Shown here one piece after another: positions 1 through 47,416 of a stretch of DNA of 47,416 nt. How positions within the stretch are numbered: the first letter of the stretch is position 1; the number at the start of each line of letters is the position of its first letter. The DNA is from an uncultured bacterium (GTDB lineage Bacteria; Patescibacteriota; Minisyncoccia; UBA6257; UBA9933). Under the pieces are notes generated by a model. It was not told the origin of the DNA, did not search any database, and saw nothing but the letters and a program-made list of their open reading frames with translations. Location: assembly GCA_913009635.1 (NCBI GenBank), contig CAJVXI010000005.1, forward strand, positions 1 to 47,416, in the 5' to 3' direction. A program made the translations under genes and the position numbers.

Positions 1-50
1 GGCGACCACCGAGATCTACACTCTTTCCCTACACGACGCTCTTCCGATCT
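1..50 (+). other. Illumina adapter contamination
   Basis: These 50 bases match the 3' part of the Illumina universal (P5 / read 1) adapter, ending in GCTCTTCCGATCT. They are not genomic. The genome starts at base 51, so the contig edge is artificial, and the reading frame of the first gene runs open through the adapter. Confidence 0.98.
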
Positions 51-833
51 AATGGCTGTTACTTTGGTTATGAGTGCGAGAAAGAGATTGAGAAAACATG
101 TTCAGAACAAAACGGAAATATCTGCTCTCAATCTAAATCGTGCTCCGGCTCATGGCTTGACGCTCCTGACACTAATAAATGTTGCAGAGGAAGCTGTGTG
201 ACAGAACCGATTTCCACCTGTTCATCGGATGAAGAGTGTATTCAATCAATAACTTATGTTGCAATGGGTGCAAGCGTTTCTGTTGGAGCTGCAGCAGACC
301 CTAGAGAAGTTAATGGATATGTTTATTTGGTTAGAGATGAATTAGAGAAAACAAAAAATGTTAATTTTAAGAATGTTGCAAGGGGAGGGACAAAAGTAGA
401 ATATTTCCTAGGCACAGAATTACCAGAAGCATTGGCACTTAATCCAGATATGGTAACTATTTTGGTGGGAGGAAATGATATAATTACTGGAACAGATGTT
501 GAAGATTTTTCAAATAATTTAGATATAATTTTGAAAGGATTAAAAGATGGGGGGGCTAATGTTTTTATTATAAACACACCCAATTTAGTTAATTATCCAA
601 AGTTTGTAGATGGTTCGTATGAATTTGTAACATTAAAAAGAATAAACGAATTCAACCAAGTTTCTAAGGAGAAAGCAGATAAATATGGTTTTGATTATGT
701 GAATATGTTCAATTCTGCATTATCTACTGATATGTCTTTAATTTCAGCTGATGGAATTCATCCTACTAAGGAAGGACATAAAATAATAGCTAATAAAATC
801 ATTGAAAAAATAAAAGAAACTATTATTATTTAA
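51..833 (+). CDS. Cys-rich SGNH/GDSL hydrolase, 5' truncated
   Basis: The frame is open from the contig edge, so the N-terminus, probably with a membrane anchor, is missing. About the first 50 residues are a cysteine-rich module (NGCYFGYECEKEIEK onward, seven or more Cys) nearly identical to residues 94-140 of the glycoside hydrolase at 1851. An SGNH hydrolase domain follows: block I GASVSVG with the nucleophile Ser (the usual GDS is GAS here), block II Gly in ARGG, block III GGND, block V DGIHPT with the catalytic Asp and His. The family comprises lipases, esterases and carbohydrate acetylesterases, and a secreted or surface-anchored sugar or lipid esterase is likely. A GTG at 198 is an in-frame codon but not the true start, because the Cys-rich part lies upstream of it. 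Confidence 0.8.
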   Translation, partial: NGCYFGYECEKEIEKTCSEQNGNICSQSKSCSGSWLDAPDTNKCCRGSCVTEPISTCSSDEECIQSITYVAMGASVSVGAAADPREVNGYVYLVRDELEKTKNVNFKNVARGGTKVEYFLGTELPEALALNPDMVTILVGGNDIITGTDVEDFSNNLDIILKGLKDGGANVFIINTPNLVNYPKFVDGSYEFVTLKRINEFNQVSKEKADKYGFDYVNMFNSALSTDMSLISADGIHPTKEGHKIIANKIIEKIKETIII

Positions 834-1793
834 GGTTCTGAAGGACTTTTATCTAAAGAAGTAAATTTTAAGGCAGTTGATGAATAAGAGGTTATTGGAT
901 ATTATCAAAGCCAGAAGGAAACAGGAAAGTTCCTACAATTATTCTTATTTATGGTGGAGAAATTAGTCAGAAAGCAACATTGGAATATAGGAGGTGGAAA
1001 GCATATCACAAAGCTTCAGGAAGAAGGTTGTGTTGTTTTAGCAGTAGATTATATAGAATGTGAATTTGGAGGGAAAGAAATAGACGATATCTCAACCAAT
1101 TACTTGCAAAGATTAAATGAGTTGGGAGTTGGAAGTTATTATGATATTCTTTCATATCATATTTATCCGCAGAGTTACGACACCTCTTTTTTGAAGGACA
1201 ATCTGCAAAAATTTCAAGAACTGGCGGGAAACAAACTTATTTGGATTACTGAAAGCGGAGTAAATGGAGAAATAAATGAAAAAAGCGAGAAACAGCAAGC
1301 GGCATGGCTGATAAAAAATTATGTTTTCCATACTGCGGGAGGAGTAAAAAAGGTTTTTTGGTTTACTTTAGCAGATATGAGTTCCGAGGTTTCAGAAGGA
1401 ATGGTGGCTAAATACGCGGGGTTATTAATTTCAAAATTAAAGACGCCAAAACTTTCTTATTACACCTACAAAAAAATGGTTGAAATGCTGGATGGAAGCG
1501 ATTGGAATAATATCCAGACAATACGGGAGTCCGGCGATGTGTATATTTACAAATTTGATAAAAACGGAAAAGATGTTTGGGTAGCATGGAATGATAATTC
1601 CGACACGCAAACAATTACCTTGGATGTCGACAACATCAATTCAGTAAAAATTACGGAAGCAACGCCGAAATATGAAACAGGTAAAGAAGTGGCTGATTAC
1701 AACACCGCCCTTAATACGGAAACCAATAATGTAGGTAGCGGTAAAGCGATTATAATATTGGGAGAAAGTCCGGTGTTTATTGAAGGGGAGTAA
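834..1793 (+). pseudogene. Decayed alpha/beta hydrolase joined to the C-terminal half of a glycoside hydrolase
   Basis: Bases 834-950 read VNFKAVDE, a TAA stop, then EVIGYY. A shifted frame continues KPEGNRKVPTIILIYGG, the start of an S9/dienelactone-type alpha/beta hydrolase. The original frame resumes with EEGCVVLAVDY and FGGKEIDD, the next strand of the same fold. So one stop and two compensating shifts interrupt it. From about 1090 the frame becomes a clan-A glycoside hydrolase C-terminal half (YDILSYHIYP, then WITESG carrying the nucleophile Glu) plus the beta-domain. This closely resembles the C-terminus of the intact neighbour at 1851. The GH half with the acid/base NEP motif is absent, so it cannot be an active glycosidase. 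The open frame from ATG 951 may still be translated. It could be true decay by recombination between paralogues, or a misassembly near the adapter-bearing contig end. Confidence 0.7.
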
Positions 1794-1850
1794 AATCCAA
1801 AAGAAATAAAAACAAGAGAAATAATTATTAATTAAATAAGGTAAAAAAAT

Positions 1851-3626
1851 ATGAACAAAAAAATATTAATTTCCATTATTGTAATTCTATTTATTGTGGT
1901 TGGCGCCGCATTGTTTTTAGTCCATCAAAAACCCGTTAAACAAGGTAAATGCGGCGACGGAATTTGCGGTGAAAAAGAGTTGGAAAACCCTGATCTATGT
2001 CCGGGTGATTGTGAAGATAATGCTGTCCGACCGCCGGAAAATACTTGTCCGCGATTAATGCCACCTTCTCCGCGATTGAAAAAAGAATGCGAAGAAAGTG
2101 GGGGAAAACTCAAGGCAAAGAAAAACAATAATGGCTGTTACTTTGGTTATGAGTGCGAGAAAGAGATTGAGAAAACTTGTTCAGAGCAAGGAGGAGATGT
2201 TTGTTCTTCAGATGAAATATGTTCAGGCGCATTATTAGATGCGAGTGATAGTGATAGTTGTTGTAGCGTGGCTTGTGGAGAAGAGCTTAATTTAGAACCA
2301 ACGAGTTATGACAATATTGTTCCTTTTGGTATTCATCCGGGGACTCCTGTTGAATATGTTAATGATATAGGGATTAAATGGATTAGGGGTGGAAGCTCGC
2401 CTTATCTTTTCTGGTCTTTAGTGGATTCTGATATGAGTGGTGATAATTTCCAGTGGAGCGGACAAGCGCCCAACAGAGGCAAGGCAACTTATAATTATGA
2501 TGCTTTATCGTTTGCAGAAGAAAACAAATTAAGTATGTTGAAGAATATTGCCGTTGAACCTCCCGGAATAACAGGTTATGCTAATAGTAAGTCTTGGCTT
2601 CCTAAAGATATAGATGCTTATAGCAATTTTGTGAAAGCAACTGTTAAAAGATATCCTTTTATAAAATACTGGCAGATAGGAAATGAGCCAGTCGCAAAAT
2701 TGGATGATTATGGGGAATTTATTTGTTTAACATATGAAGCAATAAAAGAAGCAGATCCTAATGTAAAGGTTTTGTTGGGAGGCGTTGCCGGACTAAATAG
2801 AGATCCTAATGATTTTTCGGTGTATCAAAATAATTTTGATAGAGCGTTTTTTCCACTTTTAGAAGATCTTTCGTCGCAGAACAAAAGGTGTTTTGATATA
2901 TTTGATTTTCATTATTTCGGGTATGCCGGCGATGATTATTTGATGGTGAGAGATGTATATAATCATATTTCTGGAAAAATAAATGGATTAAATATGCCAG
3001 CGCCGGAAGAATATTGGATAACCGAAGATGGAACATATAGCGGAGATCCAAAATTAAAAGCAGGAGCCGGCAAAGAGCGCAAAGATCCTCCATATCAATC
3101 AGAGGAAGAACAGGCAATTTCCCTAATAAAACGGTTTATTTATCCCACTACATTTGGGATTAAAAAAGTTTTCTGGGCATGGGGCATCAAGGAAGGATTT
3201 CACCACGATGATAGTTATTTTGATTTTACGGGATTGGTTTATGACGGAGAGTATGATTATGATTTAGGAAATGGCGTAAAGAAACTTTCTTATTATTCTT
3301 ATAAAAAAATGGTTGAGGTTCTTGATGGCGTTGACTGGAATAACATTGAAGTTGTTCGTGAATCTAACGGAATTTATGTATATAAATTTAATAATCAAGA
3401 TAAAGATATTTGGGTTGCTTGGAATGATAATTCCGCTTCAAAAATAATTTTTTTGAATGTTGGAAGTATTAGTTCGGTTGAAATAACTGAAGCTGTGCCT
3501 AAATATGAAACAGGAAAAGAAGTGTCAAGTTATAGCACGGCATTCAATACTGAAACAAAGACGGCAAGCAGCGGCAATGTTTCAATTACACTTGGAGATA
3601 GTCCTGTGTTTGTTGAAGGGAATTAA
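1851..3626 (+). CDS. Membrane-anchored Cys-rich glycoside hydrolase (clan A, GH39-like)
   Basis: 591 residues. A short Lys-rich head and one hydrophobic segment (residues about 4-25) anchor it facing outward. Residues about 33-140 are cysteine-rich: first a CGDGICGEKELENP type motif ending CPGDC, then the module shared with the gene at 51. A (beta/alpha)8 domain follows from about 155. The acid/base Glu is in WQIGNEP (about E279) and the nucleophile Glu in WITEDG (about E392), the two-Glu pattern of retaining clan-A enzymes. A beta-sandwich-like C-terminal domain (YYSYKKMVEVLDG to the end) is shared with the remnant upstream. It probably cleaves an extracellular polysaccharide; the substrate is not evident. 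The ATG is preceded only by a weak A/G-rich sequence. The family number is a guess from the motifs. Confidence 0.75.
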   Translation: MNKKILISIIVILFIVVGAALFLVHQKPVKQGKCGDGICGEKELENPDLCPGDCEDNAVRPPENTCPRLMPPSPRLKKECEESGGKLKAKKNNNGCYFGYECEKEIEKTCSEQGGDVCSSDEICSGALLDASDSDSCCSVACGEELNLEPTSYDNIVPFGIHPGTPVEYVNDIGIKWIRGGSSPYLFWSLVDSDMSGDNFQWSGQAPNRGKATYNYDALSFAEENKLSMLKNIAVEPPGITGYANSKSWLPKDIDAYSNFVKATVKRYPFIKYWQIGNEPVAKLDDYGEFICLTYEAIKEADPNVKVLLGGVAGLNRDPNDFSVYQNNFDRAFFPLLEDLSSQNKRCFDIFDFHYFGYAGDDYLMVRDVYNHISGKINGLNMPAPEEYWITEDGTYSGDPKLKAGAGKERKDPPYQSEEEQAISLIKRFIYPTTFGIKKVFWAWGIKEGFHHDDSYFDFTGLVYDGEYDYDLGNGVKKLSYYSYKKMVEVLDGVDWNNIEVVRESNGIYVYKFNNQDKDIWVAWNDNSASKIIFLNVGSISSVEITEAVPKYETGKEVSSYSTAFNTETKTASSGNVSITLGDSPVFVEGN

Positions 3627-3790
3627 GGTGTTTTTAAAAATAAAATTCACCCCTAACCCTTCTTTTATTTTTTTATTATAAGAGGAAGATAATATTGTGT
3701 TTTCTCCACTCCGTTCCGAAAACGATTTAAACATAAGGGGAAAAACTTATATAATGATTACAACTTTTAATTTATAAACGAGAAAATAAC
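3627..3790. other. Intergenic spacer, no clear signal
   Basis: 164 bases between the glycoside hydrolase and the deacetylase-like gene. It contains a T-rich run after a CCCCTAACCC segment and an A/T-rich stretch before the next ATG. I see no convincing hairpin, tRNA or conserved ORF. Confidence 0.4.
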
Positions 3791-4795
3791 ATGGACAAAA
3801 AAAGATTAATTTCAATCATAATAACAGTTTTAGTTCTTGTAATTGTTGCTGGTTTTTTTGTTTTACAAAAAATAAGTATCTCTAAACCGCCAAAACAAAT
3901 ATGTAAGGATTGTAAAGTCTATATTCTCCCTATTTTACACGCAGAACCAGGAACTCCAAAGAATAAAAAAGAATTTTTATTATACGCTAAGGCATTAGAT
4001 AAATTTTTAGATATTGCTGAAAAACATAATATGAAAATCTCGGTGCATGTAGAGAAAGAATGGGCTGAAGCCTGTCTAAAATATAATAGAAGTGTTTGTG
4101 AAAATATTGAAAAAAGAGGGCATGAGTTAGGCACACATGTTCATAATTATTCGGATAGGGTTGGATTGAACAAAACTGATACGTTTAAATCTGCAAAACA
4201 AAAAATGTTTGACTATATTAAAGAGAGGAAAGATTTAGTTGATCAACTTAGTAAATACAACGATGTTGTTGCTTATGGAAAATTTTCAGCAGACGAGAAA
4301 GGAAGAGCGGCTTTTTTGGCATCTCATCAAGCCGTAATTGATTTGGGTTTTAAGGTTGAACTTACTGCTCATGATGACATGAATTATTTAGAATACTATA
4401 TGCATCCTCACAGTTTATCCTATGATGATCCGCGAAAAGAAGACCCCTTCAGTAAAACATTATTTATAACAGGAAAATTAATGAAAGCGAAACAGTGGGG
4501 CCCTCCAGAATTAGGGGAAATGCATCCAAAAAGATTAAATGAGCTGAAAGATACTTTTTTGAAAATTTACAAAAATGCAAAACCAGATGAAATAAATGTT
4601 TTTATAGAGGGTAGTCTGGCTCCACATGTTGAAGGTTTGGTAGATTTAAAATCAATGTCTTTAAAAGAAAAAGCTTTTAAAAATCTTGATGAATATTTTT
4701 CTTTTTTTGATAAATATATTGAAGATGGAACCGCCGAAAGTGTAACATTTCATGAATTGTCTGAGATATATCGACAGCATAGTAAAACAAAGTAG
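3791..4795 (+). CDS. Membrane-anchored polysaccharide deacetylase-like protein
   Basis: 334 residues. The N-terminus MDKKRLISIIITVLVLVIV is a single signal anchor nearly matching that of the upstream glycoside hydrolase. The body looks like a NodB/CE4-type barrel: strand KVYILPILHAEPG, then GHELGTHVHNY, which fits the metal-binding H-x3-H motif of carbohydrate esterase family 4. The usual catalytic TFDDG motif is not visible at the first strand (HAEPG is there instead), so activity is uncertain. HDDMNYLEYYMHPHS adds further His/Asp. Its place after two surface hydrolases suggests a role in modifying an external glycan. Start chosen at the ATG that gives a complete anchor. Confidence 0.55.
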   Translation: MDKKRLISIIITVLVLVIVAGFFVLQKISISKPPKQICKDCKVYILPILHAEPGTPKNKKEFLLYAKALDKFLDIAEKHNMKISVHVEKEWAEACLKYNRSVCENIEKRGHELGTHVHNYSDRVGLNKTDTFKSAKQKMFDYIKERKDLVDQLSKYNDVVAYGKFSADEKGRAAFLASHQAVIDLGFKVELTAHDDMNYLEYYMHPHSLSYDDPRKEDPFSKTLFITGKLMKAKQWGPPELGEMHPKRLNELKDTFLKIYKNAKPDEINVFIEGSLAPHVEGLVDLKSMSLKEKAFKNLDEYFSFFDKYIEDGTAESVTFHELSEIYRQHSKTK

Positions 4796-4900
4796 TTTTC
4801 GCGCAAAAACTTGGAATATAAAGTCATTTAATTTTTAACTTTTTATCTGGTGAGTTTTATTTTTTAAAATGAAAAAATTAAATTAGTCGTAGGGGGGGGC

Positions 4901-5008
4901 GTATAACAAGGGATATACGGTTCGGGACTCGGCTCGGGCTTCACCCAAATTTTTTCCTTTGTCAGCTGGCGGATACAGACAAACTTCGTATATACTGAAG
5001 CGTTAGGC
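4901..5008 (+). other. attC-like long imperfect palindrome
   Basis: A 108-base element in the 350-base gap after the deacetylase-like gene. The left end GTATAAC resembles an integron R'' box and the right end GTTAGGC an R' box. Next to them GATATACGG and CGTATATAC pair as L''/L'-like arms. The middle has nested smaller hairpins (GGGACTCGGCTCGGGC and CAGCTGGCGG). Size and outer AAC/GTT termini fit attC recombination sites. The R'' box departs from RYYYAAC at one base, and no integrase is in the window. It could instead be a plain mobile palindrome. The rest of 4796-5062 is AT-rich with a G8 run at 4892 and no gene. Confidence 0.35.
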
Positions 5009-5062
5009 GAAATTTTAAATATTCTTTTTATTTTTATTAAGTTATTCTAAAATTTTAAATCT

Positions 5063-5091
5063 TTGACACAAAGTTGATTTTATATTATACT
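5063..5091 (+). promoter_or_regulatory. Consensus sigma-70 promoter
   Basis: TTGACA at 5063-5068, a 17-base spacer, TATACT at 5086-5091. The expected start of transcription falls on or next to the ATG at 5098, which predicts a leaderless mRNA. Confidence 0.8.
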
Positions 5092-5097
5092 AATTTT

Positions 5098-5872
5098 ATG
5101 CTAAAAAAATTTGGTTAGTATTAATAGAGTTTGTTTTAGCCAGCGCTTTGGCCCTGATTTTTCATTTTAGTTTGCATAATGAAACTGCCGCTTTGGTCAT
5201 TTTTGGCGTAGGTTCTCTTTTATCTTTATTCACTTTTTTGATTTATACGGAATTTATCAAAGAGTTTAATAACACCCTAAAATTTTATAAATTAAAAGAA
5301 AAAATTGATAATTTATGGAATAAAGATTTTATTGAAGAAGCTCGACGATTGGAAAGAGAATTTTTTCATCAATCAGGAAAGTTGGTTGACGGGATAATAG
5401 AATATGACACTAGCGGAGAATTTTGCCTTGCTCTTCAAAAACAAGTGCGTAGAACAAAAAAAGTATAAAAGCAACTTGTTTTGTTGATGTAGATGAATGG
5501 ACGGAAAAAAGAGGGTTGTTGAATTATTTTAACGAAGAAATAAAGGCCATGAACGAAAAGAAGATTAAGATTGATCAAGTATTTCTTCTTGACGCTAATG
5601 AGCGAAATAATGAAGACATTCTTAAAATAGTAAATATGTACGCTAAACATGTTGACGGAGGACTTAGGGTTTATATCGTTAACAAGGAAGAACTTCCGGA
5701 AAATTTAATAAAGGACTTGGTAATTTTTGACAATGAGGTTGTTTTTATTTCAGAGGTTGATGAAGGAAAATTAATAGGAGGAATTAAGGCGATTAATACA
5801 GTTCAAGTTGAAAAAATAAAAAATATATTCAGTCAGGTATTGAAAGAATACGCGAAAAGATTTAAAGAATAA
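5098..5872 (+). pseudogene. Two-TM sensor-like membrane protein with two A-tract frameshifts
   Basis: One gene of about 258 residues is split by two single-base shifts, both at A7 runs. From the ATG at 5098 the frame MLKK stops at once, but one more A in the run at 5103-5109 gives MLKKIWLVLIEFVLASALAL, continuous with the frame that ends at 5468. At the A7 run 5456-5462 one more A joins ...QVRRTKK to SIKATCFVDVDEWTE and the frame ending at 5872. The protein has two N-terminal membrane helices, a charged helix (KLKEKIDNLWNKDF) and a soluble alpha/beta domain (ATCFVDVDEW, RVYIVNKEEL, EVVFISEVDEG). No family recognised. Options are a true pseudogene, assembly error, or restoration by polymerase slippage on the A7 runs. 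Confidence 0.65.
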
Positions 5873-5914
5873 TAAATTATAAATTAACTTTTTTGAGATT
5901 TTTTTGAAAGAAAA

Positions 5915-5943
5915 TAGCCAGACACTATATTAATGTCTGGCTA
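5915..5943. terminator. Terminator hairpin
   Basis: A 10-bp perfect stem (TAGCCAGACA / TGTCTGGCTA) with a 9-base loop. On the minus strand it is followed by TTTTCTTT, so it mainly serves the minus-strand small genes. On the plus strand it follows the frameshifted gene ending at 5872. Confidence 0.7.
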
Positions 5944-6008
5944 AATATAATTTTGTTTGAAGAAAAAAATTATTGACTCTTCTTAAAAGATTTTTTTATT
6001 GTCTCTAA

Positions 6009-6035
6009 TTAATATTCTCCGTAGTTCGTATCCAT
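6009..6035 (-). CDS. Eight-codon mini-ORF with a strong ribosome-binding site
   Basis: ATG at 6035 reads MDTNYGEY and stops. Just upstream on the minus strand is AAAGGAGGG, as strong as any SD in the window. It lies 19 bases after the stop of the membrane-protein gene at 6055-6303 and before the terminator at 5915. It may be a tiny peptide or a translation-coupled regulatory ORF. Function unknown. Confidence 0.3.
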   Translation of the reverse strand: MDTNYGEY

Positions 6036-6054
6036 AAACCCTCCTTTTTATTTT

Positions 6055-6303
6055 TTAATAAGTTATTAACGCTACATATAAACAGCTGAAGATAATTATC
6101 CCAATACCGCATAATGTAGCTATAAAACTAAAAAAACTTTGATGATTTTCCAGCGGTAGAAATATTTTTACTGTCGCAGCAAAACCAGAGATACCGATAA
6201 TCACCCAAACAAATAATGGTAAAAATGATGATATTATTACCAGTATCAGTCCAATGATCTGTAATAATGAACAAATCATAGACAACGCTTTTAAATTTGG
6301 CAT
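6055..6303 (-). CDS. Small membrane protein, unknown function
   Basis: 82 residues with about three hydrophobic helices (residues about 8-30, 31-46, 55-80), almost no charged residues. AGGAGGA stands directly upstream of the ATG at 6303, and a TTGACA promoter lies at 6380. No family recognised. It is transcribed away from mgtE and appears to share a transcript with the eight-codon ORF and the terminator at 5915. Confidence 0.75.
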   Translation of the reverse strand: MPNLKALSMICSLLQIIGLILVIISSFLPLFVWVIIGISGFAATVKIFLPLENHQSFFSFIATLCGIGIIIFSCLYVALITY

Positions 6304-6350
6304 ATCTTCCTCCTTTTTATTTTTAAAAGTTCTATCGCAAACGTTATTTT

Positions 6351-6380
6351 TAGATAAACATATTAATATTAAATTGTCAA
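6351..6380 (-). promoter_or_regulatory. Promoter of the small membrane protein gene
   Basis: On the minus strand TTGACA (6380-6375), then TTATCT at 17 bases or TATCTA at 18 bases as the -10. It points at the gene starting at 6303. Confidence 0.55.
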
Positions 6381-6460
6381 TACATGTAAAAATATCAAAA
6401 GAGCTCTTTCCATTTTACCCAAATTTTATTTATTTTTCCTATTTTAAATGGATTGAAAAG

Positions 6461-6469
6461 TGTTATAAT
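6461..6469 (+). promoter_or_regulatory. Extended -10 of mgtE
   Basis: TGTTATAAT, an extended -10 box, ends 11 bases before the ATG at 6481. The expected 5' leader is only a few bases, and no SD is present. Confidence 0.55.
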
Positions 6470-6480
6470 AATTATAAATT

Positions 6481-7734
6481 ATGGACGAAAAAGAAACGCA
6501 AAATAATATACTTTCCGAATTAATCGCTTCTCCAAATAAAAAAGTTTCTATTTTTAGAAAGATTCCCGTTAATAATCAAGGGTTTATTCTTTTAAGTTTA
6601 TCAAAACGGCTACAGCAAAAGATTATTAGCGGATTAAGTGATAATGAACTGATTGAAATTATCGATTATTTGGATCCAGACGAGGCGACTGACTTATTGC
6701 AGAATACGAATTCTGGCAGAAGAGAAAAGGTTATTGGAAAGTTAAGCAAAGAAATAAAAGAGAAAGTGGAGTTTTTGTTTAAGTTTAATCCAAAAACCGC
6801 GGCCGGTTTAATGAGCTTGGACTATATTGAAATAAATAAAAATCTCACATTTGAAAAAGTTTCAAGATTGATTCAAAAACACGAAAAAAGAACTGGGAAA
6901 TTTCCGGCTATTCTTGTGGTTGAGGACGGTTTTTTAATCGGGGAATTACAAGGGCATATTTTTGTTTTATGTGATAAAAAAGAAAAAATTTATCAATATG
7001 CCAAAAAAATTCCGTATATTCAATACAATAAAGGCGAAAATGAAATTATCAGCGTATTCAAAAAACATCCGCATAATAAAATAGTTGTTTTGGATGATGA
7101 CGATAGTATTTTAGGAGTTATTTATTCAGATGATATTCTTAAACTAATAGAGAAGCAGTCAACTAATAGTTTGCGTTATTTTGCCGGAGTCAAAGAGGAG
7201 GAAGACGTTTTTGATTCCGCGTTAACAAAAGTAAAAAATAGGTATAAATGGTTAATCATAAACCTTGCCACAGCGTTTTTAGCAGCGTGCGTTGTCAGTC
7301 TTTTTCAGGAAACCATTTCCGCTTTTATATTGTTGGCAGTTTATATGCCAATCGTCGCTGGAATGGGTGGAAACGCAGGCACCCAAACTTTAGTGGTTGT
7401 TGTAAGGGGGCTGGCGTTAAAAGAAATTGAATTGAAAACAGGAAAGAGAGTAATTATCAATGAAGTGTTGGCAGGTGCGATAAACGGAGCTATAAATGGA
7501 ATTTTAGTTGCAATCGTCGCAATATTATGGAATAAGAGTCCGATGCTTGGATTGGCTGTCGGATTAGCTATGATAACCAATTTAATGGTTGCAGGATTAT
7601 TTGGAACAATAATTCCGTTGGTAATGAAACGTTTAGGAAAAGATCCTGCTTCATCTGCGACTGTTTTTATAACAACCGCTACAGATGTGCTTGGATTTTT
7701 TGTATTTTTGGGTTTAGCGTCTCTTATTTTGTAA
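6481..7734 (+). CDS. mgtE: Magnesium transporter MgtE
   Basis: 417 residues in family order: N-terminal superhelical MgtE_N domain (about 1-115, with LDPDEATDLLQNT), a CBS-domain pair (about 120-235, IVVLDDDDSILGVIYSDD), then five membrane helices (about 255-417). The membrane part shows the family signatures MPIVAGMGGNAGTQTLV and KRLGKDPASSATVF. MgtE is a gated Mg2+ channel whose cytosolic domains close it when Mg2+ is high. Slightly shorter than the usual 450 residues. The short leader has no room for a riboswitch. Confidence 0.95.
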   Translation: MDEKETQNNILSELIASPNKKVSIFRKIPVNNQGFILLSLSKRLQQKIISGLSDNELIEIIDYLDPDEATDLLQNTNSGRREKVIGKLSKEIKEKVEFLFKFNPKTAAGLMSLDYIEINKNLTFEKVSRLIQKHEKRTGKFPAILVVEDGFLIGELQGHIFVLCDKKEKIYQYAKKIPYIQYNKGENEIISVFKKHPHNKIVVLDDDDSILGVIYSDDILKLIEKQSTNSLRYFAGVKEEEDVFDSALTKVKNRYKWLIINLATAFLAACVVSLFQETISAFILLAVYMPIVAGMGGNAGTQTLVVVVRGLALKEIELKTGKRVIINEVLAGAINGAINGILVAIVAILWNKSPMLGLAVGLAMITNLMVAGLFGTIIPLVMKRLGKDPASSATVFITTATDVLGFFVFLGLASLIL

Positions 7735-7784
7735 GTGTGGCGCTAATTTTGCTTTTTGTTTATTAAAATAGTAAAATATAAAAT

Positions 7785-8369
7785 ATGCAAAAAACAATTC
7801 AAAATTTAGCAAAAGCGTTTATAGGCGAATCGCAGGCGAGAAATCGTTATGCTTTTTATTCCAAAGTTGCCAAAAAAGAAGGGTTTGAGCAGATTGCCGA
7901 GATTTTTCTTATTACAGCTGAAAATGAAAAGGAGCACGCTAAAAAATTATTTGAACACATTCAGGAGCTAAAAAAGAAATCAGGAGAGGATTTGAGCGAA
8001 ATAAAAGTTGAAGCAGTAGTGCCTACTATTTATGGCAATATAACAGAGAACTTAAAAGCCGCAATAGTTGGCGAGCATTATGAAAATATTGAAATGTATC
8101 CAGAATTCGCCAAAATTGCCGAAGAAGAAAATTTACCTGATATAGCCAATAGATTTAGAGCTATTTCCAAGGTAGAAGAGCATCACGAAGAAAGATACAT
8201 AAAATTATTAAAAGAAGTTGAAGATAAAACGGTTTTCAAAAAAGAAAAAGAAGTTTCTTGGGTTTGTAGAGAGTGCGGATACGTGCATTTTGGAACTGAA
8301 CCGCCTGAAAAATGCCCTTCTTGTGACCACGAAAGGGGATTTTATCAAATTAAATGCGAAGAGTATTAA
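7785..8369 (+). CDS. rbr: Rubrerythrin
   Basis: 194 residues. A ferritin-like four-helix domain (residues about 1-140) carries the di-iron ligands: the Glu in [30 protein letters not shown] and KVEEHHE. A C-terminal rubredoxin domain has CRECGY and CPSCDHE binding one iron. Rubrerythrins reduce hydrogen peroxide using electrons from reduced rubredoxin or NADH-linked partners. The DoxX-like gene starts six bases after the stop, so the two form an operon suggesting oxidative-stress or redox protection in an anaerobe or microaerophile. Confidence 0.95.
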
Positions 8370-8375
8370 CATCAC

Positions 8376-8867
8376 ATGAAACAAAATAAAATACAATATA
8401 TTTGGGCTTTATTAAGATTTGGAATGGGATGGATTTTCTTGTGGGCTTTTTTAGATAAATTATTCGGGCTTGGTTTTGCAACTGCGGCAGATAAAGCTTG
8501 GTTGGTAGGTGGCTCGCCAACTTTCGGATTTTTGAAATTTGGCACTTCTGGACCGCTTAGTTCTTTTTATCAAGGTATGGCAGGAAATGTAATTATTGAT
8601 TGGTTATTTATGTTGGGGCTTCTTTTTATTGGATTAGCGTTAATATTGGGGATTTTTGTAAGAATTGCCAGTTTAATAGGAGCTTTGTTGATGTTTTTAA
8701 TGTGGACGGCGTTTTTACCGCCTAAACATAACCCTTTTTTAGATGATCACATTATTTATTTGATTATTTTAATAGGTTTAATAATAAGAAGACCTGACCA
8801 GCGGATTGGCTTTGGAAAAAGATGGGCTAATACAAAATTAGTAAAAAAATATCAATTTTTAGGTTAG
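8376..8867 (+). CDS. DoxX-family membrane protein
   Basis: 163 residues with four predicted membrane helices. RFGMGWIFLWAFLDKLFGLG is the typical DoxX/DoxD opening, and a GNVIIDWLFMLG helix follows a loop. The family includes the small subunit of archaeal thiosulfate:quinone oxidoreductase and proteins tied to thiol or oxidative stress. It follows rubrerythrin immediately, so a linked redox role is likely; the substrate cannot be told. A convergent small gene ends four bases after its stop. Confidence 0.8.
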   Translation: MKQNKIQYIWALLRFGMGWIFLWAFLDKLFGLGFATAADKAWLVGGSPTFGFLKFGTSGPLSSFYQGMAGNVIIDWLFMLGLLFIGLALILGIFVRIASLIGALLMFLMWTAFLPPKHNPFLDDHIIYLIILIGLIIRRPDQRIGFGKRWANTKLVKKYQFLG

Positions 8868-8871
8868 ATAG

Positions 8872-9147
8872 CTATTTCTTTCGAATTTTTATATCTTTTC
8901 GAATATTGGTAAACACTTTCATAAAATACCCTCCTTTGTTTTCTATTTTTTTTCTTTCAGAAACGTCTTTGGCTAAACTTAGTAATTTTTGATTATCGTA
9001 TTCTTTTGCCAACTTAATATAAAGTGACTTATGTTCTTCGTCGTTTAATAATTGGGCAATTATTAGTCCGGTAAGCTGGAATTTTTTATAAACATGGCTT
9101 TTTCCAGCTCTCTCTTTGATTGTTTTTAAATAGTCCTTGTTTATCAT
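8872..9147 (-). CDS. Small conserved CPR-type protein, unknown function
   Basis: About 91 residues from MINKDYLKTIKERAGK. It is basic and helical, with the pattern LNDEEHKSLYIKLAKE and a terminal KGGYFMKVF. I recognise the general type from Patescibacteria small proteins but know no function. An alternative start six codons upstream (9165) has no better SD. Inside the gene a strong AAAGGAGGG precedes the in-frame ATG at 8922 and would give a separate 16-residue C-terminal peptide (MKVFTNIRKDIKIRKK). Confidence 0.65.
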   Translation of the reverse strand: MINKDYLKTIKERAGKSHVYKKFQLTGLIIAQLLNDEEHKSLYIKLAKEYDNQKLLSLAKDVSERKKIENKGGYFMKVFTNIRKDIKIRKK

Positions 9148-9258
9148 ACTTTTAGGAACTAGCAAACAGGAACTAGTAAATAGGGGACTAAGTTTACTGT
9201 TTGCCGATGAAATTCATTGAGTATATTAAAATTATACCGCAAAATAACTACAAACAAC

Positions 9259-9975
9259 ATGAAGCGTTTATTTATTGCCATAAATTTACCCAAAGATATC
9301 AAGCGCAGATTAACGCGGATAATCACGCAGATAAACGCAGATAGTATCAGCGAGAATCTGCGTACCAATCAGCGTGGATCTGCGTTTCGGTGGTTGCCAC
9401 CGGAAAATTGGCATTTAACACTTGATTTTCTTGGTTATCAACCAGATGAAGCAATCGGGCCGATTTTGAAATCTCTTAAAGAAACAGTGAGTAATTTTAA
9501 CGCGTTGGAAATTAATTTTGAAAAAGCAATTTTAGCTCCGCCCGCCTCCGCTAAAGCTATGGCGGGCAAGCCAAACAAACCAGCAAGAATGATTTGGTTG
9601 GCTTGTACGCGAGAAACTTCTAAAAATCTTTCTAAAATTAAAAATTATTTAGACGATTCTTTAGTAAAAAATGGAGTGCGTTTCAAAATAGACAACAGAA
9701 AATTTAACGCGCATCTTACCCTTGTTCGTTTTCGTTCGCCGCTGATTAACGTGGGTATCTGCGAAAATCTGCGTGAAAATCTACGTGAATCAGCGTTGGC
9801 ATTTTATGCCAGAAGCTTGGATTTAATGGAATCTTGTCTTAACCCATTCGGCAAGCTCAGGTCTTCGACTCCGAGACTTAGACTCGAGGAGATTGATGCT
9901 GAGCAAGGTCGAAGCATCAAGCGCACTGGCGCGGAATATGAAATTTTATCTTCCTTGCCATTTTTGGATTTTTAA
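9259..9975 (+). CDS. thpR: RNA 2',3'-cyclic phosphodiesterase (2H family)
   Basis: 239 residues from MKRLFIAINLPKDIK, the standard ThpR opening; the longer frame from 9217 has no support. Both catalytic H-x-T-x motifs are present: WHLTLDFLG and AHLTLVRF. The 2H enzymes open 2',3'-cyclic phosphates and can join tRNA halves. It is longer than the usual 180-190 residues because repeats are inserted in frame: a CGCAGAT stutter block after residue 14, a GCCCGCC...GGCGGGC hairpin giving the peptide PPASAKAMAGKP, a second stutter block after the second HLTL motif, and a palindromic block at 9841-9930. These fall in surface loops, so activity may survive. Confidence 0.85.
   Translation: MKRLFIAINLPKDIKRRLTRIITQINADSISENLRTNQRGSAFRWLPPENWHLTLDFLGYQPDEAIGPILKSLKETVSNFNALEINFEKAILAPPASAKAMAGKPNKPARMIWLACTRETSKNLSKIKNYLDDSLVKNGVRFKIDNRKFNAHLTLVRFRSPLINVGICENLRENLRESALAFYARSLDLMESCLNPFGKLRSSTPRLRLEEIDAEQGRSIKRTGAEYEILSSLPFLDF
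9300..9388. repeat. In-gene CGCAGAT stutter repeat
   Basis: Within thpR the words AACGCGGATAA, CGCAGATAAACGCAGAT and AATCTGCG alternate with their complements, so the block can fold on itself. Similar blocks occur at 9740-9800 in the same gene and at 30828-30870. Confidence 0.7.
9540..9567. repeat. In-frame palindrome in thpR
   Basis: GCCCGCC and GGCGGGC flank a 14-base loop. It encodes part of PPASAKAMAGKP between two ThpR strands. Equivalent GC-rich palindromes sit in the genes at 17745, 27404 and 40783. Confidence 0.7.
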
Positions 9976-10024
9976 TTTATCATATAAGCGTACTTTAAAA
10001 TACAAAAATAAAATGGAGGATGTA

Positions 10025-10909
10025 ATGATAAAACTTTCTAATGGATATGAGTTTTGTTTTATGGCGTCTTCTGGCGCATTGGGATTTGATGGTTTTGGCT
10101 GGCCGCATCCAAAATATTGGATTTTAAGATTTCTTTTAAAGAAATATCCAAATCTTATTGTTCCAGTTGTAAAAACTTTAACTTTGCCGGCGCAAAAAGG
10201 TAATTTTAGGGCTATTTATGACGGAGATGACTACGTAGTTAACGCTGTTGAATTAGGAAATCCGGGTTTTGAAGCGTGGTACGAAAAATATTTTCCCAAA
10301 ATTGAAAAACGAGGTCAGAAAATTATCCTTTCAATTACCGGTAGTTCAGTGACTGGGATTGAGAAGCTTGCTTATTTGATAGCAAAACTTCCTAAGCATA
10401 TTATTAAAGGAATAGAATTTAATTGTTCATGTTCAAATGTGATGAAAATATGGATGTTGAATGACATTGTAGAAGCTGTAAGTGTTTTAAACAAAATAAC
10501 AGAACTGCCGATTGGTATTAAAATTGCTCATCACCAGAAAAATTATCTTGAAATAGCTAAAGCGACTTTTCAAACAGTTGAATGGATTAGTTTCAATTCG
10601 GTTCCTTGGGAAATGATTTTTCCGGGTAAAGAATCTCCTTTAATGGAAAAATATGATGTTTCCGGCGCTGTTTCGGGGAAGGCAATTAAAGATGTCAATA
10701 AAAAAATGGCTTTTGAGATAAGAAAAGCTGGCATTAAAACGCCGATTGTTGCTTCCAGCGTTGGATGGGAAGAAGTGTTTGAAATTGCGTATTTAGATGT
10801 TTCATTTAGTTTTAGATGGGCTGATGCAGTATCATTTGGGACTCTTTTCAGAAAGCATCCGTATTGGCCGTTAAAAATTGCAAAAAAATATAACAATTCA
10901 GGCGATTGA
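10025..10909 (+). CDS. pyrD: Dihydroorotate dehydrogenase-like protein
   Basis: 294 residues from the ATG at 10025, which has GGAGG five bases upstream; the frame stays open into thpR but without family sequence. TIM-barrel FMN-enzyme features: MASSGALGFDGFGW near the start, GNPGFEAWYEKYFP, IEFNCSCSN (NxSCPN-like), GIKIAHH with a Lys candidate for FMN or substrate, DVSGAVSGKAIK and SFRWADAVSFGTLF. It is divergent from textbook PyrD, so annotation rests on fold and on its position just before pyrF and pyrE. It would oxidise dihydroorotate to orotate. A hairpin terminator overlaps its stop. Confidence 0.7.
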   Translation: MIKLSNGYEFCFMASSGALGFDGFGWPHPKYWILRFLLKKYPNLIVPVVKTLTLPAQKGNFRAIYDGDDYVVNAVELGNPGFEAWYEKYFPKIEKRGQKIILSITGSSVTGIEKLAYLIAKLPKHIIKGIEFNCSCSNVMKIWMLNDIVEAVSVLNKITELPIGIKIAHHQKNYLEIAKATFQTVEWISFNSVPWEMIFPGKESPLMEKYDVSGAVSGKAIKDVNKKMAFEIRKAGIKTPIVASSVGWEEVFEIAYLDVSFSFRWADAVSFGTLFRKHPYWPLKIAKKYNNSGD

Positions 10910-10930
10910 GTTAACTCAACCGCCTTTTTT
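10900..10930 (+). terminator. Terminator after pyrD
   Basis: AGGCG...CGCCT outer stem with an inner TTGAG/CTCAA stem, followed by TTTTTTATTT. It overlaps the stop codon of pyrD. Confidence 0.85.
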
Positions 10931-10947
10931 ATTTATTTCATAAATAT

Positions 10948-10976
10948 TTGACACAATATAAAAAAATATGTTATTT
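10948..10976 (+). promoter_or_regulatory. Promoter for the small ORF, pyrF and pyrE
   Basis: TTGACA at 10948 and an AT-rich TTATTT/TATTTT -10 at 17-18 bases. It follows the pyrD terminator and precedes the SD-led ORF at 11025, so pyrF and pyrE seem to be transcribed apart from pyrD. Confidence 0.55.
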
Positions 10977-11024
10977 TGTATTTTATAGAACATTAAAAAT
11001 AAACCCCTAAAAGGAGGGGAATAT

Positions 11025-11162
11025 ATGTCTTTTAATAAAAAGTATCAAGGTCGTCCAAAAGGATGAGATAATGAACCAAAGAAAAAGGCATGCAAAAAGA
11101 AACAAAAAGGGATAAAAAAAGGAGAAAGTTTAGATTGCCGGAATTGCAATTATAAAAAATAA
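11025..11162 (+). pseudogene. Small basic Cys-containing ORF with one in-frame UGA
   Basis: From an ATG with a strong AAAAGGAGGGG the frame reads MSFNKKYQGRPKG, then TGA at 11064, then continues without a stop as DNEPKKKACKKKQKG and GESLDCRNCNYKK to TAA. Composition is uniform on both sides (Lys-rich, C-x2-C near the end, like a small zinc-ribbon protein). So it looks like one 45-codon gene with a nonsense codon. UGA is a normal stop elsewhere in the window. A point mutation, read-through or a sequencing error would all explain it. The first 13 codons alone could also be a leader peptide for pyrF. Confidence 0.5.
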
Positions 11163-11190
11163 TTTAAAAATTATAAAAAGGAGGAAAAAA

Positions 11191-11883
11191 GTGTCAGAGA
11201 TTATTGTAGCGTTTGATGGCATGAAGTACGATGACGTGCTGCCATTGGCAGAGGCGTTAAGTGGTATGGGTGTTCTTTTTAAAGTTAATGATTTACTTGA
11301 TGAATACGGAGTAAAAATCATAGAATCCTTGAAGTATTTTGGCGGCGTGATGGCAGATCCGAAACTTTACGATATTCCAAATACTGTGAAAAATAGAATT
11401 AAGAGATACGCGGCTTTTAAACCAGATTTTATTACGGTTCATGCTTCGGGCGGAATTGATATGATGCGTGCCGCAGTTGATAGCTGCGATTCAAAGATTT
11501 TAGCAGTAACAGTGCTAACATCTTTAACTGAAGAGGAATGTAATATTAATCTTGGCGGGCCTGTTAAAGCTAAAGTTTTACAGTTCGCGCGTAATGCGGT
11601 ATTGGCTGGAGTTCATGGGATAGTGTGTTCGTCGCAGGAACTTAAATTTTTGTCAGAATTCCGGGAGTTAAAAGCTTTAATTAAGGTCACGCCGGGTATT
11701 CGCCCTGTTTGGCATCTTGACCCAAAAGATGATCAATCCAGAGTAACTACTCCAGCAGACGCAGTGGATATGGGCTCTGATTATTTAGTGATAGGGAGAC
11801 CTATAATTAAAGCTCTTAATCCTGTTGAGGCTGTTAGAAAAACAAAGAAAGAAATCGGAAAAGCTTCTATCAGAAATAGATAA
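11191..11883 (+). CDS. pyrF: Orotidine-5'-phosphate decarboxylase
   Basis: 230 residues. Start is GTG, with AAAAAGGAGG upstream. TIM-barrel OMP decarboxylase: IIVAFDGM at strand 1, and the catalytic D-x-K-x2-D as DPKLYD preceded by FGGVMA. HASGG, AVTVLTS, VCSSQE, KVTPGIRP and DYLVIGRPI follow in family order. It converts OMP to UMP, the last step of de novo pyrimidine synthesis. It is followed by a hairpin and then pyrE, 63 bases downstream. Confidence 0.93.
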   Translation: MSEIIVAFDGMKYDDVLPLAEALSGMGVLFKVNDLLDEYGVKIIESLKYFGGVMADPKLYDIPNTVKNRIKRYAAFKPDFITVHASGGIDMMRAAVDSCDSKILAVTVLTSLTEEECNINLGGPVKAKVLQFARNAVLAGVHGIVCSSQELKFLSEFRELKALIKVTPGIRPVWHLDPKDDQSRVTTPADAVDMGSDYLVIGRPIIKALNPVEAVRKTKKEIGKASIRNR

Positions 11884-11894
11884 CTTAACAATTA

Positions 11895-11921
11895 TCGGCG
11901 GCTGAAATTCAAAGCCGCCGA
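11895..11921. promoter_or_regulatory. GC-rich hairpin between pyrF and pyrE
   Basis: Perfect stem TCGGCGGCT / AGCCGCCGA with a 9-base loop. It is followed by AAATTCTTT, not a clean T-run, so it may be a weak attenuator or an RNA-stability element between two genes of one operon. Confidence 0.5.
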
Positions 11922-11946
11922 AATTCTTTAAGAAAGGAGGAAAATA

Positions 11947-12618
11947 GTGAAGAAAGAACGAATCTTGCAGATATTTAAAGATTGCAGCGCGATAATTACT
12001 GATAGCCACATAGTTTACACTTCCGGCAGGCACGGCGCTGTTTATATCAACAAAGATGCTGTTTATCCGTACACAAAAAAAATACAGGAGCTTTGTGAAA
12101 TAATCGCTACTCATTTTTATTATCCTGTTGGCAGTTTTATTAAAGTAGTAGATATTGAAGTAGTAGTCGCTCCGGCAATAGGCGGAGTCATACTTTCGCA
12201 ATGGGTTGCTGATCATTTAACTTACTTAAAAGGTAGGCAGGTGTTCAGTGTTTATGCTGAAAAGATTGGGGATAAAAACTTTATCATTAAACGTGGATAC
12301 GATAAACTCATTCCCGGTAAAAGTGTATTAGTAGTGGAAGATATTCTTACTACTGGTGCTTCAGCAAAAAAGGTTGTGGAGTTAACTCGTGCTATAGGCG
12401 GTAATGTTGTAGGACTCGGCGTTCTTTGTAATAGAGGCGGAATTACACCAAAAGATGTTGGTGATGTTCCTGAATTATTTGCTCTTATTAATATTGAGCT
12501 GGATTCATGGGATGAAAAAGATTGTCCGCTTTGCGAACAAAAAATTCCTATAAATACTGATGTTGGAAAGGGCAGGGAATTTCTCAAGCGCAAATTTCTC
12601 GCTCGTGAAGTTAAATAA
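11947..12618 (+). CDS. pyrE: Orotate phosphoribosyltransferase
   Basis: 223 residues from GTG with AAAGGAGG upstream, matching pyrF. PRTase fold: HIVYTSGRHGAVYINKDAV at the substrate end, VAPAIGGVILSQW, and the PRPP-binding loop VLVVEDILTTGAS. A C-terminal CPLCEQKIPIN motif belongs to the long OPRT subgroup. It joins orotate to PRPP to make OMP. With pyrD-like and pyrF genes just upstream it completes the dihydroorotate-to-UMP route; no upstream pathway genes (carA/B, pyrB, pyrC) are in the window. Confidence 0.93.
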   Translation: MKKERILQIFKDCSAIITDSHIVYTSGRHGAVYINKDAVYPYTKKIQELCEIIATHFYYPVGSFIKVVDIEVVVAPAIGGVILSQWVADHLTYLKGRQVFSVYAEKIGDKNFIIKRGYDKLIPGKSVLVVEDILTTGASAKKVVELTRAIGGNVVGLGVLCNRGGITPKDVGDVPELFALINIELDSWDEKDCPLCEQKIPINTDVGKGREFLKRKFLAREVK

Positions 12619-12623
12619 TTTAC

Positions 12624-12655
12624 GGCACAGGGCAAAACAACCCTGTGCCATTTTT
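12624..12655 (+). terminator. Terminator after pyrE
   Basis: GGCACAGGG / CCCTGTGCC, a 9-bp perfect stem with an 8-base loop, then ATTTTTAT. Typical intrinsic terminator ending the pyrF-pyrE transcript. Confidence 0.9.
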
Positions 12656-12743
12656 ATCTTGCAAATTCGCGATTTTTTGGATAAGATTAGAATGTGACAC
12701 GAAACTCGTAAATATACGCGAATGATACGAATTTAATCCAAGT

Positions 12744-14027
12744 ATGAAATTTAATTTCTTAAGAAAAAAAATATTCACTAAAATCTCCTTGCGAGAGATT
12801 TTGAAAATCAGTATCTTTACTACTATAGTATTCGTTTTGGTTACCGGAGCTTTTTATTTTGGTTTGGATGCTGGAAGAAAACAGCCAGAAATAATTCTTG
12901 TTCAGGGAGTTGTCAATCTTGAAGAAGGCAATAGAGAAGAAATTGATTTTAATAATTTTTGGAAAACCTGGAATATAATTAAATCAAAGTACGTGGATAT
13001 TGAAGAGGTTGATAATCAGGATTTAGTTTACGGCGCAATTTCAGGATTAGTTAAAGCGCTTAAAGACCCTAATTCCACTTTTATGCCGCCAAGCGATGCT
13101 AAAAGATTTGGAGAGGATATTAGCGGTGAATTCAGCGGAATTGGAGCTGAAATCGGTATTCGTAATGAACAATTAGTGATTATCGCGCCATTAAAAGATA
13201 CGCCGGCTGACAGTGCTGGTTTACGCAGCGGTGATAAAATTTTAAAAATTGATGATAAAATCACCAGTAATCTAAATATTAATGAAGCTGTAAAAATAAT
13301 AAGGGGCGAGAGGGGGACAGCTGTGGTTTTGACAATTATGCGCAATGGTTGGGATAAGCCAAAAGAAATTTCAATTATTAGAGATACCATACAAATTCCA
13401 ACACTTGATTTAGAGATGCTTTCCCAAAATGAAGACGGAGAGAAAGATATAGCCTATATTCATCTTTATAATTTTTATGAAAATGCCCCTTTTCTTTTTT
13501 ATCAGACAGCTGTAGATATTTCTATTAATAAAAATATTAAAGGTATTATTTTTGACTTAAGAAATAATCCAGGAGGTTATTTAAATGGAGCAGTTAATAT
13601 TGCTAGTTGGTTTTTTGAGCCCGGCGCAACGGTGGTGAGCGAAAAATTCCGCAGTGATGGAGAAGATAAACAGGTATTTAAAGCCAATGGCAATGGATTT
13701 TTTAAAAATATTCCCATAGTGGTCTTAATAAATCAGGGCTCAGCTTCTGCTTCTGAGATTTTAGCCGGGGCTTTGCGTGATAATCGCGGAGTAAAATTAA
13801 TCGGAAAACATAGTTTTGGCAAGGGAACAGTTCAGGAAATTCGTAATTTAAATGACGGTTCAATAATTAAAATTACCGTAGCCCATTGGCTGCTTCCTGG
13901 CGGTCAAATAATTGAGAAAAACGGTTTAATACCGGATTACGAAGTTGATTTAACGGACGATGATATAGAAGCTGACCGCGATCCGCAATTGGATAAAGCG
14001 ATGGAGGTATTAAAAGAATTGTTGTAA
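12744..14027 (+). CDS. S41 C-terminal processing peptidase
   Basis: 427 residues. One membrane anchor (about 20-42), then a helical lead-in (FWKTWNIIKSKYVD), a PDZ domain (about 125-215, GIGAEIGIRNEQL, SAGLRSGDKILKIDD) and the S41 core. The nucleophile Ser is in NQGSASASEI (about 335) and the general-base Lys in SFGKGTVQ (about 358). A short tail follows. Such proteases trim or degrade envelope proteins outside the membrane. No SD; the leader before the ATG is a CG-containing stutter (CGTAAATATACGCGAATGATACGAA). Confidence 0.93.
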   Translation: MKFNFLRKKIFTKISLREILKISIFTTIVFVLVTGAFYFGLDAGRKQPEIILVQGVVNLEEGNREEIDFNNFWKTWNIIKSKYVDIEEVDNQDLVYGAISGLVKALKDPNSTFMPPSDAKRFGEDISGEFSGIGAEIGIRNEQLVIIAPLKDTPADSAGLRSGDKILKIDDKITSNLNINEAVKIIRGERGTAVVLTIMRNGWDKPKEISIIRDTIQIPTLDLEMLSQNEDGEKDIAYIHLYNFYENAPFLFYQTAVDISINKNIKGIIFDLRNNPGGYLNGAVNIASWFFEPGATVVSEKFRSDGEDKQVFKANGNGFFKNIPIVVLINQGSASASEILAGALRDNRGVKLIGKHSFGKGTVQEIRNLNDGSIIKITVAHWLLPGGQIIEKNGLIPDYEVDLTDDDIEADRDPQLDKAMEVLKELL

Positions 14028-14094
14028 TGTTGTTTGTTGGAATGTTCTAATGCGCTATTACAACAGCTACAACACTATAATATTAGAATTTTTT

Positions 14095-14535
14095 ATGAAA
14101 GTCATTTTATTAGAAGATATTAAAAATCTGGGGAAAAAGCTTGATGTCAAGAATGTATCTGACGGTTATGTTCGGAATTTTTTGCTGCCTAAAAAATTAG
14201 TGAAAATTGCCACTAAAGAAGCAATTAAAGGATTGGAATCGCAAAAAGCTAAATTAGAACAGCAGGAACAAGAGCTTAAATCAAAAACTGAAAAATTAGC
14301 TAAAGATTTAAACAATCAGGAATTTAAATTTAAAGTTAAAATTGGTAAAAAAGAAGAAGTATTCGGTTCAATAGGCAAAGAAGACATAAAAAAAGCCCTT
14401 ATTGATGAAAAGGGTATTGATGCTAAGGTCTTATTAGAGAAACCTCTTAAAACTCTTGGTGAGTATCAAGTAGAAATTAATTTGGGAAAAGGTGTTAAAA
14501 CAAAAATAAATATTATACTACATTCACAACCTTAG
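14095..14535 (+). CDS. rplI: Ribosomal protein bL9
   Basis: 146 residues from MKVILLEDIKNLGKK; the upstream in-frame ATG at 14050 lacks family sequence. The N-domain signature GYVRNFLLPKKLV is present, then the long linking helix and a C-terminal domain (KIGKKEEVFGSIGKEDI). It binds 23S rRNA at the base of the L1 stalk. bL9 is absent from many CPR genomes, so its presence helps place the lineage. Its last 23 bases overlap the end of rpmA on the other strand. Confidence 0.95.
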   Translation: MKVILLEDIKNLGKKLDVKNVSDGYVRNFLLPKKLVKIATKEAIKGLESQKAKLEQQEQELKSKTEKLAKDLNNQEFKFKVKIGKKEEVFGSIGKEDIKKALIDEKGIDAKVLLEKPLKTLGEYQVEINLGKGVKTKINIILHSQP

Positions 14536-14785
14536 TTTTTCGTAAATTGCCGTCAAATTTAATTTTTCTCTTTGAGGTAAATTTTATAACACCATTTTTA
14601 ATGGAGTATAGCGTGTCGTCTTTTCCTCGTTTAACATTTAAGCCAGGGCAGTATTTAGTGCCTCTTTGACGAATCAAAACCTCGCCGGTTTTCACCGCTT
14701 GACCGTGTTGTCGTTTAACACCTAGCCGTTTACCAGCTGAATCTCGTCCTAATTTAGTTGAACCACCGGATTTAGTATGTGCCAT
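14513..14785 (-). CDS. rpmA: Ribosomal protein bL27
   Basis: 90 residues. MAHTKSGGSTKLGRDSAGKR is the mature-type N-terminus without the cleaved leader of Firmicutes, followed by GVKRQHGQAVKTGEVLIRQR and GLNVKRGKDDTLYS. bL27 reaches the peptidyl-transferase centre. It normally follows rplU (bL21), but here it stands alone. It converges on rplI, sharing 23 bases at the two 3' ends. Confidence 0.97.
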   Translation of the reverse strand: MAHTKSGGSTKLGRDSAGKRLGVKRQHGQAVKTGEVLIRQRGTKYCPGLNVKRGKDDTLYSIKNGVIKFTSKRKIKFDGNLRKTKVVNVV

Positions 14786-14839
14786 TTTTGTTTAAATTTT
14801 AGAGTGATAACGAAAGAATTTAATTACAAAAATGAGCAT

Positions 14840-14871
14840 CCCGCATAATCGCCGAAGGCGATTTGTGCGGG
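14840..14871. repeat. GC-rich palindrome upstream of rpmA
   Basis: CCCGCATAATCGCC and GGCGATTTGTGCGGG-type arms around a GAAG loop in an otherwise AT-rich spacer. It resembles the palindromes found inside genes in this window. Not followed by a T-run. Confidence 0.6.
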
Positions 14872-14892
14872 GCACCATATTCGCTATCGCTC

Positions 14893-15040
14893 AAAATTCC
14901 AAATTCCAAGCACCAAATTACAAATAAACTCTAAATTCCAATTACCGAAATTCTAAACACGACGTGTTTCGGTCATTGAGATTTTGGTCATTGGATATTG
15001 TTTGTTATTTGGAATTTGTTATTTGGTGTTTCTTTGAATT
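14893..15040. repeat. Inverted word-repeat element, copy 1
   Basis: The left arm consists of AATTCCAAAT, AAGCACCAAATTAC and CCGAAATTCTAAACACG. The right arm is their complement, TTTCGGTCATTGAG, TTGGTCATTGG, TTATTTGGAATTTG. The apex is ACGACGTG. It ends just before the -10 TATAAT (15047) of the exonuclease gene. Other copies are at 26623, 28300, 32730, 37752 and 46212. Confidence 0.85.
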
Positions 15041-15062
15041 ATGTTATATAATTCAAAGTAAT

Positions 15063-15776
15063 ATGTCAACTCATAAATTAGTTTTTGATATTGAAACCAT
15101 AGGCGTTGATTTCGATTCGCTTGATAAGGACACTCAGGAGGTTTTAACGCGCTGGATTAAAAGAGAATCTTTTTCAGATGCCGAATACAAAGAATCGCTT
15201 AATGAATTAAAAGCGGGGCTTGGTTTTTCTCCTTTAACCGGCGAAATTGTTGTTATTGGTGTTTTGGATTGTGAAAAGAATCAAGGGGTAGTTTATTTTC
15301 AGGCGCCAGGAGAAAATATAAAAGAATTCAGAGAAAACGGTATTATATTTAAACAAACAACCGAAAAAGAAATGCTGGAGAATTTCTGGCAAGGAGCAAA
15401 AGAATACGATGAATTTATTGGTTTTAATAGCAGGGGATTTGACGTTCCATTTATGATGGTAAGGTCAGCAGTTCATGGCGTTAAGCCAACTAGAAATTTA
15501 ATGGAAGGAAGATATTTATATCAGCAGAGAAATTGCAGACACATAGATTTACAGGACCAGCTGACATTTTACGGAGCAGTACGAAAAAAAGGAGGACTGC
15601 ATTTGTGGAGTCGTGCTTTTGGAATTAAAAGTCCTAAATCAGAAGGAGTAACAGGAGATGATGTTGGAAGATTGTTTAAAGAAAAAAAATTCTTTGAAAT
15701 TGCTAAATATAACGTAAGAGATTTAATAGCAACAAAGGAATTATACGAAAAATGGGATAAGTATATAAATATATAA
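15063..15776 (+). CDS. DnaQ-like/PolB-type 3'-5' exonuclease
   Basis: 237 residues from MSTHKLVFDIETIG; the longer frame from 14964 is repeat sequence. Three DEDD exonuclease motifs are seen: Exo I DIETIG, Exo II FIGFNSRGFDVPFM, Exo III YNVRDLIATKELY (DEDDy type). It matches the stand-alone family related to the proofreading domain of DNA polymerase B. Role in repair or RNA processing is unknown. A TATAAT lies ten bases before the ATG. A shared terminator separates it from the convergent antiporter gene. Confidence 0.88.
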   Translation: MSTHKLVFDIETIGVDFDSLDKDTQEVLTRWIKRESFSDAEYKESLNELKAGLGFSPLTGEIVVIGVLDCEKNQGVVYFQAPGENIKEFRENGIIFKQTTEKEMLENFWQGAKEYDEFIGFNSRGFDVPFMMVRSAVHGVKPTRNLMEGRYLYQQRNCRHIDLQDQLTFYGAVRKKGGLHLWSRAFGIKSPKSEGVTGDDVGRLFKEKKFFEIAKYNVRDLIATKELYEKWDKYINI

Positions 15777-15802
15777 AAATCCTAATTTTAGTTTAGGATT
15801 TT
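15776..15802. terminator. Bidirectional terminator
   Basis: Perfect 10-bp stem AAAATCCTAA / TTAGGATTTT with a 7-base loop. A/T runs at both ends let it serve the exonuclease gene on plus and the antiporter gene on minus. Confidence 0.85.
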
Positions 15803-15808
15803 ATAGGG

Positions 15809-17521
15809 TTATACTTTATGGTCTATTTTCTTAAGTAATTTTAAATCTCTCTTTTTTAATCGTTCAAGGTGATCTAATTCAGGATCCAAATTAATAATTC
15901 TGCCTAGGTATTGACCAGAGGTAAAATGAGGCAGTAAAGCGTAATCAACACCTTGTTCATAAAGAATTTTCGCCTCTTCCTCGTCTTGAGCTCTTAAAAT
16001 AATTTTTAATTTAACGTCTTTGCCAGCAGGCGTATTTTTTCTTCTTAACTTATTAATCTCATTAAGAAGCATTAAGTTGTCTTCAAAATTGGGGCTTGTA
16101 GAAATCACTAATTGCGCATTCTGTATATTTGCTTGTTCAAAAATCTCGCTGTCGGAAATATCTCCGAAAAGATAACTATATTTGGCTTTTTTTAATTCGC
16201 AGATTATATCAGGATCAGAGTCAATTATTAAAAGTTTTTCTTTTGGAATATGATAAGCTATGTTTCGGCCAACTCGATGGGAGCCGATTAAAATTATTGG
16301 TTTATGAAAACCGATTTTTAATTGATGGTCTTTTTTGGGATAACGACGCTCAAAAATTGAAAGATATCCTGATAAATATTTAAAAATCTGGTTATCATAA
16401 ACAACCATATACGTAGATAAGGTAATGGTAATAACGCCAACGGCAGTAATCAATGAAACTATTTGTTCATTAATATGCCCGAGTTTTAATCCAAAAGCCG
16501 CTAAAATCAAGCTGAATTCCGAAATTTGAGCGACTGTTACGCCGGCAAAAAAACTTGTTCTTTTGCGATATCCCATTAATCCCATAATAATTAAAACTAT
16601 TAAAGGATTTCCAATTAAGACAAAAAGTGAGAAAACAATGACTGCTATGGTAATGCCTGAGAAATTAGAAAATATGATTGAAGAGCCAAGAATAACAAAG
16701 AAAATTAAAATGAAGAAATCTCGTAAGGACTTGATGCGGCTGGAAATTTGGAAATGCTCGGAAGAATTAGCCAAAGCTAAACCGGCTAGAAAACCGCCAA
16801 TTTCAATGGAAAACCCAATTTTAGGGTGGCTGACTATTGCTGCCAAAAGAAAACACCACGCTAAACTGGTCAAAAATAAAAGTTCTTGAGAACGGGCGAT
16901 TTTATCGAAAATCAAAGGGAAAATTTTTCTACCAAGCCAAAGCATTAAAATAAATAAAACTATACCTTTAAGAAGAGTTAAGAAAATACTTTGGAAAACA
17001 ATATCTTGACCGTTTTTAATACTAGCCAAAAAAATCAATATTAAAATAGCGACAAAATCTTGGACTAGTAGAAATCCAATACTGATTTTTCCATATAAAC
17101 TGTTCATGGCCCTTTTTTCCGAAAGCAGTTTAACAATAATAATTGTGCTGGAAAAAGTAAGAGCAATGGCAATATAAGCGGAATGAAGATAACTAAAATT
17201 AAAAATCAGGGAAATTATGAAGCCGATAATAAAAGTGAAAGCAATCTGGCTTAAACCGACAATTAAAGAAGTTTTACCGACTAATTTTAGAGAAGTGAAA
17301 TTTATTTCAAGGCCCACAAGGAAAAGCAAAAACATTATTCCTAAGTCAGAGAAAACCTGAAAAACTTCTTTATTGTCAAGATGAAAAAATCCAAAATAAC
17401 CGATTACAATACCGGTAATTATATAAGCCAGAATAATTGGCTGTTTCAGAAGTTTGGCTGTAATTCCTAATCCAGCCGCTATTACAATAACAATTGCTAA
17501 TTCAAAAATTCCAGAACCCAT
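15809..17521 (-). CDS. CPA2 cation/H+ antiporter with TrkA-N domain (KefB-like)
   Basis: 570 residues. About 12 membrane helices (1-375) of the Na+/H+ exchanger family: LKQPIILAYIITGIVIGYFG, FLLFLVGLEINF, FLVQDFVAILIL, GGFLAGLALANS. The family's key Gln-Asp or two-Asp region is represented by LLVQDF. A cytosolic Rossmann TrkA-N domain begins about 405 (IILIGSHRVGRNIA, LLIIDSDPDI, YLFGDISDSE). Family members exchange K+ or Na+ for H+ and are gated by NAD(H) or glutathione adducts. The start ATG at 17521 lies beside a GCGAAT repeat block and lacks an SD. Confidence 0.9.
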   Translation of the reverse strand: MGSGIFELAIVIVIAAGLGITAKLLKQPIILAYIITGIVIGYFGFFHLDNKEVFQVFSDLGIMFLLFLVGLEINFTSLKLVGKTSLIVGLSQIAFTFIIGFIISLIFNFSYLHSAYIAIALTFSSTIIIVKLLSEKRAMNSLYGKISIGFLLVQDFVAILILIFLASIKNGQDIVFQSIFLTLLKGIVLFILMLWLGRKIFPLIFDKIARSQELLFLTSLAWCFLLAAIVSHPKIGFSIEIGGFLAGLALANSSEHFQISSRIKSLRDFFILIFFVILGSSIIFSNFSGITIAVIVFSLFVLIGNPLIVLIIMGLMGYRKRTSFFAGVTVAQISEFSLILAAFGLKLGHINEQIVSLITAVGVITITLSTYMVVYDNQIFKYLSGYLSIFERRYPKKDHQLKIGFHKPIILIGSHRVGRNIAYHIPKEKLLIIDSDPDIICELKKAKYSYLFGDISDSEIFEQANIQNAQLVISTSPNFEDNLMLLNEINKLRRKNTPAGKDVKLKIILRAQDEEEAKILYEQGVDYALLPHFTSGQYLGRIINLDPELDHLERLKKRDLKLLKKIDHKV

Positions 17522-17744
17522 AGGAGTAGTCGCTAATTAGCGAATAACTGCGAATATAGCGAATTTAAGAAGTAATTACAAATTGGCGAATATTTGCGAA
17601 TATGGCGAATAAGATTCGTATATTTACACAAATTCGCTAATTTGCAAACATTCATTTGTATATTTGCAAAGATTTGTAATTCGCGAACACTCTCTAAATT
17701 ATAACAAATATAAATATTAAAAACCAAGAATTTTTAAATTAATT
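17522..17744. repeat. GCGAAT stutter block
   Basis: The whole spacer upstream of the antiporter gene is made of variants of GCGAATA, TTTGCGAAT, ATTCGTATA and TTTGCAAA in both orientations. No gene seen. It resembles the composition of the stutter before the S41 peptidase (12690-12735) and the block at 47287. Confidence 0.7.
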
Positions 17745-19142
17745 TTATAAAGATTTTTTATCAATATCAACCTGTTTTTGAAGATAACTGCTTAAACAAT
17801 GCTGGGTGAAATCAATTCTTTGTGATAATTTATCTAGTCCGGTAAGAAAACCTCCTTGCGCTCTTTCCGGTCTTGGAAGATTTAAGTCGTAGTCCTTATC
17901 ACCAAATCTCAAAGTAATAACGCCATCTTTAACTTGCAATTCTTTGCTTTTCGCAAGCCAGAAATTAATTTCTTCCAAATAATAATCTTTTTCTTTTTTA
18001 GTAATATTTGGTTCTAATACTGAATAAGCGCTGATAACTCCTTCAATATAAGCGCATTTATTTCCAATGGAATCTCTTCTGTCTCTGTAGCTTGAAATTC
18101 GCCAATCAGTATACGCTTTTGTAAATTCAAAATATTCTTTTTTTGGCTCAATTTTATACAAGTCCTTTATTGCTGACATTCCCCAAAGATAAAAATTATA
18201 ATCCCAGGCATTGCTGTATTTAGTATTAAAATAAGAAAAAGCATTATCAATTACTACTTTAACTTCTTTGGTTGGATTATATTTATAGTATCTTACAAGC
18301 GCTAAAAGCGCCTCCCCATTGGAAAAAGCAGATTCTGTTTTTGGTTGTTCTTCTTCTAAATAATAAAGCCATTTAAAGCCCTCATCAGGATTTTTCATTG
18401 CCAAGATGAAATTCAAATAATCAGCAATTGTATCTTTGTATGTATTTTCAAGTTTAGGATATACTTTTATTAAATCTAATGCGCCAACAAGCCCCAAGCT
18501 TACAGCTCCAAGAGAGCATTTGCCCTGGGATCTTAAAATACAATTAAACTGGTATCCGTTAAATTCTCCGGTCTCAGAATTTTTTTTAAAATAAGCTAAA
18601 GCGTTTTCAACCGTGTTTTTAAGATTATATTTATTATCTTTATCTTTTCTTAGAATTTCTCCAAGAACGTAAAGCGCGCCTGTTTGTCTTACTGTAAGGT
18701 CTCCCATTAAATAAGTATCTGAAACAGGGGAGTATTCGTATCTGAAATGTCCGTTGCTTTCCTGAGATTGTTTTAGCCAATTTACGGCATCACTAATGAT
18801 TTTTTTTATTTTTTCACCCTCCAAAGCCTTGGCGACGGAGGGCTCATTGTCCGATTCTTCTTTATCTGTTATTAACATATTTTGCGGAACTAAAGCGGGA
18901 ACTGCCTGTTTCTCCTCATATTTTTCAAAACTTTTTCCGCTCCACAATACGCATTCGTACTTATTTAGAAAGAGTGGGAGGCTATCAGCGATACTTCTAC
19001 TACGAACCAGCCAGCCCGCCTTTATGCATTCCTCGTAAGTTGTAATCTTTTTTGTAGTATTTAAAAACCAAACGAGAAAAACTGCCGCTACTAAAGTAGT
19101 TACAATAACACCAAAAATTAAAATTTTCCCAAATTTAGTCAT
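17745..19142 (-). CDS. Membrane-anchored alpha-toroid protein, possible glycan-active
   Basis: 465 residues. N-terminal anchor (about 7-30), a short Cys-containing segment (YEECIKAGW), then about 330 residues of repeated helical pairs, e.g. AVNWLKQSQESNGHFRY, GALYVLGEILRK, LGLVGALDLIK, GEALLALVRYYKY. This looks like an (alpha/alpha)6 toroid as in glycosidases and terpene cyclases. No catalytic set can be assigned. A CCCTCC...GGAGGG palindrome is inserted in frame at 18817-18842 and codes for EPSVAKALEGE. Function unknown; extracytoplasmic location inferred. Confidence 0.6.
   Translation of the reverse strand: MTKFGKILIFGVIVTTLVAAVFLVWFLNTTKKITTYEECIKAGWLVRSRSIADSLPLFLNKYECVLWSGKSFEKYEEKQAVPALVPQNMLITDKEESDNEPSVAKALEGEKIKKIISDAVNWLKQSQESNGHFRYEYSPVSDTYLMGDLTVRQTGALYVLGEILRKDKDNKYNLKNTVENALAYFKKNSETGEFNGYQFNCILRSQGKCSLGAVSLGLVGALDLIKVYPKLENTYKDTIADYLNFILAMKNPDEGFKWLYYLEEEQPKTESAFSNGEALLALVRYYKYNPTKEVKVVIDNAFSYFNTKYSNAWDYNFYLWGMSAIKDLYKIEPKKEYFEFTKAYTDWRISSYRDRRDSIGNKCAYIEGVISAYSVLEPNITKKEKDYYLEEINFWLAKSKELQVKDGVITLRFGDKDYDLNLPRPERAQGGFLTGLDKLSQRIDFTQHCLSSYLQKQVDIDKKSL
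18817..18842. repeat. In-frame palindrome in the toroid gene
   Basis: CCCTCC and GGAGGG enclose AAAGCCTTGGCGAC. On the minus strand it encodes SVAKALEG. It sits in the linker between the anchor and the first toroid helix. Confidence 0.7.
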
Positions 19143-19210
19143 TTTTTAAGCAATTATTCCCAATTTTTGAAAGATATTTTTTTGGTATTAGAAAATAAGC
19201 CACATTGCGA

Positions 19211-19244
19211 TTTGATGAAAATATTTATTCATAATTTTATTATA
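19211..19244. repeat. 34-base direct repeat, copy 1
   Basis: This AT-rich 34-base stretch beginning TTTGATGAAAATATTTATTC is identical at 21877-21910. A shorter part recurs at 21771-21793. It marks the left part of a block of minus-strand accessory genes. Confidence 0.85.
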
Positions 19245-19261
19245 TATTTTTCTCAAAACTC

Positions 19262-20257
19262 TCAATTTTGCAAAAGATTAATAATAATTTTTATCAAAAT
19301 GTCTTTTTCTTTAGGATTGCTCTCGGCAATTAAAAGCGCCAAAGCTACCAAAGCATTGTCGTTAATCTTTCTTTCTCCTGTTTTGCGATAAAGATAATCA
19401 TTTTTATCCAAAAAATAAACAAATAAAAACGAACCGGAGCGCTTATTACCGTCAATAAAAGGATGGTCTTTGATTGTCAGATATAAAAGATGCGCGGCTT
19501 TGTCTTCCAATGTTTTATACAATTCTCTTTCGCTAAAAGTTTGATATAAATTTTTTACAATTCCTTCAAAAGCGCCGTTTCTTTCCACGCCAAAAATATC
19601 ACTTGCTTCTTTTTTGGAAATCAGCTCTTTTTTAATTTCTTTGATAATCTGCTGGCAATTTTCATATTGCAAAATAAATTTCGCTTTCTTGCCTTTTTGT
19701 TTTTTTAATTTACCCTTGTCGTATTGCTCTAGAACAGTCAATGTCTTGGCATATCCGGATAATAAATTCAATATCTCCATTTCTTGCCCCTTTAATCGTT
19801 TTCCACCCGCTTTTTCCCGCAAAAAAGCGATGGTTGTCCGCAATTCTTGAAATTTCTCTTTTGTTTCCAAAAGTCGTTTCTGATTTACAGCATACCCTTT
19901 CAATAAATATCCTTTCAATATTTCTGTTGACCATTTTCTAAATTTAATAGCATTTGCCGAATTTGTGCGGTATCCAACTGATAAAATAATGTCTAAACTA
20001 TAAAAAGCAACGGGTTTGTCAGAATTTGCAATGTGCAAAAAATGCACATTACCTTTTTTATCAACTTCGCCATCTTTAAAAATTTTATTGATATGCTTTG
20101 TGATAACTGAACGTTCTTTGCCGTATAATTGAGCAATCTGTGCCTGTGTAAGCCACACCGTATCGCCCACAAAACGAACTTTTAATCCAACTTCTTTTTT
20201 AGAAATCTGATAAATTATTATTTCGCCTTTATTTTGTTGTTGAGAATTATTTTTCAT
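19262..20257 (-). CDS. RhuM/Fic-Doc family protein
   Basis: 331 residues. Residues 1-130 match the RhuM/DinD type DNA-damage or virulence domain (TVWLTQAQIAQLYGKERS, FRKWSTEILKGYLLKGY). The C-terminal half is a Fic domain with the intact active site HPFIDGNKRSG (H-P-F-x-D-G-N-K-R-x-G), expected to transfer AMP or phosphate onto a target protein. No inhibitory (S/T)xxxE(G/N) antitoxin helix is evident to me, and no separate small antitoxin lies next to it. The fusion is a recognised arrangement, often in mobile or defence regions. No SD. Confidence 0.88.
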   Translation of the reverse strand: MKNNSQQQNKGEIIIYQISKKEVGLKVRFVGDTVWLTQAQIAQLYGKERSVITKHINKIFKDGEVDKKGNVHFLHIANSDKPVAFYSLDIILSVGYRTNSANAIKFRKWSTEILKGYLLKGYAVNQKRLLETKEKFQELRTTIAFLREKAGGKRLKGQEMEILNLLSGYAKTLTVLEQYDKGKLKKQKGKKAKFILQYENCQQIIKEIKKELISKKEASDIFGVERNGAFEGIVKNLYQTFSERELYKTLEDKAAHLLYLTIKDHPFIDGNKRSGSFLFVYFLDKNDYLYRKTGERKINDNALVALALLIAESNPKEKDILIKIIINLLQN

Positions 20258-20298
20258 CTATTTCAAAATTAGTTATTATTCTAATTCTACCCAAAAAC

Positions 20299-20318
20299 CG
20301 CCAATTTGGCGATTTTTT
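20299..20318. terminator. Short bidirectional terminator
   Basis: CGCCAATTTGGCG followed by ATTTTTTAT on plus and GGTTTTT on minus. It lies between the HExxH gene and the Fic gene, both minus strand. Confidence 0.6.
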
Positions 20319-20327
20319 ATACCAAAT

Positions 20328-21104
20328 TTAGGTGGTTGGAGTGGGGGATTGGTTATGAGATTTTAATAATGATTTTGTTTGTTTTTGGAATTTATCTATG
20401 TCTTTATTGGAAGATTTTAAATACTTTTTCCAAAGCGGAAGGATTTTCTTTTTTATTTCAGTTAAATACTGATGGCCAACAAATGGCGGATATTTAATTT
20501 TATTGAGCTTCTTTCTTAATTCTTCATCTGTTATTAATTCTATAATGGCATGGCTTAAATTAGAGATAGTAAAATATGAATGCAGTATTTCATGCCACAA
20601 ATACACGGTTATATAATTTGGCCAGTTTTCACTGTGCCCCCAGCCAATTTCATTATTTCCAAGATTTTTTCCATGTTTTTGGCTGGGATGAGTAATATAA
20701 ATATTAAAAGTTTGATTAAGGTTAAACCCGGTTAATTCCTTAATTATTTTACTGGTTTTTGTGTAATTCTTTTTCCACTGCGCGTCGCAAAATTTTGAAT
20801 ATTTTTTAGTTTGTAAATAAATTTTTTTAAATTCTTTACTTCGTTTAAGCGTTGATAAAAAATTGGGTAATTCATAATGTAATTTACTGGTAAAGGATTT
20901 TAAATTTTTCGCTGCAAGCAGTTCAGGGGAAAACACGGTTCTTCCAGCAAGAAAATCGTAATATTTTTTAGATTTATTCCATGCATAATTTTGAAATGCA
21001 ATTATATCTTTCTGGTATTTTTTGGACGAAAAACCATAATCACTCGTACAAGATAACGTATTTATAATCAAATAATTTTTATCTATTTTAAAATTTAATT
21101 TCAT
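20328..21104 (-). CDS. Putative zinc metalloprotein with HExxH
   Basis: 258 residues. YLWHEILHSYF carries an HExxH motif in a helix, and about 20 residues later IELITDEELRK could supply the third Glu of a gluzincin. The family is not recognised. N-terminal half is Lys- and Tyr-rich, with no signal peptide. The last nine codons (HNQSPTPTT) and stop lie in a sequence shared with the spacer at 21170 and 21905, so its 3' end was formed by a repeat. Product could be a peptidase or a non-enzymatic domain. Confidence 0.55.
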   Translation of the reverse strand: MKLNFKIDKNYLIINTLSCTSDYGFSSKKYQKDIIAFQNYAWNKSKKYYDFLAGRTVFSPELLAAKNLKSFTSKLHYELPNFLSTLKRSKEFKKIYLQTKKYSKFCDAQWKKNYTKTSKIIKELTGFNLNQTFNIYITHPSQKHGKNLGNNEIGWGHSENWPNYITVYLWHEILHSYFTISNLSHAIIELITDEELRKKLNKIKYPPFVGHQYLTEIKKKILPLWKKYLKSSNKDIDKFQKQTKSLLKSHNQSPTPTT

Positions 21105-21126
21105 AAATAATTACTTTAAGTTTCTT

Positions 21127-21176
21127 CAACGGCTAACACACCGTATTGGCCGTTGAAAACGCTGCAGTTTGGGGTG
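21127..21176. repeat. Hairpin repeat, copy 1
   Basis: Stem CAACGGCTAA / TTGGCCGTTG (one G-U) with loop CACACCGTA, then AAAACGCTGCAGTTTGGGGTG split as a trailing part. Copy 2 is at 21957-22006, with compensating base changes in the stem. Confidence 0.8.
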
Positions 21177-21213
21177 GGGGATTGGTTATTCAAATCTTCT
21201 ATTTAATGACTAT

Positions 21214-21741
21214 CTAGCGCAATGGAAGAATGGCGTCAGGAAGTTGATCTTTAAAAAAGTCGAGGTGGCCTGTGCCTGTAATAATAACAATATTACCGTC
21301 TGAGATCATATACTCTTTGATTTTTGTGAGCATCTTTTTTTCTCGTATCTTTGCTTTTTTGGGGTCAAACAGCTTTCTTGATAGTAAATTATCAAACTTT
21401 TTTGAAATCTTTGATGTATTGAAGTCTTTCCACGAATACTTTTCTAAAATGGGCTTTGATTTATTAATAAGCGTTTTATATTCTGGACTATTTACTGACA
21501 TTCCATTGTTAAATAGTGGCTGATATTCATCAAAAAAATAGACGGGGATTCTTTTCTCCTTTGCCCATTGGTACGCATACATCATCTCATCACGCATATC
21601 CTTTTTCTCATTAAACTTTTCTATAGCGTCTTCAGGAAGTTCAATCAAAAGCTGATTCGGATTCAAGTCCTCAAGAATCTTTTTGAGCTCTCCATGTGGG
21701 GTGTGGCTATGTATAGTGCCTATTATAAAAATTTTTTGCAT
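21214..21741 (-). CDS. TraB/ChaN-like small protein
   Basis: 175 residues. IFIIGTIHSHTPHGEL at the N-terminus, LLIELPEDAIEKF, VYFFDEYQPLF and the C-terminal IITGTGHLDFF together recall the GTxH...E...GxGH layout of the TraB/Tiki/EreA-like superfamily of putative metal-dependent hydrolases. No membrane helix. It sits between two copies of the hairpin repeat. Specific function unknown. No SD. Confidence 0.5.
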   Translation of the reverse strand: MQKIFIIGTIHSHTPHGELKKILEDLNPNQLLIELPEDAIEKFNEKKDMRDEMMYAYQWAKEKRIPVYFFDEYQPLFNNGMSVNSPEYKTLINKSKPILEKYSWKDFNTSKISKKFDNLLSRKLFDPKKAKIREKKMLTKIKEYMISDGNIVIITGTGHLDFFKDQLPDAILPLR

Positions 21742-21825
21742 ATAAAAGTATTGTATTTTTAATTTTTTCTTTCATAATTTTATTATACCAAATTCCAAAT
21801 CTAAATAATAATTAATAATATTATT

Positions 21826-21865
21826 ATTATCGCTTATACATGCGATCGCAGGTATAAGCGATAAT
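21826..21865. repeat. Perfect 14-bp inverted repeat around GCGATCGC
   Basis: ATTATCGCTTATAC and GTATAAGCGATAAT flank ATGCGATCGCAG, itself palindromic. No T-run follows. It lies in the spacer between the TraB-like and deoxyribosyltransferase-like genes, beside the 34-base direct repeat. Confidence 0.85.
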
Positions 21866-21876
21866 TGTTAAATTAT

Positions 21877-21910
21877 TTTGATGAAAATATTTATTCATAA
21901 TTTTATTATA
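21877..21910. repeat. 34-base direct repeat, copy 2
   Basis: Identical to 19211-19244. It runs on into ACCAAATTTAGATGGTTGG, which is shared in turn with 20321-20340. Confidence 0.85.
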
Positions 21911-21956
21911 CCAAATTTAGATGGTTGGGGTGGAGGAGTAGCTTAATCTTTTAAAT

Positions 21957-22006
21957 AAACGGCTCACACGCCGTATGAGCCGTTTAAAACGCTGTAGTTT
22001 GGGGTG
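21957..22006. repeat. Hairpin repeat, copy 2
   Basis: Perfect stem AAACGGCTCA / TGAGCCGTTT with loop CACGCCGTA and the trailing AAAACGCTGTAGTTTGGGG part. Compared with copy 1 the stem has paired changes (C-G to A-T at the base, A-T to C-G near the loop), which keeps the fold. Confidence 0.8.
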
Positions 22007-22026
22007 TTTGAGGGGGTTTTAGTAAC

Positions 22027-22431
22027 CTATAATTTACTTTCATCAAAAATCTCCAACCAACCATTTTCCATCCATAAATTTAAATCTTCATAAAATAAAC
22101 TTTCAGGCAATGGTTTTTGATACAAAATAATTCTTATGTTTTTATTATGCGCCAACTTTAACCCTATTGTAAAAGCAATTTCTGCAAATACCGCAACTCC
22201 TATATATCCCTCTGTATCATTTTTATTTTCATTAGCTATAAAATGAATATCTGTATTGTTTAACGTTTCATAAAATTCTTTATGAACTGAAGGAAAATCC
22301 GCTAAAAAATTCCCACTTTTTATTGGTTTTGGATAATTTAAAACATCAAAACCATTGTCTTGAAAGAATTTTATCCATTTATTTATTTCATCACGTAAAG
22401 ATGAACTGGCTGATATAACAACTTTTTTCAT
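22027..22431 (-). CDS. Nucleoside 2-deoxyribosyltransferase-like protein
   Basis: 134 residues. KKVVISASSSLRDEINKWIK, a central DIHFIANENKNDTEGYIG and AVFAEIAFTIGLKLAHNK match the Rossmann-like fold of the deoxyribosyltransferase superfamily, where the ExAFA Glu is catalytic (here in FAEIAF). The family includes nucleotide-salvage enzymes and nucleotide-cleaving defence proteins. Start is four bases after the stop of the ABC-F gene, so they form an operon, although base composition of the two differs sharply. Confidence 0.6.
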   Translation of the reverse strand: MKKVVISASSSLRDEINKWIKFFQDNGFDVLNYPKPIKSGNFLADFPSVHKEFYETLNNTDIHFIANENKNDTEGYIGVAVFAEIAFTIGLKLAHNKNIRIILYQKPLPESLFYEDLNLWMENGWLEIFDESKL

Positions 22432-22435
22432 ACTT

Positions 22436-23905
22436 TTATTTTACCATAAGTTTATCAAGGTCAAGGGTTTCGTCAATGCGGATTTTATTTACGAATTCCG
22501 GCGTGTGAGATACGAGCACCATTGCCCCTTCGTATTTACTGAGCGCTTTCGCGATAATAGGCAAGTGGCGGAAATTTATATGGTTCGTGGGTTCGTCAAG
22601 TATCAGCAAATTCGGCTTTAGCAGCGCGAGTTGCGCGAACGCGACAAGCCCTTTTTGCCCTTCGGATAAGTTTCCGATTTTCGCGCCCATAAATTCGCCT
22701 GTAATCAAAAATCCCGCCGCTATACTGCGCATAGCCTGCTCGTCTGATAATTCATCCGTTACCGATTTCAAAGCTTCATACACCGTTTCATCAAAATTGA
22801 GCGTTGAAAAATCTTGCTTATAATAACCAACCGTAACTCCGTCTGAAATTTTTGCTCCTTTTTCATTGCCGCGCGCAAGATGTTCAAGCAGAGTGCTTTT
22901 TCCGATTCCGTTCGGACCGGTCAGAAGCAGATGCCTGTTTTTCACCAAAGAAATATTTGCCACGCATTCAACCAGCTCATTATTTTTCATAATTGAAAGT
23001 GATTTAATGTTCAAGATTTCGCCAATGTGATGTTTCTTTACTCCAATGATAAATTTTCTGATTGTTTTGTCTTCGCGACGCACGTCCACCTTGGACTCTT
23101 CCGCTTCCGCGGCGCTTTCGCGCATGCGCTTCGCCAAGATTCTCATTCTGCCTCCTTTGTTGGCGAAGAAATTCGCTTTATCTTTTTTCTCTTGAATGTG
23201 CTTTTCAAATTGGGCGTTTTTTCTGATTTCCTTTTCCACGCGCGCGATAATTTCTCGCACTACATCTTTATAGTTGCCGGCGTATTTTTCCACTTTTCCG
23301 GTGAAAACATCAAGATACAGGACCCCCTCAGTGAACGCGTTCAAAAAATCCGCGTCATGGGAAATGACAATGATGGTTTTTTTATAATCAATTAAAAACT
23401 TCGTCAGATGGGAAATGCCTTCTTTATCTAAATTGTTCGTTGGCTCGTCAAGCAGGAGCAGGTCGGGATTTTGTATCAAGGCGGACGCTAAAAGAAACCG
23501 CGCTTGCTGTCCGCCGGAAAAATCTTTAATAATTCTATCCTTTGGAGCGTGAAGACGCACCGCCTCTAAAATTTTGTCTATTCGCGGGTCAATGTCATAC
23601 ACCTTTTCGGCAAAGCTTTTTTCAAAGAATTCCCGCACGGTAAGGCCGAGTTGGTCGCGGGCGATGACTTGACTGGCTATGGCGATGGAAAGATTTTGCG
23701 TCAAATGCACATTTCCTTCTTCCGGAGCGCGTTCTTTTGTGATAAGCCGAAATAAAGTGCTTTTGCCTGAGCCATTTTGCCCCATTAGCGCGGTTTTTGA
23801 CCCGCGGCGCACGGTAAAACTTACCTCGTTAAAAATGGGCTTATTGGCGCCGTATTCAAACGACACATTGTCAAATCTTGCTATTACTTCGTTTTTTTGC
23901 GGCAT
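22436..23905 (-). CDS. ABC-F ATPase
   Basis: 489 residues, no membrane helices. Two ABC domains in tandem: first Walker A GQNGSGKST, signature FSGGQQARF, Walker B LLLLDEPTNNLD. The second has GPNGIGKST, LSEGQKGL and LLILDEPTNHI. The linker helix pair (IREIIARVEKEIRKNAQF to RMRESAAEAEESK) is the P-site tRNA-interaction motif of ABC-F proteins, which act on ribosomes to relieve stalls or give antibiotic protection. The gene is clearly richer in G+C and uses CG-containing codons much more than its neighbours, so it was probably acquired horizontally. Confidence 0.9.
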   Translation of the reverse strand: MPQKNEVIARFDNVSFEYGANKPIFNEVSFTVRRGSKTALMGQNGSGKSTLFRLITKERAPEEGNVHLTQNLSIAIASQVIARDQLGLTVREFFEKSFAEKVYDIDPRIDKILEAVRLHAPKDRIIKDFSGGQQARFLLASALIQNPDLLLLDEPTNNLDKEGISHLTKFLIDYKKTIIVISHDADFLNAFTEGVLYLDVFTGKVEKYAGNYKDVVREIIARVEKEIRKNAQFEKHIQEKKDKANFFANKGGRMRILAKRMRESAAEAEESKVDVRREDKTIRKFIIGVKKHHIGEILNIKSLSIMKNNELVECVANISLVKNRHLLLTGPNGIGKSTLLEHLARGNEKGAKISDGVTVGYYKQDFSTLNFDETVYEALKSVTDELSDEQAMRSIAAGFLITGEFMGAKIGNLSEGQKGLVAFAQLALLKPNLLILDEPTNHINFRHLPIIAKALSKYEGAMVLVSHTPEFVNKIRIDETLDLDKLMVK

Positions 23906-23949
23906 AGTAGTTTATATATTTAAAAAAACGCTCATTTGAGTCATTTATC

Positions 23950-23978
23950 AAATTATCGAAGTCTCACTTCGATAATTT
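23950..23978. repeat. Perfect 13-bp hairpin, 3-base loop
   Basis: AAATTATCGAAGT CTC ACTTCGATAATTT upstream of the ABC-F gene. No T-run follows on either strand beyond TTT, so it may be an element end or a regulatory hairpin. Confidence 0.7.
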
Positions 23979-23996
23979 AGCTTCGTTTAAATAAAT

Positions 23997-24041
23997 CCCG
24001 CGCCTTTCTACGAAACGTAATACCCCGTAGAAAAGTGCGGG
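23997..24041. repeat. 16-bp imperfect inverted repeat
   Basis: CCCGCGCCTTTCTACG pairs with CGTAGAAAAGTGCGGG (two wobble positions) around a 13-base loop. It lies in the 200-base spacer between the ABC-F gene and a small membrane gene. GC content contrasts with the AT-rich setting. Confidence 0.7.
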
Positions 24042-24109
24042 GTAAATTTTATGCTCCGGGGTCATGACTCAACGCTAAATTAACAAAAACAGAATCCGGC
24101 ATCGTTTTC

Positions 24110-24310
24110 CTAAAGTCCCTCAAGTAAGCTTGTATATGTATCTATGAATGTTGGGATTGCGAAGATTAGGCCTATAGCAGGAATGACTATCATAATAATC
24201 GTAACCCACGTAATAATAAGGAAGTATTTCCGTGTTTTTTCTACTGAGGCAAAAATCGCATCAAGCTTTGCATCCTGTTCCTCTAATTTCTTTTGTATGT
24301 CTTGTTCCAT
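24110..24310 (-). CDS. Small coiled-coil plus TM protein
   Basis: 66 residues. MEQDIQKKLEEQDAKLDAIF is a short amphipathic coil, followed by two hydrophobic stretches (YFLIITWVTIIMIVIPAIGL and LIFAIPTF). The pattern of coil plus membrane hairpin is common among small Patescibacteria proteins. Function unknown. A weak GGAA stands before the ATG. Confidence 0.65.
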   Translation of the reverse strand: MEQDIQKKLEEQDAKLDAIFASVEKTRKYFLIITWVTIIMIVIPAIGLIFAIPTFIDTYTSLLEGL

Positions 24311-24326
24311 GTTATTTCCAATGATT

Positions 24327-24566
24327 TTATTTAATTAAATTTAACTTTTTCTCTCTGCGCCAACCTTTGATTTCACGCTCACGTTTTCTTGCTTCAATTA
24401 ATGTTTTAAATTCTTCAGAATATCTTAAAATAATCGGTCTGCGAATTTTTGTATAATGAGCGTTCCATTTAGAATCATTATGTTGTTTTAATCTTTTTTC
24501 TAAATTATTAGTACAACCAACATAAAAAGATTTATCTGCGCATCCAAGTATATAAACGAAATACAT
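24327..24566 (-). CDS. GIY-YIG endonuclease domain protein
   Basis: 79 residues from MYFVYILGCADKS. The GIY-YIG core is Y-V-Y-I-L ... F-Y-V-G-C-T, then the catalytic Arg in EKRLKQHN and Glu in IEARKREREIKGWRR. This is the small UvrC-type stand-alone form (YhbQ-like). The longer frame from 24626 lacks conserved sequence. Such genes often travel with mobile DNA. It is the last protein gene before tRNA-Gln. Confidence 0.85.
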   Translation of the reverse strand: MYFVYILGCADKSFYVGCTNNLEKRLKQHNDSKWNAHYTKIRRPIILRYSEEFKTLIEARKREREIKGWRREKKLNLIK

Positions 24567-24626
24567 ATCTTTATTTATTATACTCCTCAAGCGGAAACAT
24601 ATACAATACTTTGTCCCTCGTCGCAA

Positions 24627-24821
24627 ACTCCTCGGGATGATTATTTTGTAATATATTTTAGTAATTTAAATCTCTCACTAATCTTTCCTCACATTTGTTC
24701 GGAATGATTGAAATTCTATGCTTCGCTTTAATGCTCAGCATGAATTTCTAATCAGCTGCCGGGCTCTCCTTCGCATAAAGCTTCGGAAGAGCGCAAGCCG
24801 GCATCACTCGTTTTACTCGTG
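24627..24821. other. Spacer with short hairpins
   Basis: No gene seen. It holds a GCTTCGGAAGAGC hairpin, GCCGGC, and a 10-base copy (24755-24764) of the tRNA 3' end sequence GCTGCCGGGC found at 24821-24830. Confidence 0.4.
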
Positions 24822-24892
24822 CTGCCGGGCAGGGAATCGGACCCCGATTTTCAGGACCAAAACCTGACGTGCTACCATTACACCACCCGGCA
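24822..24892 (-). tRNA. trnQ: tRNA-Gln (anticodon TTG)
   Basis: Cloverleaf read on the minus strand: acceptor TGCCGGG / CCCGGCA, D-stem GTGT/GCAC, anticodon stem TCAGG/CCTGA with loop TTTTGGT (anticodon UUG, decoding CAA and by wobble CAG), T-stem CGGGG/CCCTG with loop TCCGATT. Discriminator base G; CCA is not encoded. It marks the right edge of the accessory block. Confidence 0.95.
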
Positions 24893-24902
24893 TTGTATTA
24901 AA

Positions 24903-25016
24903 CTAAAATACTAAAGTACTTAAAAACTAAAAGCTTATCTATTTAAATACTAAAGTACTTAAAAACTGAAAGCTTATCCATAACTTAAATACTAAAGTAC
25001 TTAAAAACTAAAGGCC
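24903..25016. repeat. Tandem TACTAAAGTACTTAAAAACT repeat (3 copies)
   Basis: Three near-identical units, each AAATACTAAAGTACTT then AAAAACTAAAAG, lie downstream of the four-helix-bundle gene. Its complement-type partner lies on the other side of the gene at 25377-25433, so the gene is enclosed by inverted arms. Confidence 0.85.
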
Positions 25017-25376
25017 TTACTTAGTTAATTTTTTCTTAAAATTTCCTAGTTGCCTTACAATATTTTTACATTTTTCAGTGCTCTTTTCAAATTTTTCTTT
25101 TGATAAAAGCTTATTATCATAAGCTATGTCTAGCCCAGCAATTACTTCATAAGCAGAACCAATGGCAATATTAAAAAATCTACCTAATTCTGGATCTGAA
25201 CTTTTTCCGCTACCCTCAGAAATATTCAATGCAATAGATATAGATGCTCTATTAATTTGACTGCCTAATTCATACCTGAAATTCTGAGGAAATTTATTAG
25301 TTATATTATAAATTTCTTTAACTAAGTTTTTGGCTTCTTTATAAACACTCCAATCCAAAAATCTAAATTCTTTCAT
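25017..25376 (-). CDS. Four-helix-bundle protein (23S intervening-sequence type), A
   Basis: 119 residues. ELGSQINRASISIALNISEG is the family hallmark, with the opening FRFLDWSVYKEAKNLVKEIY and C-terminal helix. The family (TIGR02436/S23) is named for ORFs in intervening sequences of 23S rRNA genes and is related to Avd of diversity-generating retroelements; molecular role is unresolved, with RNA or DNA binding likely. Here it is outside rRNA, between tRNA-Gln and dnaX, and enclosed by inverted TACTTAAAAACTAAA repeats. No SD. Confidence 0.9.
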   Translation of the reverse strand: MKEFRFLDWSVYKEAKNLVKEIYNITNKFPQNFRYELGSQINRASISIALNISEGSGKSSDPELGRFFNIAIGSAYEVIAGLDIAYDNKLLSKEKFEKSTEKCKNIVRQLGNFKKKLTK

Positions 25377-25433
25377 AGTGTATTTAAGTATTTAAGTTTT
25401 TTAGTCTTTAAGTATTTTAGTTTATACTTAAGT
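25377..25433. repeat. Right inverted arm of four-helix element A
   Basis: TATTTAAGTATTTAAG, TTTTTTAGTCTTTAAGT and ATTTTAGTTTATACTTAAG are the complementary words of the tandem array at 24903-25016. The arm runs into the last codons of dnaX (stop at 25417), so the repeat also forms the end of dnaX. Confidence 0.8.
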
Positions 25434-26616
25434 TCTCTATTATGGCCACTTCTAAGGGGACGATAGGAAAAGGCGAATACCGCATCTCTGTATAAGCGCG
25501 AATCAGGGATTTCAGTAAATTAATCATTTTAGTTTCATCAACGAGTTGGCTGTGTTTTTTGAGAAGGGCGATTTCTTGTTCAACTAATTCTTTTTTGAAT
25601 TCTTTTTCCAAATTCGGACTGATTTTCAAGGCCAAAGCTCGGCGAAGATAATGAATTAAATCCTTGTTAAACTGCAGTAAATTATATCCGCCTTCATTGA
25701 TTTTAGACAAATAATCTAAAGCAGAATCCAATTTTTGTTTAATCAGTAATTCCGCCATTTCCGCTGTTTTTGAAAAACCAATCCTGCCTAAAATTCTCTC
25801 CACATCTTCCACTTTAATCACTGACTTATACGGACTTAACACTGACTTATACTGACTTGAAGCGGACTTATGTGGACTGTCCGTATCGGTCTGTGTGCAG
25901 TCCGTATGGGTCTGTGATAAAGAAGCGATCTGGTCAAGCAATGATTCCGCGTCCCTAAAACTACCCTCAGCAGCTGAGGCAATTAATTCCAACGCTGATT
26001 CATCAATTTTGAATTTTTCAATTTTACTGATAGTTTTTAATTTCTCAACAATTTTGATTAACGCTAATTTCTTGAAATGAAATTTCTGCGTTCTGGAAGT
26101 AATAGTAGCCGGCAGTTTTTCATAATCAGTAGTGGCTAAAATAAAAATAGCATGTTCAGGCGGTTCTTCCAAGGTTTTCAAAAGAGCGTTAAAAGCCGCT
26201 GAAGTTAATTGATGCGCTTCATCAATGATAAAAACTTTATATTGATAAGAAGTCGGGGACAGGCGAATGCCCTCTTTTAGGTTTCTGATTTCATCAATAC
26301 CTCTATTTGAGGCAGCGTCAATTTCAATTACATCAAGCGCTGTGCCATTATCTATTTCTTGGCATGGTCTGCATTTGTTGCACGGTTCTCCTTGTTTTTT
26401 GAATTTCGCGTCTTTATGTCTGGTCTCGCAATTGGCGATTTTGGCAACTAAACGGGCAACCGTAGTTTTTCCTGAGCCACGTGGACCAAAAAATAAATAA
26501 GCATGAGCCAATCGGTCTAATTGAGCGGCGTTTTGAAGAATTTCTACAATTACTTCTTGTCCTAAAACTTCTGATAGAGTTTTAGGCCGATACTTTCTAT
26601 AAATAGCTAAAGCCAT
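25417..26616 (-). CDS. dnaX: DNA polymerase III gamma/tau subunit
   Basis: 399 residues from MALAIYRKYRPKTLSEVLGQ. Clamp-loader AAA+ ATPase: Walker A GPRGSGKTT, zinc-binding Cys set (C...GEPCNKCRPC), Walker B VFIIDEAHQL, sensor 1 LATTDYEKLPATITSR, then domain III. It is short, closer to gamma than to full tau. Between domains II and III a stutter repeat is inserted (25819-25918), coding for a Ser/Thr/His-rich linker (THTDCTQTDTDSPHKSAS). The AAA+ core is intact, so the product is likely functional. Confidence 0.93.
   Translation of the reverse strand: MALAIYRKYRPKTLSEVLGQEVIVEILQNAAQLDRLAHAYLFFGPRGSGKTTVARLVAKIANCETRHKDAKFKKQGEPCNKCRPCQEIDNGTALDVIEIDAASNRGIDEIRNLKEGIRLSPTSYQYKVFIIDEAHQLTSAAFNALLKTLEEPPEHAIFILATTDYEKLPATITSRTQKFHFKKLALIKIVEKLKTISKIEKFKIDESALELIASAAEGSFRDAESLLDQIASLSQTHTDCTQTDTDSPHKSASSQYKSVLSPYKSVIKVEDVERILGRIGFSKTAEMAELLIKQKLDSALDYLSKINEGGYNLLQFNKDLIHYLRRALALKISPNLEKEFKKELVEQEIALLKKHSQLVDETKMINLLKSLIRAYTEMRYSPFPIVPLEVAIIENLSIN
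25819..25918. repeat. In-gene GGACTTA stutter repeat in dnaX
   Basis: Words ACTGACTTATA, CGGACTTA, GTCCGTAT and GGTCTGTGTG follow each other and complement each other, so the block can fold. The same vocabulary occurs in scpA (31530-31640) and murC (43600-43672, 43948-43991). Confidence 0.8.
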
Positions 26617-26622
26617 ATCTTT

Positions 26623-26802
26623 AAAATTTAAATTCCAAATTACAAATCCCAAATTACAAATCCTTCGACCCCGAGAACCTCAGGACCGAGGGGTAAATTC
26701 TAATGACCGAAATTCCAATGACCAAAACCCGTCATGTTTAGAATTTTGAATTTAGAATTTGGTGTTTATTTGTTATTTAGTGCTTGGTACTTGTGATTTA
26801 TT
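26623..26802. repeat. Inverted word-repeat element, copy 2
   Basis: Left words AATTCCAAATTACAAAT, then a nested TCGACCCCGAGAACCTCAGG block, CTAATGACCGAAATTCC, apex near AACCCGTCATG, and right words GAATTTAGAATTTGGTG and TTTGTTATTTAGTGCTTGG. It fills the spacer upstream of dnaX. The nested CCTCGG block recurs in copy 4. Confidence 0.8.
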
Positions 26803-26927
26803 TAACTTATATTATATCTTTTATTTTTTCTGTTTTCAACATTCTAACGGGGTTGACTAAATCATTAATACGTGCTAATATCTAAAATAGTAAATTACAA
26901 ACAATTTAAATAATGGAGGGAATAAAA

Positions 26928-27152
26928 ATGAACTGCACAGAAATAGAATGTAAAGGCAGGATAAACCCGGATATTAATGCGTCATTGCCTTGTTCATGCG
27001 AACCGGATTGTACACAAAAAGAAATTGCTTATCCTTGCAATGTTTGTGGAAAGTTGCATTGGGGCAGCGGAAAACCGGCTTATGGCAAAAACAAGCCGCA
27101 TCAAAAAGTTTATTTACAAAAAGACGGAAAAACTATCTACAAATTGGTATAA
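26928..27152 (+). CDS. Small zinc-ribbon-like protein
   Basis: 74 residues from ATG 26928, with GGAGGG upstream. Cys pairs: CTEIEC, CSCEPDC, CNVCGKLHW. The C-terminal HQKVYLQKDGKTIYKLV is an edge-strand pair. Probably binds one or two zinc ions. No known family. A frameshifted paralogue follows 18 bases later. Confidence 0.75.
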   Translation: MNCTEIECKGRINPDINASLPCSCEPDCTQKEIAYPCNVCGKLHWGSGKPAYGKNKPHQKVYLQKDGKTIYKLV

Positions 27153-27169
27153 CAAAAGAGAGGGCAGTA

Positions 27170-27338
27170 ATGAAATGTACAGAATGTGGAGATAGGATAA
27201 AAAAGGGGGTGCGCTAGTCATTTCACAGCTTTTCCGTGTCGTGTTTGCGGAAGATTGCATTCTTCCGACAATGAGCCGATTTCTAACAGAGGAGGACAAA
27301 AAGCTTACCTCAAAAATGGAAAAATTATTTATGCATAG
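27170..27338 (+). pseudogene. Frameshifted paralogue of the upstream zinc-ribbon gene
   Basis: ATG 27170 (GAGGG upstream) reads MKCTECGDRIKKG, then VR and stop. Removing one base of the AAAAAAGGGGG run at 27184-27194 joins it to CASHFTAFPCRVCGRLHSS and a KAYLKNGKIIYA end, which mirror YPCNVCGKLHWG and KVYLQKDGKTIY of the gene just upstream. So it is a second copy broken by a single-base insertion in a homopolymer. Confidence 0.75.
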
Positions 27339-27364
27339 GGGACGGAATCCGTCCCCCTTTTTTT
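27338..27364 (+). terminator. Terminator after the zinc-ribbon pair
   Basis: GGGGACGG / CCGTCCCC with an AAT loop, then C and seven T. It overlaps the last base of the pseudogene's stop. Confidence 0.92.
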
Positions 27365-27385
27365 ATTTTAAAATTGCGTAAAACC

Positions 27386-27394
27386 TGCTATAAT
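27386..27394 (+). promoter_or_regulatory. Extended -10 of the ROK gene
   Basis: TGCTATAAT ends nine bases before the ATG at 27404. No SD is present, so the message is nearly leaderless. Confidence 0.65.
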
Positions 27395-27403
27395 TTCATT
27401 ATT

Positions 27404-28300
27404 ATGATAACTTTAGGCCTAGATATTGGCGCCACAAAAATAAGATACGTGGTTTTTGATGCAAAAAAACAAAAACTGCTTTTAAATAAAAAATTGAAAT
27501 ATCACCGTAAAACCCGGGGCGAATTTTTAAAAACTCTTAATAAAATTAACCAAGACAAAGAGCTTAAAGAGCTGAATTTCAGGAAAATCGGCATTGGGAT
27601 TGCTGGAATTGTTGAAAATGGTAAATTAGTTTATTCGCCAAATTTTCCAAAAATCAAAGGAATCAGTTTATCTAAAGAAATTAAATCCTTCGACTTTACT
27701 CCCGCCAAAGGCGAGGCTCGCCAGGGGCGGCAAAGCGCGCCAATCACCATTGAAAACGATGCTAACTGCTTCGCTTACGCAGAAGCTATTTTAGGAGCCG
27801 GCAAAAAATATAATAATATAGTAGGCCTAACTTTGGGCAGTGGATTAGGAGGAGGGATTATTATTAATAAAAAGATTTATCGCGGAAAGGGAAGTGCCGG
27901 AGAAGTCGGACACACTATAATAAAAATCCTAAATCCTAAATCCAAAATCCTAAATCCTGCTGAGGCAGAGGATTTGTGTTCTGAAAAGTTTTTTCATAAA
28001 TTAGGCATTAAAAATCTGCTTGATTTAGAATTAAAAGCTAAAAAAGGTGACAAAAAAGCAAAAAAGATTTACGAAGATTTCGGCATAAATTTAGGAATAG
28101 TTATTGCTAATATTGTAAACATATTGGATCCAGATGTAGTTGTTTTGGGCGGGAGCTTATCTAATGCTTATAATATTTTTATACGAGAAACCAAAAAAAC
28201 AGCCAAGAAATTTATTGTTAATCCAAAATCCAAAAATATTCCTATTTTAAAATCGCATTTAGGAAAATCAGCAGGAGCAATAGGAGCAGCATTGTTATAG
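27404..28300 (+). CDS. ROK-family sugar kinase
   Basis: 298 residues from MITLGLDIGATKIRYVVFD (phosphate-1 loop). IENDANCFAYAEA supplies the catalytic Asp in DAN, then LTLGSGLGGGII and GSAGEVGHT, the ROK sugar-binding Glu-x2-His. The usual zinc motif C-x-C-G-x2-G-C-x2-E after this His is missing. In its place a CCTAAATCCTAAATCC stutter (27925-27960) codes for KILNPKSKILNPAEAEDL. A GC-rich palindrome at 27690-27745 adds TPAKGEARQGRQSAP. A glucokinase-type activity is likely but the zinc loss makes it uncertain. TreT is downstream. Confidence 0.82.
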   Translation: MITLGLDIGATKIRYVVFDAKKQKLLLNKKLKYHRKTRGEFLKTLNKINQDKELKELNFRKIGIGIAGIVENGKLVYSPNFPKIKGISLSKEIKSFDFTPAKGEARQGRQSAPITIENDANCFAYAEAILGAGKKYNNIVGLTLGSGLGGGIIINKKIYRGKGSAGEVGHTIIKILNPKSKILNPAEAEDLCSEKFFHKLGIKNLLDLELKAKKGDKKAKKIYEDFGINLGIVIANIVNILDPDVVVLGGSLSNAYNIFIRETKKTAKKFIVNPKSKNIPILKSHLGKSAGAIGAALL

Positions 28301-28342
28301 TAAAATTCCAAGCACTAAGCACCAAATAACAAATAAATTTCA
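28300..28342. repeat. Left arm of element copy 3
   Basis: AATTCCAAGCACTAAGCACC and AAATAACAAATAAATTTC, the same left-arm words as in the gene-less copies. The arm continues into the next gene: ATG and the following bases are AATGACCGAAAT, an element word. Confidence 0.85.
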
Positions 28343-28708
28343 ATGACCGAAATATCAAACTCAAAACAATATGATTTAGAAGAACGTACTTATCAATTTA
28401 CTAAAAATGTATCTATTTTTTGCAGAAATTTACTAAAAACTACTTCTAATATAGAATATATAAAACAAGTTATCAGATCATCTGGCTCAGTAGGAGCAAA
28501 CTATATTGAAGCGAATGAATCGCTTAGTAAAAAGGATTTTGTAATGAGAATTAAGATTTGTCGCAAAGAAGCAAAAGAAAGTGCCTATTGGCTAAGATTA
28601 ATAATAGAAACGAATCCAGAGAAATTTACAAAAGAAGGAGGATTATTTTTAAATGAATCTATAGAATTAAAGAAGATATTTTCTTCTATTTTGAGCAAGA
28701 GTCAATAA
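28343..28708 (+). CDS. Four-helix-bundle protein (23S intervening-sequence type), B
   Basis: 121 residues. IRSSGSVGANYIEANESLSK and DFVMRIKICRKEAKESAYWL are the family hallmarks. It belongs to a different subfamily from the copy at 25017. Its start codon and first codons (MTEIS) are formed by the inverted-repeat word AATGACCGAAAT, and the matching GGTCATT words follow its stop. So the gene occupies the apex of an element that elsewhere in the window is gene-less. No SD. Confidence 0.9.
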   Translation: MTEISNSKQYDLEERTYQFTKNVSIFCRNLLKTTSNIEYIKQVIRSSGSVGANYIEANESLSKKDFVMRIKICRKEAKESAYWLRLIIETNPEKFTKEGGLFLNESIELKKIFSSILSKSQ

Positions 28709-28780
28709 GTTTTGGTCATTTGAATTTCGAATTTTGGTCATTATTTGAAATTTGGAATTTGTGATTTGGAATTTAAAAAA
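28709..28780. repeat. Right arm of element copy 3
   Basis: TTTTGGTCATTTGAATTTCG, TTTGGTCATTATTTG, AAATTTGGAATTTGTG. These complement the left arm at 28300-28360. The arm ends four bases before the treT start. Confidence 0.85.
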
Positions 28781-28783
28781 TTT

Positions 28784-30049
28784 ATGATTGAAAAAATTAT
28801 TTTATCTAAAAAAAATATAAAAGATTATAAATCTGTAGCGGGGGCAGGAGTAATTAATCAATTAAAGAAAAACGCTAAATCCCTTAAAGGAAAAAGAATT
28901 ATTCATATTAATTCAACTCCACGAGGCGGGGGAGTAGCTGAAATTCTAAACAATTTAGTGCCTCTTGAAAGAAGTTTGGGAATAAACGCTTCTTGGTTTT
29001 CTTTTAAGGCGCCGAAAAGATTTTTTAAAATTACTAAAAAAATTCACAATGCCCTTCAAGGAGAGAAAATTAATTTAAGCGTTAGTGAAAAGAAATTTTA
29101 TTTAAATATTAATAAGAAATTAGCTAAAGAACTTAACAAAATTCCAGCTGACCTTTTTATTATTCATGACCCGCAGCCGCTGGCAATTATTTTATCTTTT
29201 AACAATAAGCCAATGGTTGCTAGGATTCATCTTGATTTATCGGCGCCAAATAAAAAGGTTTTTTCTTTAATTTTGCCGATTTTAAGGCAATATCGCAAGA
29301 TAATTATCAGCTTAAAAGAATTTATTCCAAAAGGCATTAATAAAAGCAAAGTATCTATTATTCCGCCTGCTATTGACCCGCTTGACGCCAAACATGTGGA
29401 TATCAGCAAGAAAAAAGCCCGTAAAATTCTTTCTAAATTTGGCGTTAATTTTGATAAACCGCTTATTTCGCAAGTATCGCGTTTTGATCCATGGAAAGAT
29501 CCTTTAGGAGTAATTGATGCTTATTATTTGGCGAAAAAGAAAATACCTGACCTTCAGCTGATTCTTTTGGGGCTTTTTTTAGAACAAGACGATCCGCAAG
29601 CCAAAGTGATTTTTGAGAAGGTTAAAAAGAAAGCAAAAGGCAATTCAGATATTTTTCTTTTTTCTAATCCTAAAATACTCAAGGACAAAAAAATCAGCAA
29701 TAATACTTTTGTTAACGCGGTTCAGCGCGGTTCTGATTTAATTCTGCAAAAATCAATTAAAGAAGGATTCGGTTTGACAGCTACAGAGGCAATGTGGAAA
29801 TCAAAAACGGTAATTGGAGGAACAGCTTACGGATTAAAGCTTCAGATTCAAAATAATAAAACCGGTTTTATCGTTAAAAATTCGCAGGAAGCAGCCCAAA
29901 AAATTGTTAAATTGTTGAATGATAAAAGTTTAAGGCGAAAAATCGGCCAGCAAGCGCATTTATCAGTTAAAAAGAAATATTTAATAACGCGGCTTTTAAA
30001 CGATCACCTTAAACTTTACAAGACACTGATTGATGCTGATGATAGCTGA
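28784..30049 (+). CDS. treT: Trehalose glycosyltransferring synthase (GT4)
   Basis: 421 residues from MIEKIILSKKNIKDYKS. The N-domain carries HINSTPRGGGVAEILNNLVP, the TreT hallmark. The C-domain has the GT-B pattern: SQVSRFDPWKDPLGVIDAY and the E-x7-E motif in EGFGLTATEAMW. TreT joins NDP-glucose and glucose into trehalose, or the reverse. A ROK kinase gene upstream would link glucose to phosphorylated sugar, suggesting a small trehalose/glucose module. The 3' end is a GATGCTGAT stutter. Confidence 0.87.
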   Translation: MIEKIILSKKNIKDYKSVAGAGVINQLKKNAKSLKGKRIIHINSTPRGGGVAEILNNLVPLERSLGINASWFSFKAPKRFFKITKKIHNALQGEKINLSVSEKKFYLNINKKLAKELNKIPADLFIIHDPQPLAIILSFNNKPMVARIHLDLSAPNKKVFSLILPILRQYRKIIISLKEFIPKGINKSKVSIIPPAIDPLDAKHVDISKKKARKILSKFGVNFDKPLISQVSRFDPWKDPLGVIDAYYLAKKKIPDLQLILLGLFLEQDDPQAKVIFEKVKKKAKGNSDIFLFSNPKILKDKKISNNTFVNAVQRGSDLILQKSIKEGFGLTATEAMWKSKTVIGGTAYGLKLQIQNNKTGFIVKNSQEAAQKIVKLLNDKSLRRKIGQQAHLSVKKKYLITRLLNDHLKLYKTLIDADDS

Positions 30050-30066
30050 TTTATGCTGATTTAATT

Positions 30067-31395
30067 ATGAAGTTATTTATTAAAATTTTAATCTTAATAA
30101 TCATAGCTAGCGGAGTTTTTTTATTGTTTCAAAAAAACGTTGTAGAGATTGATTTTGCGGAAAGTGAGGATTATTTAGGAGTTCCGGAAGCTGAACAGCC
30201 AATAGAGCCGAATCCAATTTTAATTAACGCTGACATTGAACCGCAAGAGCCATTACAAAATCCTCCCGAGAAAATTAAAGTAATATACAGTACAAGTTGG
30301 TCAGTCAGTTTGTCTAAAAGAATAAATTATTTTATTAATCTTATTAATTCAACTGAGCTTAACGCCATTATAATTGATATTAAAGATTATTCCGGTTATG
30401 TCGCTTATGATATTGAAAATGCCGATGTGGAAAAATATAAAGCCAAGGATATTAGGATTTCGCAGATTAACAAATTAATAAAGCGTTTTCATGACGAAGG
30501 AATTTATTTAATTGCCAGAATAACGATTTTTCAGGATCCGATTTTAGCTAAAGCCAGGCCGGATTTGGCAATTCACAGTAAATCGAAATTAACAAATAGT
30601 AATCAGGAATTAGGAACTAGTAATCAGGAACTAACAACTGAAACACTTTGGCTTGACCATAAGAAATTGGCGTGGATGGATCCGGCAAGCGAAGAGGTTT
30701 GGGATTATAATATTGCCATAGCTAAAGACATTGCTTCACGAGGGTTTGACGAAATAAACTTTGACTATATTCGTTTTGCTTCTGATGGGGACTTAAAAGA
30801 TATGGATTTCCCTTTTTGGCAAAATACGCAGATTAACGCAGATGGAACGCAGATAATCGCAGATAAAAATGAGACGATTAAAAGTTTTTTCAAATATTTG
30901 CGGGAATCGCTACCGGATGTAAAAATTTCCGCTGATTTATTCGGCTTATCAACTATTAATCATGACGGTTTGGGAATCGGCCAGATTATTGAAGATGCTT
31001 ATGAATATTTTGATTTTGTAGCGCCGATGGTTTATCCTTCGCATTATGCGCATGGGTTTATTGGCTTACAGAACCCTGCTGATTTTCCGTATGAAGTGGT
31101 GAAATATTCGATGGATTCAGCAGTTAAACGACTAAAGAATTATGAATCAAGAATTATGAATAATGCAACAACAACAGAAATTCATGATTCAAGTTTCATG
31201 ATTCATGCTTCACGATTGCGTCCGTGGCTTCAAGATTTTGATTTGGGCGCTGATTATGACGCGGAAAAAGTAAGAGCGCAGATTAACGCAGTTTATGATT
31301 CCGCATCAAGCACTCCTGAACTTGTTAATGGTTGGATGTTGTGGGACCCGAGAAATGTTTATACGCGCGAAGCGCTAATGAATAGTGAATTATGA
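30067..31395 (+). CDS. DUF4015 putative glycoside hydrolase
   Basis: 442 residues. Signal anchor (about 1-22), a Pro/Glu linker, then a barrel domain: LNAIIIDIKDYSGYVAYD, YLIARITIFQDPILAK, AWMDPASEEVWDYNIAIAKD, FDEINFDYIRFASDG, VAPMVYPSHYAHGF. This is the putative glycosyl-hydrolase family PF13200. Three repeat insertions in loops: AACTAGTAATCAGGAA words (30578-30650), a CGCAGAT block (30828-30870) and a TCATGATTCA block (31138-31215). Likely extracytoplasmic and involved in glycan or envelope processing. The stop overlaps the start of scpA (ATGA). Confidence 0.82.
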   Translation: MKLFIKILILIIIASGVFLLFQKNVVEIDFAESEDYLGVPEAEQPIEPNPILINADIEPQEPLQNPPEKIKVIYSTSWSVSLSKRINYFINLINSTELNAIIIDIKDYSGYVAYDIENADVEKYKAKDIRISQINKLIKRFHDEGIYLIARITIFQDPILAKARPDLAIHSKSKLTNSNQELGTSNQELTTETLWLDHKKLAWMDPASEEVWDYNIAIAKDIASRGFDEINFDYIRFASDGDLKDMDFPFWQNTQINADGTQIIADKNETIKSFFKYLRESLPDVKISADLFGLSTINHDGLGIGQIIEDAYEYFDFVAPMVYPSHYAHGFIGLQNPADFPYEVVKYSMDSAVKRLKNYESRIMNNATTTEIHDSSFMIHASRLRPWLQDFDLGADYDAEKVRAQINAVYDSASSTPELVNGWMLWDPRNVYTREALMNSEL

Positions 31396-32183
31396 ATTAT
31401 GAATTAAGGACTCAACAATTTACCGGGCCGATTGAGAAACTACTGGAACTAATTGAAGAGAAAAAATTACCAATCTCCGATTTAAGTTTAGCCGAAGTTA
31501 CGGCTGATTTTTTGCATTATCTCAAGACATTGACCAATACAGATTTTACACAGATCAACACAGACAACGCACGGACTAATACGAAAAAAAGTCAGCATAA
31601 GTCCGTGTCAAGTCCGTGTGAGTCCGCGTATAGCCCACGGTTGTTGGCTGATTTTGTGGTAATTGCTTCAAGATTGCTTTTAATCAAATCTAAATCTTTG
31701 CTGCCGAATTTTGAATTAACAGAAGATGAAGAAGAGGGGATAAAAGATTTAGAACGGAGAATTCGGCTTTATAAAGAATTCAAGCCGGCAATAGATTTAT
31801 TTAAAAAAACCTGGGAACAAAAAGGTTATTCAGTTTCGCGGCCACTTTTTCATGGCCGGCCGCCGGTTTTTTATCCATCAAAAAATTTAGATATTAAAAT
31901 TTTACACCAAGCCATAAATTCCGTTTTTGAAGCCATTAAGGAATTGTCACCGGAAACTCAGACAATCGAATTATCTGAAATTAGCTTAGAGGAAAAAATT
32001 AAAGAAGTTATCAAGCGATTAGAAGTAGGTATTCAGCACTTTGGAAAATTAACTAAAGAAAAATCGCGTTTAGAAGTAATTGTGTTTTTTTTGGCTTTAC
32101 TTCATTTATTGCGAGACCAAGTTATTAAAGTCGAGCAAAAACAAGGCTTTTCTGATATAATGATAGAGAAGCATGAATCATGA
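31392..32183 (+). CDS. scpA: Segregation and condensation protein A
   Basis: 263 residues. Kleisin pattern: FTGPIEKLLELIEEKKLPIS near the start, ADFVVIASRLLLIKSKSLLP in the middle, and a winged-helix C-terminus (RLEVIVFFLALLHLLRDQVI). It bridges SMC heads with ScpB. A stutter block (31530-31640, words ACACAGAT, AAGTCCGTGT) is inserted in frame in the loop before the ADFVVIA helix. Four-base overlap with the gene upstream, 24 bases to scpB; the spacer repeats GAATCATGAAC. Confidence 0.92.
   Translation: MNYELRTQQFTGPIEKLLELIEEKKLPISDLSLAEVTADFLHYLKTLTNTDFTQINTDNARTNTKKSQHKSVSSPCESAYSPRLLADFVVIASRLLLIKSKSLLPNFELTEDEEEGIKDLERRIRLYKEFKPAIDLFKKTWEQKGYSVSRPLFHGRPPVFYPSKNLDIKILHQAINSVFEAIKELSPETQTIELSEISLEEKIKEVIKRLEVGIQHFGKLTKEKSRLEVIVFFLALLHLLRDQVIKVEQKQGFSDIMIEKHES
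31530..31640. repeat. In-gene stutter repeat in scpA
   Basis: CCAATACAGATTTTACACAG, CACGGACTAATACG, AAGTCCGTGTCAAGTCCGTG and AGTCCGCGTA occur in sequence, the same vocabulary as the insertions in dnaX and murC. It encodes a Thr/Ser/Lys-rich loop. Confidence 0.8.
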
Positions 32184-32207
32184 ACAGCGAATCATGAACA
32201 ATGAATT

Positions 32208-32753
32208 ATGAATAAAGCAGAAAATAATCAAAATATTACTGGTGCGGTTGAGGCAATTCTTTTTGTTTATGGCGAGCCGATGGAAATAAAGAAAATCGCT
32301 AAAATTTTAAAAATCAGTGAATCAAAAATAAAAGAAGCCATTCAACAACTTGAACAGGAATTTTTAGTTGAGAATAGGGGATTGAAATTAATTTTTATTG
32401 GCGAACGAGTTCAGTTGGCAACTAAGCCGGAATTTGTTTCAATAATAGAGAATATTATTAAAGAAGAATCAAAAGAAACTCTTACTCCGGCTTCTTTGGA
32501 AACGCTTTCGCTAATTGCTTATTTGGGTCCGCTTTCCAGGGCTCAGATTGATTTTTATCGGGGAGTAAATTCTTCTTTTATTCTGCGAGCTCTTTTAATA
32601 AGGGGATTGGTTGAGCGTTTTTCGGACGTTAAAAGAGCTAATATGTATCTTTATAAACCAAGTTTTGATTTGTTAAAATATTTAGGGGTTTCCAAAGTTG
32701 AAGAATTACCGGAATATGATAGATATAAATCACAAGCACCAAGCACCAAATAA
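32208..32753 (+). CDS. scpB: Segregation and condensation protein B
   Basis: 181 residues. Two winged-helix domains: AVEAILFVYGEPMEIKKIAK, LIFIGERVQLATKPEF, then SLETLSLIAYLGPLSRAQID and VERFSDVKRANMYLYKPSFD. ScpB dimers stabilise the ScpA-SMC complex. The last residues (QAPSTK) and the TAA stop are made by the left arm of an inverted word-repeat, AAGCACCAAATAAC. Confidence 0.93.
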   Translation: MNKAENNQNITGAVEAILFVYGEPMEIKKIAKILKISESKIKEAIQQLEQEFLVENRGLKLIFIGERVQLATKPEFVSIIENIIKEESKETLTPASLETLSLIAYLGPLSRAQIDFYRGVNSSFILRALLIRGLVERFSDVKRANMYLYKPSFDLLKYLGVSKVEELPEYDRYKSQAPSTK

Positions 32754-32893
32754 CAAATAAGCACCAAATTCTATCCGCCAGCTGGCGGACTAAACACTGG
32801 TTTCGGTCATTGGAATTTACCCCTCGGTCCTGAAATTCTCGGAGTTGAAGGATTTGGAATTTGGAATTTGAAATTTGTTATTTGGAATTTTTA
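32730..32893. repeat. Inverted word-repeat element, copy 4
   Basis: Left words AAGCACCAAGCACC and AAATAACAAATAAG, apex CCGCCAGCTGGCGGA, then TTTCGGTCATTGG, a nested CCCCTCGGTCCTGAAATTC block, and right words GGAATTTGGAATTTG and GTTATTTGGAATTT. It supplies the end of scpB and reaches up to the ATG of the carboxypeptidase gene. Confidence 0.85.
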
Positions 32894-32898
32894 AAATT

Positions 32899-33966
32899 AT
32901 GACTAAATTTCAATCTTTAATTTTAATCGTAATAATTCTGATTTCTGTTTTAATATTTAAGGCGTCTAATCAAGACATTATTAAAGTTGCGCAAACCGAA
33001 AATTTTGAAGCAAATATTAGCGTTGTTGTTTCTAATCCTTGGATTGGTCAAAAGATTAGTTCTGAATTTGGTCAAAGCGTTAATCTTGAGCAAAGCCAAG
33101 AAATTATTTCCGAACCAGTACAAGAGGAAATCAATGAGCTTGTATTACAGTCGGAAGAACAGTCGGAAGAACAACCGGAAGAACAAATAGAGCAACAGTC
33201 AGAGGGTGATTATAGCCAAAGCGAAAACATTGTAGTTAATTCACCGCAGCCAATTATTCATTCTCATATTGCTTCAGTAAAATATTTAGATAACAATTTA
33301 GATTTTTTTGAATTAAATATCTCTAATCGTTGGCCAATTGCTTCTTTAACTAAATTAATGACTGCTGTAATAGTTGCTGAAAACGGCAATCTAGATAATA
33401 AAATAATAATAAATAAAGATGGTTTTAAATTTGAAACAAATGGTTCGGCTGGCGGACTCTCTTCTGGAGAAAGTTTTACTGTTGAAGATTTAATTAAGGT
33501 AATGTTGATTACTTCCAGCAATGATGCGGCAGTTGCTTTAGCTGAAGCAATAAATCCGGAGTTTGTTGGATTAATGAATCAAAAAGCCACTAAATTAAAA
33601 ATGACAGAGACAAATTTTTATGACCCGACTGGTCTTTCTTATCGTAATCAATCAACAGTTAATGATTTAGCTAAGTTAATAAATTATATTTATTATATTC
33701 ATCCGCAAATTTTTGAGATTACCAGACAAAAAGAGGTAGAAATATTAGAATTAAACAGTAGAACAACCCGTAAATTAACCAATATTAATAAATTAGCGGG
33801 CGGAACTTATTTTATTGGTGGTAAGACTGGATACATCGATGCAGCTGATGAAAATTTGATATCACTTTTTGCTAAACATGGTCGTCTTATTTTAATAACC
33901 GTGCTTGGCAGTAAGAGTAGATTTGCCGACACCGAAACATTATTAGAACTAGTGGCTAAACCCTAG
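32899..33966 (+). CDS. S11 D-alanyl-D-alanine carboxypeptidase
   Basis: 355 residues from MTKFQSLILIVIIL, a signal anchor. A Gln/Glu-rich linker follows, with tandem SEEQ units. The penicillin-binding core has SxxK as IASLTKLMTAVI, SxN as TSSNDAAVAL, and KTG as GGKTGYID. It trims the terminal D-Ala of peptidoglycan peptides outside the membrane. It heads the mraY-ftsW-murG group. Its end runs into a CTAGTGGCTAGTGGC repeat. Confidence 0.92.
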   Translation: MTKFQSLILIVIILISVLIFKASNQDIIKVAQTENFEANISVVVSNPWIGQKISSEFGQSVNLEQSQEIISEPVQEEINELVLQSEEQSEEQPEEQIEQQSEGDYSQSENIVVNSPQPIIHSHIASVKYLDNNLDFFELNISNRWPIASLTKLMTAVIVAENGNLDNKIIINKDGFKFETNGSAGGLSSGESFTVEDLIKVMLITSSNDAAVALAEAINPEFVGLMNQKATKLKMTETNFYDPTGLSYRNQSTVNDLAKLINYIYYIHPQIFEITRQKEVEILELNSRTTRKLTNINKLAGGTYFIGGKTGYIDAADENLISLFAKHGRLILITVLGSKSRFADTETLLELVAKP

Positions 33967-33990
33967 TGGCTAGTGGCTTTAATAAATTAT

Positions 33991-35034
33991 ATGTTAACCT
34001 TACAGGCAGTTCGTATTTTAATATTAAGCGGTTTATCTTTTTTTGTGGCTTTAGCGATGACACCGTTTTTGATTAAATTTTTATCAAAATATCAGTTGGG
34101 TAAGCAAATTCGTGTTAGTGAACGAACTCCGATTTTTTCAAAACTTCATCAAATTAAAGCAGGCACTCCAACAATGGGCGGAATTGTTATTTGGCTGACG
34201 GTTATTGGTTTGGCTTTTTTGTTTTTTGTTTTGAATTTCTTTTTTAACGGCGTATGGGATTATTTTAATTTTACTGACCGAGCTGAAACATATTTGCCAA
34301 TAGCGGCAATGCTGATTGCCGCGATATTAGGTTTGGTGGATGACTTATTTGGAATTTTTAAAATAGGTCCGAATGGCGGAGGAATAAAAGTACGGCATAA
34401 ATTAATTATTTATACTTTAATCGCGGCTCTTGGCGCATGGTGGTTTTATTTCAAATTGGATTGGAGTGTATTTTACATTCCGTTTTTCGGAAATATTGAA
34501 ATTCACGGTTGGTATTTTTTGATATTTATGTTTGTTATTATTGCCAGCGCTTTTTCTTCCAATGAAACAGATGGTTTGGATGGTTTACTTGGTGGAGTTT
34601 CACTTTTTGCTTTTGCCGCTTTAATGATAGTGGCTTTCTTTTTAGGAAGATATGATTTGGCAGTTTTTAATGGAGTAATTATTGGCGCCTTGCTGGCTTT
34701 TTTGTGGTTTAATGTTTATCCGGCCCGTTTTTTTATGGGCGATACAGGTTCAATGGCTTTGGGAATTACGCTTGGCGTAACAGCTATGCTTACCAATACC
34801 GCTTTATTCTTACCGTTCTTTATGATTATTCCGGTTATTGAATCACTTTCAGTGATTATTCAATTTACCAGCAAAAAACTTTTTAAGAAAAAAGTTTTTC
34901 TTTCAACTCCAATTCATCACCATTTCGAAGCTATTGGTTGGCCAGAAACCAAAATTACTATGAGATTTTGGATTATTTCCGCTGTTTTCACCGGCTTGGG
35001 ATTGGTATTGTTTTTCTTAAGCAGATTTCTGTAA
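33991..35034 (+). CDS. mraY: Phospho-MurNAc-pentapeptide translocase
   Basis: 347 residues from ATG 33991; the in-frame GTG at 33973 lies in the CTAGTGGC repeat. About ten membrane helices. Family motifs: KAGTPTMGGIVIW, LGLVDDLFGIF with the catalytic DD, ETDGLDGLLGG, FMGDTGSMALG, and STPIHHHFEAIGWPE. It makes lipid I from UDP-MurNAc-pentapeptide and undecaprenyl phosphate. The usual NLTDGLDG reads SNETDGLDG here. Confidence 0.95.
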   Translation: MLTLQAVRILILSGLSFFVALAMTPFLIKFLSKYQLGKQIRVSERTPIFSKLHQIKAGTPTMGGIVIWLTVIGLAFLFFVLNFFFNGVWDYFNFTDRAETYLPIAAMLIAAILGLVDDLFGIFKIGPNGGGIKVRHKLIIYTLIAALGAWWFYFKLDWSVFYIPFFGNIEIHGWYFLIFMFVIIASAFSSNETDGLDGLLGGVSLFAFAALMIVAFFLGRYDLAVFNGVIIGALLAFLWFNVYPARFFMGDTGSMALGITLGVTAMLTNTALFLPFFMIIPVIESLSVIIQFTSKKLFKKKVFLSTPIHHHFEAIGWPETKITMRFWIISAVFTGLGLVLFFLSRFL

Positions 35035-35038
35035 TTTT

Positions 35039-35047
35039 TGTTATAAT
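35039..35047 (+). promoter_or_regulatory. Extended -10, leaderless start
   Basis: TGTTATAAT ends six bases before the ATG at 35054. This distance puts the transcription start on or at the ATG. Confidence 0.65.
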
Positions 35048-35053
35048 TGAGAT

Positions 35054-36553
35054 ATGTCAATTATTTTAATTAAAAATATTCAGCTTCTTGATGGGACTGG
35101 GAGGCCAGCGGTCAAAGCCGATATTTTGGTTAAAAAAGAGAAGATTTACGCTATCGGCAGTTTTCCGAATTACGAAGCCGACAAAATCATAGATGGAATA
35201 GGAGCTTATTTGACACCTGGTTTTATTGATATTAATACTGATTCTGACCATTATTTAACTCTTTTTTCCAATCCTTCGCAAAAAGATTTTTTACTCCAAG
35301 GCGTAACCACTATTATTGGTGGCCAGTGCGGCGCTTCGTTGGCGCCTTTGCTTTACGGTTCTTTAGAATCAATTAAATCATGGGCAAATACAAGCCGCAC
35401 TAATATTAATTGGCAAACTGTGGCTGAGTTTCTAAAAGTAATGGATAAGATGCTTTTGGGAATAAATTTTGGCACTTTAGTTGGGCATTACACAATCCGG
35501 CAAAGTTTAATTGGTAATACTTTCAGAAAATTAACAAGAAATGAAATAGCTGTTTTTAGATCTTTATTGGAACGCTCTTTAAAAGAAGGAGCTTTTGGTT
35601 TTTCTACGGGATTGGGATATTTACAATCTCAACAAGTTCCTTACAGCGAACTTAAATCATTAGTTGAAATAGTGTCTAAGTTTAAAGGTTTTTATGCTAC
35701 TCATCTTAGAAATGAAAGAGAGGATCTTTTAGATTCTGTTAATGAAACAATCAAAATCGCCAAAGAAACTGGCGTTAAAACTTTAATAAGTCATTTCAGG
35801 CCAATCATCGGTTTTGAAGAAGATTACAAAACTTCTTTGGAATTAATTAATAAAAATATTGCTAAAGCTGATATTCATTTTGACCTTTGTCCTTTTGACA
35901 CTAGTAATGTGCCTATTTCTTTTTTGTTGCCGTCTTGGGCTCAGAGCAGAGATAGAGAAATGATGTTGAAAAATCTTCAAGTTCTAAAAATTAGAGAAAA
36001 GATTTTAAAAGAATTACCAAAATTAAACGGTAGGAAAATTATTATTATTTCCGCGCCAGGCAACGAATACTTATTAAATAAATCATTGGAAGAGTTTTCC
36101 GCTAACAGAAATTTAGACGTAAAAAACGGCCTTTTAACATTAATGGAAATTACTGATTTTCAAGCTGTTGTTTTTTATGGAAATATTGATATTAAAGGCG
36201 TTAAAAAAGCTTTATCTCATGAGAGGGCGATAATAGCTTCAAATAGAGCTAGTTCTTTAATTCAGACTGATACTAACTTGGCGTGTCCTAATGCAAATTT
36301 TACTTTTACTAAATTTTTAGAACTTTCCGAAAAAGAAAATATTTTGCCCATTGAAAAAGCAGTTAATAAGATTACTGGTTTGCCAGCTCAACAGCTTGGT
36401 TTGCGTGACAGAGGTGTAATCAGAGACGGCAATTTCGCGGATTTAGTTATTTTTAGAGATAGTAAGATTAGAGACGTAATTTTGAACGGAAAAATTGTTG
36501 TTAGAGACGGCGAATTTAAAGATGTTTTAGCGGGGCAAATATTAAGGTCTTGA
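35054..36553 (+). CDS. D-aminoacylase-like amidohydrolase, metal site degenerate
   Basis: 499 residues. Overall match to N-acyl-D-amino-acid deacylases: LLDGTGRPAVKADILV, YLTPGFIDINTDSD, GVTTIIGGQCGASLAP, FYATHLRNERED, TLISHFRPI, and a C-terminal GNFADLVIFRDSKI. But the metal-binding HTH after PGFID is NTD, and the late catalytic SDG region reads ASNRAS. The Cys ligand (GGQCG) and two middle His are kept. It may be inactive, use another ion or do a different reaction. It is inserted between mraY and ftsW, so a link to D-amino acids of peptidoglycan is plausible. Confidence 0.75.
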   Translation: MSIILIKNIQLLDGTGRPAVKADILVKKEKIYAIGSFPNYEADKIIDGIGAYLTPGFIDINTDSDHYLTLFSNPSQKDFLLQGVTTIIGGQCGASLAPLLYGSLESIKSWANTSRTNINWQTVAEFLKVMDKMLLGINFGTLVGHYTIRQSLIGNTFRKLTRNEIAVFRSLLERSLKEGAFGFSTGLGYLQSQQVPYSELKSLVEIVSKFKGFYATHLRNEREDLLDSVNETIKIAKETGVKTLISHFRPIIGFEEDYKTSLELINKNIAKADIHFDLCPFDTSNVPISFLLPSWAQSRDREMMLKNLQVLKIREKILKELPKLNGRKIIIISAPGNEYLLNKSLEEFSANRNLDVKNGLLTLMEITDFQAVVFYGNIDIKGVKKALSHERAIIASNRASSLIQTDTNLACPNANFTFTKFLELSEKENILPIEKAVNKITGLPAQQLGLRDRGVIRDGNFADLVIFRDSKIRDVILNGKIVVRDGEFKDVLAGQILRS

Positions 36554-36554
36554 C

Positions 36555-36590
36555 CTAAAAATCAGAGTCATTATGATGAATGATTTTTAG
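36555..36590. terminator. Hairpin between the aminoacylase gene and ftsW
   Basis: CTAAAAATCA / TGATTTTTAG outer stem and TCATT/AATGA inner stem. No strong T-run, so it may be a weak terminator or RNA-stability element. Confidence 0.5.
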
Positions 36591-36609
36591 CTGTCAAACT
36601 GCTCAATTT

Positions 36610-36615
36610 TATAAT
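36610..36615 (+). promoter_or_regulatory. Candidate -10 of ftsW
   Basis: TATAAT, 14 bases before the ATG at 36630. No SD in the leader. Confidence 0.4.
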
Positions 36616-36629
36616 TAAATTTTCTCACT

Positions 36630-37751
36630 ATGTTTAAAAATTCAAATAAAATTGGCAAGGGACATAATCCGGATTATTTTTTTATTCTTTGCATTGTTTT
36701 GCTGACGATTTTTGGTTTAGTAATGCTTTCTAGCGCTTCTTCTGATTTGGGTAAAAAAAAATTTGATGATACTTTCTATTATCTTAAACACCAATTAATT
36801 TACGGTTTAAGTTTGGGAATTTTTGGTTTTTTGGCGGCAAGCGGTATTTATTACAGGAAATTAGAACGGTACGCGGTTCCTTTTTTAATTATAAATATTG
36901 TTCTTTTAATTTTGATTTTTACAAATTTAGGTTCTTCTCATGGCTTGGCTACTCGTTGGCTTGACCTCGGCTTTTTTTCTTTTCAACCGGCTGAGTTATT
37001 GAAATTCACTTTTATTATTTATTTAGCCGCGTGGTTAAGTAATAAGAAAATTAACCGTCAAACAAGTTTCTTGGGAGGATGGCTACCGTTTTTGGTTATT
37101 TGCGGCGTAGTTGCTTTTTTGGTATTTAAACAGCCAGCCACTACTACTGTTTTAGTAGTGTTGGCATCCGCGCTAATACTTTATTTTATTAGCGGAGCAC
37201 GGCTCTCTTTTATCGTTGGGACGCTTCTTTTGGGAATTTTAGCGGTTGGGATACTTATTTCATCCAGCCCATATCGTTTTGAACGAGTAAAGAGTTTTTT
37301 AAATAAAGAAAGCGTAAATATCCAAGCAGAGGGATTTCATCAAAATCAGGCATTGATAGCTATTGGAACTGGCGGTTTTTGGGGTGTTGGATTTGGGCAG
37401 TCAACTACAAAATTTAGATATCTTCCAGAGCCAATAGGGGATTCAATTTTTGCGGTCATTGCCGAAGAATTAGGATTTATTGGCGCTTTAATACTTATTA
37501 CTGTTTTCGTCGCGCTTATAATTAGGGGTTTTTTAATTGCTAAACATTCTCAAGATCAATTTGCTAAATTAATAGTAGTTGGTCTGACTTCTATTATTGC
37601 TATTCAAGTTTTTGTTCATATAGCGGCAATTTCCGGATTAATCCCTTTAACTGGCGTTCCATTGCCGTTTATCAGTTATGGGGGAACCGCTTTAGCGATT
37701 TTTTTGACGATGAGCGGGGTTATTGTTAATATATCTAAGTACACTAGTTAA
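36630..37751 (+). CDS. ftsW: FtsW/RodA family lipid II polymerase
   Basis: 373 residues, about ten membrane helices. SEDS motifs: VMLSSASSDLG, GLATRWLDLGFFSFQPAELLK without gaps, EGFHQNQALIAIGTGG, LPEPIGDSIFAVIAEELGF, and GLIPLTGVPLPFISYGGT. SEDS proteins polymerise lipid II into glycan strands with a class B PBP. The neighbours mraY and murG favour FtsW over RodA. Confidence 0.92.
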   Translation: MFKNSNKIGKGHNPDYFFILCIVLLTIFGLVMLSSASSDLGKKKFDDTFYYLKHQLIYGLSLGIFGFLAASGIYYRKLERYAVPFLIINIVLLILIFTNLGSSHGLATRWLDLGFFSFQPAELLKFTFIIYLAAWLSNKKINRQTSFLGGWLPFLVICGVVAFLVFKQPATTTVLVVLASALILYFISGARLSFIVGTLLLGILAVGILISSSPYRFERVKSFLNKESVNIQAEGFHQNQALIAIGTGGFWGVGFGQSTTKFRYLPEPIGDSIFAVIAEELGFIGALILITVFVALIIRGFLIAKHSQDQFAKLIVVGLTSIIAIQVFVHIAAISGLIPLTGVPLPFISYGGTALAIFLTMSGVIVNISKYTS

Positions 37752-37893
37752 AATTCCAAATAACAAATTCCAAATCTCAAATAAATTCCAAATTTCAATT
37801 ACCGAAATTCTAAACACGACGGGTTTTGGTCATTGAGATTTTGGTCATTGAGTATTATTTGTAATTTGGTGCTTGGAATTTGAGATTTATAAA
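37752..37893. repeat. Inverted word-repeat element, copy 5, with a murG promoter
   Basis: Left words AATTCCAAATAACAAATTCC and CCGAAATTCTAAACACG, right words TTTTGGTCATTGAG twice and TTTGGTGCTTGGAATTTGAG. The right edge runs into TATAAA (37888), five bases before the murG ATG, and TTTGGT stands 17 bases further up. So the element itself appears to carry the murG promoter. Confidence 0.8.
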
Positions 37894-37898
37894 ATTCT

Positions 37899-39008
37899 AT
37901 GCGAATTTTATTTACCGGTGGTGGCACCGGAGGACATATTTATCCGATTTTAGCGATTGCTGAAGAAATTAAGCAAAAGCAGGCTGATTTAGATTTGCGT
38001 TATTTTGGCGCTCCCGGAATATATCAAAATTTATTAGAAGTTAGCGGAATAAAGGTCTCAAAAATTTTTTCCAGCAAATTACGGCGTTATTTTGATATTA
38101 GAAATTTTTTAGATGCTCCAAAATTTATTTTAAGTTTATTTCAGGCATTTTGGAAAGTTTTTTGGTTTATGCCTGATGTTCTGTTCTCAAAGGGTGGACC
38201 TGGTGCTCTGGCAATTATTTTAGCTTGTAGATTTTATAAAGTTCCGATTATTATTCATGAATCAGACAGCGTTCCTGGAATTACTAATCAAATTTCCGCA
38301 AGTTTTGCCAAAAGAATCGGAATTTCTTTTGCTTCAACAGCGGAAACTTTTAGCGGCCAAATTGCTTTAGTTGGCAATCCAATTCGGACCTCACTTGTAA
38401 AAGAAGCGCTTGAAAAAGATGAAGCTAAGAAAACTTTAGGCTTTAATTTGCAAATGCCATTGATTTTAGTTATTGGCGGTTCTCAGGGAGCAGTTCGTCT
38501 TAATGATTTTTTTATGGATATTGTTGAGGACTTGATTAAGGATTGGCAGGTTTTTCATCAAACTGGACATAATAATTATCAAGGAGTTAAAAATGAATTG
38601 ACTCTTATTGCTAAAGATTTTAGCGATGAAGAAAAAGCGCGTTATAAATTAATTTCTTATTTAGATAAAGATTTAAAAGACGCTTTATCAGCCGCTGACT
38701 TGGTTGTTGCTCGGGCTGGCAGTGGAACTATTTTTGAGTTGGCGGCTTTTGGTAAACCAGCTTTTCTTGTCCCTTTGCCTGAATCAGCCGGTAATCATCA
38801 GGTAGTTAATGCTTATGAATATGCTAGAACTGGAGCGGCAATTGTGCTTGAAGAAGATAATTTGAAACCAGATATTTTTCTCACTCAACTTAAAAAGGTT
38901 TTTAATGAACCGGAAAAATTAAAATCAATGTCTGAGGCAGCTTTGAAGTTTGCTAAGCCGGATGCGGCTAAAATGGTTGCGGAGGAAATTATTAAATTAA
39001 GCCACTAG
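37899..39008 (+). CDS. murG: UDP-GlcNAc transferase MurG
   Basis: 369 residues. GT-B fold: FTGGGTGGHIYPILAIAEEI at the N-terminus, FSKGGPGALAIILA, IIHESDSVPGITNQ, LVIGGSQGAVRLND, and RAGSGTIFELAAFGKPAFLV. It adds GlcNAc to lipid I to give lipid II, the step between MraY and FtsW. Probably leaderless, with TATAAA five bases ahead. The end meets a GCCACTAGCCACTAG repeat. Confidence 0.95.
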   Translation: MRILFTGGGTGGHIYPILAIAEEIKQKQADLDLRYFGAPGIYQNLLEVSGIKVSKIFSSKLRRYFDIRNFLDAPKFILSLFQAFWKVFWFMPDVLFSKGGPGALAIILACRFYKVPIIIHESDSVPGITNQISASFAKRIGISFASTAETFSGQIALVGNPIRTSLVKEALEKDEAKKTLGFNLQMPLILVIGGSQGAVRLNDFFMDIVEDLIKDWQVFHQTGHNNYQGVKNELTLIAKDFSDEEKARYKLISYLDKDLKDALSAADLVVARAGSGTIFELAAFGKPAFLVPLPESAGNHQVVNAYEYARTGAAIVLEEDNLKPDIFLTQLKKVFNEPEKLKSMSEAALKFAKPDAAKMVAEEIIKLSH

Positions 39009-39079
39009 GGTATAGCCACTAGCCACTAGTGTATTAGTTAACTATTGACTGGTTTGAATAATAGATATAATATAGAATT
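39009..39079. repeat. GCCACTAG stutter
   Basis: GGGTATAGCCACTAGCCACTAGTG follows murG. The same words flank mraY (33950-33985) and the nuclease gene (45436-45470). Confidence 0.7.
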
Positions 39080-39292
39080 ATGTCCACTCAAACTGCGGAA
39101 AAAATATATAAAGAAGTGAAAGCGCTAAGAAAAGAAACTAAAACTCTCAGAGAGCTGGTTTTTCTTATTCTTAGAGATTCTGAAGGGGAATATAAAAATT
39201 TATTTATAAAACGGATTCTTGCAAAATCTCGTTCAAAACCGCAATTTACTTTTACTAATAAAAAAGACCTTTTGAAGCAAATTTCTTCTTAA
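39080..39292 (+). CDS. Antitoxin-like protein
   Basis: 70 residues, helical and basic (KIYKEVKALRKETKTLRELV). No DNA-binding family recognised. It overlaps by one base the ATG of a broken ParE/RelE-type toxin gene, the normal order of such pairs. Antitoxin role is inferred from this position. Confidence 0.55.
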   Translation: MSTQTAEKIYKEVKALRKETKTLRELVFLILRDSEGEYKNLFIKRILAKSRSKPQFTFTNKKDLLKQISS

Positions 39293-39551
39293 TGGAAATA
39301 ATTTATTCAAGCGATTTTATTAAGTCAGCAAAATTAATTCCGAAGTCAGTCCAAAAAAAACTGGTTATTTTATTGGGAGTTCTTCAAAAAATCCATTTAA
39401 TTCAAAACTTCACACAAAGCCATTAATAGGCAAATTAAAAGGATTTTATTCATTTCGGATTACCCGTGGTTGGCGGGTAATTTTTAATTTTCTAAATCAT
39501 CAAAAAATTTTTCTTATTGACGTTGCTCATCGCAAAGATATTTATAAGTAA
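39292..39551 (+). pseudogene. RelE/ParE-type toxin with one frameshift
   Basis: ATG 39292 reads MEIIYSSDFIKSAKLIPKSV and stops early at 39428. One extra A in the A6 run at 39386-39391 gives NPFNSKLHTKPLIGKLKGFY, then SFRITRGWRVIFNF and IFLIDVAHRKDIYK. These are the canonical RelE/YafQ/ParE core strands. So the toxin is intact apart from one missing base in a homopolymer. Inactivation of a toxin, a sequencing error or slippage are all possible. Confidence 0.75.
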
Positions 39552-39571
39552 ATTCTAATATCACGGTGAGG

Positions 39572-39600
39572 TTGACAAAGTAAGGCAAATATACTATATT
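39572..39600 (+). promoter_or_regulatory. Consensus promoter
   Basis: TTGACA (39572), 17-base spacer, TATATT (39595-39600). It drives the SD-led gene at 39658. Confidence 0.8.
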
Positions 39601-39657
39601 TTTGATATCGTAAGTAAAATGCTTGTTCTTTTATAAAATAAATAGGAGAGTAATAAA

Positions 39658-39996
39658 ATGAATATATTAATTGAAGCTGTGGTGATAGACGGCAAACAGT
39701 ATGTTGTTAAATATGTTCCTAAAGATGACATCTATCCCGCTTTTGGTTATGCCATCGGAAATAATATGATTATAAGACAAGATTTACCACTACGAGTTAA
39801 AAAGTTTGTTAAAGCTCATGAGCTATATCATTGCCGAGACAAATCTACTTGGGGAGGATGGATTGGGCAAGAGTTGAGAGCCAACATTATTCCTGGATTA
39901 AAAAATCCTATTGGATTGGCTATTATTGTATTGAAAACGATATCCGACTTGGATAGAATTAAGTATTATTTAAAACGAATAAAAAGAGGTTGTTAA
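39658..39996 (+). CDS. Small HExxH metallopeptidase-like protein (ImmA/IrrE-like)
   Basis: 112 residues from ATG with AATAGGAGAG upstream. KKFVKAHELYHCRDKS carries HExxH in a helix, followed by GQELRANIIPG, whose Glu could be the third zinc ligand. This layout resembles ImmA/IrrE (COG2856) peptidases, which cleave repressors, but in very short form. Substrate unknown. It lies next to the broken toxin pair and ends at a terminator. Confidence 0.65.
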   Translation: MNILIEAVVIDGKQYVVKYVPKDDIYPAFGYAIGNNMIIRQDLPLRVKKFVKAHELYHCRDKSTWGGWIGQELRANIIPGLKNPIGLAIIVLKTISDLDRIKYYLKRIKRGC

Positions 39997-40021
39997 TTTT
40001 AACAGATAAAATTTATAATAC

Positions 40022-40060
40022 AGCTCGCTCAAGGACAAAAACCTTGCGGGCTATTTTTTT
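40022..40060 (+). terminator. Terminator
   Basis: AGCTCG...CAAGG pairs with CCTTGCGGGCT (two-base bulge), followed by ATTTTTTTAT. Confidence 0.85.
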
Positions 40061-40156
40061 ATCAAACAAAATAAACAGTATTATTAAAAATGAGTGTAAT
40101 CGGCGTGATAAGTGTAAGCAGTGTTTCTGTGGATGTGTCTGCGGATATAGAAATTT

Positions 40157-40196
40157 AAAAAACAGGTACTTCCACGCGTGGAAGTACCTGTTTTTT
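40157..40196. terminator. 40-bp perfect palindrome, bidirectional terminator
   Basis: AAAAAACAGGTACTTCCACG and its exact reverse complement, with no loop. A/T runs at both ends allow termination both ways. The 24-base core recurs at 45935-45958. Confidence 0.8.
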
Positions 40197-40267
40197 GTCA
40201 AACAAAATTCCTATTTAAATTTCGGTTTTAATCCTTGAATTTCCGTTAGTTTATTTAAGTTAATTAT

Positions 40268-40296
40268 TGACAATATGGTTAAAATATATTATTCTA
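40268..40296 (+). promoter_or_regulatory. Promoter
   Basis: TTGACA (40268-40273), 17-base spacer, TATTCT (40291-40296), upstream of the gene at 40351. Confidence 0.7.
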
Positions 40297-40350
40297 TTAT
40301 TTAGTAAATTAAAAATATTTAAATAACAAACAGGAAAGGAGTATTACAGA

Positions 40351-40620
40351 ATGGATATATTAAATTCTATCAGAGAGCTTAGAGCTAAAGGTAAGAAGGG
40401 AATTGAAATCGCAAAAATTCTTCTTCAAAAAGGTTGTAGTATTGAAGAAGCCAAAGAAGCTTTTTTTAAGGAGGGGTATGTAGTATTTGTTCAGTTATTT
40501 ACACTCGATATTAAAGAATTGCATGTAAGCGATAATCCGATGGGTGCGGGAATTTCAGTGATTATCCTCAACTCACAATCGCGTGTTTTGCCCTCAATAG
40601 TGTGGACAGTAATTTTATAA
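40351..40620 (+). CDS. Small hypothetical protein, possibly a UBA-like helical head
   Basis: 89 residues with GGAAAGGAG upstream. The first 45 residues form three short helices (DILNSIRELRAKGKKGIEIA, SIEEAKEAFFKEGY). The rest is beta-like without known motif. Own promoter and terminator, so a single-gene unit. Not recognised. Confidence 0.6.
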   Translation: MDILNSIRELRAKGKKGIEIAKILLQKGCSIEEAKEAFFKEGYVVFVQLFTLDIKELHVSDNPMGAGISVIILNSQSRVLPSIVWTVIL

Positions 40621-40666
40621 AAACTTAACATAAAATATTTTAAAGAAAAAAGGAAAAGGGAAAATG

Positions 40667-40700
40667 AAAAAAGAGGGAGAATTTATCCTCCCTCTTTTTT
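40667..40700 (+). terminator. Terminator
   Basis: AAAAAAGAGGGAG / CTCCCTCTTTTTT, a 13-bp perfect stem including A and T runs. Confidence 0.9.
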
Positions 40701-40767
40701 GTTTAAGCTATTGCTTTTTTCTAAAAACGTGTTTTTTTTACTTGGCTGGAGGATTTATATCAAATTG

Positions 40768-40776
40768 TGGTATAAT
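40768..40776 (+). promoter_or_regulatory. Extended -10 of gltX, leaderless
   Basis: TGGTATAAT ends six bases before the ATG at 40783, so the transcript would begin at the start codon. Confidence 0.7.
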
Positions 40777-40782
40777 AATTAA

Positions 40783-42327
40783 ATGATAGATAGCCCTAAA
40801 GGGGCGAGTCCTTCGGGCTTTAGCCCCAAAAAAGAGGTTAGAGTTAGATTGGCACCGTCTCCAACAGGTCCGCTTCACATTGGAACCGCTAGAACAGCGC
40901 TTTTTAACTGGCTTTTTGCCAAACATCACGGTGGTAAATTTATTTTGCGCATTGAAGATACTGACATTGAGCGTTCTGAGAAAAAATATGAAAAAGATAT
41001 TGTAAAGGGTTTAAAATGGCTGGGATTGGATTGGGATGAGGGTCCGGACTGCGGTGGCGACTATGGACCATATAAACAAAGTGAAAGAGGGGATATTTAT
41101 AAAAAATATCTTAAAAAATTACTTGATGAAAATAAGGCGTATTATTGTTATTGCACAAAAGAAGAATTGGAAAGCGATAGGCAAGCAATGTTAGCGCAGG
41201 GGTTTCCGCCAAAATACAGCGGTAAATGCCGCAATTCATCCAAAAAACATTTAGGGGACAGCGTTATTCGTTTTAAGGTTCCTGAAACTGAAATCGAATT
41301 TAATGACAGAATTAGGGGAAAAATTAAATTTAATTCCGCTCTGATCGGCGATATGGTTATTGCCAAAGATTTACAAACTCCGCTTTATAATTTTGCCGTG
41401 GTAATTGATGATTTTGAAATGAAAATTAGCCATGTAATTCGTGGCGAAGATCATCTTTCAAATACTCCTAAACAGATTTTAATACAAAAAGCGCTTGATT
41501 TTGAAGAGCCAAAATACGCGCATTTGCCGCTAATTCTTGCTCCAGACAGGAGTAAATTATCAAAACGGCATATTGAAACCTCTGTGCTTGATTATAAAGA
41601 TGAAGGTTATTTAGCTGATGCTTTAGTTAATTTTTTGGCATTTTTGGGTTGGCATCCCGCACCAGCCCGCCTTGTTTATCCCGCTGAGCGGGATAAGCTT
41701 GGTGAGACCGGGGAACAAAATTTTGCACAGGGCGAACCCTTTATTGAAAAAGAAATAATGAGCAAAGAGGAGTTAATTAAAGAATTCAGTTTAACAAGAG
41801 TTCAAAAAGGCGGGGCTGTTTTCAATATTGAGAAGCTGGAATGGCTTAATGGACAATACATTAATAATTTAGAGCCAGCTGATTTAATAAAAGCGCTTAA
41901 GGAATTAATTTCACCGGAATGGAGCGAGGACAGAAAATTACTTCTAAAAATAATTACCGTTGAAAAAGAACGAATGAAAAAACTTATTGAATTTAGAGAG
42001 CTGGCAGATTTCTTTTTTAAACTTCCTAATTATGATGTTGGTCTTTTAAGCTGGCAAAATATGGCAATAGAAAAAGTAATTACCAATTTAGAGCTTTTAC
42101 TTGGAACAATAAAAGAAATGTCAGATGAAAATTTTTCCAGTACCGAAATAGAGAATAAAATTATGCCGTTAGCTGAAGTTTGGGGCAAGGGAGAATTGCT
42201 TTGGCCTCTTAGGGCGGCTCTTTCCGGCAAACAAGCATCTCCTGGACCATTTGAGATTATGGAGATTTTAGGTAAGGAAGAATCGATTAAAAGGATTAAG
42301 TTGGCAATTAAGAAGTCATCTGTTTAG
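40783..42327 (+). CDS. gltX: Glutamyl-tRNA synthetase
   Basis: 514 residues. Class I catalytic signatures: APSPTGPLHIGTARTALFNW (HIGH box as HIGT) and SKLSKRH (KMSKS box). The first 18 residues before VRVRLAPSPTG are extra and come from a CCTTCGGG palindrome (40792-40827). A second in-frame palindrome (41676-41696, TTATCCCGCT / AGCGGGATAA) sits in the stem-contact region and adds PAERDKLGETGEQ. The enzyme charges tRNA-Glu. With tRNA-Gln in the window, a non-discriminating role that also feeds GatCAB is possible but not shown. Confidence 0.95.
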   Translation: MIDSPKGASPSGFSPKKEVRVRLAPSPTGPLHIGTARTALFNWLFAKHHGGKFILRIEDTDIERSEKKYEKDIVKGLKWLGLDWDEGPDCGGDYGPYKQSERGDIYKKYLKKLLDENKAYYCYCTKEELESDRQAMLAQGFPPKYSGKCRNSSKKHLGDSVIRFKVPETEIEFNDRIRGKIKFNSALIGDMVIAKDLQTPLYNFAVVIDDFEMKISHVIRGEDHLSNTPKQILIQKALDFEEPKYAHLPLILAPDRSKLSKRHIETSVLDYKDEGYLADALVNFLAFLGWHPAPARLVYPAERDKLGETGEQNFAQGEPFIEKEIMSKEELIKEFSLTRVQKGGAVFNIEKLEWLNGQYINNLEPADLIKALKELISPEWSEDRKLLLKIITVEKERMKKLIEFRELADFFFKLPNYDVGLLSWQNMAIEKVITNLELLLGTIKEMSDENFSSTEIENKIMPLAEVWGKGELLWPLRAALSGKQASPGPFEIMEILGKEESIKRIKLAIKKSSV

Positions 42328-42332
42328 TATCA

Positions 42333-42531
42333 AGTATCAAGTATCAAGTATCAAGTATCAAGTATTAAGTATTTAGTATTTTGTATTTATAGTGTTATAA
42401 TAATAAATAATATAATGATTATAGTTCTTGGTTTTTAGTTAATGGTTTTAGTTAATTAGTTAATAGTTTTGGTTTGGGCTAAAATTAAAAACTGAAAAAT
42501 TAAAACTTAAAATCAGAAACTTAAAACTATT
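42333..42531. repeat. AAGTATC and AGTTAAT stutter spacer
   Basis: After gltX, AGTATCA is repeated five times and drifts to AGTATTA and TAGTATTT. From 42420 the words GGTTTT, TTAGTTAATAG and AAAACTGAAAAATTAAAAC take over. No gene until 42532. Confidence 0.75.
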
Positions 42532-42711
42532 ATGAATAATATGGATTATCAAGGGATTTTTCAAAAATTTAAAATGTTTGTAGATTCTACAAGCAGTTGG
42601 TTTGAGGGTCATATTGTAGATAGCGTTATTAATTTATTAAAAGCTATTGGGATACTTTTTATTGATGTTTTGAGATTTATAGCGGATTTAGTGCAGTCTT
42701 TGCTTGGTTAG
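42532..42711 (+). CDS. 59-residue amphipathic membrane protein
   Basis: MNNMDYQGIFQKFKMFVDST start, then SVINLLKAIGILFIDVLRF and IADLVQSLLG. One or two membrane-lying helices. Conservation unknown to me. Similar tiny hydrophobic proteins are common in CPR genomes. Followed by a terminator at 42774. Confidence 0.5.
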   Translation: MNNMDYQGIFQKFKMFVDSTSSWFEGHIVDSVINLLKAIGILFIDVLRFIADLVQSLLG

Positions 42712-42773
42712 TATTGTGTTATAGTATTATATGTCGCAAAAGCGAGAATGTGCGACACTACTAATAAAGAAAT

Positions 42774-42807
42774 AAGCCGGTAGGATGTAATTCCCTACCG
42801 GCTTTTT
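42774..42807 (+). terminator. Terminator
   Basis: AAGCCGGTAGG / CCTACCGGCTT, 11-bp stem, then TTTTT. Also serves as the boundary before the minus-strand gene ending at 42822. Confidence 0.9.
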
Positions 42808-42821
42808 TTATGTGTATGAGA

Positions 42822-43061
42822 TTATAGTCCTAATATACGGAAAATATTCCCACACAGTTTTATTTGTGGTTCAGCTATCAGAGCTATTGGAGTCAGAAAA
42901 CCTGACCATTGGGCATAAGACGCTATAATAATACCGTCTATTAACCCAAGTATTACAGTAAATTTCCAGATAGAAGCGATTATTTTCGGTTTCCGTCTCC
43001 TGCTCCTGCTGGCATTACTATTGTAATTCACTAAATCTTGTTTATTTCTTATTGCTTTCAT
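42822..43061 (-). CDS. Small basic membrane protein
   Basis: 79 residues. AAAGGAGAG stands upstream of the ATG. NASRSRRRKPKII is a basic stretch, then two hydrophobic helices (WKFTVILGLIDGIIIAS and LTPIALIAE region). Unknown family. Upstream is a GAAC tandem repeat (AACGAACGAACGAA). Divergent from murC. Confidence 0.6.
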   Translation of the reverse strand: MKAIRNKQDLVNYNSNASRSRRRKPKIIASIWKFTVILGLIDGIIIASYAQWSGFLTPIALIAEPQIKLCGNIFRILGL

Positions 43062-43156
43062 TTTCTCTCCTTTCGTTCGTTCGTTCTTTCTTTTATTTAT
43101 TTTATTTTTTTGCTAAAATTTAATTTATACAAGCTTTTTTAAACTACTCTAAAAAG

Positions 43157-43162
43157 TATAAC
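43157..43162 (+). promoter_or_regulatory. -10 of murC, leaderless
   Basis: TATAAC, five bases ahead of the ATG at 43168. No SD. Confidence 0.5.
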
Positions 43163-43167
43163 AAATA

Positions 43168-44655
43168 ATGAAGAAAAAGTCAACCCCACAACGCATTTAT
43201 TTTATTGGTATTGGCGGGATAGGAGTTAGCGCTTTAGCGCGTTATTTTTTAGCTTTAGGAGGCACAATAAGTGGCTCTGATGCTTCTCAATCGACAATTA
43301 CCCAAGAACTGGAAAAAGAGGGCGTAGAGGTCAAAATAGGCCATAAAACAAGCAATATAAGCCCTAAAATAGACCTAATTATCCATAGTGCTGTTATTCC
43401 GCATGATAATCCTGAAATCAGAAAAGCCAGGAAATTAAGCATTCCAATAAAGTCATATTCTGAAGCAGTCGGCGAATTAACCCGAAAATATAAAACAATT
43501 GCCATAGCCGGCTCTCATGGCAAAAGCACTACCACTGCCCTACTCTCGTTGATTTTAAGAAATACGCGTTTTGACCCAACGGTAATAATTGGCACCAAAC
43601 TCCGCGAATTCGCCAGTCCGCGTAGGTCCGCGTCCAGTCCGCGTAAGTCCGCGCATAGCAGGAATTTCAGAAAAGGCAGAAGTGATTATCTGGTTTTAGA
43701 GGCAGATGAATATCAAAAATCATTTTTGCATTACTCCCCTATTGCCGCAATTATTACTAATATCGATAGAGAACATTTGGATATTTTTAAAAATTTAAGC
43801 GAGATTAAAAAGATTTTTTTGAAATTTATAAATAATATTCGACCAGGCGGAATTTTAGTTGTTAATAAAGATGATAAAAATTTATTCAGCTTACGATATA
43901 GAATTAGGAAAATCGCTAAAAAAAATAATCTTAAAGTAATTTGGCACAGTGTCAGCATTAGTCCGCGTAAAGTCCGCGTTAGTCCGCGAATCCTGAAGAT
44001 TCCCGGTAATCATAATCTTTCCAACGCTTTAGCGGCTTATACTTTAGCTAAAGCGCTTGGCGTGAATCAAAAGAAAATTATTAATTCCATTAGCCGTTTC
44101 CGTGGCGCCTGGCGACGTATGGAATATCGCGGCAATTTAGCAATTAAGTATTTAGTATCTAACATAAAATATAAAGTATCAGGCAGTAAACATAATAAAT
44201 ACAAAATACTTAATACAAAATACAAAATACCAGTATATGACGACTACGCGCACCATCCTACTGAAATTAAAGCTACTCTTTTAGGGTTGCGTCAAAAATA
44301 TCCGAAACATAGAATTATCTGCGTTTTTCAGCCCCATCAAGTTCAACGATTAAAATCATTATTTAAAGAATTTGTTAAATCTTTTGATCATGCGGATAAT
44401 TTAATTTTTTTGGATATTTATAAGGTAGCTGGCCGAGATAAACTACGGAAGTCCAATTTCGATAGTTTAAAATTAACCGAAACAATCAAAAAAAGAAAAT
44501 TTTCACCATCAGTAATATATCTCAAAAATCAAAAAAACCTCCCAAAAATTCTTAAAAATCTTCTAAATTCTAAATCCTATATTCTAAATCCTGTTGTGAT
44601 CGTAATGATGGGCGCCGGAGATATTTACAATTTAACAAAAATTTTGTTATTATAA
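43168..44655 (+). CDS. murC: UDP-MurNAc:L-alanine ligase
   Basis: 495 residues. YFIGIGGIGVSALARYFLA Rossmann start, AIAGSHGKSTTTALLSLIL P-loop, LVLEADEYQKSF, IPGNHNLSNALAAY, VYDDYAHHPTEIKATLLGL. It adds the first L-Ala to UDP-MurNAc. Three repeat blocks are inserted in frame: GTCCGCGT words at 43600-43672 (peptide SPRRSASSPRKSAHS), again at 43948-43991 (SISPRKVRVSPR), and a TACAAAATACTTAA block at 44145-44232 (YLVSNIKYKVSGSKHNKY). A fourth TTCTAAATCC block is near the C-terminus. All catalytic motifs are kept. Confidence 0.94.
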   Translation: MKKKSTPQRIYFIGIGGIGVSALARYFLALGGTISGSDASQSTITQELEKEGVEVKIGHKTSNISPKIDLIIHSAVIPHDNPEIRKARKLSIPIKSYSEAVGELTRKYKTIAIAGSHGKSTTTALLSLILRNTRFDPTVIIGTKLREFASPRRSASSPRKSAHSRNFRKGRSDYLVLEADEYQKSFLHYSPIAAIITNIDREHLDIFKNLSEIKKIFLKFINNIRPGGILVVNKDDKNLFSLRYRIRKIAKKNNLKVIWHSVSISPRKVRVSPRILKIPGNHNLSNALAAYTLAKALGVNQKKIINSISRFRGAWRRMEYRGNLAIKYLVSNIKYKVSGSKHNKYKILNTKYKIPVYDDYAHHPTEIKATLLGLRQKYPKHRIICVFQPHQVQRLKSLFKEFVKSFDHADNLIFLDIYKVAGRDKLRKSNFDSLKLTETIKKRKFSPSVIYLKNQKNLPKILKNLLNSKSYILNPVVIVMMGAGDIYNLTKILLL

Positions 44656-44661
44656 GGCAGT

Positions 44662-45435
44662 ATGCGTTATTCTAATATAGACCGTTTCAAAGAATTAGCT
44701 GGTTATGATATTGACGGTACGTGGTATCCCCGCGTCACTAAAATCGTTGATATTAAATCTAAACCAGCTCTTTATTATTTTTATGCTGAAATGAACAGTT
44801 TTGCCGAAGGCGAGGCAGTTAAAAAAATGTCTGCCAGTGAAGGTACCGCAATTCATGAAATAGCAGAGAAGGTTTTTATGGGTGAAAAATATGAAATTGA
44901 TGAAAAAATTGCTCCAGCAGCTAATGCTTTTATAGATTTTGTTAATGAAAAAAATATTCAAGTTGATAGAGAATATATAGAAAAACGAGTTGTTAATTAC
45001 GATGATCGTTATGCCGGTACTCTTGATGCAGTAGCTTTAATTGACGGGAAATTTGGAGTTCTAGACATTAAAACATCACAAGCGATTTATCGTGATTATA
45101 ATCTTCAAACATCAGCTTATATGGCAGCTCTTCAAAAAGATTTTGATAATCTCCAAACACGCTGGATTTTACGAATTGATCAAATGAAAACTTGCAATAA
45201 ATGCGGTTCAACCTTCAGAGAAAAAGGTGGCAGAAAAAAAGTAAAATTGCCGTGGATAAACAATAGATATGACGCTAAGGCCAAAAATTGTGAGCATGAA
45301 TGGTCTGATATTGAAGGTCATGTTGAGTTGCAGGAATTCCCCTACTGGCAACAGGACTATCAAGCGTTTTTGGGCGCTAAAAAACTTTGGGAATGGGAGA
45401 ATGATGATTGGTTAAAGCAGGCTGGGTATTTATAA
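44662..45435 (+). CDS. PD-(D/E)XK nuclease family protein
   Basis: 257 residues. ASEGTAIHEIAEKVFMG (first His/Glu helix), AGTLDAVALIDGKFGVLDIK with the catalytic Asp and D-x-K, then QTSAYMAAL (QxxxY helix). This is the PDDEXK_1/Cas4-RecB-like nuclease fold. An insertion has a zinc-binding set CNKCG ... C-E-H. No Cas or helicase partner is nearby. It starts six bases after murC. Role in DNA repair or phage defence is a guess. Confidence 0.75.
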   Translation: MRYSNIDRFKELAGYDIDGTWYPRVTKIVDIKSKPALYYFYAEMNSFAEGEAVKKMSASEGTAIHEIAEKVFMGEKYEIDEKIAPAANAFIDFVNEKNIQVDREYIEKRVVNYDDRYAGTLDAVALIDGKFGVLDIKTSQAIYRDYNLQTSAYMAALQKDFDNLQTRWILRIDQMKTCNKCGSTFREKGGRKKVKLPWINNRYDAKAKNCEHEWSDIEGHVELQEFPYWQQDYQAFLGAKKLWEWENDDWLKQAGYL

Positions 45436-45475
45436 AGCCACTAGCCACTAGTGATTAGCCACTACCCACTGGGGA
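45436..45475. repeat. GCCACTAG stutter
   Basis: GCCACTAGCCACTAGTGATT and AGCCACTACCCACTGG directly after the nuclease gene, the same words as after murG and before mraY. Confidence 0.7.
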
Positions 45476-45485
45476 AATAAAAAAT

Positions 45486-45516
45486 GGGAGCCAACTTTTA
45501 CGTCGCTCCCCTTTTT
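45486..45516 (+). terminator. Terminator
   Basis: GGGAGC / GCTCCC with a 13-base loop, followed by CTTTTTATTT. Confidence 0.85.
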
Positions 45517-45529
45517 ATTTCTATTTTTA

Positions 45530-45802
45530 TTAAAATATTAATTCAGAAACTTTCATATCCATCTCACGAGTCATACCTTCGCATTTTACCCTTAAGTAGT
45601 TTTTCGTTATCCCATTTTTAAAAGGTATATGAATTCTTACTATTTTTCCTTTTAAGCCTGATAGGTGGGATACGTGGTTTGCGATTTTAACTTCTTGACT
45701 CACCTTAATTTCTTTATTTATGTTTGCTACATGCGCTATAGAAATTATTCTGTCTGTGTAATTTTGTGTTAAGATCCAAAACTCGTGTCTAAATTTAGGC
45801 AT
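45530..45802 (-). CDS. Small hypothetical protein
   Basis: 90 residues, with AAGGAGGTG 11 bases ahead of the ATG and its own promoter. Mostly beta (VSQEVKIANHVSHLSGLKGK, RIHIPFKNGITKNYLRVKCE), perhaps a PilZ- or KOW-like barrel; no known family seen. Single-gene unit. Confidence 0.65.
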   Translation of the reverse strand: MPKFRHEFWILTQNYTDRIISIAHVANINKEIKVSQEVKIANHVSHLSGLKGKIVRIHIPFKNGITKNYLRVKCEGMTREMDMKVSELIF

Positions 45803-45855
45803 TTTATTTTACACCTCCTTATCTTTATTTATTTTTATAAATATATACTTTAATA

Positions 45856-45884
45856 ATTAAAGCAGAAATAATTTATTCTGTCAA
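45856..45884 (-). promoter_or_regulatory. Promoter of the gene at 45802
   Basis: On the minus strand TTGACA (45884-45879), 17-base spacer, TTTAAT (45861-45856). Confidence 0.65.
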
Positions 45885-45898
45885 CGCTGGCGATAACA

Positions 45899-45958
45899 CT
45901 ACCACTTGTGGTAGCGCTACCACAAGTGGTAGCAGGTACTTCCACGCGTGGAAGTACC
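45899..45958. repeat. Cluster of perfect palindromes
   Basis: 45899-45932 is a 34-bp perfect palindrome made of CTACCACTTGTGGTAG, CG and the reverse complement. 45935-45958 is a second, 24 bp, GGTACTTCCACG plus its complement, shared with the terminator at 40165-40188. No T-run follows, so it is not a classical terminator here. Confidence 0.9.
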
Positions 45959-46015
45959 ATTTCTATCTACTTTATATTAACTAAAGCACGTTTTTGGTTG
46001 ATCAATAAATTAAAA

Positions 46016-46210
46016 TCAATTATCCAACGTCGAACACTTTTCAATTATAATCGGCGCGTGCGTAAATTCACGGTTGACTAAATAGCCCAAGCCGAAACTT
46101 AAGGAAGTAATTAAGAAAATCAAAAGAAAAAGGACAATGTCCTTTTTATAATCCTCTATCCATTCACGGATATGATGTCTGATGAGATAGTATTTTTCCT
46201 TAAGAGGCAT
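46016..46210 (-). CDS. Small single-TM protein of CPR type
   Basis: 64 residues. An Arg/Lys-rich N-terminal helix (YYLIRHHIREWIEDYKK), one membrane helix (IVLFLLIFLITSLSFGLGYL) and an outer tail (THAPIIIEKCS). I recognise this layout as recurrent in Patescibacteria genomes; no function known. No SD; an inverted repeat begins immediately upstream. Confidence 0.7.
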   Translation of the reverse strand: MPLKEKYYLIRHHIREWIEDYKKDIVLFLLIFLITSLSFGLGYLVNREFTHAPIIIEKCSTLDN

Positions 46211-46211
46211 A

Positions 46212-46380
46212 ATTATAAAATTTCAAGCACCGAAATTTTAAGCACCAAATTACAAGCACCAAATTACAAATAAGCACCAAATTCTATTCGTCAGCTGGCG
46301 GACTAAATACGAGTTTCGGTTATTGAGATTTTGGTCATTGGATATTGTTTGTTATTTGGAATTTGTTATTTGGAATTTTA
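46212..46380. repeat. Inverted word-repeat element, copy 6
   Basis: Left words AAGCACCGAAATTTT, AAGCACCAAATTAC twice, apex TCAGCTGGCGGACTAAATAC, right words TTTCGGTTATTGAG, TTTTGGTCATTGG and TTATTTGGAATTTGTTATTT. Its last bases overlap the stop of ftsX. Apex is shared with copy 4. Confidence 0.85.
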
Positions 46381-47286
46381 TATTCTAAGATATCTTCTTA
46401 TTGCTATTGTACTGGAAATAATACCTAAGCTAATTCCGAAAAGTATTTGATAACCTAAAAATACTACAAAGTTAGAAGTAAAGTAATTCCAAAGATTTAT
46501 TTCTGATACAAAAACTTCAATATGAGAAGCAATAAAATAAATAGCTGGCGCTATAATTAAAATACTTAAACATCCGGCAATTAATCCGTAGATTATTCCT
46601 TCTACCACATAAGGTCCTCTAACAAAAGAATTGGATGCGCCCACTAAACGCATAATTCCAATTTCTTCGCGGTTAGAATAAATAGCTAAACGTATAGTAT
46701 TAAAACTCACTACTATAGCAATAAAAGCCAATAAAAACGTTAGAATTAAACCTCCTTTTTCTGAAGTGTCAATAATTTTTGCCAGACGATTAATAACTAC
46801 GGCATTTTGCGCGTAGGTAACTTTACTAATCAAACTTTTCAGGGATTCGTTATCAAGATAACCGGCAATAGATTCGTATTCTTTGGGATCATAAGCTTTT
46901 ATATTAAGCGAGGCCTCTAAGGGATTACCCTCTAGTTCTTCAAGAGCTTGAGAAATAAGCTTATCTTCTTGATGGCGTTCTTGAAAAATAGTTAATGCTT
47001 TATCCCGAGAAATATATTCTACTTCCTTAACTTCAGTTAAACTCTCTAAAGATTTTTTAGTTTTTAATATATCATCTTCAGGAGTTTCAATCTTGAAATA
47101 AACACTGATATCGATTTTATCTTGAACTGTTTGAAGCGCTGTTTTAGTAAGAACATTAAAAATTATCAATCCTTCAAATACAATTAAAGCCAAAACCATA
47201 ATAAGTATGGTTGTTGTTGAAAGCCAGCCATTACGCCAAAATCCTTGAATACCGTATTTAATTATTCTAGATAAAGCTGTGAACAT
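46378..47286 (-). CDS. ftsX: Cell division protein FtsX
   Basis: 302 residues. N-terminal cytoplasmic segment and TM1 (GWLSTTTILIMVLALIVFEG), a periplasmic-type domain (DISVYFKIETPEDDILKTKK, EVEYISRDKALTIFQERHQ), then three TM helices with YSNREEIGIMRLVGASNSFV, the MacB/FtsX-type core. FtsX with the ATPase FtsE activates peptidoglycan hydrolases at division. FtsE should lie upstream, beyond the right edge. The stop is formed inside the end of an inverted repeat. Confidence 0.92.
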   Translation of the reverse strand: MFTALSRIIKYGIQGFWRNGWLSTTTILIMVLALIVFEGLIIFNVLTKTALQTVQDKIDISVYFKIETPEDDILKTKKSLESLTEVKEVEYISRDKALTIFQERHQEDKLISQALEELEGNPLEASLNIKAYDPKEYESIAGYLDNESLKSLISKVTYAQNAVVINRLAKIIDTSEKGGLILTFLLAFIAIVVSFNTIRLAIYSNREEIGIMRLVGASNSFVRGPYVVEGIIYGLIAGCLSILIIAPAIYFIASHIEVFVSEINLWNYFTSNFVVFLGYQILFGISLGIISSTIAIRRYLRI

Positions 47287-47416
47287 CGTTTCGCTTAATG
47301 AAATACTAATATACTAATTCATGCTAATTATACTTATGTGAAATGCTAATATACGAATTCATGCTAATTATACTAATATATACGAATTAGTATTTATTCG
47401 TATCATTAGTATCCAT
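47287..47416. repeat. CTAATATACGAATT stutter block
   Basis: AATACTAATATACTAATTC, ATGCTAATTATAC and ATACGAATTAGTATT variants repeat to the window end. No gene seen. It can pair with itself. Confidence 0.7.

What the first reader, a model, noticed from the sequence alone, without database searches (positions are those of the whole stretch)
28300..28780. A four-helix-bundle gene sits at the apex of the dispersed inverted word-repeat
Left arm (AATTCCAAGCACTAAGCACC, CAATGACCGAAAT) and right arm (GGTCATTTGAATTTCG, AAATTTGGAATTTG) enclose the gene at 28343. The start codon and the first residues (MTEIS) lie in the arm itself. Five other copies in the window have the same arms but no gene. This resembles a gene-bearing parent with gene-less derivatives, as in REP/RAYT or IS/MITE pairs, and also the intervening sequences of 23S rRNA, where the same protein family is enclosed by complementary ends. 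Seeing it outside rRNA genes suggests a mobile or RNA-processing element whose protein works on its own hairpin. Architecture is seen; mobility is inference.
Basis: partly seen in the sequence, partly recalled or inferred. Interest (0 to 1): 0.85.

Follow-up and report, generated by a model that had tools for sequence, protein, structure and literature searches.

The report
Mobile gene between heptad-word inverted arms
A small gene of unknown function, until now known mainly from insertions in ribosomal RNA genes, turns out to be the cargo of a widespread mobile element whose two ends are inverted arrays of about five seven-letter DNA words, and the gene's protein appears to be matched to the words it is found with.

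Summary
Gene 28343-28708 (S23 / 23S_rRNA_IVP, TIGR02436) fills the gap between two genes together with its two inverted arms; exactly five gene-less copies lie in the window and 24 in the genome. This is a general element. All 12 S23 genes of this genome have locus-specific word arrays on both sides; complementarity is far above controls in 65 same-family loci (p~1e-22) and 79 loci from many phyla (p~1e-40). The arms are tandem heptamers (XAA-N4), median five per arm, reading inward. Five of five tested loci have empty sites in congeners; at the two cleanest the insert is arms plus gene. Protein clade and word travel together across phyla. The related DGR protein Avd, next to reverse transcriptases, lacks arms. 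One 96%-complete genome has armed S23 genes without RT, RAYT or GxxExxY nuclease. Within a word class, own arms are no more complementary than arms of other elements, and G.U pairs show no strand bias, so word arrays rather than an RNA stem seem conserved. Residues on helix 4 covary with word letter X (strong raw, moderate after phylogenetic matching). Best reading: a mobile element generalising rRNA intervening sequences; the recombination chemistry is unknown.

The parts
28302..28342 (+). left arm: inward-reading heptad words (AATTCC AAGCACT AAGCACC AAATAAC AAATAAA...), X mostly C
28343..28708 (+). S23 / four-helix-bundle gene (121 aa; TIGR02436 E 6e-18; PF05635; first codons lie in the arm)
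28709..28776 (+). right arm: reverse-complement words (GGTCATT, GAATTTC, GGTCATT, TTGAAATTTGGAATTTGTGATTTGGAATTT)
14900..15025 (.). gene-less copy of the same word hairpin
26629..26800 (.). gene-less copy (with a nested CCCCGAGA..GGACCGAGGGG insert)
32726..32884 (.). gene-less copy (with nested insert)
37757..37889 (.). gene-less copy
46224..46372 (.). gene-less copy
25017..25376 (-). second S23 gene (119 aa, TIGR02436 E 1.5e-30) of another clade
25379..25429 (-). left (gene-5') arm of the second S23 element, words ACTTAAAT/ACTAAAAT
24901..25016 (-). right (gene-3') arm of the second S23 element, words AGTACTTTAGTATTTAAG, next to tRNA-Gln 24821-24892

Best explanation
The gene and its arms form one mobile element. 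SHOWN: (a) unit = inward-reading array of about five heptad words, S23 ORF starting in the last word, stop, reverse-complement array; (b) the unit is present or absent at orthologous operon spacers of congeneric species, and at the two cleanest sites the insert is exactly arms plus gene; (c) protein clade and word family travel together between genomes and phyla, in unrelated gene neighbourhoods; (d) gene-less deletion derivatives of the window's word family are dispersed in the genome. INFERRED: the S23 protein, a homopentamer in solved relatives, recognises the words of its own arms, perhaps one subunit per heptad, through the exposed face of helix 4; this marks and brings together the two ends, while strand transfer is done by host replication/repair enzymes or an unidentified partner. 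The gene seems to be expressed by read-through of the operon it enters. rRNA intervening sequences would be the special case in which such an element landed in an rRNA gene, where RNase III cuts the stem.
For: Locus-specific arm complementarity: 12/12 S23 genes in the genome by eye, own-pair scores 25-61 vs control median 19; 65 family loci, p=2e-26 vs mismatched arms and 2.5e-22 vs other ORFs; 79 cross-phylum loci, 70 above the control 95th percentile, p=1e-40. Period-7 signal in both arms only. Median 5 words in each arm, controls 1-2; solved relatives 2RLD and 2GSC have five chains A-E and the Xanthomonas protein is a homopentamer (PMC4990558). Empty sites at 5/5 loci. Protein vs arm-word similarity between genomes, Mantel p<=0.0005. 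Letter X agrees between the two arms in 51/67 elements, permutation mean 22.7, maximum 38. X covaries with residues 110/111/114/118 (window numbering) on helix 4; phylogeny-matched pairs rank column 118 (residue 110) first of 116, p=0.0003. Arm-less S23 proteins are those beside reverse transcriptases, i.e. Avd-type. S23 lies in the direction of its operon 113:1 where both neighbours agree. The Coxiella IVS has tandem heptamers just upstream of its S23 start codon. In a cultured Euhalothece plasmid the arms are CCAGTGA heptads.
Against: No transposase, nuclease or RT motif in S23, no clear target-site duplication and no transposition event observed. The helix-4 rule from the training set predicted only 27/48 held-out loci (permutation mean 21.3, maximum 32: not convincing); it worked (8/9 by inspection of the table) only for proteins >55% identical to the training set. 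The strong 113:1 orientation bias is not predicted by a purely DNA-level mechanism without selection for expression. Copies inserted antisense exist (between cas2 and cas1 in Anabaena and Nostoc plasmids). The window locus itself has no informative empty site: the downstream gene was found in only one relative, in another gene order. Apart from its own clade and one other word family, most S23 word families have few gene-less copies.
Confidence: 0.7

Rival explanations
1. RNA-level element: the arms form a stem in the polycistronic mRNA that is cut by RNase III (as in rRNA IVSs) or regulates S23 translation; the unit spreads as RNA copied by a reverse transcriptase with S23 acting like its relative Avd.
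For: S23 is homologous to Avd, part of the DGR reverse-transcriptase complex (8UB7, 4DWL fold matches); start codon lies in the stem and the RNA fold is significant; the orientation bias 113:1 fits a transcript-based step; IVS excision by RNase III is experimental in Coxiella.
Against: RT absent from 11 of 22 genomes of the family, including G003, G004, G008, G009, G010 and G013, all 93% complete or better and with armed S23 genes; no G.U excess over A.C in the arms (168:152 and 102:124); own arms no more complementary than grammar predicts; the S23 genes that do sit beside RTs have no arms.
Confidence: 0.2
2. Passenger model: the word hairpins are made or moved by another system acting in trans (RAYT/Y1 transposase, or the PD-(D/E)XK GxxExxY protein that sits in similar word arms), and S23 is cargo or a regulator.
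For: GxxExxY genes sit in word arms of the same style and are inserted in frame in lepA and recG; gene-less hairpins need some machinery; RAYT genes are present in this genome.
Against: G003 (96% complete) has armed S23 genes but no RT, Y1 or GxxExxY; G009, G010 and G013 lack RT and Y1. RAYT REPs are different, short perfect palindromes. S23 clade and word family are linked, not expected of random cargo.
Confidence: 0.2
3. Not an element: AT-rich spacers with simple heptad repeats arise by slippage, and S23 genes are ordinary small operon genes whose flanking repeats are regulatory.
For: Arms are low-complexity and AT-rich in this genome; most S23 word families have few gene-less copies.
Against: Empty sites with the insert ending at the arms; the same grammar at loci with flanks up to 69% GC; both arms share letter X; 56-74% identical proteins across phyla in unrelated neighbourhoods (only 14 of 3160 locus pairs share both flanks); Avd-type relatives lack arms.
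Confidence: 0.03

Closest known systems
23S rRNA intervening sequences (IVS) with S23/IVP ORF (Leptospira, Coxiella; also CPR rRNA insertions)
   Same: Same protein family; ORF enclosed by complementary ends; tandem heptamers just upstream of the start codon in Coxiella (PMC4990558); regarded as selfish.
   Different: None of the S23 loci scanned here lies in rRNA: they sit in operon spacers. Word-specific arms, gene-less derivatives and protein-word covariation are not described for IVSs in the papers I could read.
REP/RAYT (IS200/IS605-like Y1 transposase with palindromes)
   Same: Gene flanked by inverted repeats, with gene-less dispersed copies.
   Different: No HUH/Y1 domain; arms are about 35-60 nt heptad arrays, not 20-40 nt palindromes; occurs in genomes without Y1 genes.
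Diversity-generating retroelement Avd protein
   Same: Same fold and distant homology (TIGR02436 / DivGenRetAVD; folds 4DWL, 8UB7).
   Different: Avd genes lie beside an RT and have no word arms; the S23 elements here do not need an RT in the genome.
Rickettsia palindromic elements (RPE) and MITEs
   Same: Gene-less palindromic insertions, also in frame within genes (gyrA, gatA here).
   Different: Here a gene-bearing parent of the gene-less word hairpins is identified.

Membership tests
S23 / 23S_rRNA_IVP (TIGR02436, PF05635) protein family | profile match above curated cut-off and four-helix bundle | tested here: met
   TIGR02436 65 bits (cut-off 24); PF05635 45.9 bits (33.8); AlphaFold pLDDT 92, four helices, best PDB matches 2RLD and 2GSC
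rRNA intervening sequence (IVS) | insertion inside an rRNA gene | tested here: not met
   locus lies between two protein genes; no conserved rRNA motif near any S23 locus fetched up to that point
rRNA intervening sequence (IVS) | complementary ends enclosing an S23 ORF | tested here: met
rRNA intervening sequence (IVS) | stem cut out of the transcript by RNase III | not testable with these tools
   needs RNA-end mapping
REP/RAYT | Y1 transposase encoded between the repeats | tested here: not met
   S23 has no Y1 domain; armed S23 in Y1-free genomes G003, G007, G009, G010, G013
DGR Avd | adjacent reverse transcriptase | tested here: not met
   no RT in the window; the genome's only RT is on contig C16; Avd-type relatives next to RTs lack arms
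MITE / gene-less derivative pair | short copies sharing both ends with a gene-bearing copy | tested here: met
   24 gene-less copies align end to end with the gene-bearing copy
mobile element | occupied and empty orthologous sites in close relatives | tested here: met
   5 of 5 loci in genus g16; the window locus itself could not be tested

The most novel reading that the evidence does not exclude
A transposase-free class of mobile elements in which a small pentameric four-helix-bundle protein reads a five-heptad address at each end, one subunit per seven-base word, with a residue-to-base code on helix 4; rRNA intervening sequences, S23 genes inside cas operons, and the DGR cofactor Avd would be offshoots of this one recognition system.
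Probability: 0.3. Interest if true: 0.95.

Novelty: new variant of a known kind. Interest (0 to 1): 0.83.

Why it matters
The S23/IVP family has had no known function since it was found in fragmented 23S rRNA genes. The arms give it a concrete candidate substrate, a stoichiometry (five words, five subunits) and named residues to test. It would explain why such genes turn up inside rRNA genes and cas loci (PMC3936711 read 18 of them as CRISPR-associated), and it would account for a class of dispersed heptad-word hairpins in CPR bacteria, planctomycetes, chloroflexi and other uncultured lineages. Comparable elements occur on plasmids of cultured cyanobacteria (Nostoc, Euhalothece), so bench tests are possible.

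Tried and rejected
(1) RAYT as mobiliser: its REPs are different, and Y1 is absent from several S23-rich genomes. (2) RT as mobiliser: absent from 11/22 genomes. (3) GxxExxY as obligatory partner: absent from G003, G005, G006, G008, G018, G019. (4) RNA-stem conservation: no G.U strand bias; own arms no better than same-class arms. (5) A simple helix-4 code predicting X in all held-out loci: failed overall (27/48); kept only as a subclade-level correlation. (6) Independent-pairs test on supported branches only: 2 pairs, no power. (7) Phage carriage: no relative confirmed in IMG/VR; two weak tblastn hits in phage records. (8) Empty site for the window locus itself: the downstream gene is found in one relative only, without the upstream gene.

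Full report
WHAT WAS CHECKED. The window is contig C5 of a 713 kb, 26-contig genome (98% complete). The sequence around 28300-28780 was read directly. The ORF 28343-28708 encodes a TIGR02436/PF05635 protein. Its left arm starts at 28302, one base after the upstream stop codon, and its right arm ends at 28776, 8 nt before the likely start of the next gene (28784). Gene plus arms fill the whole spacer.

THE GENOME-WIDE PATTERN. The genome has 12 PF05635 genes. Each has a tandem word array just before its start codon and the reverse-complement array just after its stop codon, and the word differs from gene to gene, e.g. CTAGCCACTAGCCACTAG, TTGTTACATTGTTACATTG, CAACCTACAACCTACAAC, TGTTGTAATGTTGTAATG. 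In a 12x12 matrix of left arms against right arms the diagonal is usually the highest entry of its row: own-pair scores 25-61, mismatched median 19, 658 other genes median 19 and 95th percentile 30. C1:4202 and C7:27561 carry near-identical genes whose shared sequence ends at the arm boundaries, so this is a recent copy.

SAME FAMILY, OTHER PHYLA. In 22 genomes of the taxonomic family, 19 have PF05635 matches. In 65 loci with full flanks own-arm complementarity has median 33 against 18 for mismatched arms (p=2e-26) and 17 for other ORFs on the same loci (p=2.5e-22). A scan of 84,980 species genomes with nine relatives of the window protein returned the best 80 of more than 570 loci, at 56-74% identity, in Patescibacteria, Planctomycetota (Brocadia, Scalindua), Bacteroidota, Chloroflexota, several proteobacterial groups and a Methanophagales archaeon bin (nearly all are metagenome bins, so single assignments may be wrong). 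Of 79 with full flanks, 70 exceed the 95th and 54 the 99th percentile of 688 control ORFs (p=1e-40). Only 14 of 3160 locus pairs share both flanking genes.

GRAMMAR OF THE ARMS. Autocorrelation peaks at 7 and 14 in both arms and is flat in distant flanks. In the window's clade each word is XAA-N4, with N4 from a small dictionary (ATTC, GCAC, ATCC, ATAA, ATTA, TATC...), the same in the gene-less copies of this genome and in other phyla. X is C, T or G and is the same in both arms in 51 of 67 elements (permutation mean 22.7, maximum 38). The chain length is 5 words at the median in both arms; controls mostly have 1-2. The Coxiella IVS has tandem heptamers (GACAGAT) directly upstream of its S23 start codon (PMC4990558).

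PAIRING OR WORDS? Inside one X class, an element's own arms are no more complementary than arms taken from different elements (T and G: p=0.82 and 0.66; C: p=0.016), whereas arms of different X classes match poorly (p<1e-40). In the 24 gene-less copies own arms are less complementary than cross-copy pairs (median 27.5 vs 41), possibly because long perfect palindromes are unstable or fail to assemble. G.U and A.C mismatches are equally common (168:152; 102:124). So the conserved thing appears to be two inverted arrays of words, not a base-paired RNA stem, although the transcript can fold (z=-3.07).

MOBILITY. Flanks of five S23 loci from one genus were searched in its four species. All five are occupied in one or two species and empty in another. 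At the livH-livM spacer G018 carries arms+gene and G020 has the two genes almost abutting. At a second site G018 reads TGATATGAAC where G020 and G019 read TGATA[ATGTGAGATT ... ATCTCACACCC]ATGAAC (G020 letters). Some empty spacers hold other word arrays. No convincing target-site duplication was seen. The downstream gene of the window locus exists in only one relative, with a different upstream neighbour, so the window site itself could not be tested.

GENE-LESS COPIES. The genome has 24 gene-less copies of the window's word hairpin and one gene-bearing copy. They align along their whole length, including the inner GGTCATT words and the stretch corresponding to the first codons, with the ORF replaced by a short tip. 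Other S23 word families in this genome have fewer such copies, except the closely related AATTTCTAATTT elements (24-29 array matches) and C11 (17) (random upstream 45-mers gave 0-12).

PARTNERS. RT genes are absent from 11 of 22 family genomes, Y1 transposases from 9, GxxExxY nucleases from 7. G003 (96% complete) has two S23 genes, one with strong arms (score 56), and none of the three; G009 (eight S23 matches), G010 and G013 lack both RT and Y1. The S23-family genes that lie next to an RT (G014:C11, G019:C3, G020:C5, G005:C17, G005:C4, G006:C16) are the ones without arms: these are Avd-type, an internal negative control. Where both neighbours share a direction, S23 follows it 62:0 and 51:1, against 182:28 for other small genes. 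Exceptions exist: on Anabaena and Nostoc plasmids an S23 gene lies antisense between cas2 and cas1. PMC3936711 had noted 18 IVP genes in cas loci. Strong arms occur on the Nostoc (61) and Euhalothece (56) plasmids.

PROTEIN AND WORD. Between genomes, protein similarity predicts arm-word similarity (left arm r=0.17, right arm r=0.22, p<=0.0005; cosine 0.45 at 50-75% identity vs about 0.25 below). In 57 clade-B loci X needs 7 changes on the protein tree against 26 for shuffled labels, and the columns most informative about X are four in the last helix (118, 119, 122, 126; window residues K110, K111, S114, S118): X=C goes with S at 122, T with G122 and E126, G with N119, G122 and R/H126. The predicted structure (pLDDT 92) puts them in helix 4 (93-120), offset from the conserved residues L109, I112, F113, I116 that likely form the core. 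Pairs matched for overall identity: column 118 differs in 30/38 X-different and 14/37 X-same pairs, rank 1 of 116, p=0.0003; 122 and 126 rank 4 and 6. A blind rule from the training set was right in only 27 of 48 held-out loci (permutation mean 21.3, maximum 32), mostly from a sister subclade; by inspection of the table, 8 of 9 with >55% identity to the training set were right. So a link of clade to word is firm, and direct recognition by helix 4 is plausible, not proven.

MECHANISM. Committed reading: the protein, a pentamer in 2RLD and 2GSC, binds the five-word arrays at both ends and so defines the element; the chemical steps are done by host or unidentified enzymes; the gene is expressed from the operon it entered. 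Rough probabilities: mobile element 0.92; protein reads its words 0.65; DNA-level rather than RNA-level step 0.6; no dedicated recombinase partner 0.4.

SISTER ELEMENTS. GxxExxY genes (PD-(D/E)XK superfamily, TIGR04256) sit in word arms of the same style. Two are inserted in frame inside lepA (C19:2696-5014) and recG (C9:23114-25759). In most relatives the lepA alignment breaks at the insert, while G004 and G001 carry it. Gene-less in-frame hairpins occur in lepA, recG, gyrA and gatA.

LITERATURE. Within the open-access library no paper was found that describes S23 genes as cargo of word-armed elements outside rRNA; subscription journals are not covered. PMC11270868 reports IVP ORFs in 16S and 23S insertions of CPR bacteria.

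Noticed in passing
L087/L252 (G000:C19:2696-5014) and L088 (G000:C9:23114-25759): GxxExxY (PD-(D/E)XK) genes inserted in frame inside lepA and recG, flanked by inverted ACGCAGAC/ACGGAC-type word arms; most relatives lack the lepA insert, G004 and G001 have it. Large ORFs holding GxxExxY also occur in G009, G010, G014, G015, G016.
   Followed up: partly
L045:7703-10261 (gyrA), L018:9078-10649 (gatA): Gene-less word hairpins inserted in frame in essential genes (peptides like ARTNTDYTQTNTDSLHKSA), resembling Rickettsia palindromic elements.
   Followed up: no
L115, L117, L118, L119, L120, L121: Arm-less S23-family genes directly beside reverse transcriptases: DGR Avd-type genes, a natural negative control.
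   Followed up: yes
L365 (Anabaena cylindrica pANACY.01), L366 (Nostoc TCL26-01 pB): S23 gene inserted antisense between cas2 and cas1; fits earlier reports of IVP genes in cas loci being insertions rather than CRISPR components.
   Followed up: partly
G000:C10:238-852, C13:480-1079, C6:25444-26058: Three PaaX/Cas2-like regulators each flanked on both sides by long GCGATCGC/ACGATCGT-centred palindromes; possibly another element or an autoregulatory operator.
   Followed up: no
window 26629-26800, 32726-32884 and other gene-less copies: A second short hairpin (CCTTCGACCCCGAGAATTTCAGGACCGAGGGG or TCCGCCAGCTGGCGGA) is nested inside arms of several gene-less copies.
   Followed up: no
24 gene-less copies in G000: Own arms are less complementary than arms from different copies (27.5 vs 41): copies avoid perfect palindromes, and words are swapped as whole heptads.
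   Followed up: partly
L159, L174, L193, L197, L199 (Planctomycetota): Clade-B S23 loci sharing homologous flanking ORFs: either vertical retention or repeated use of one site.
   Followed up: no
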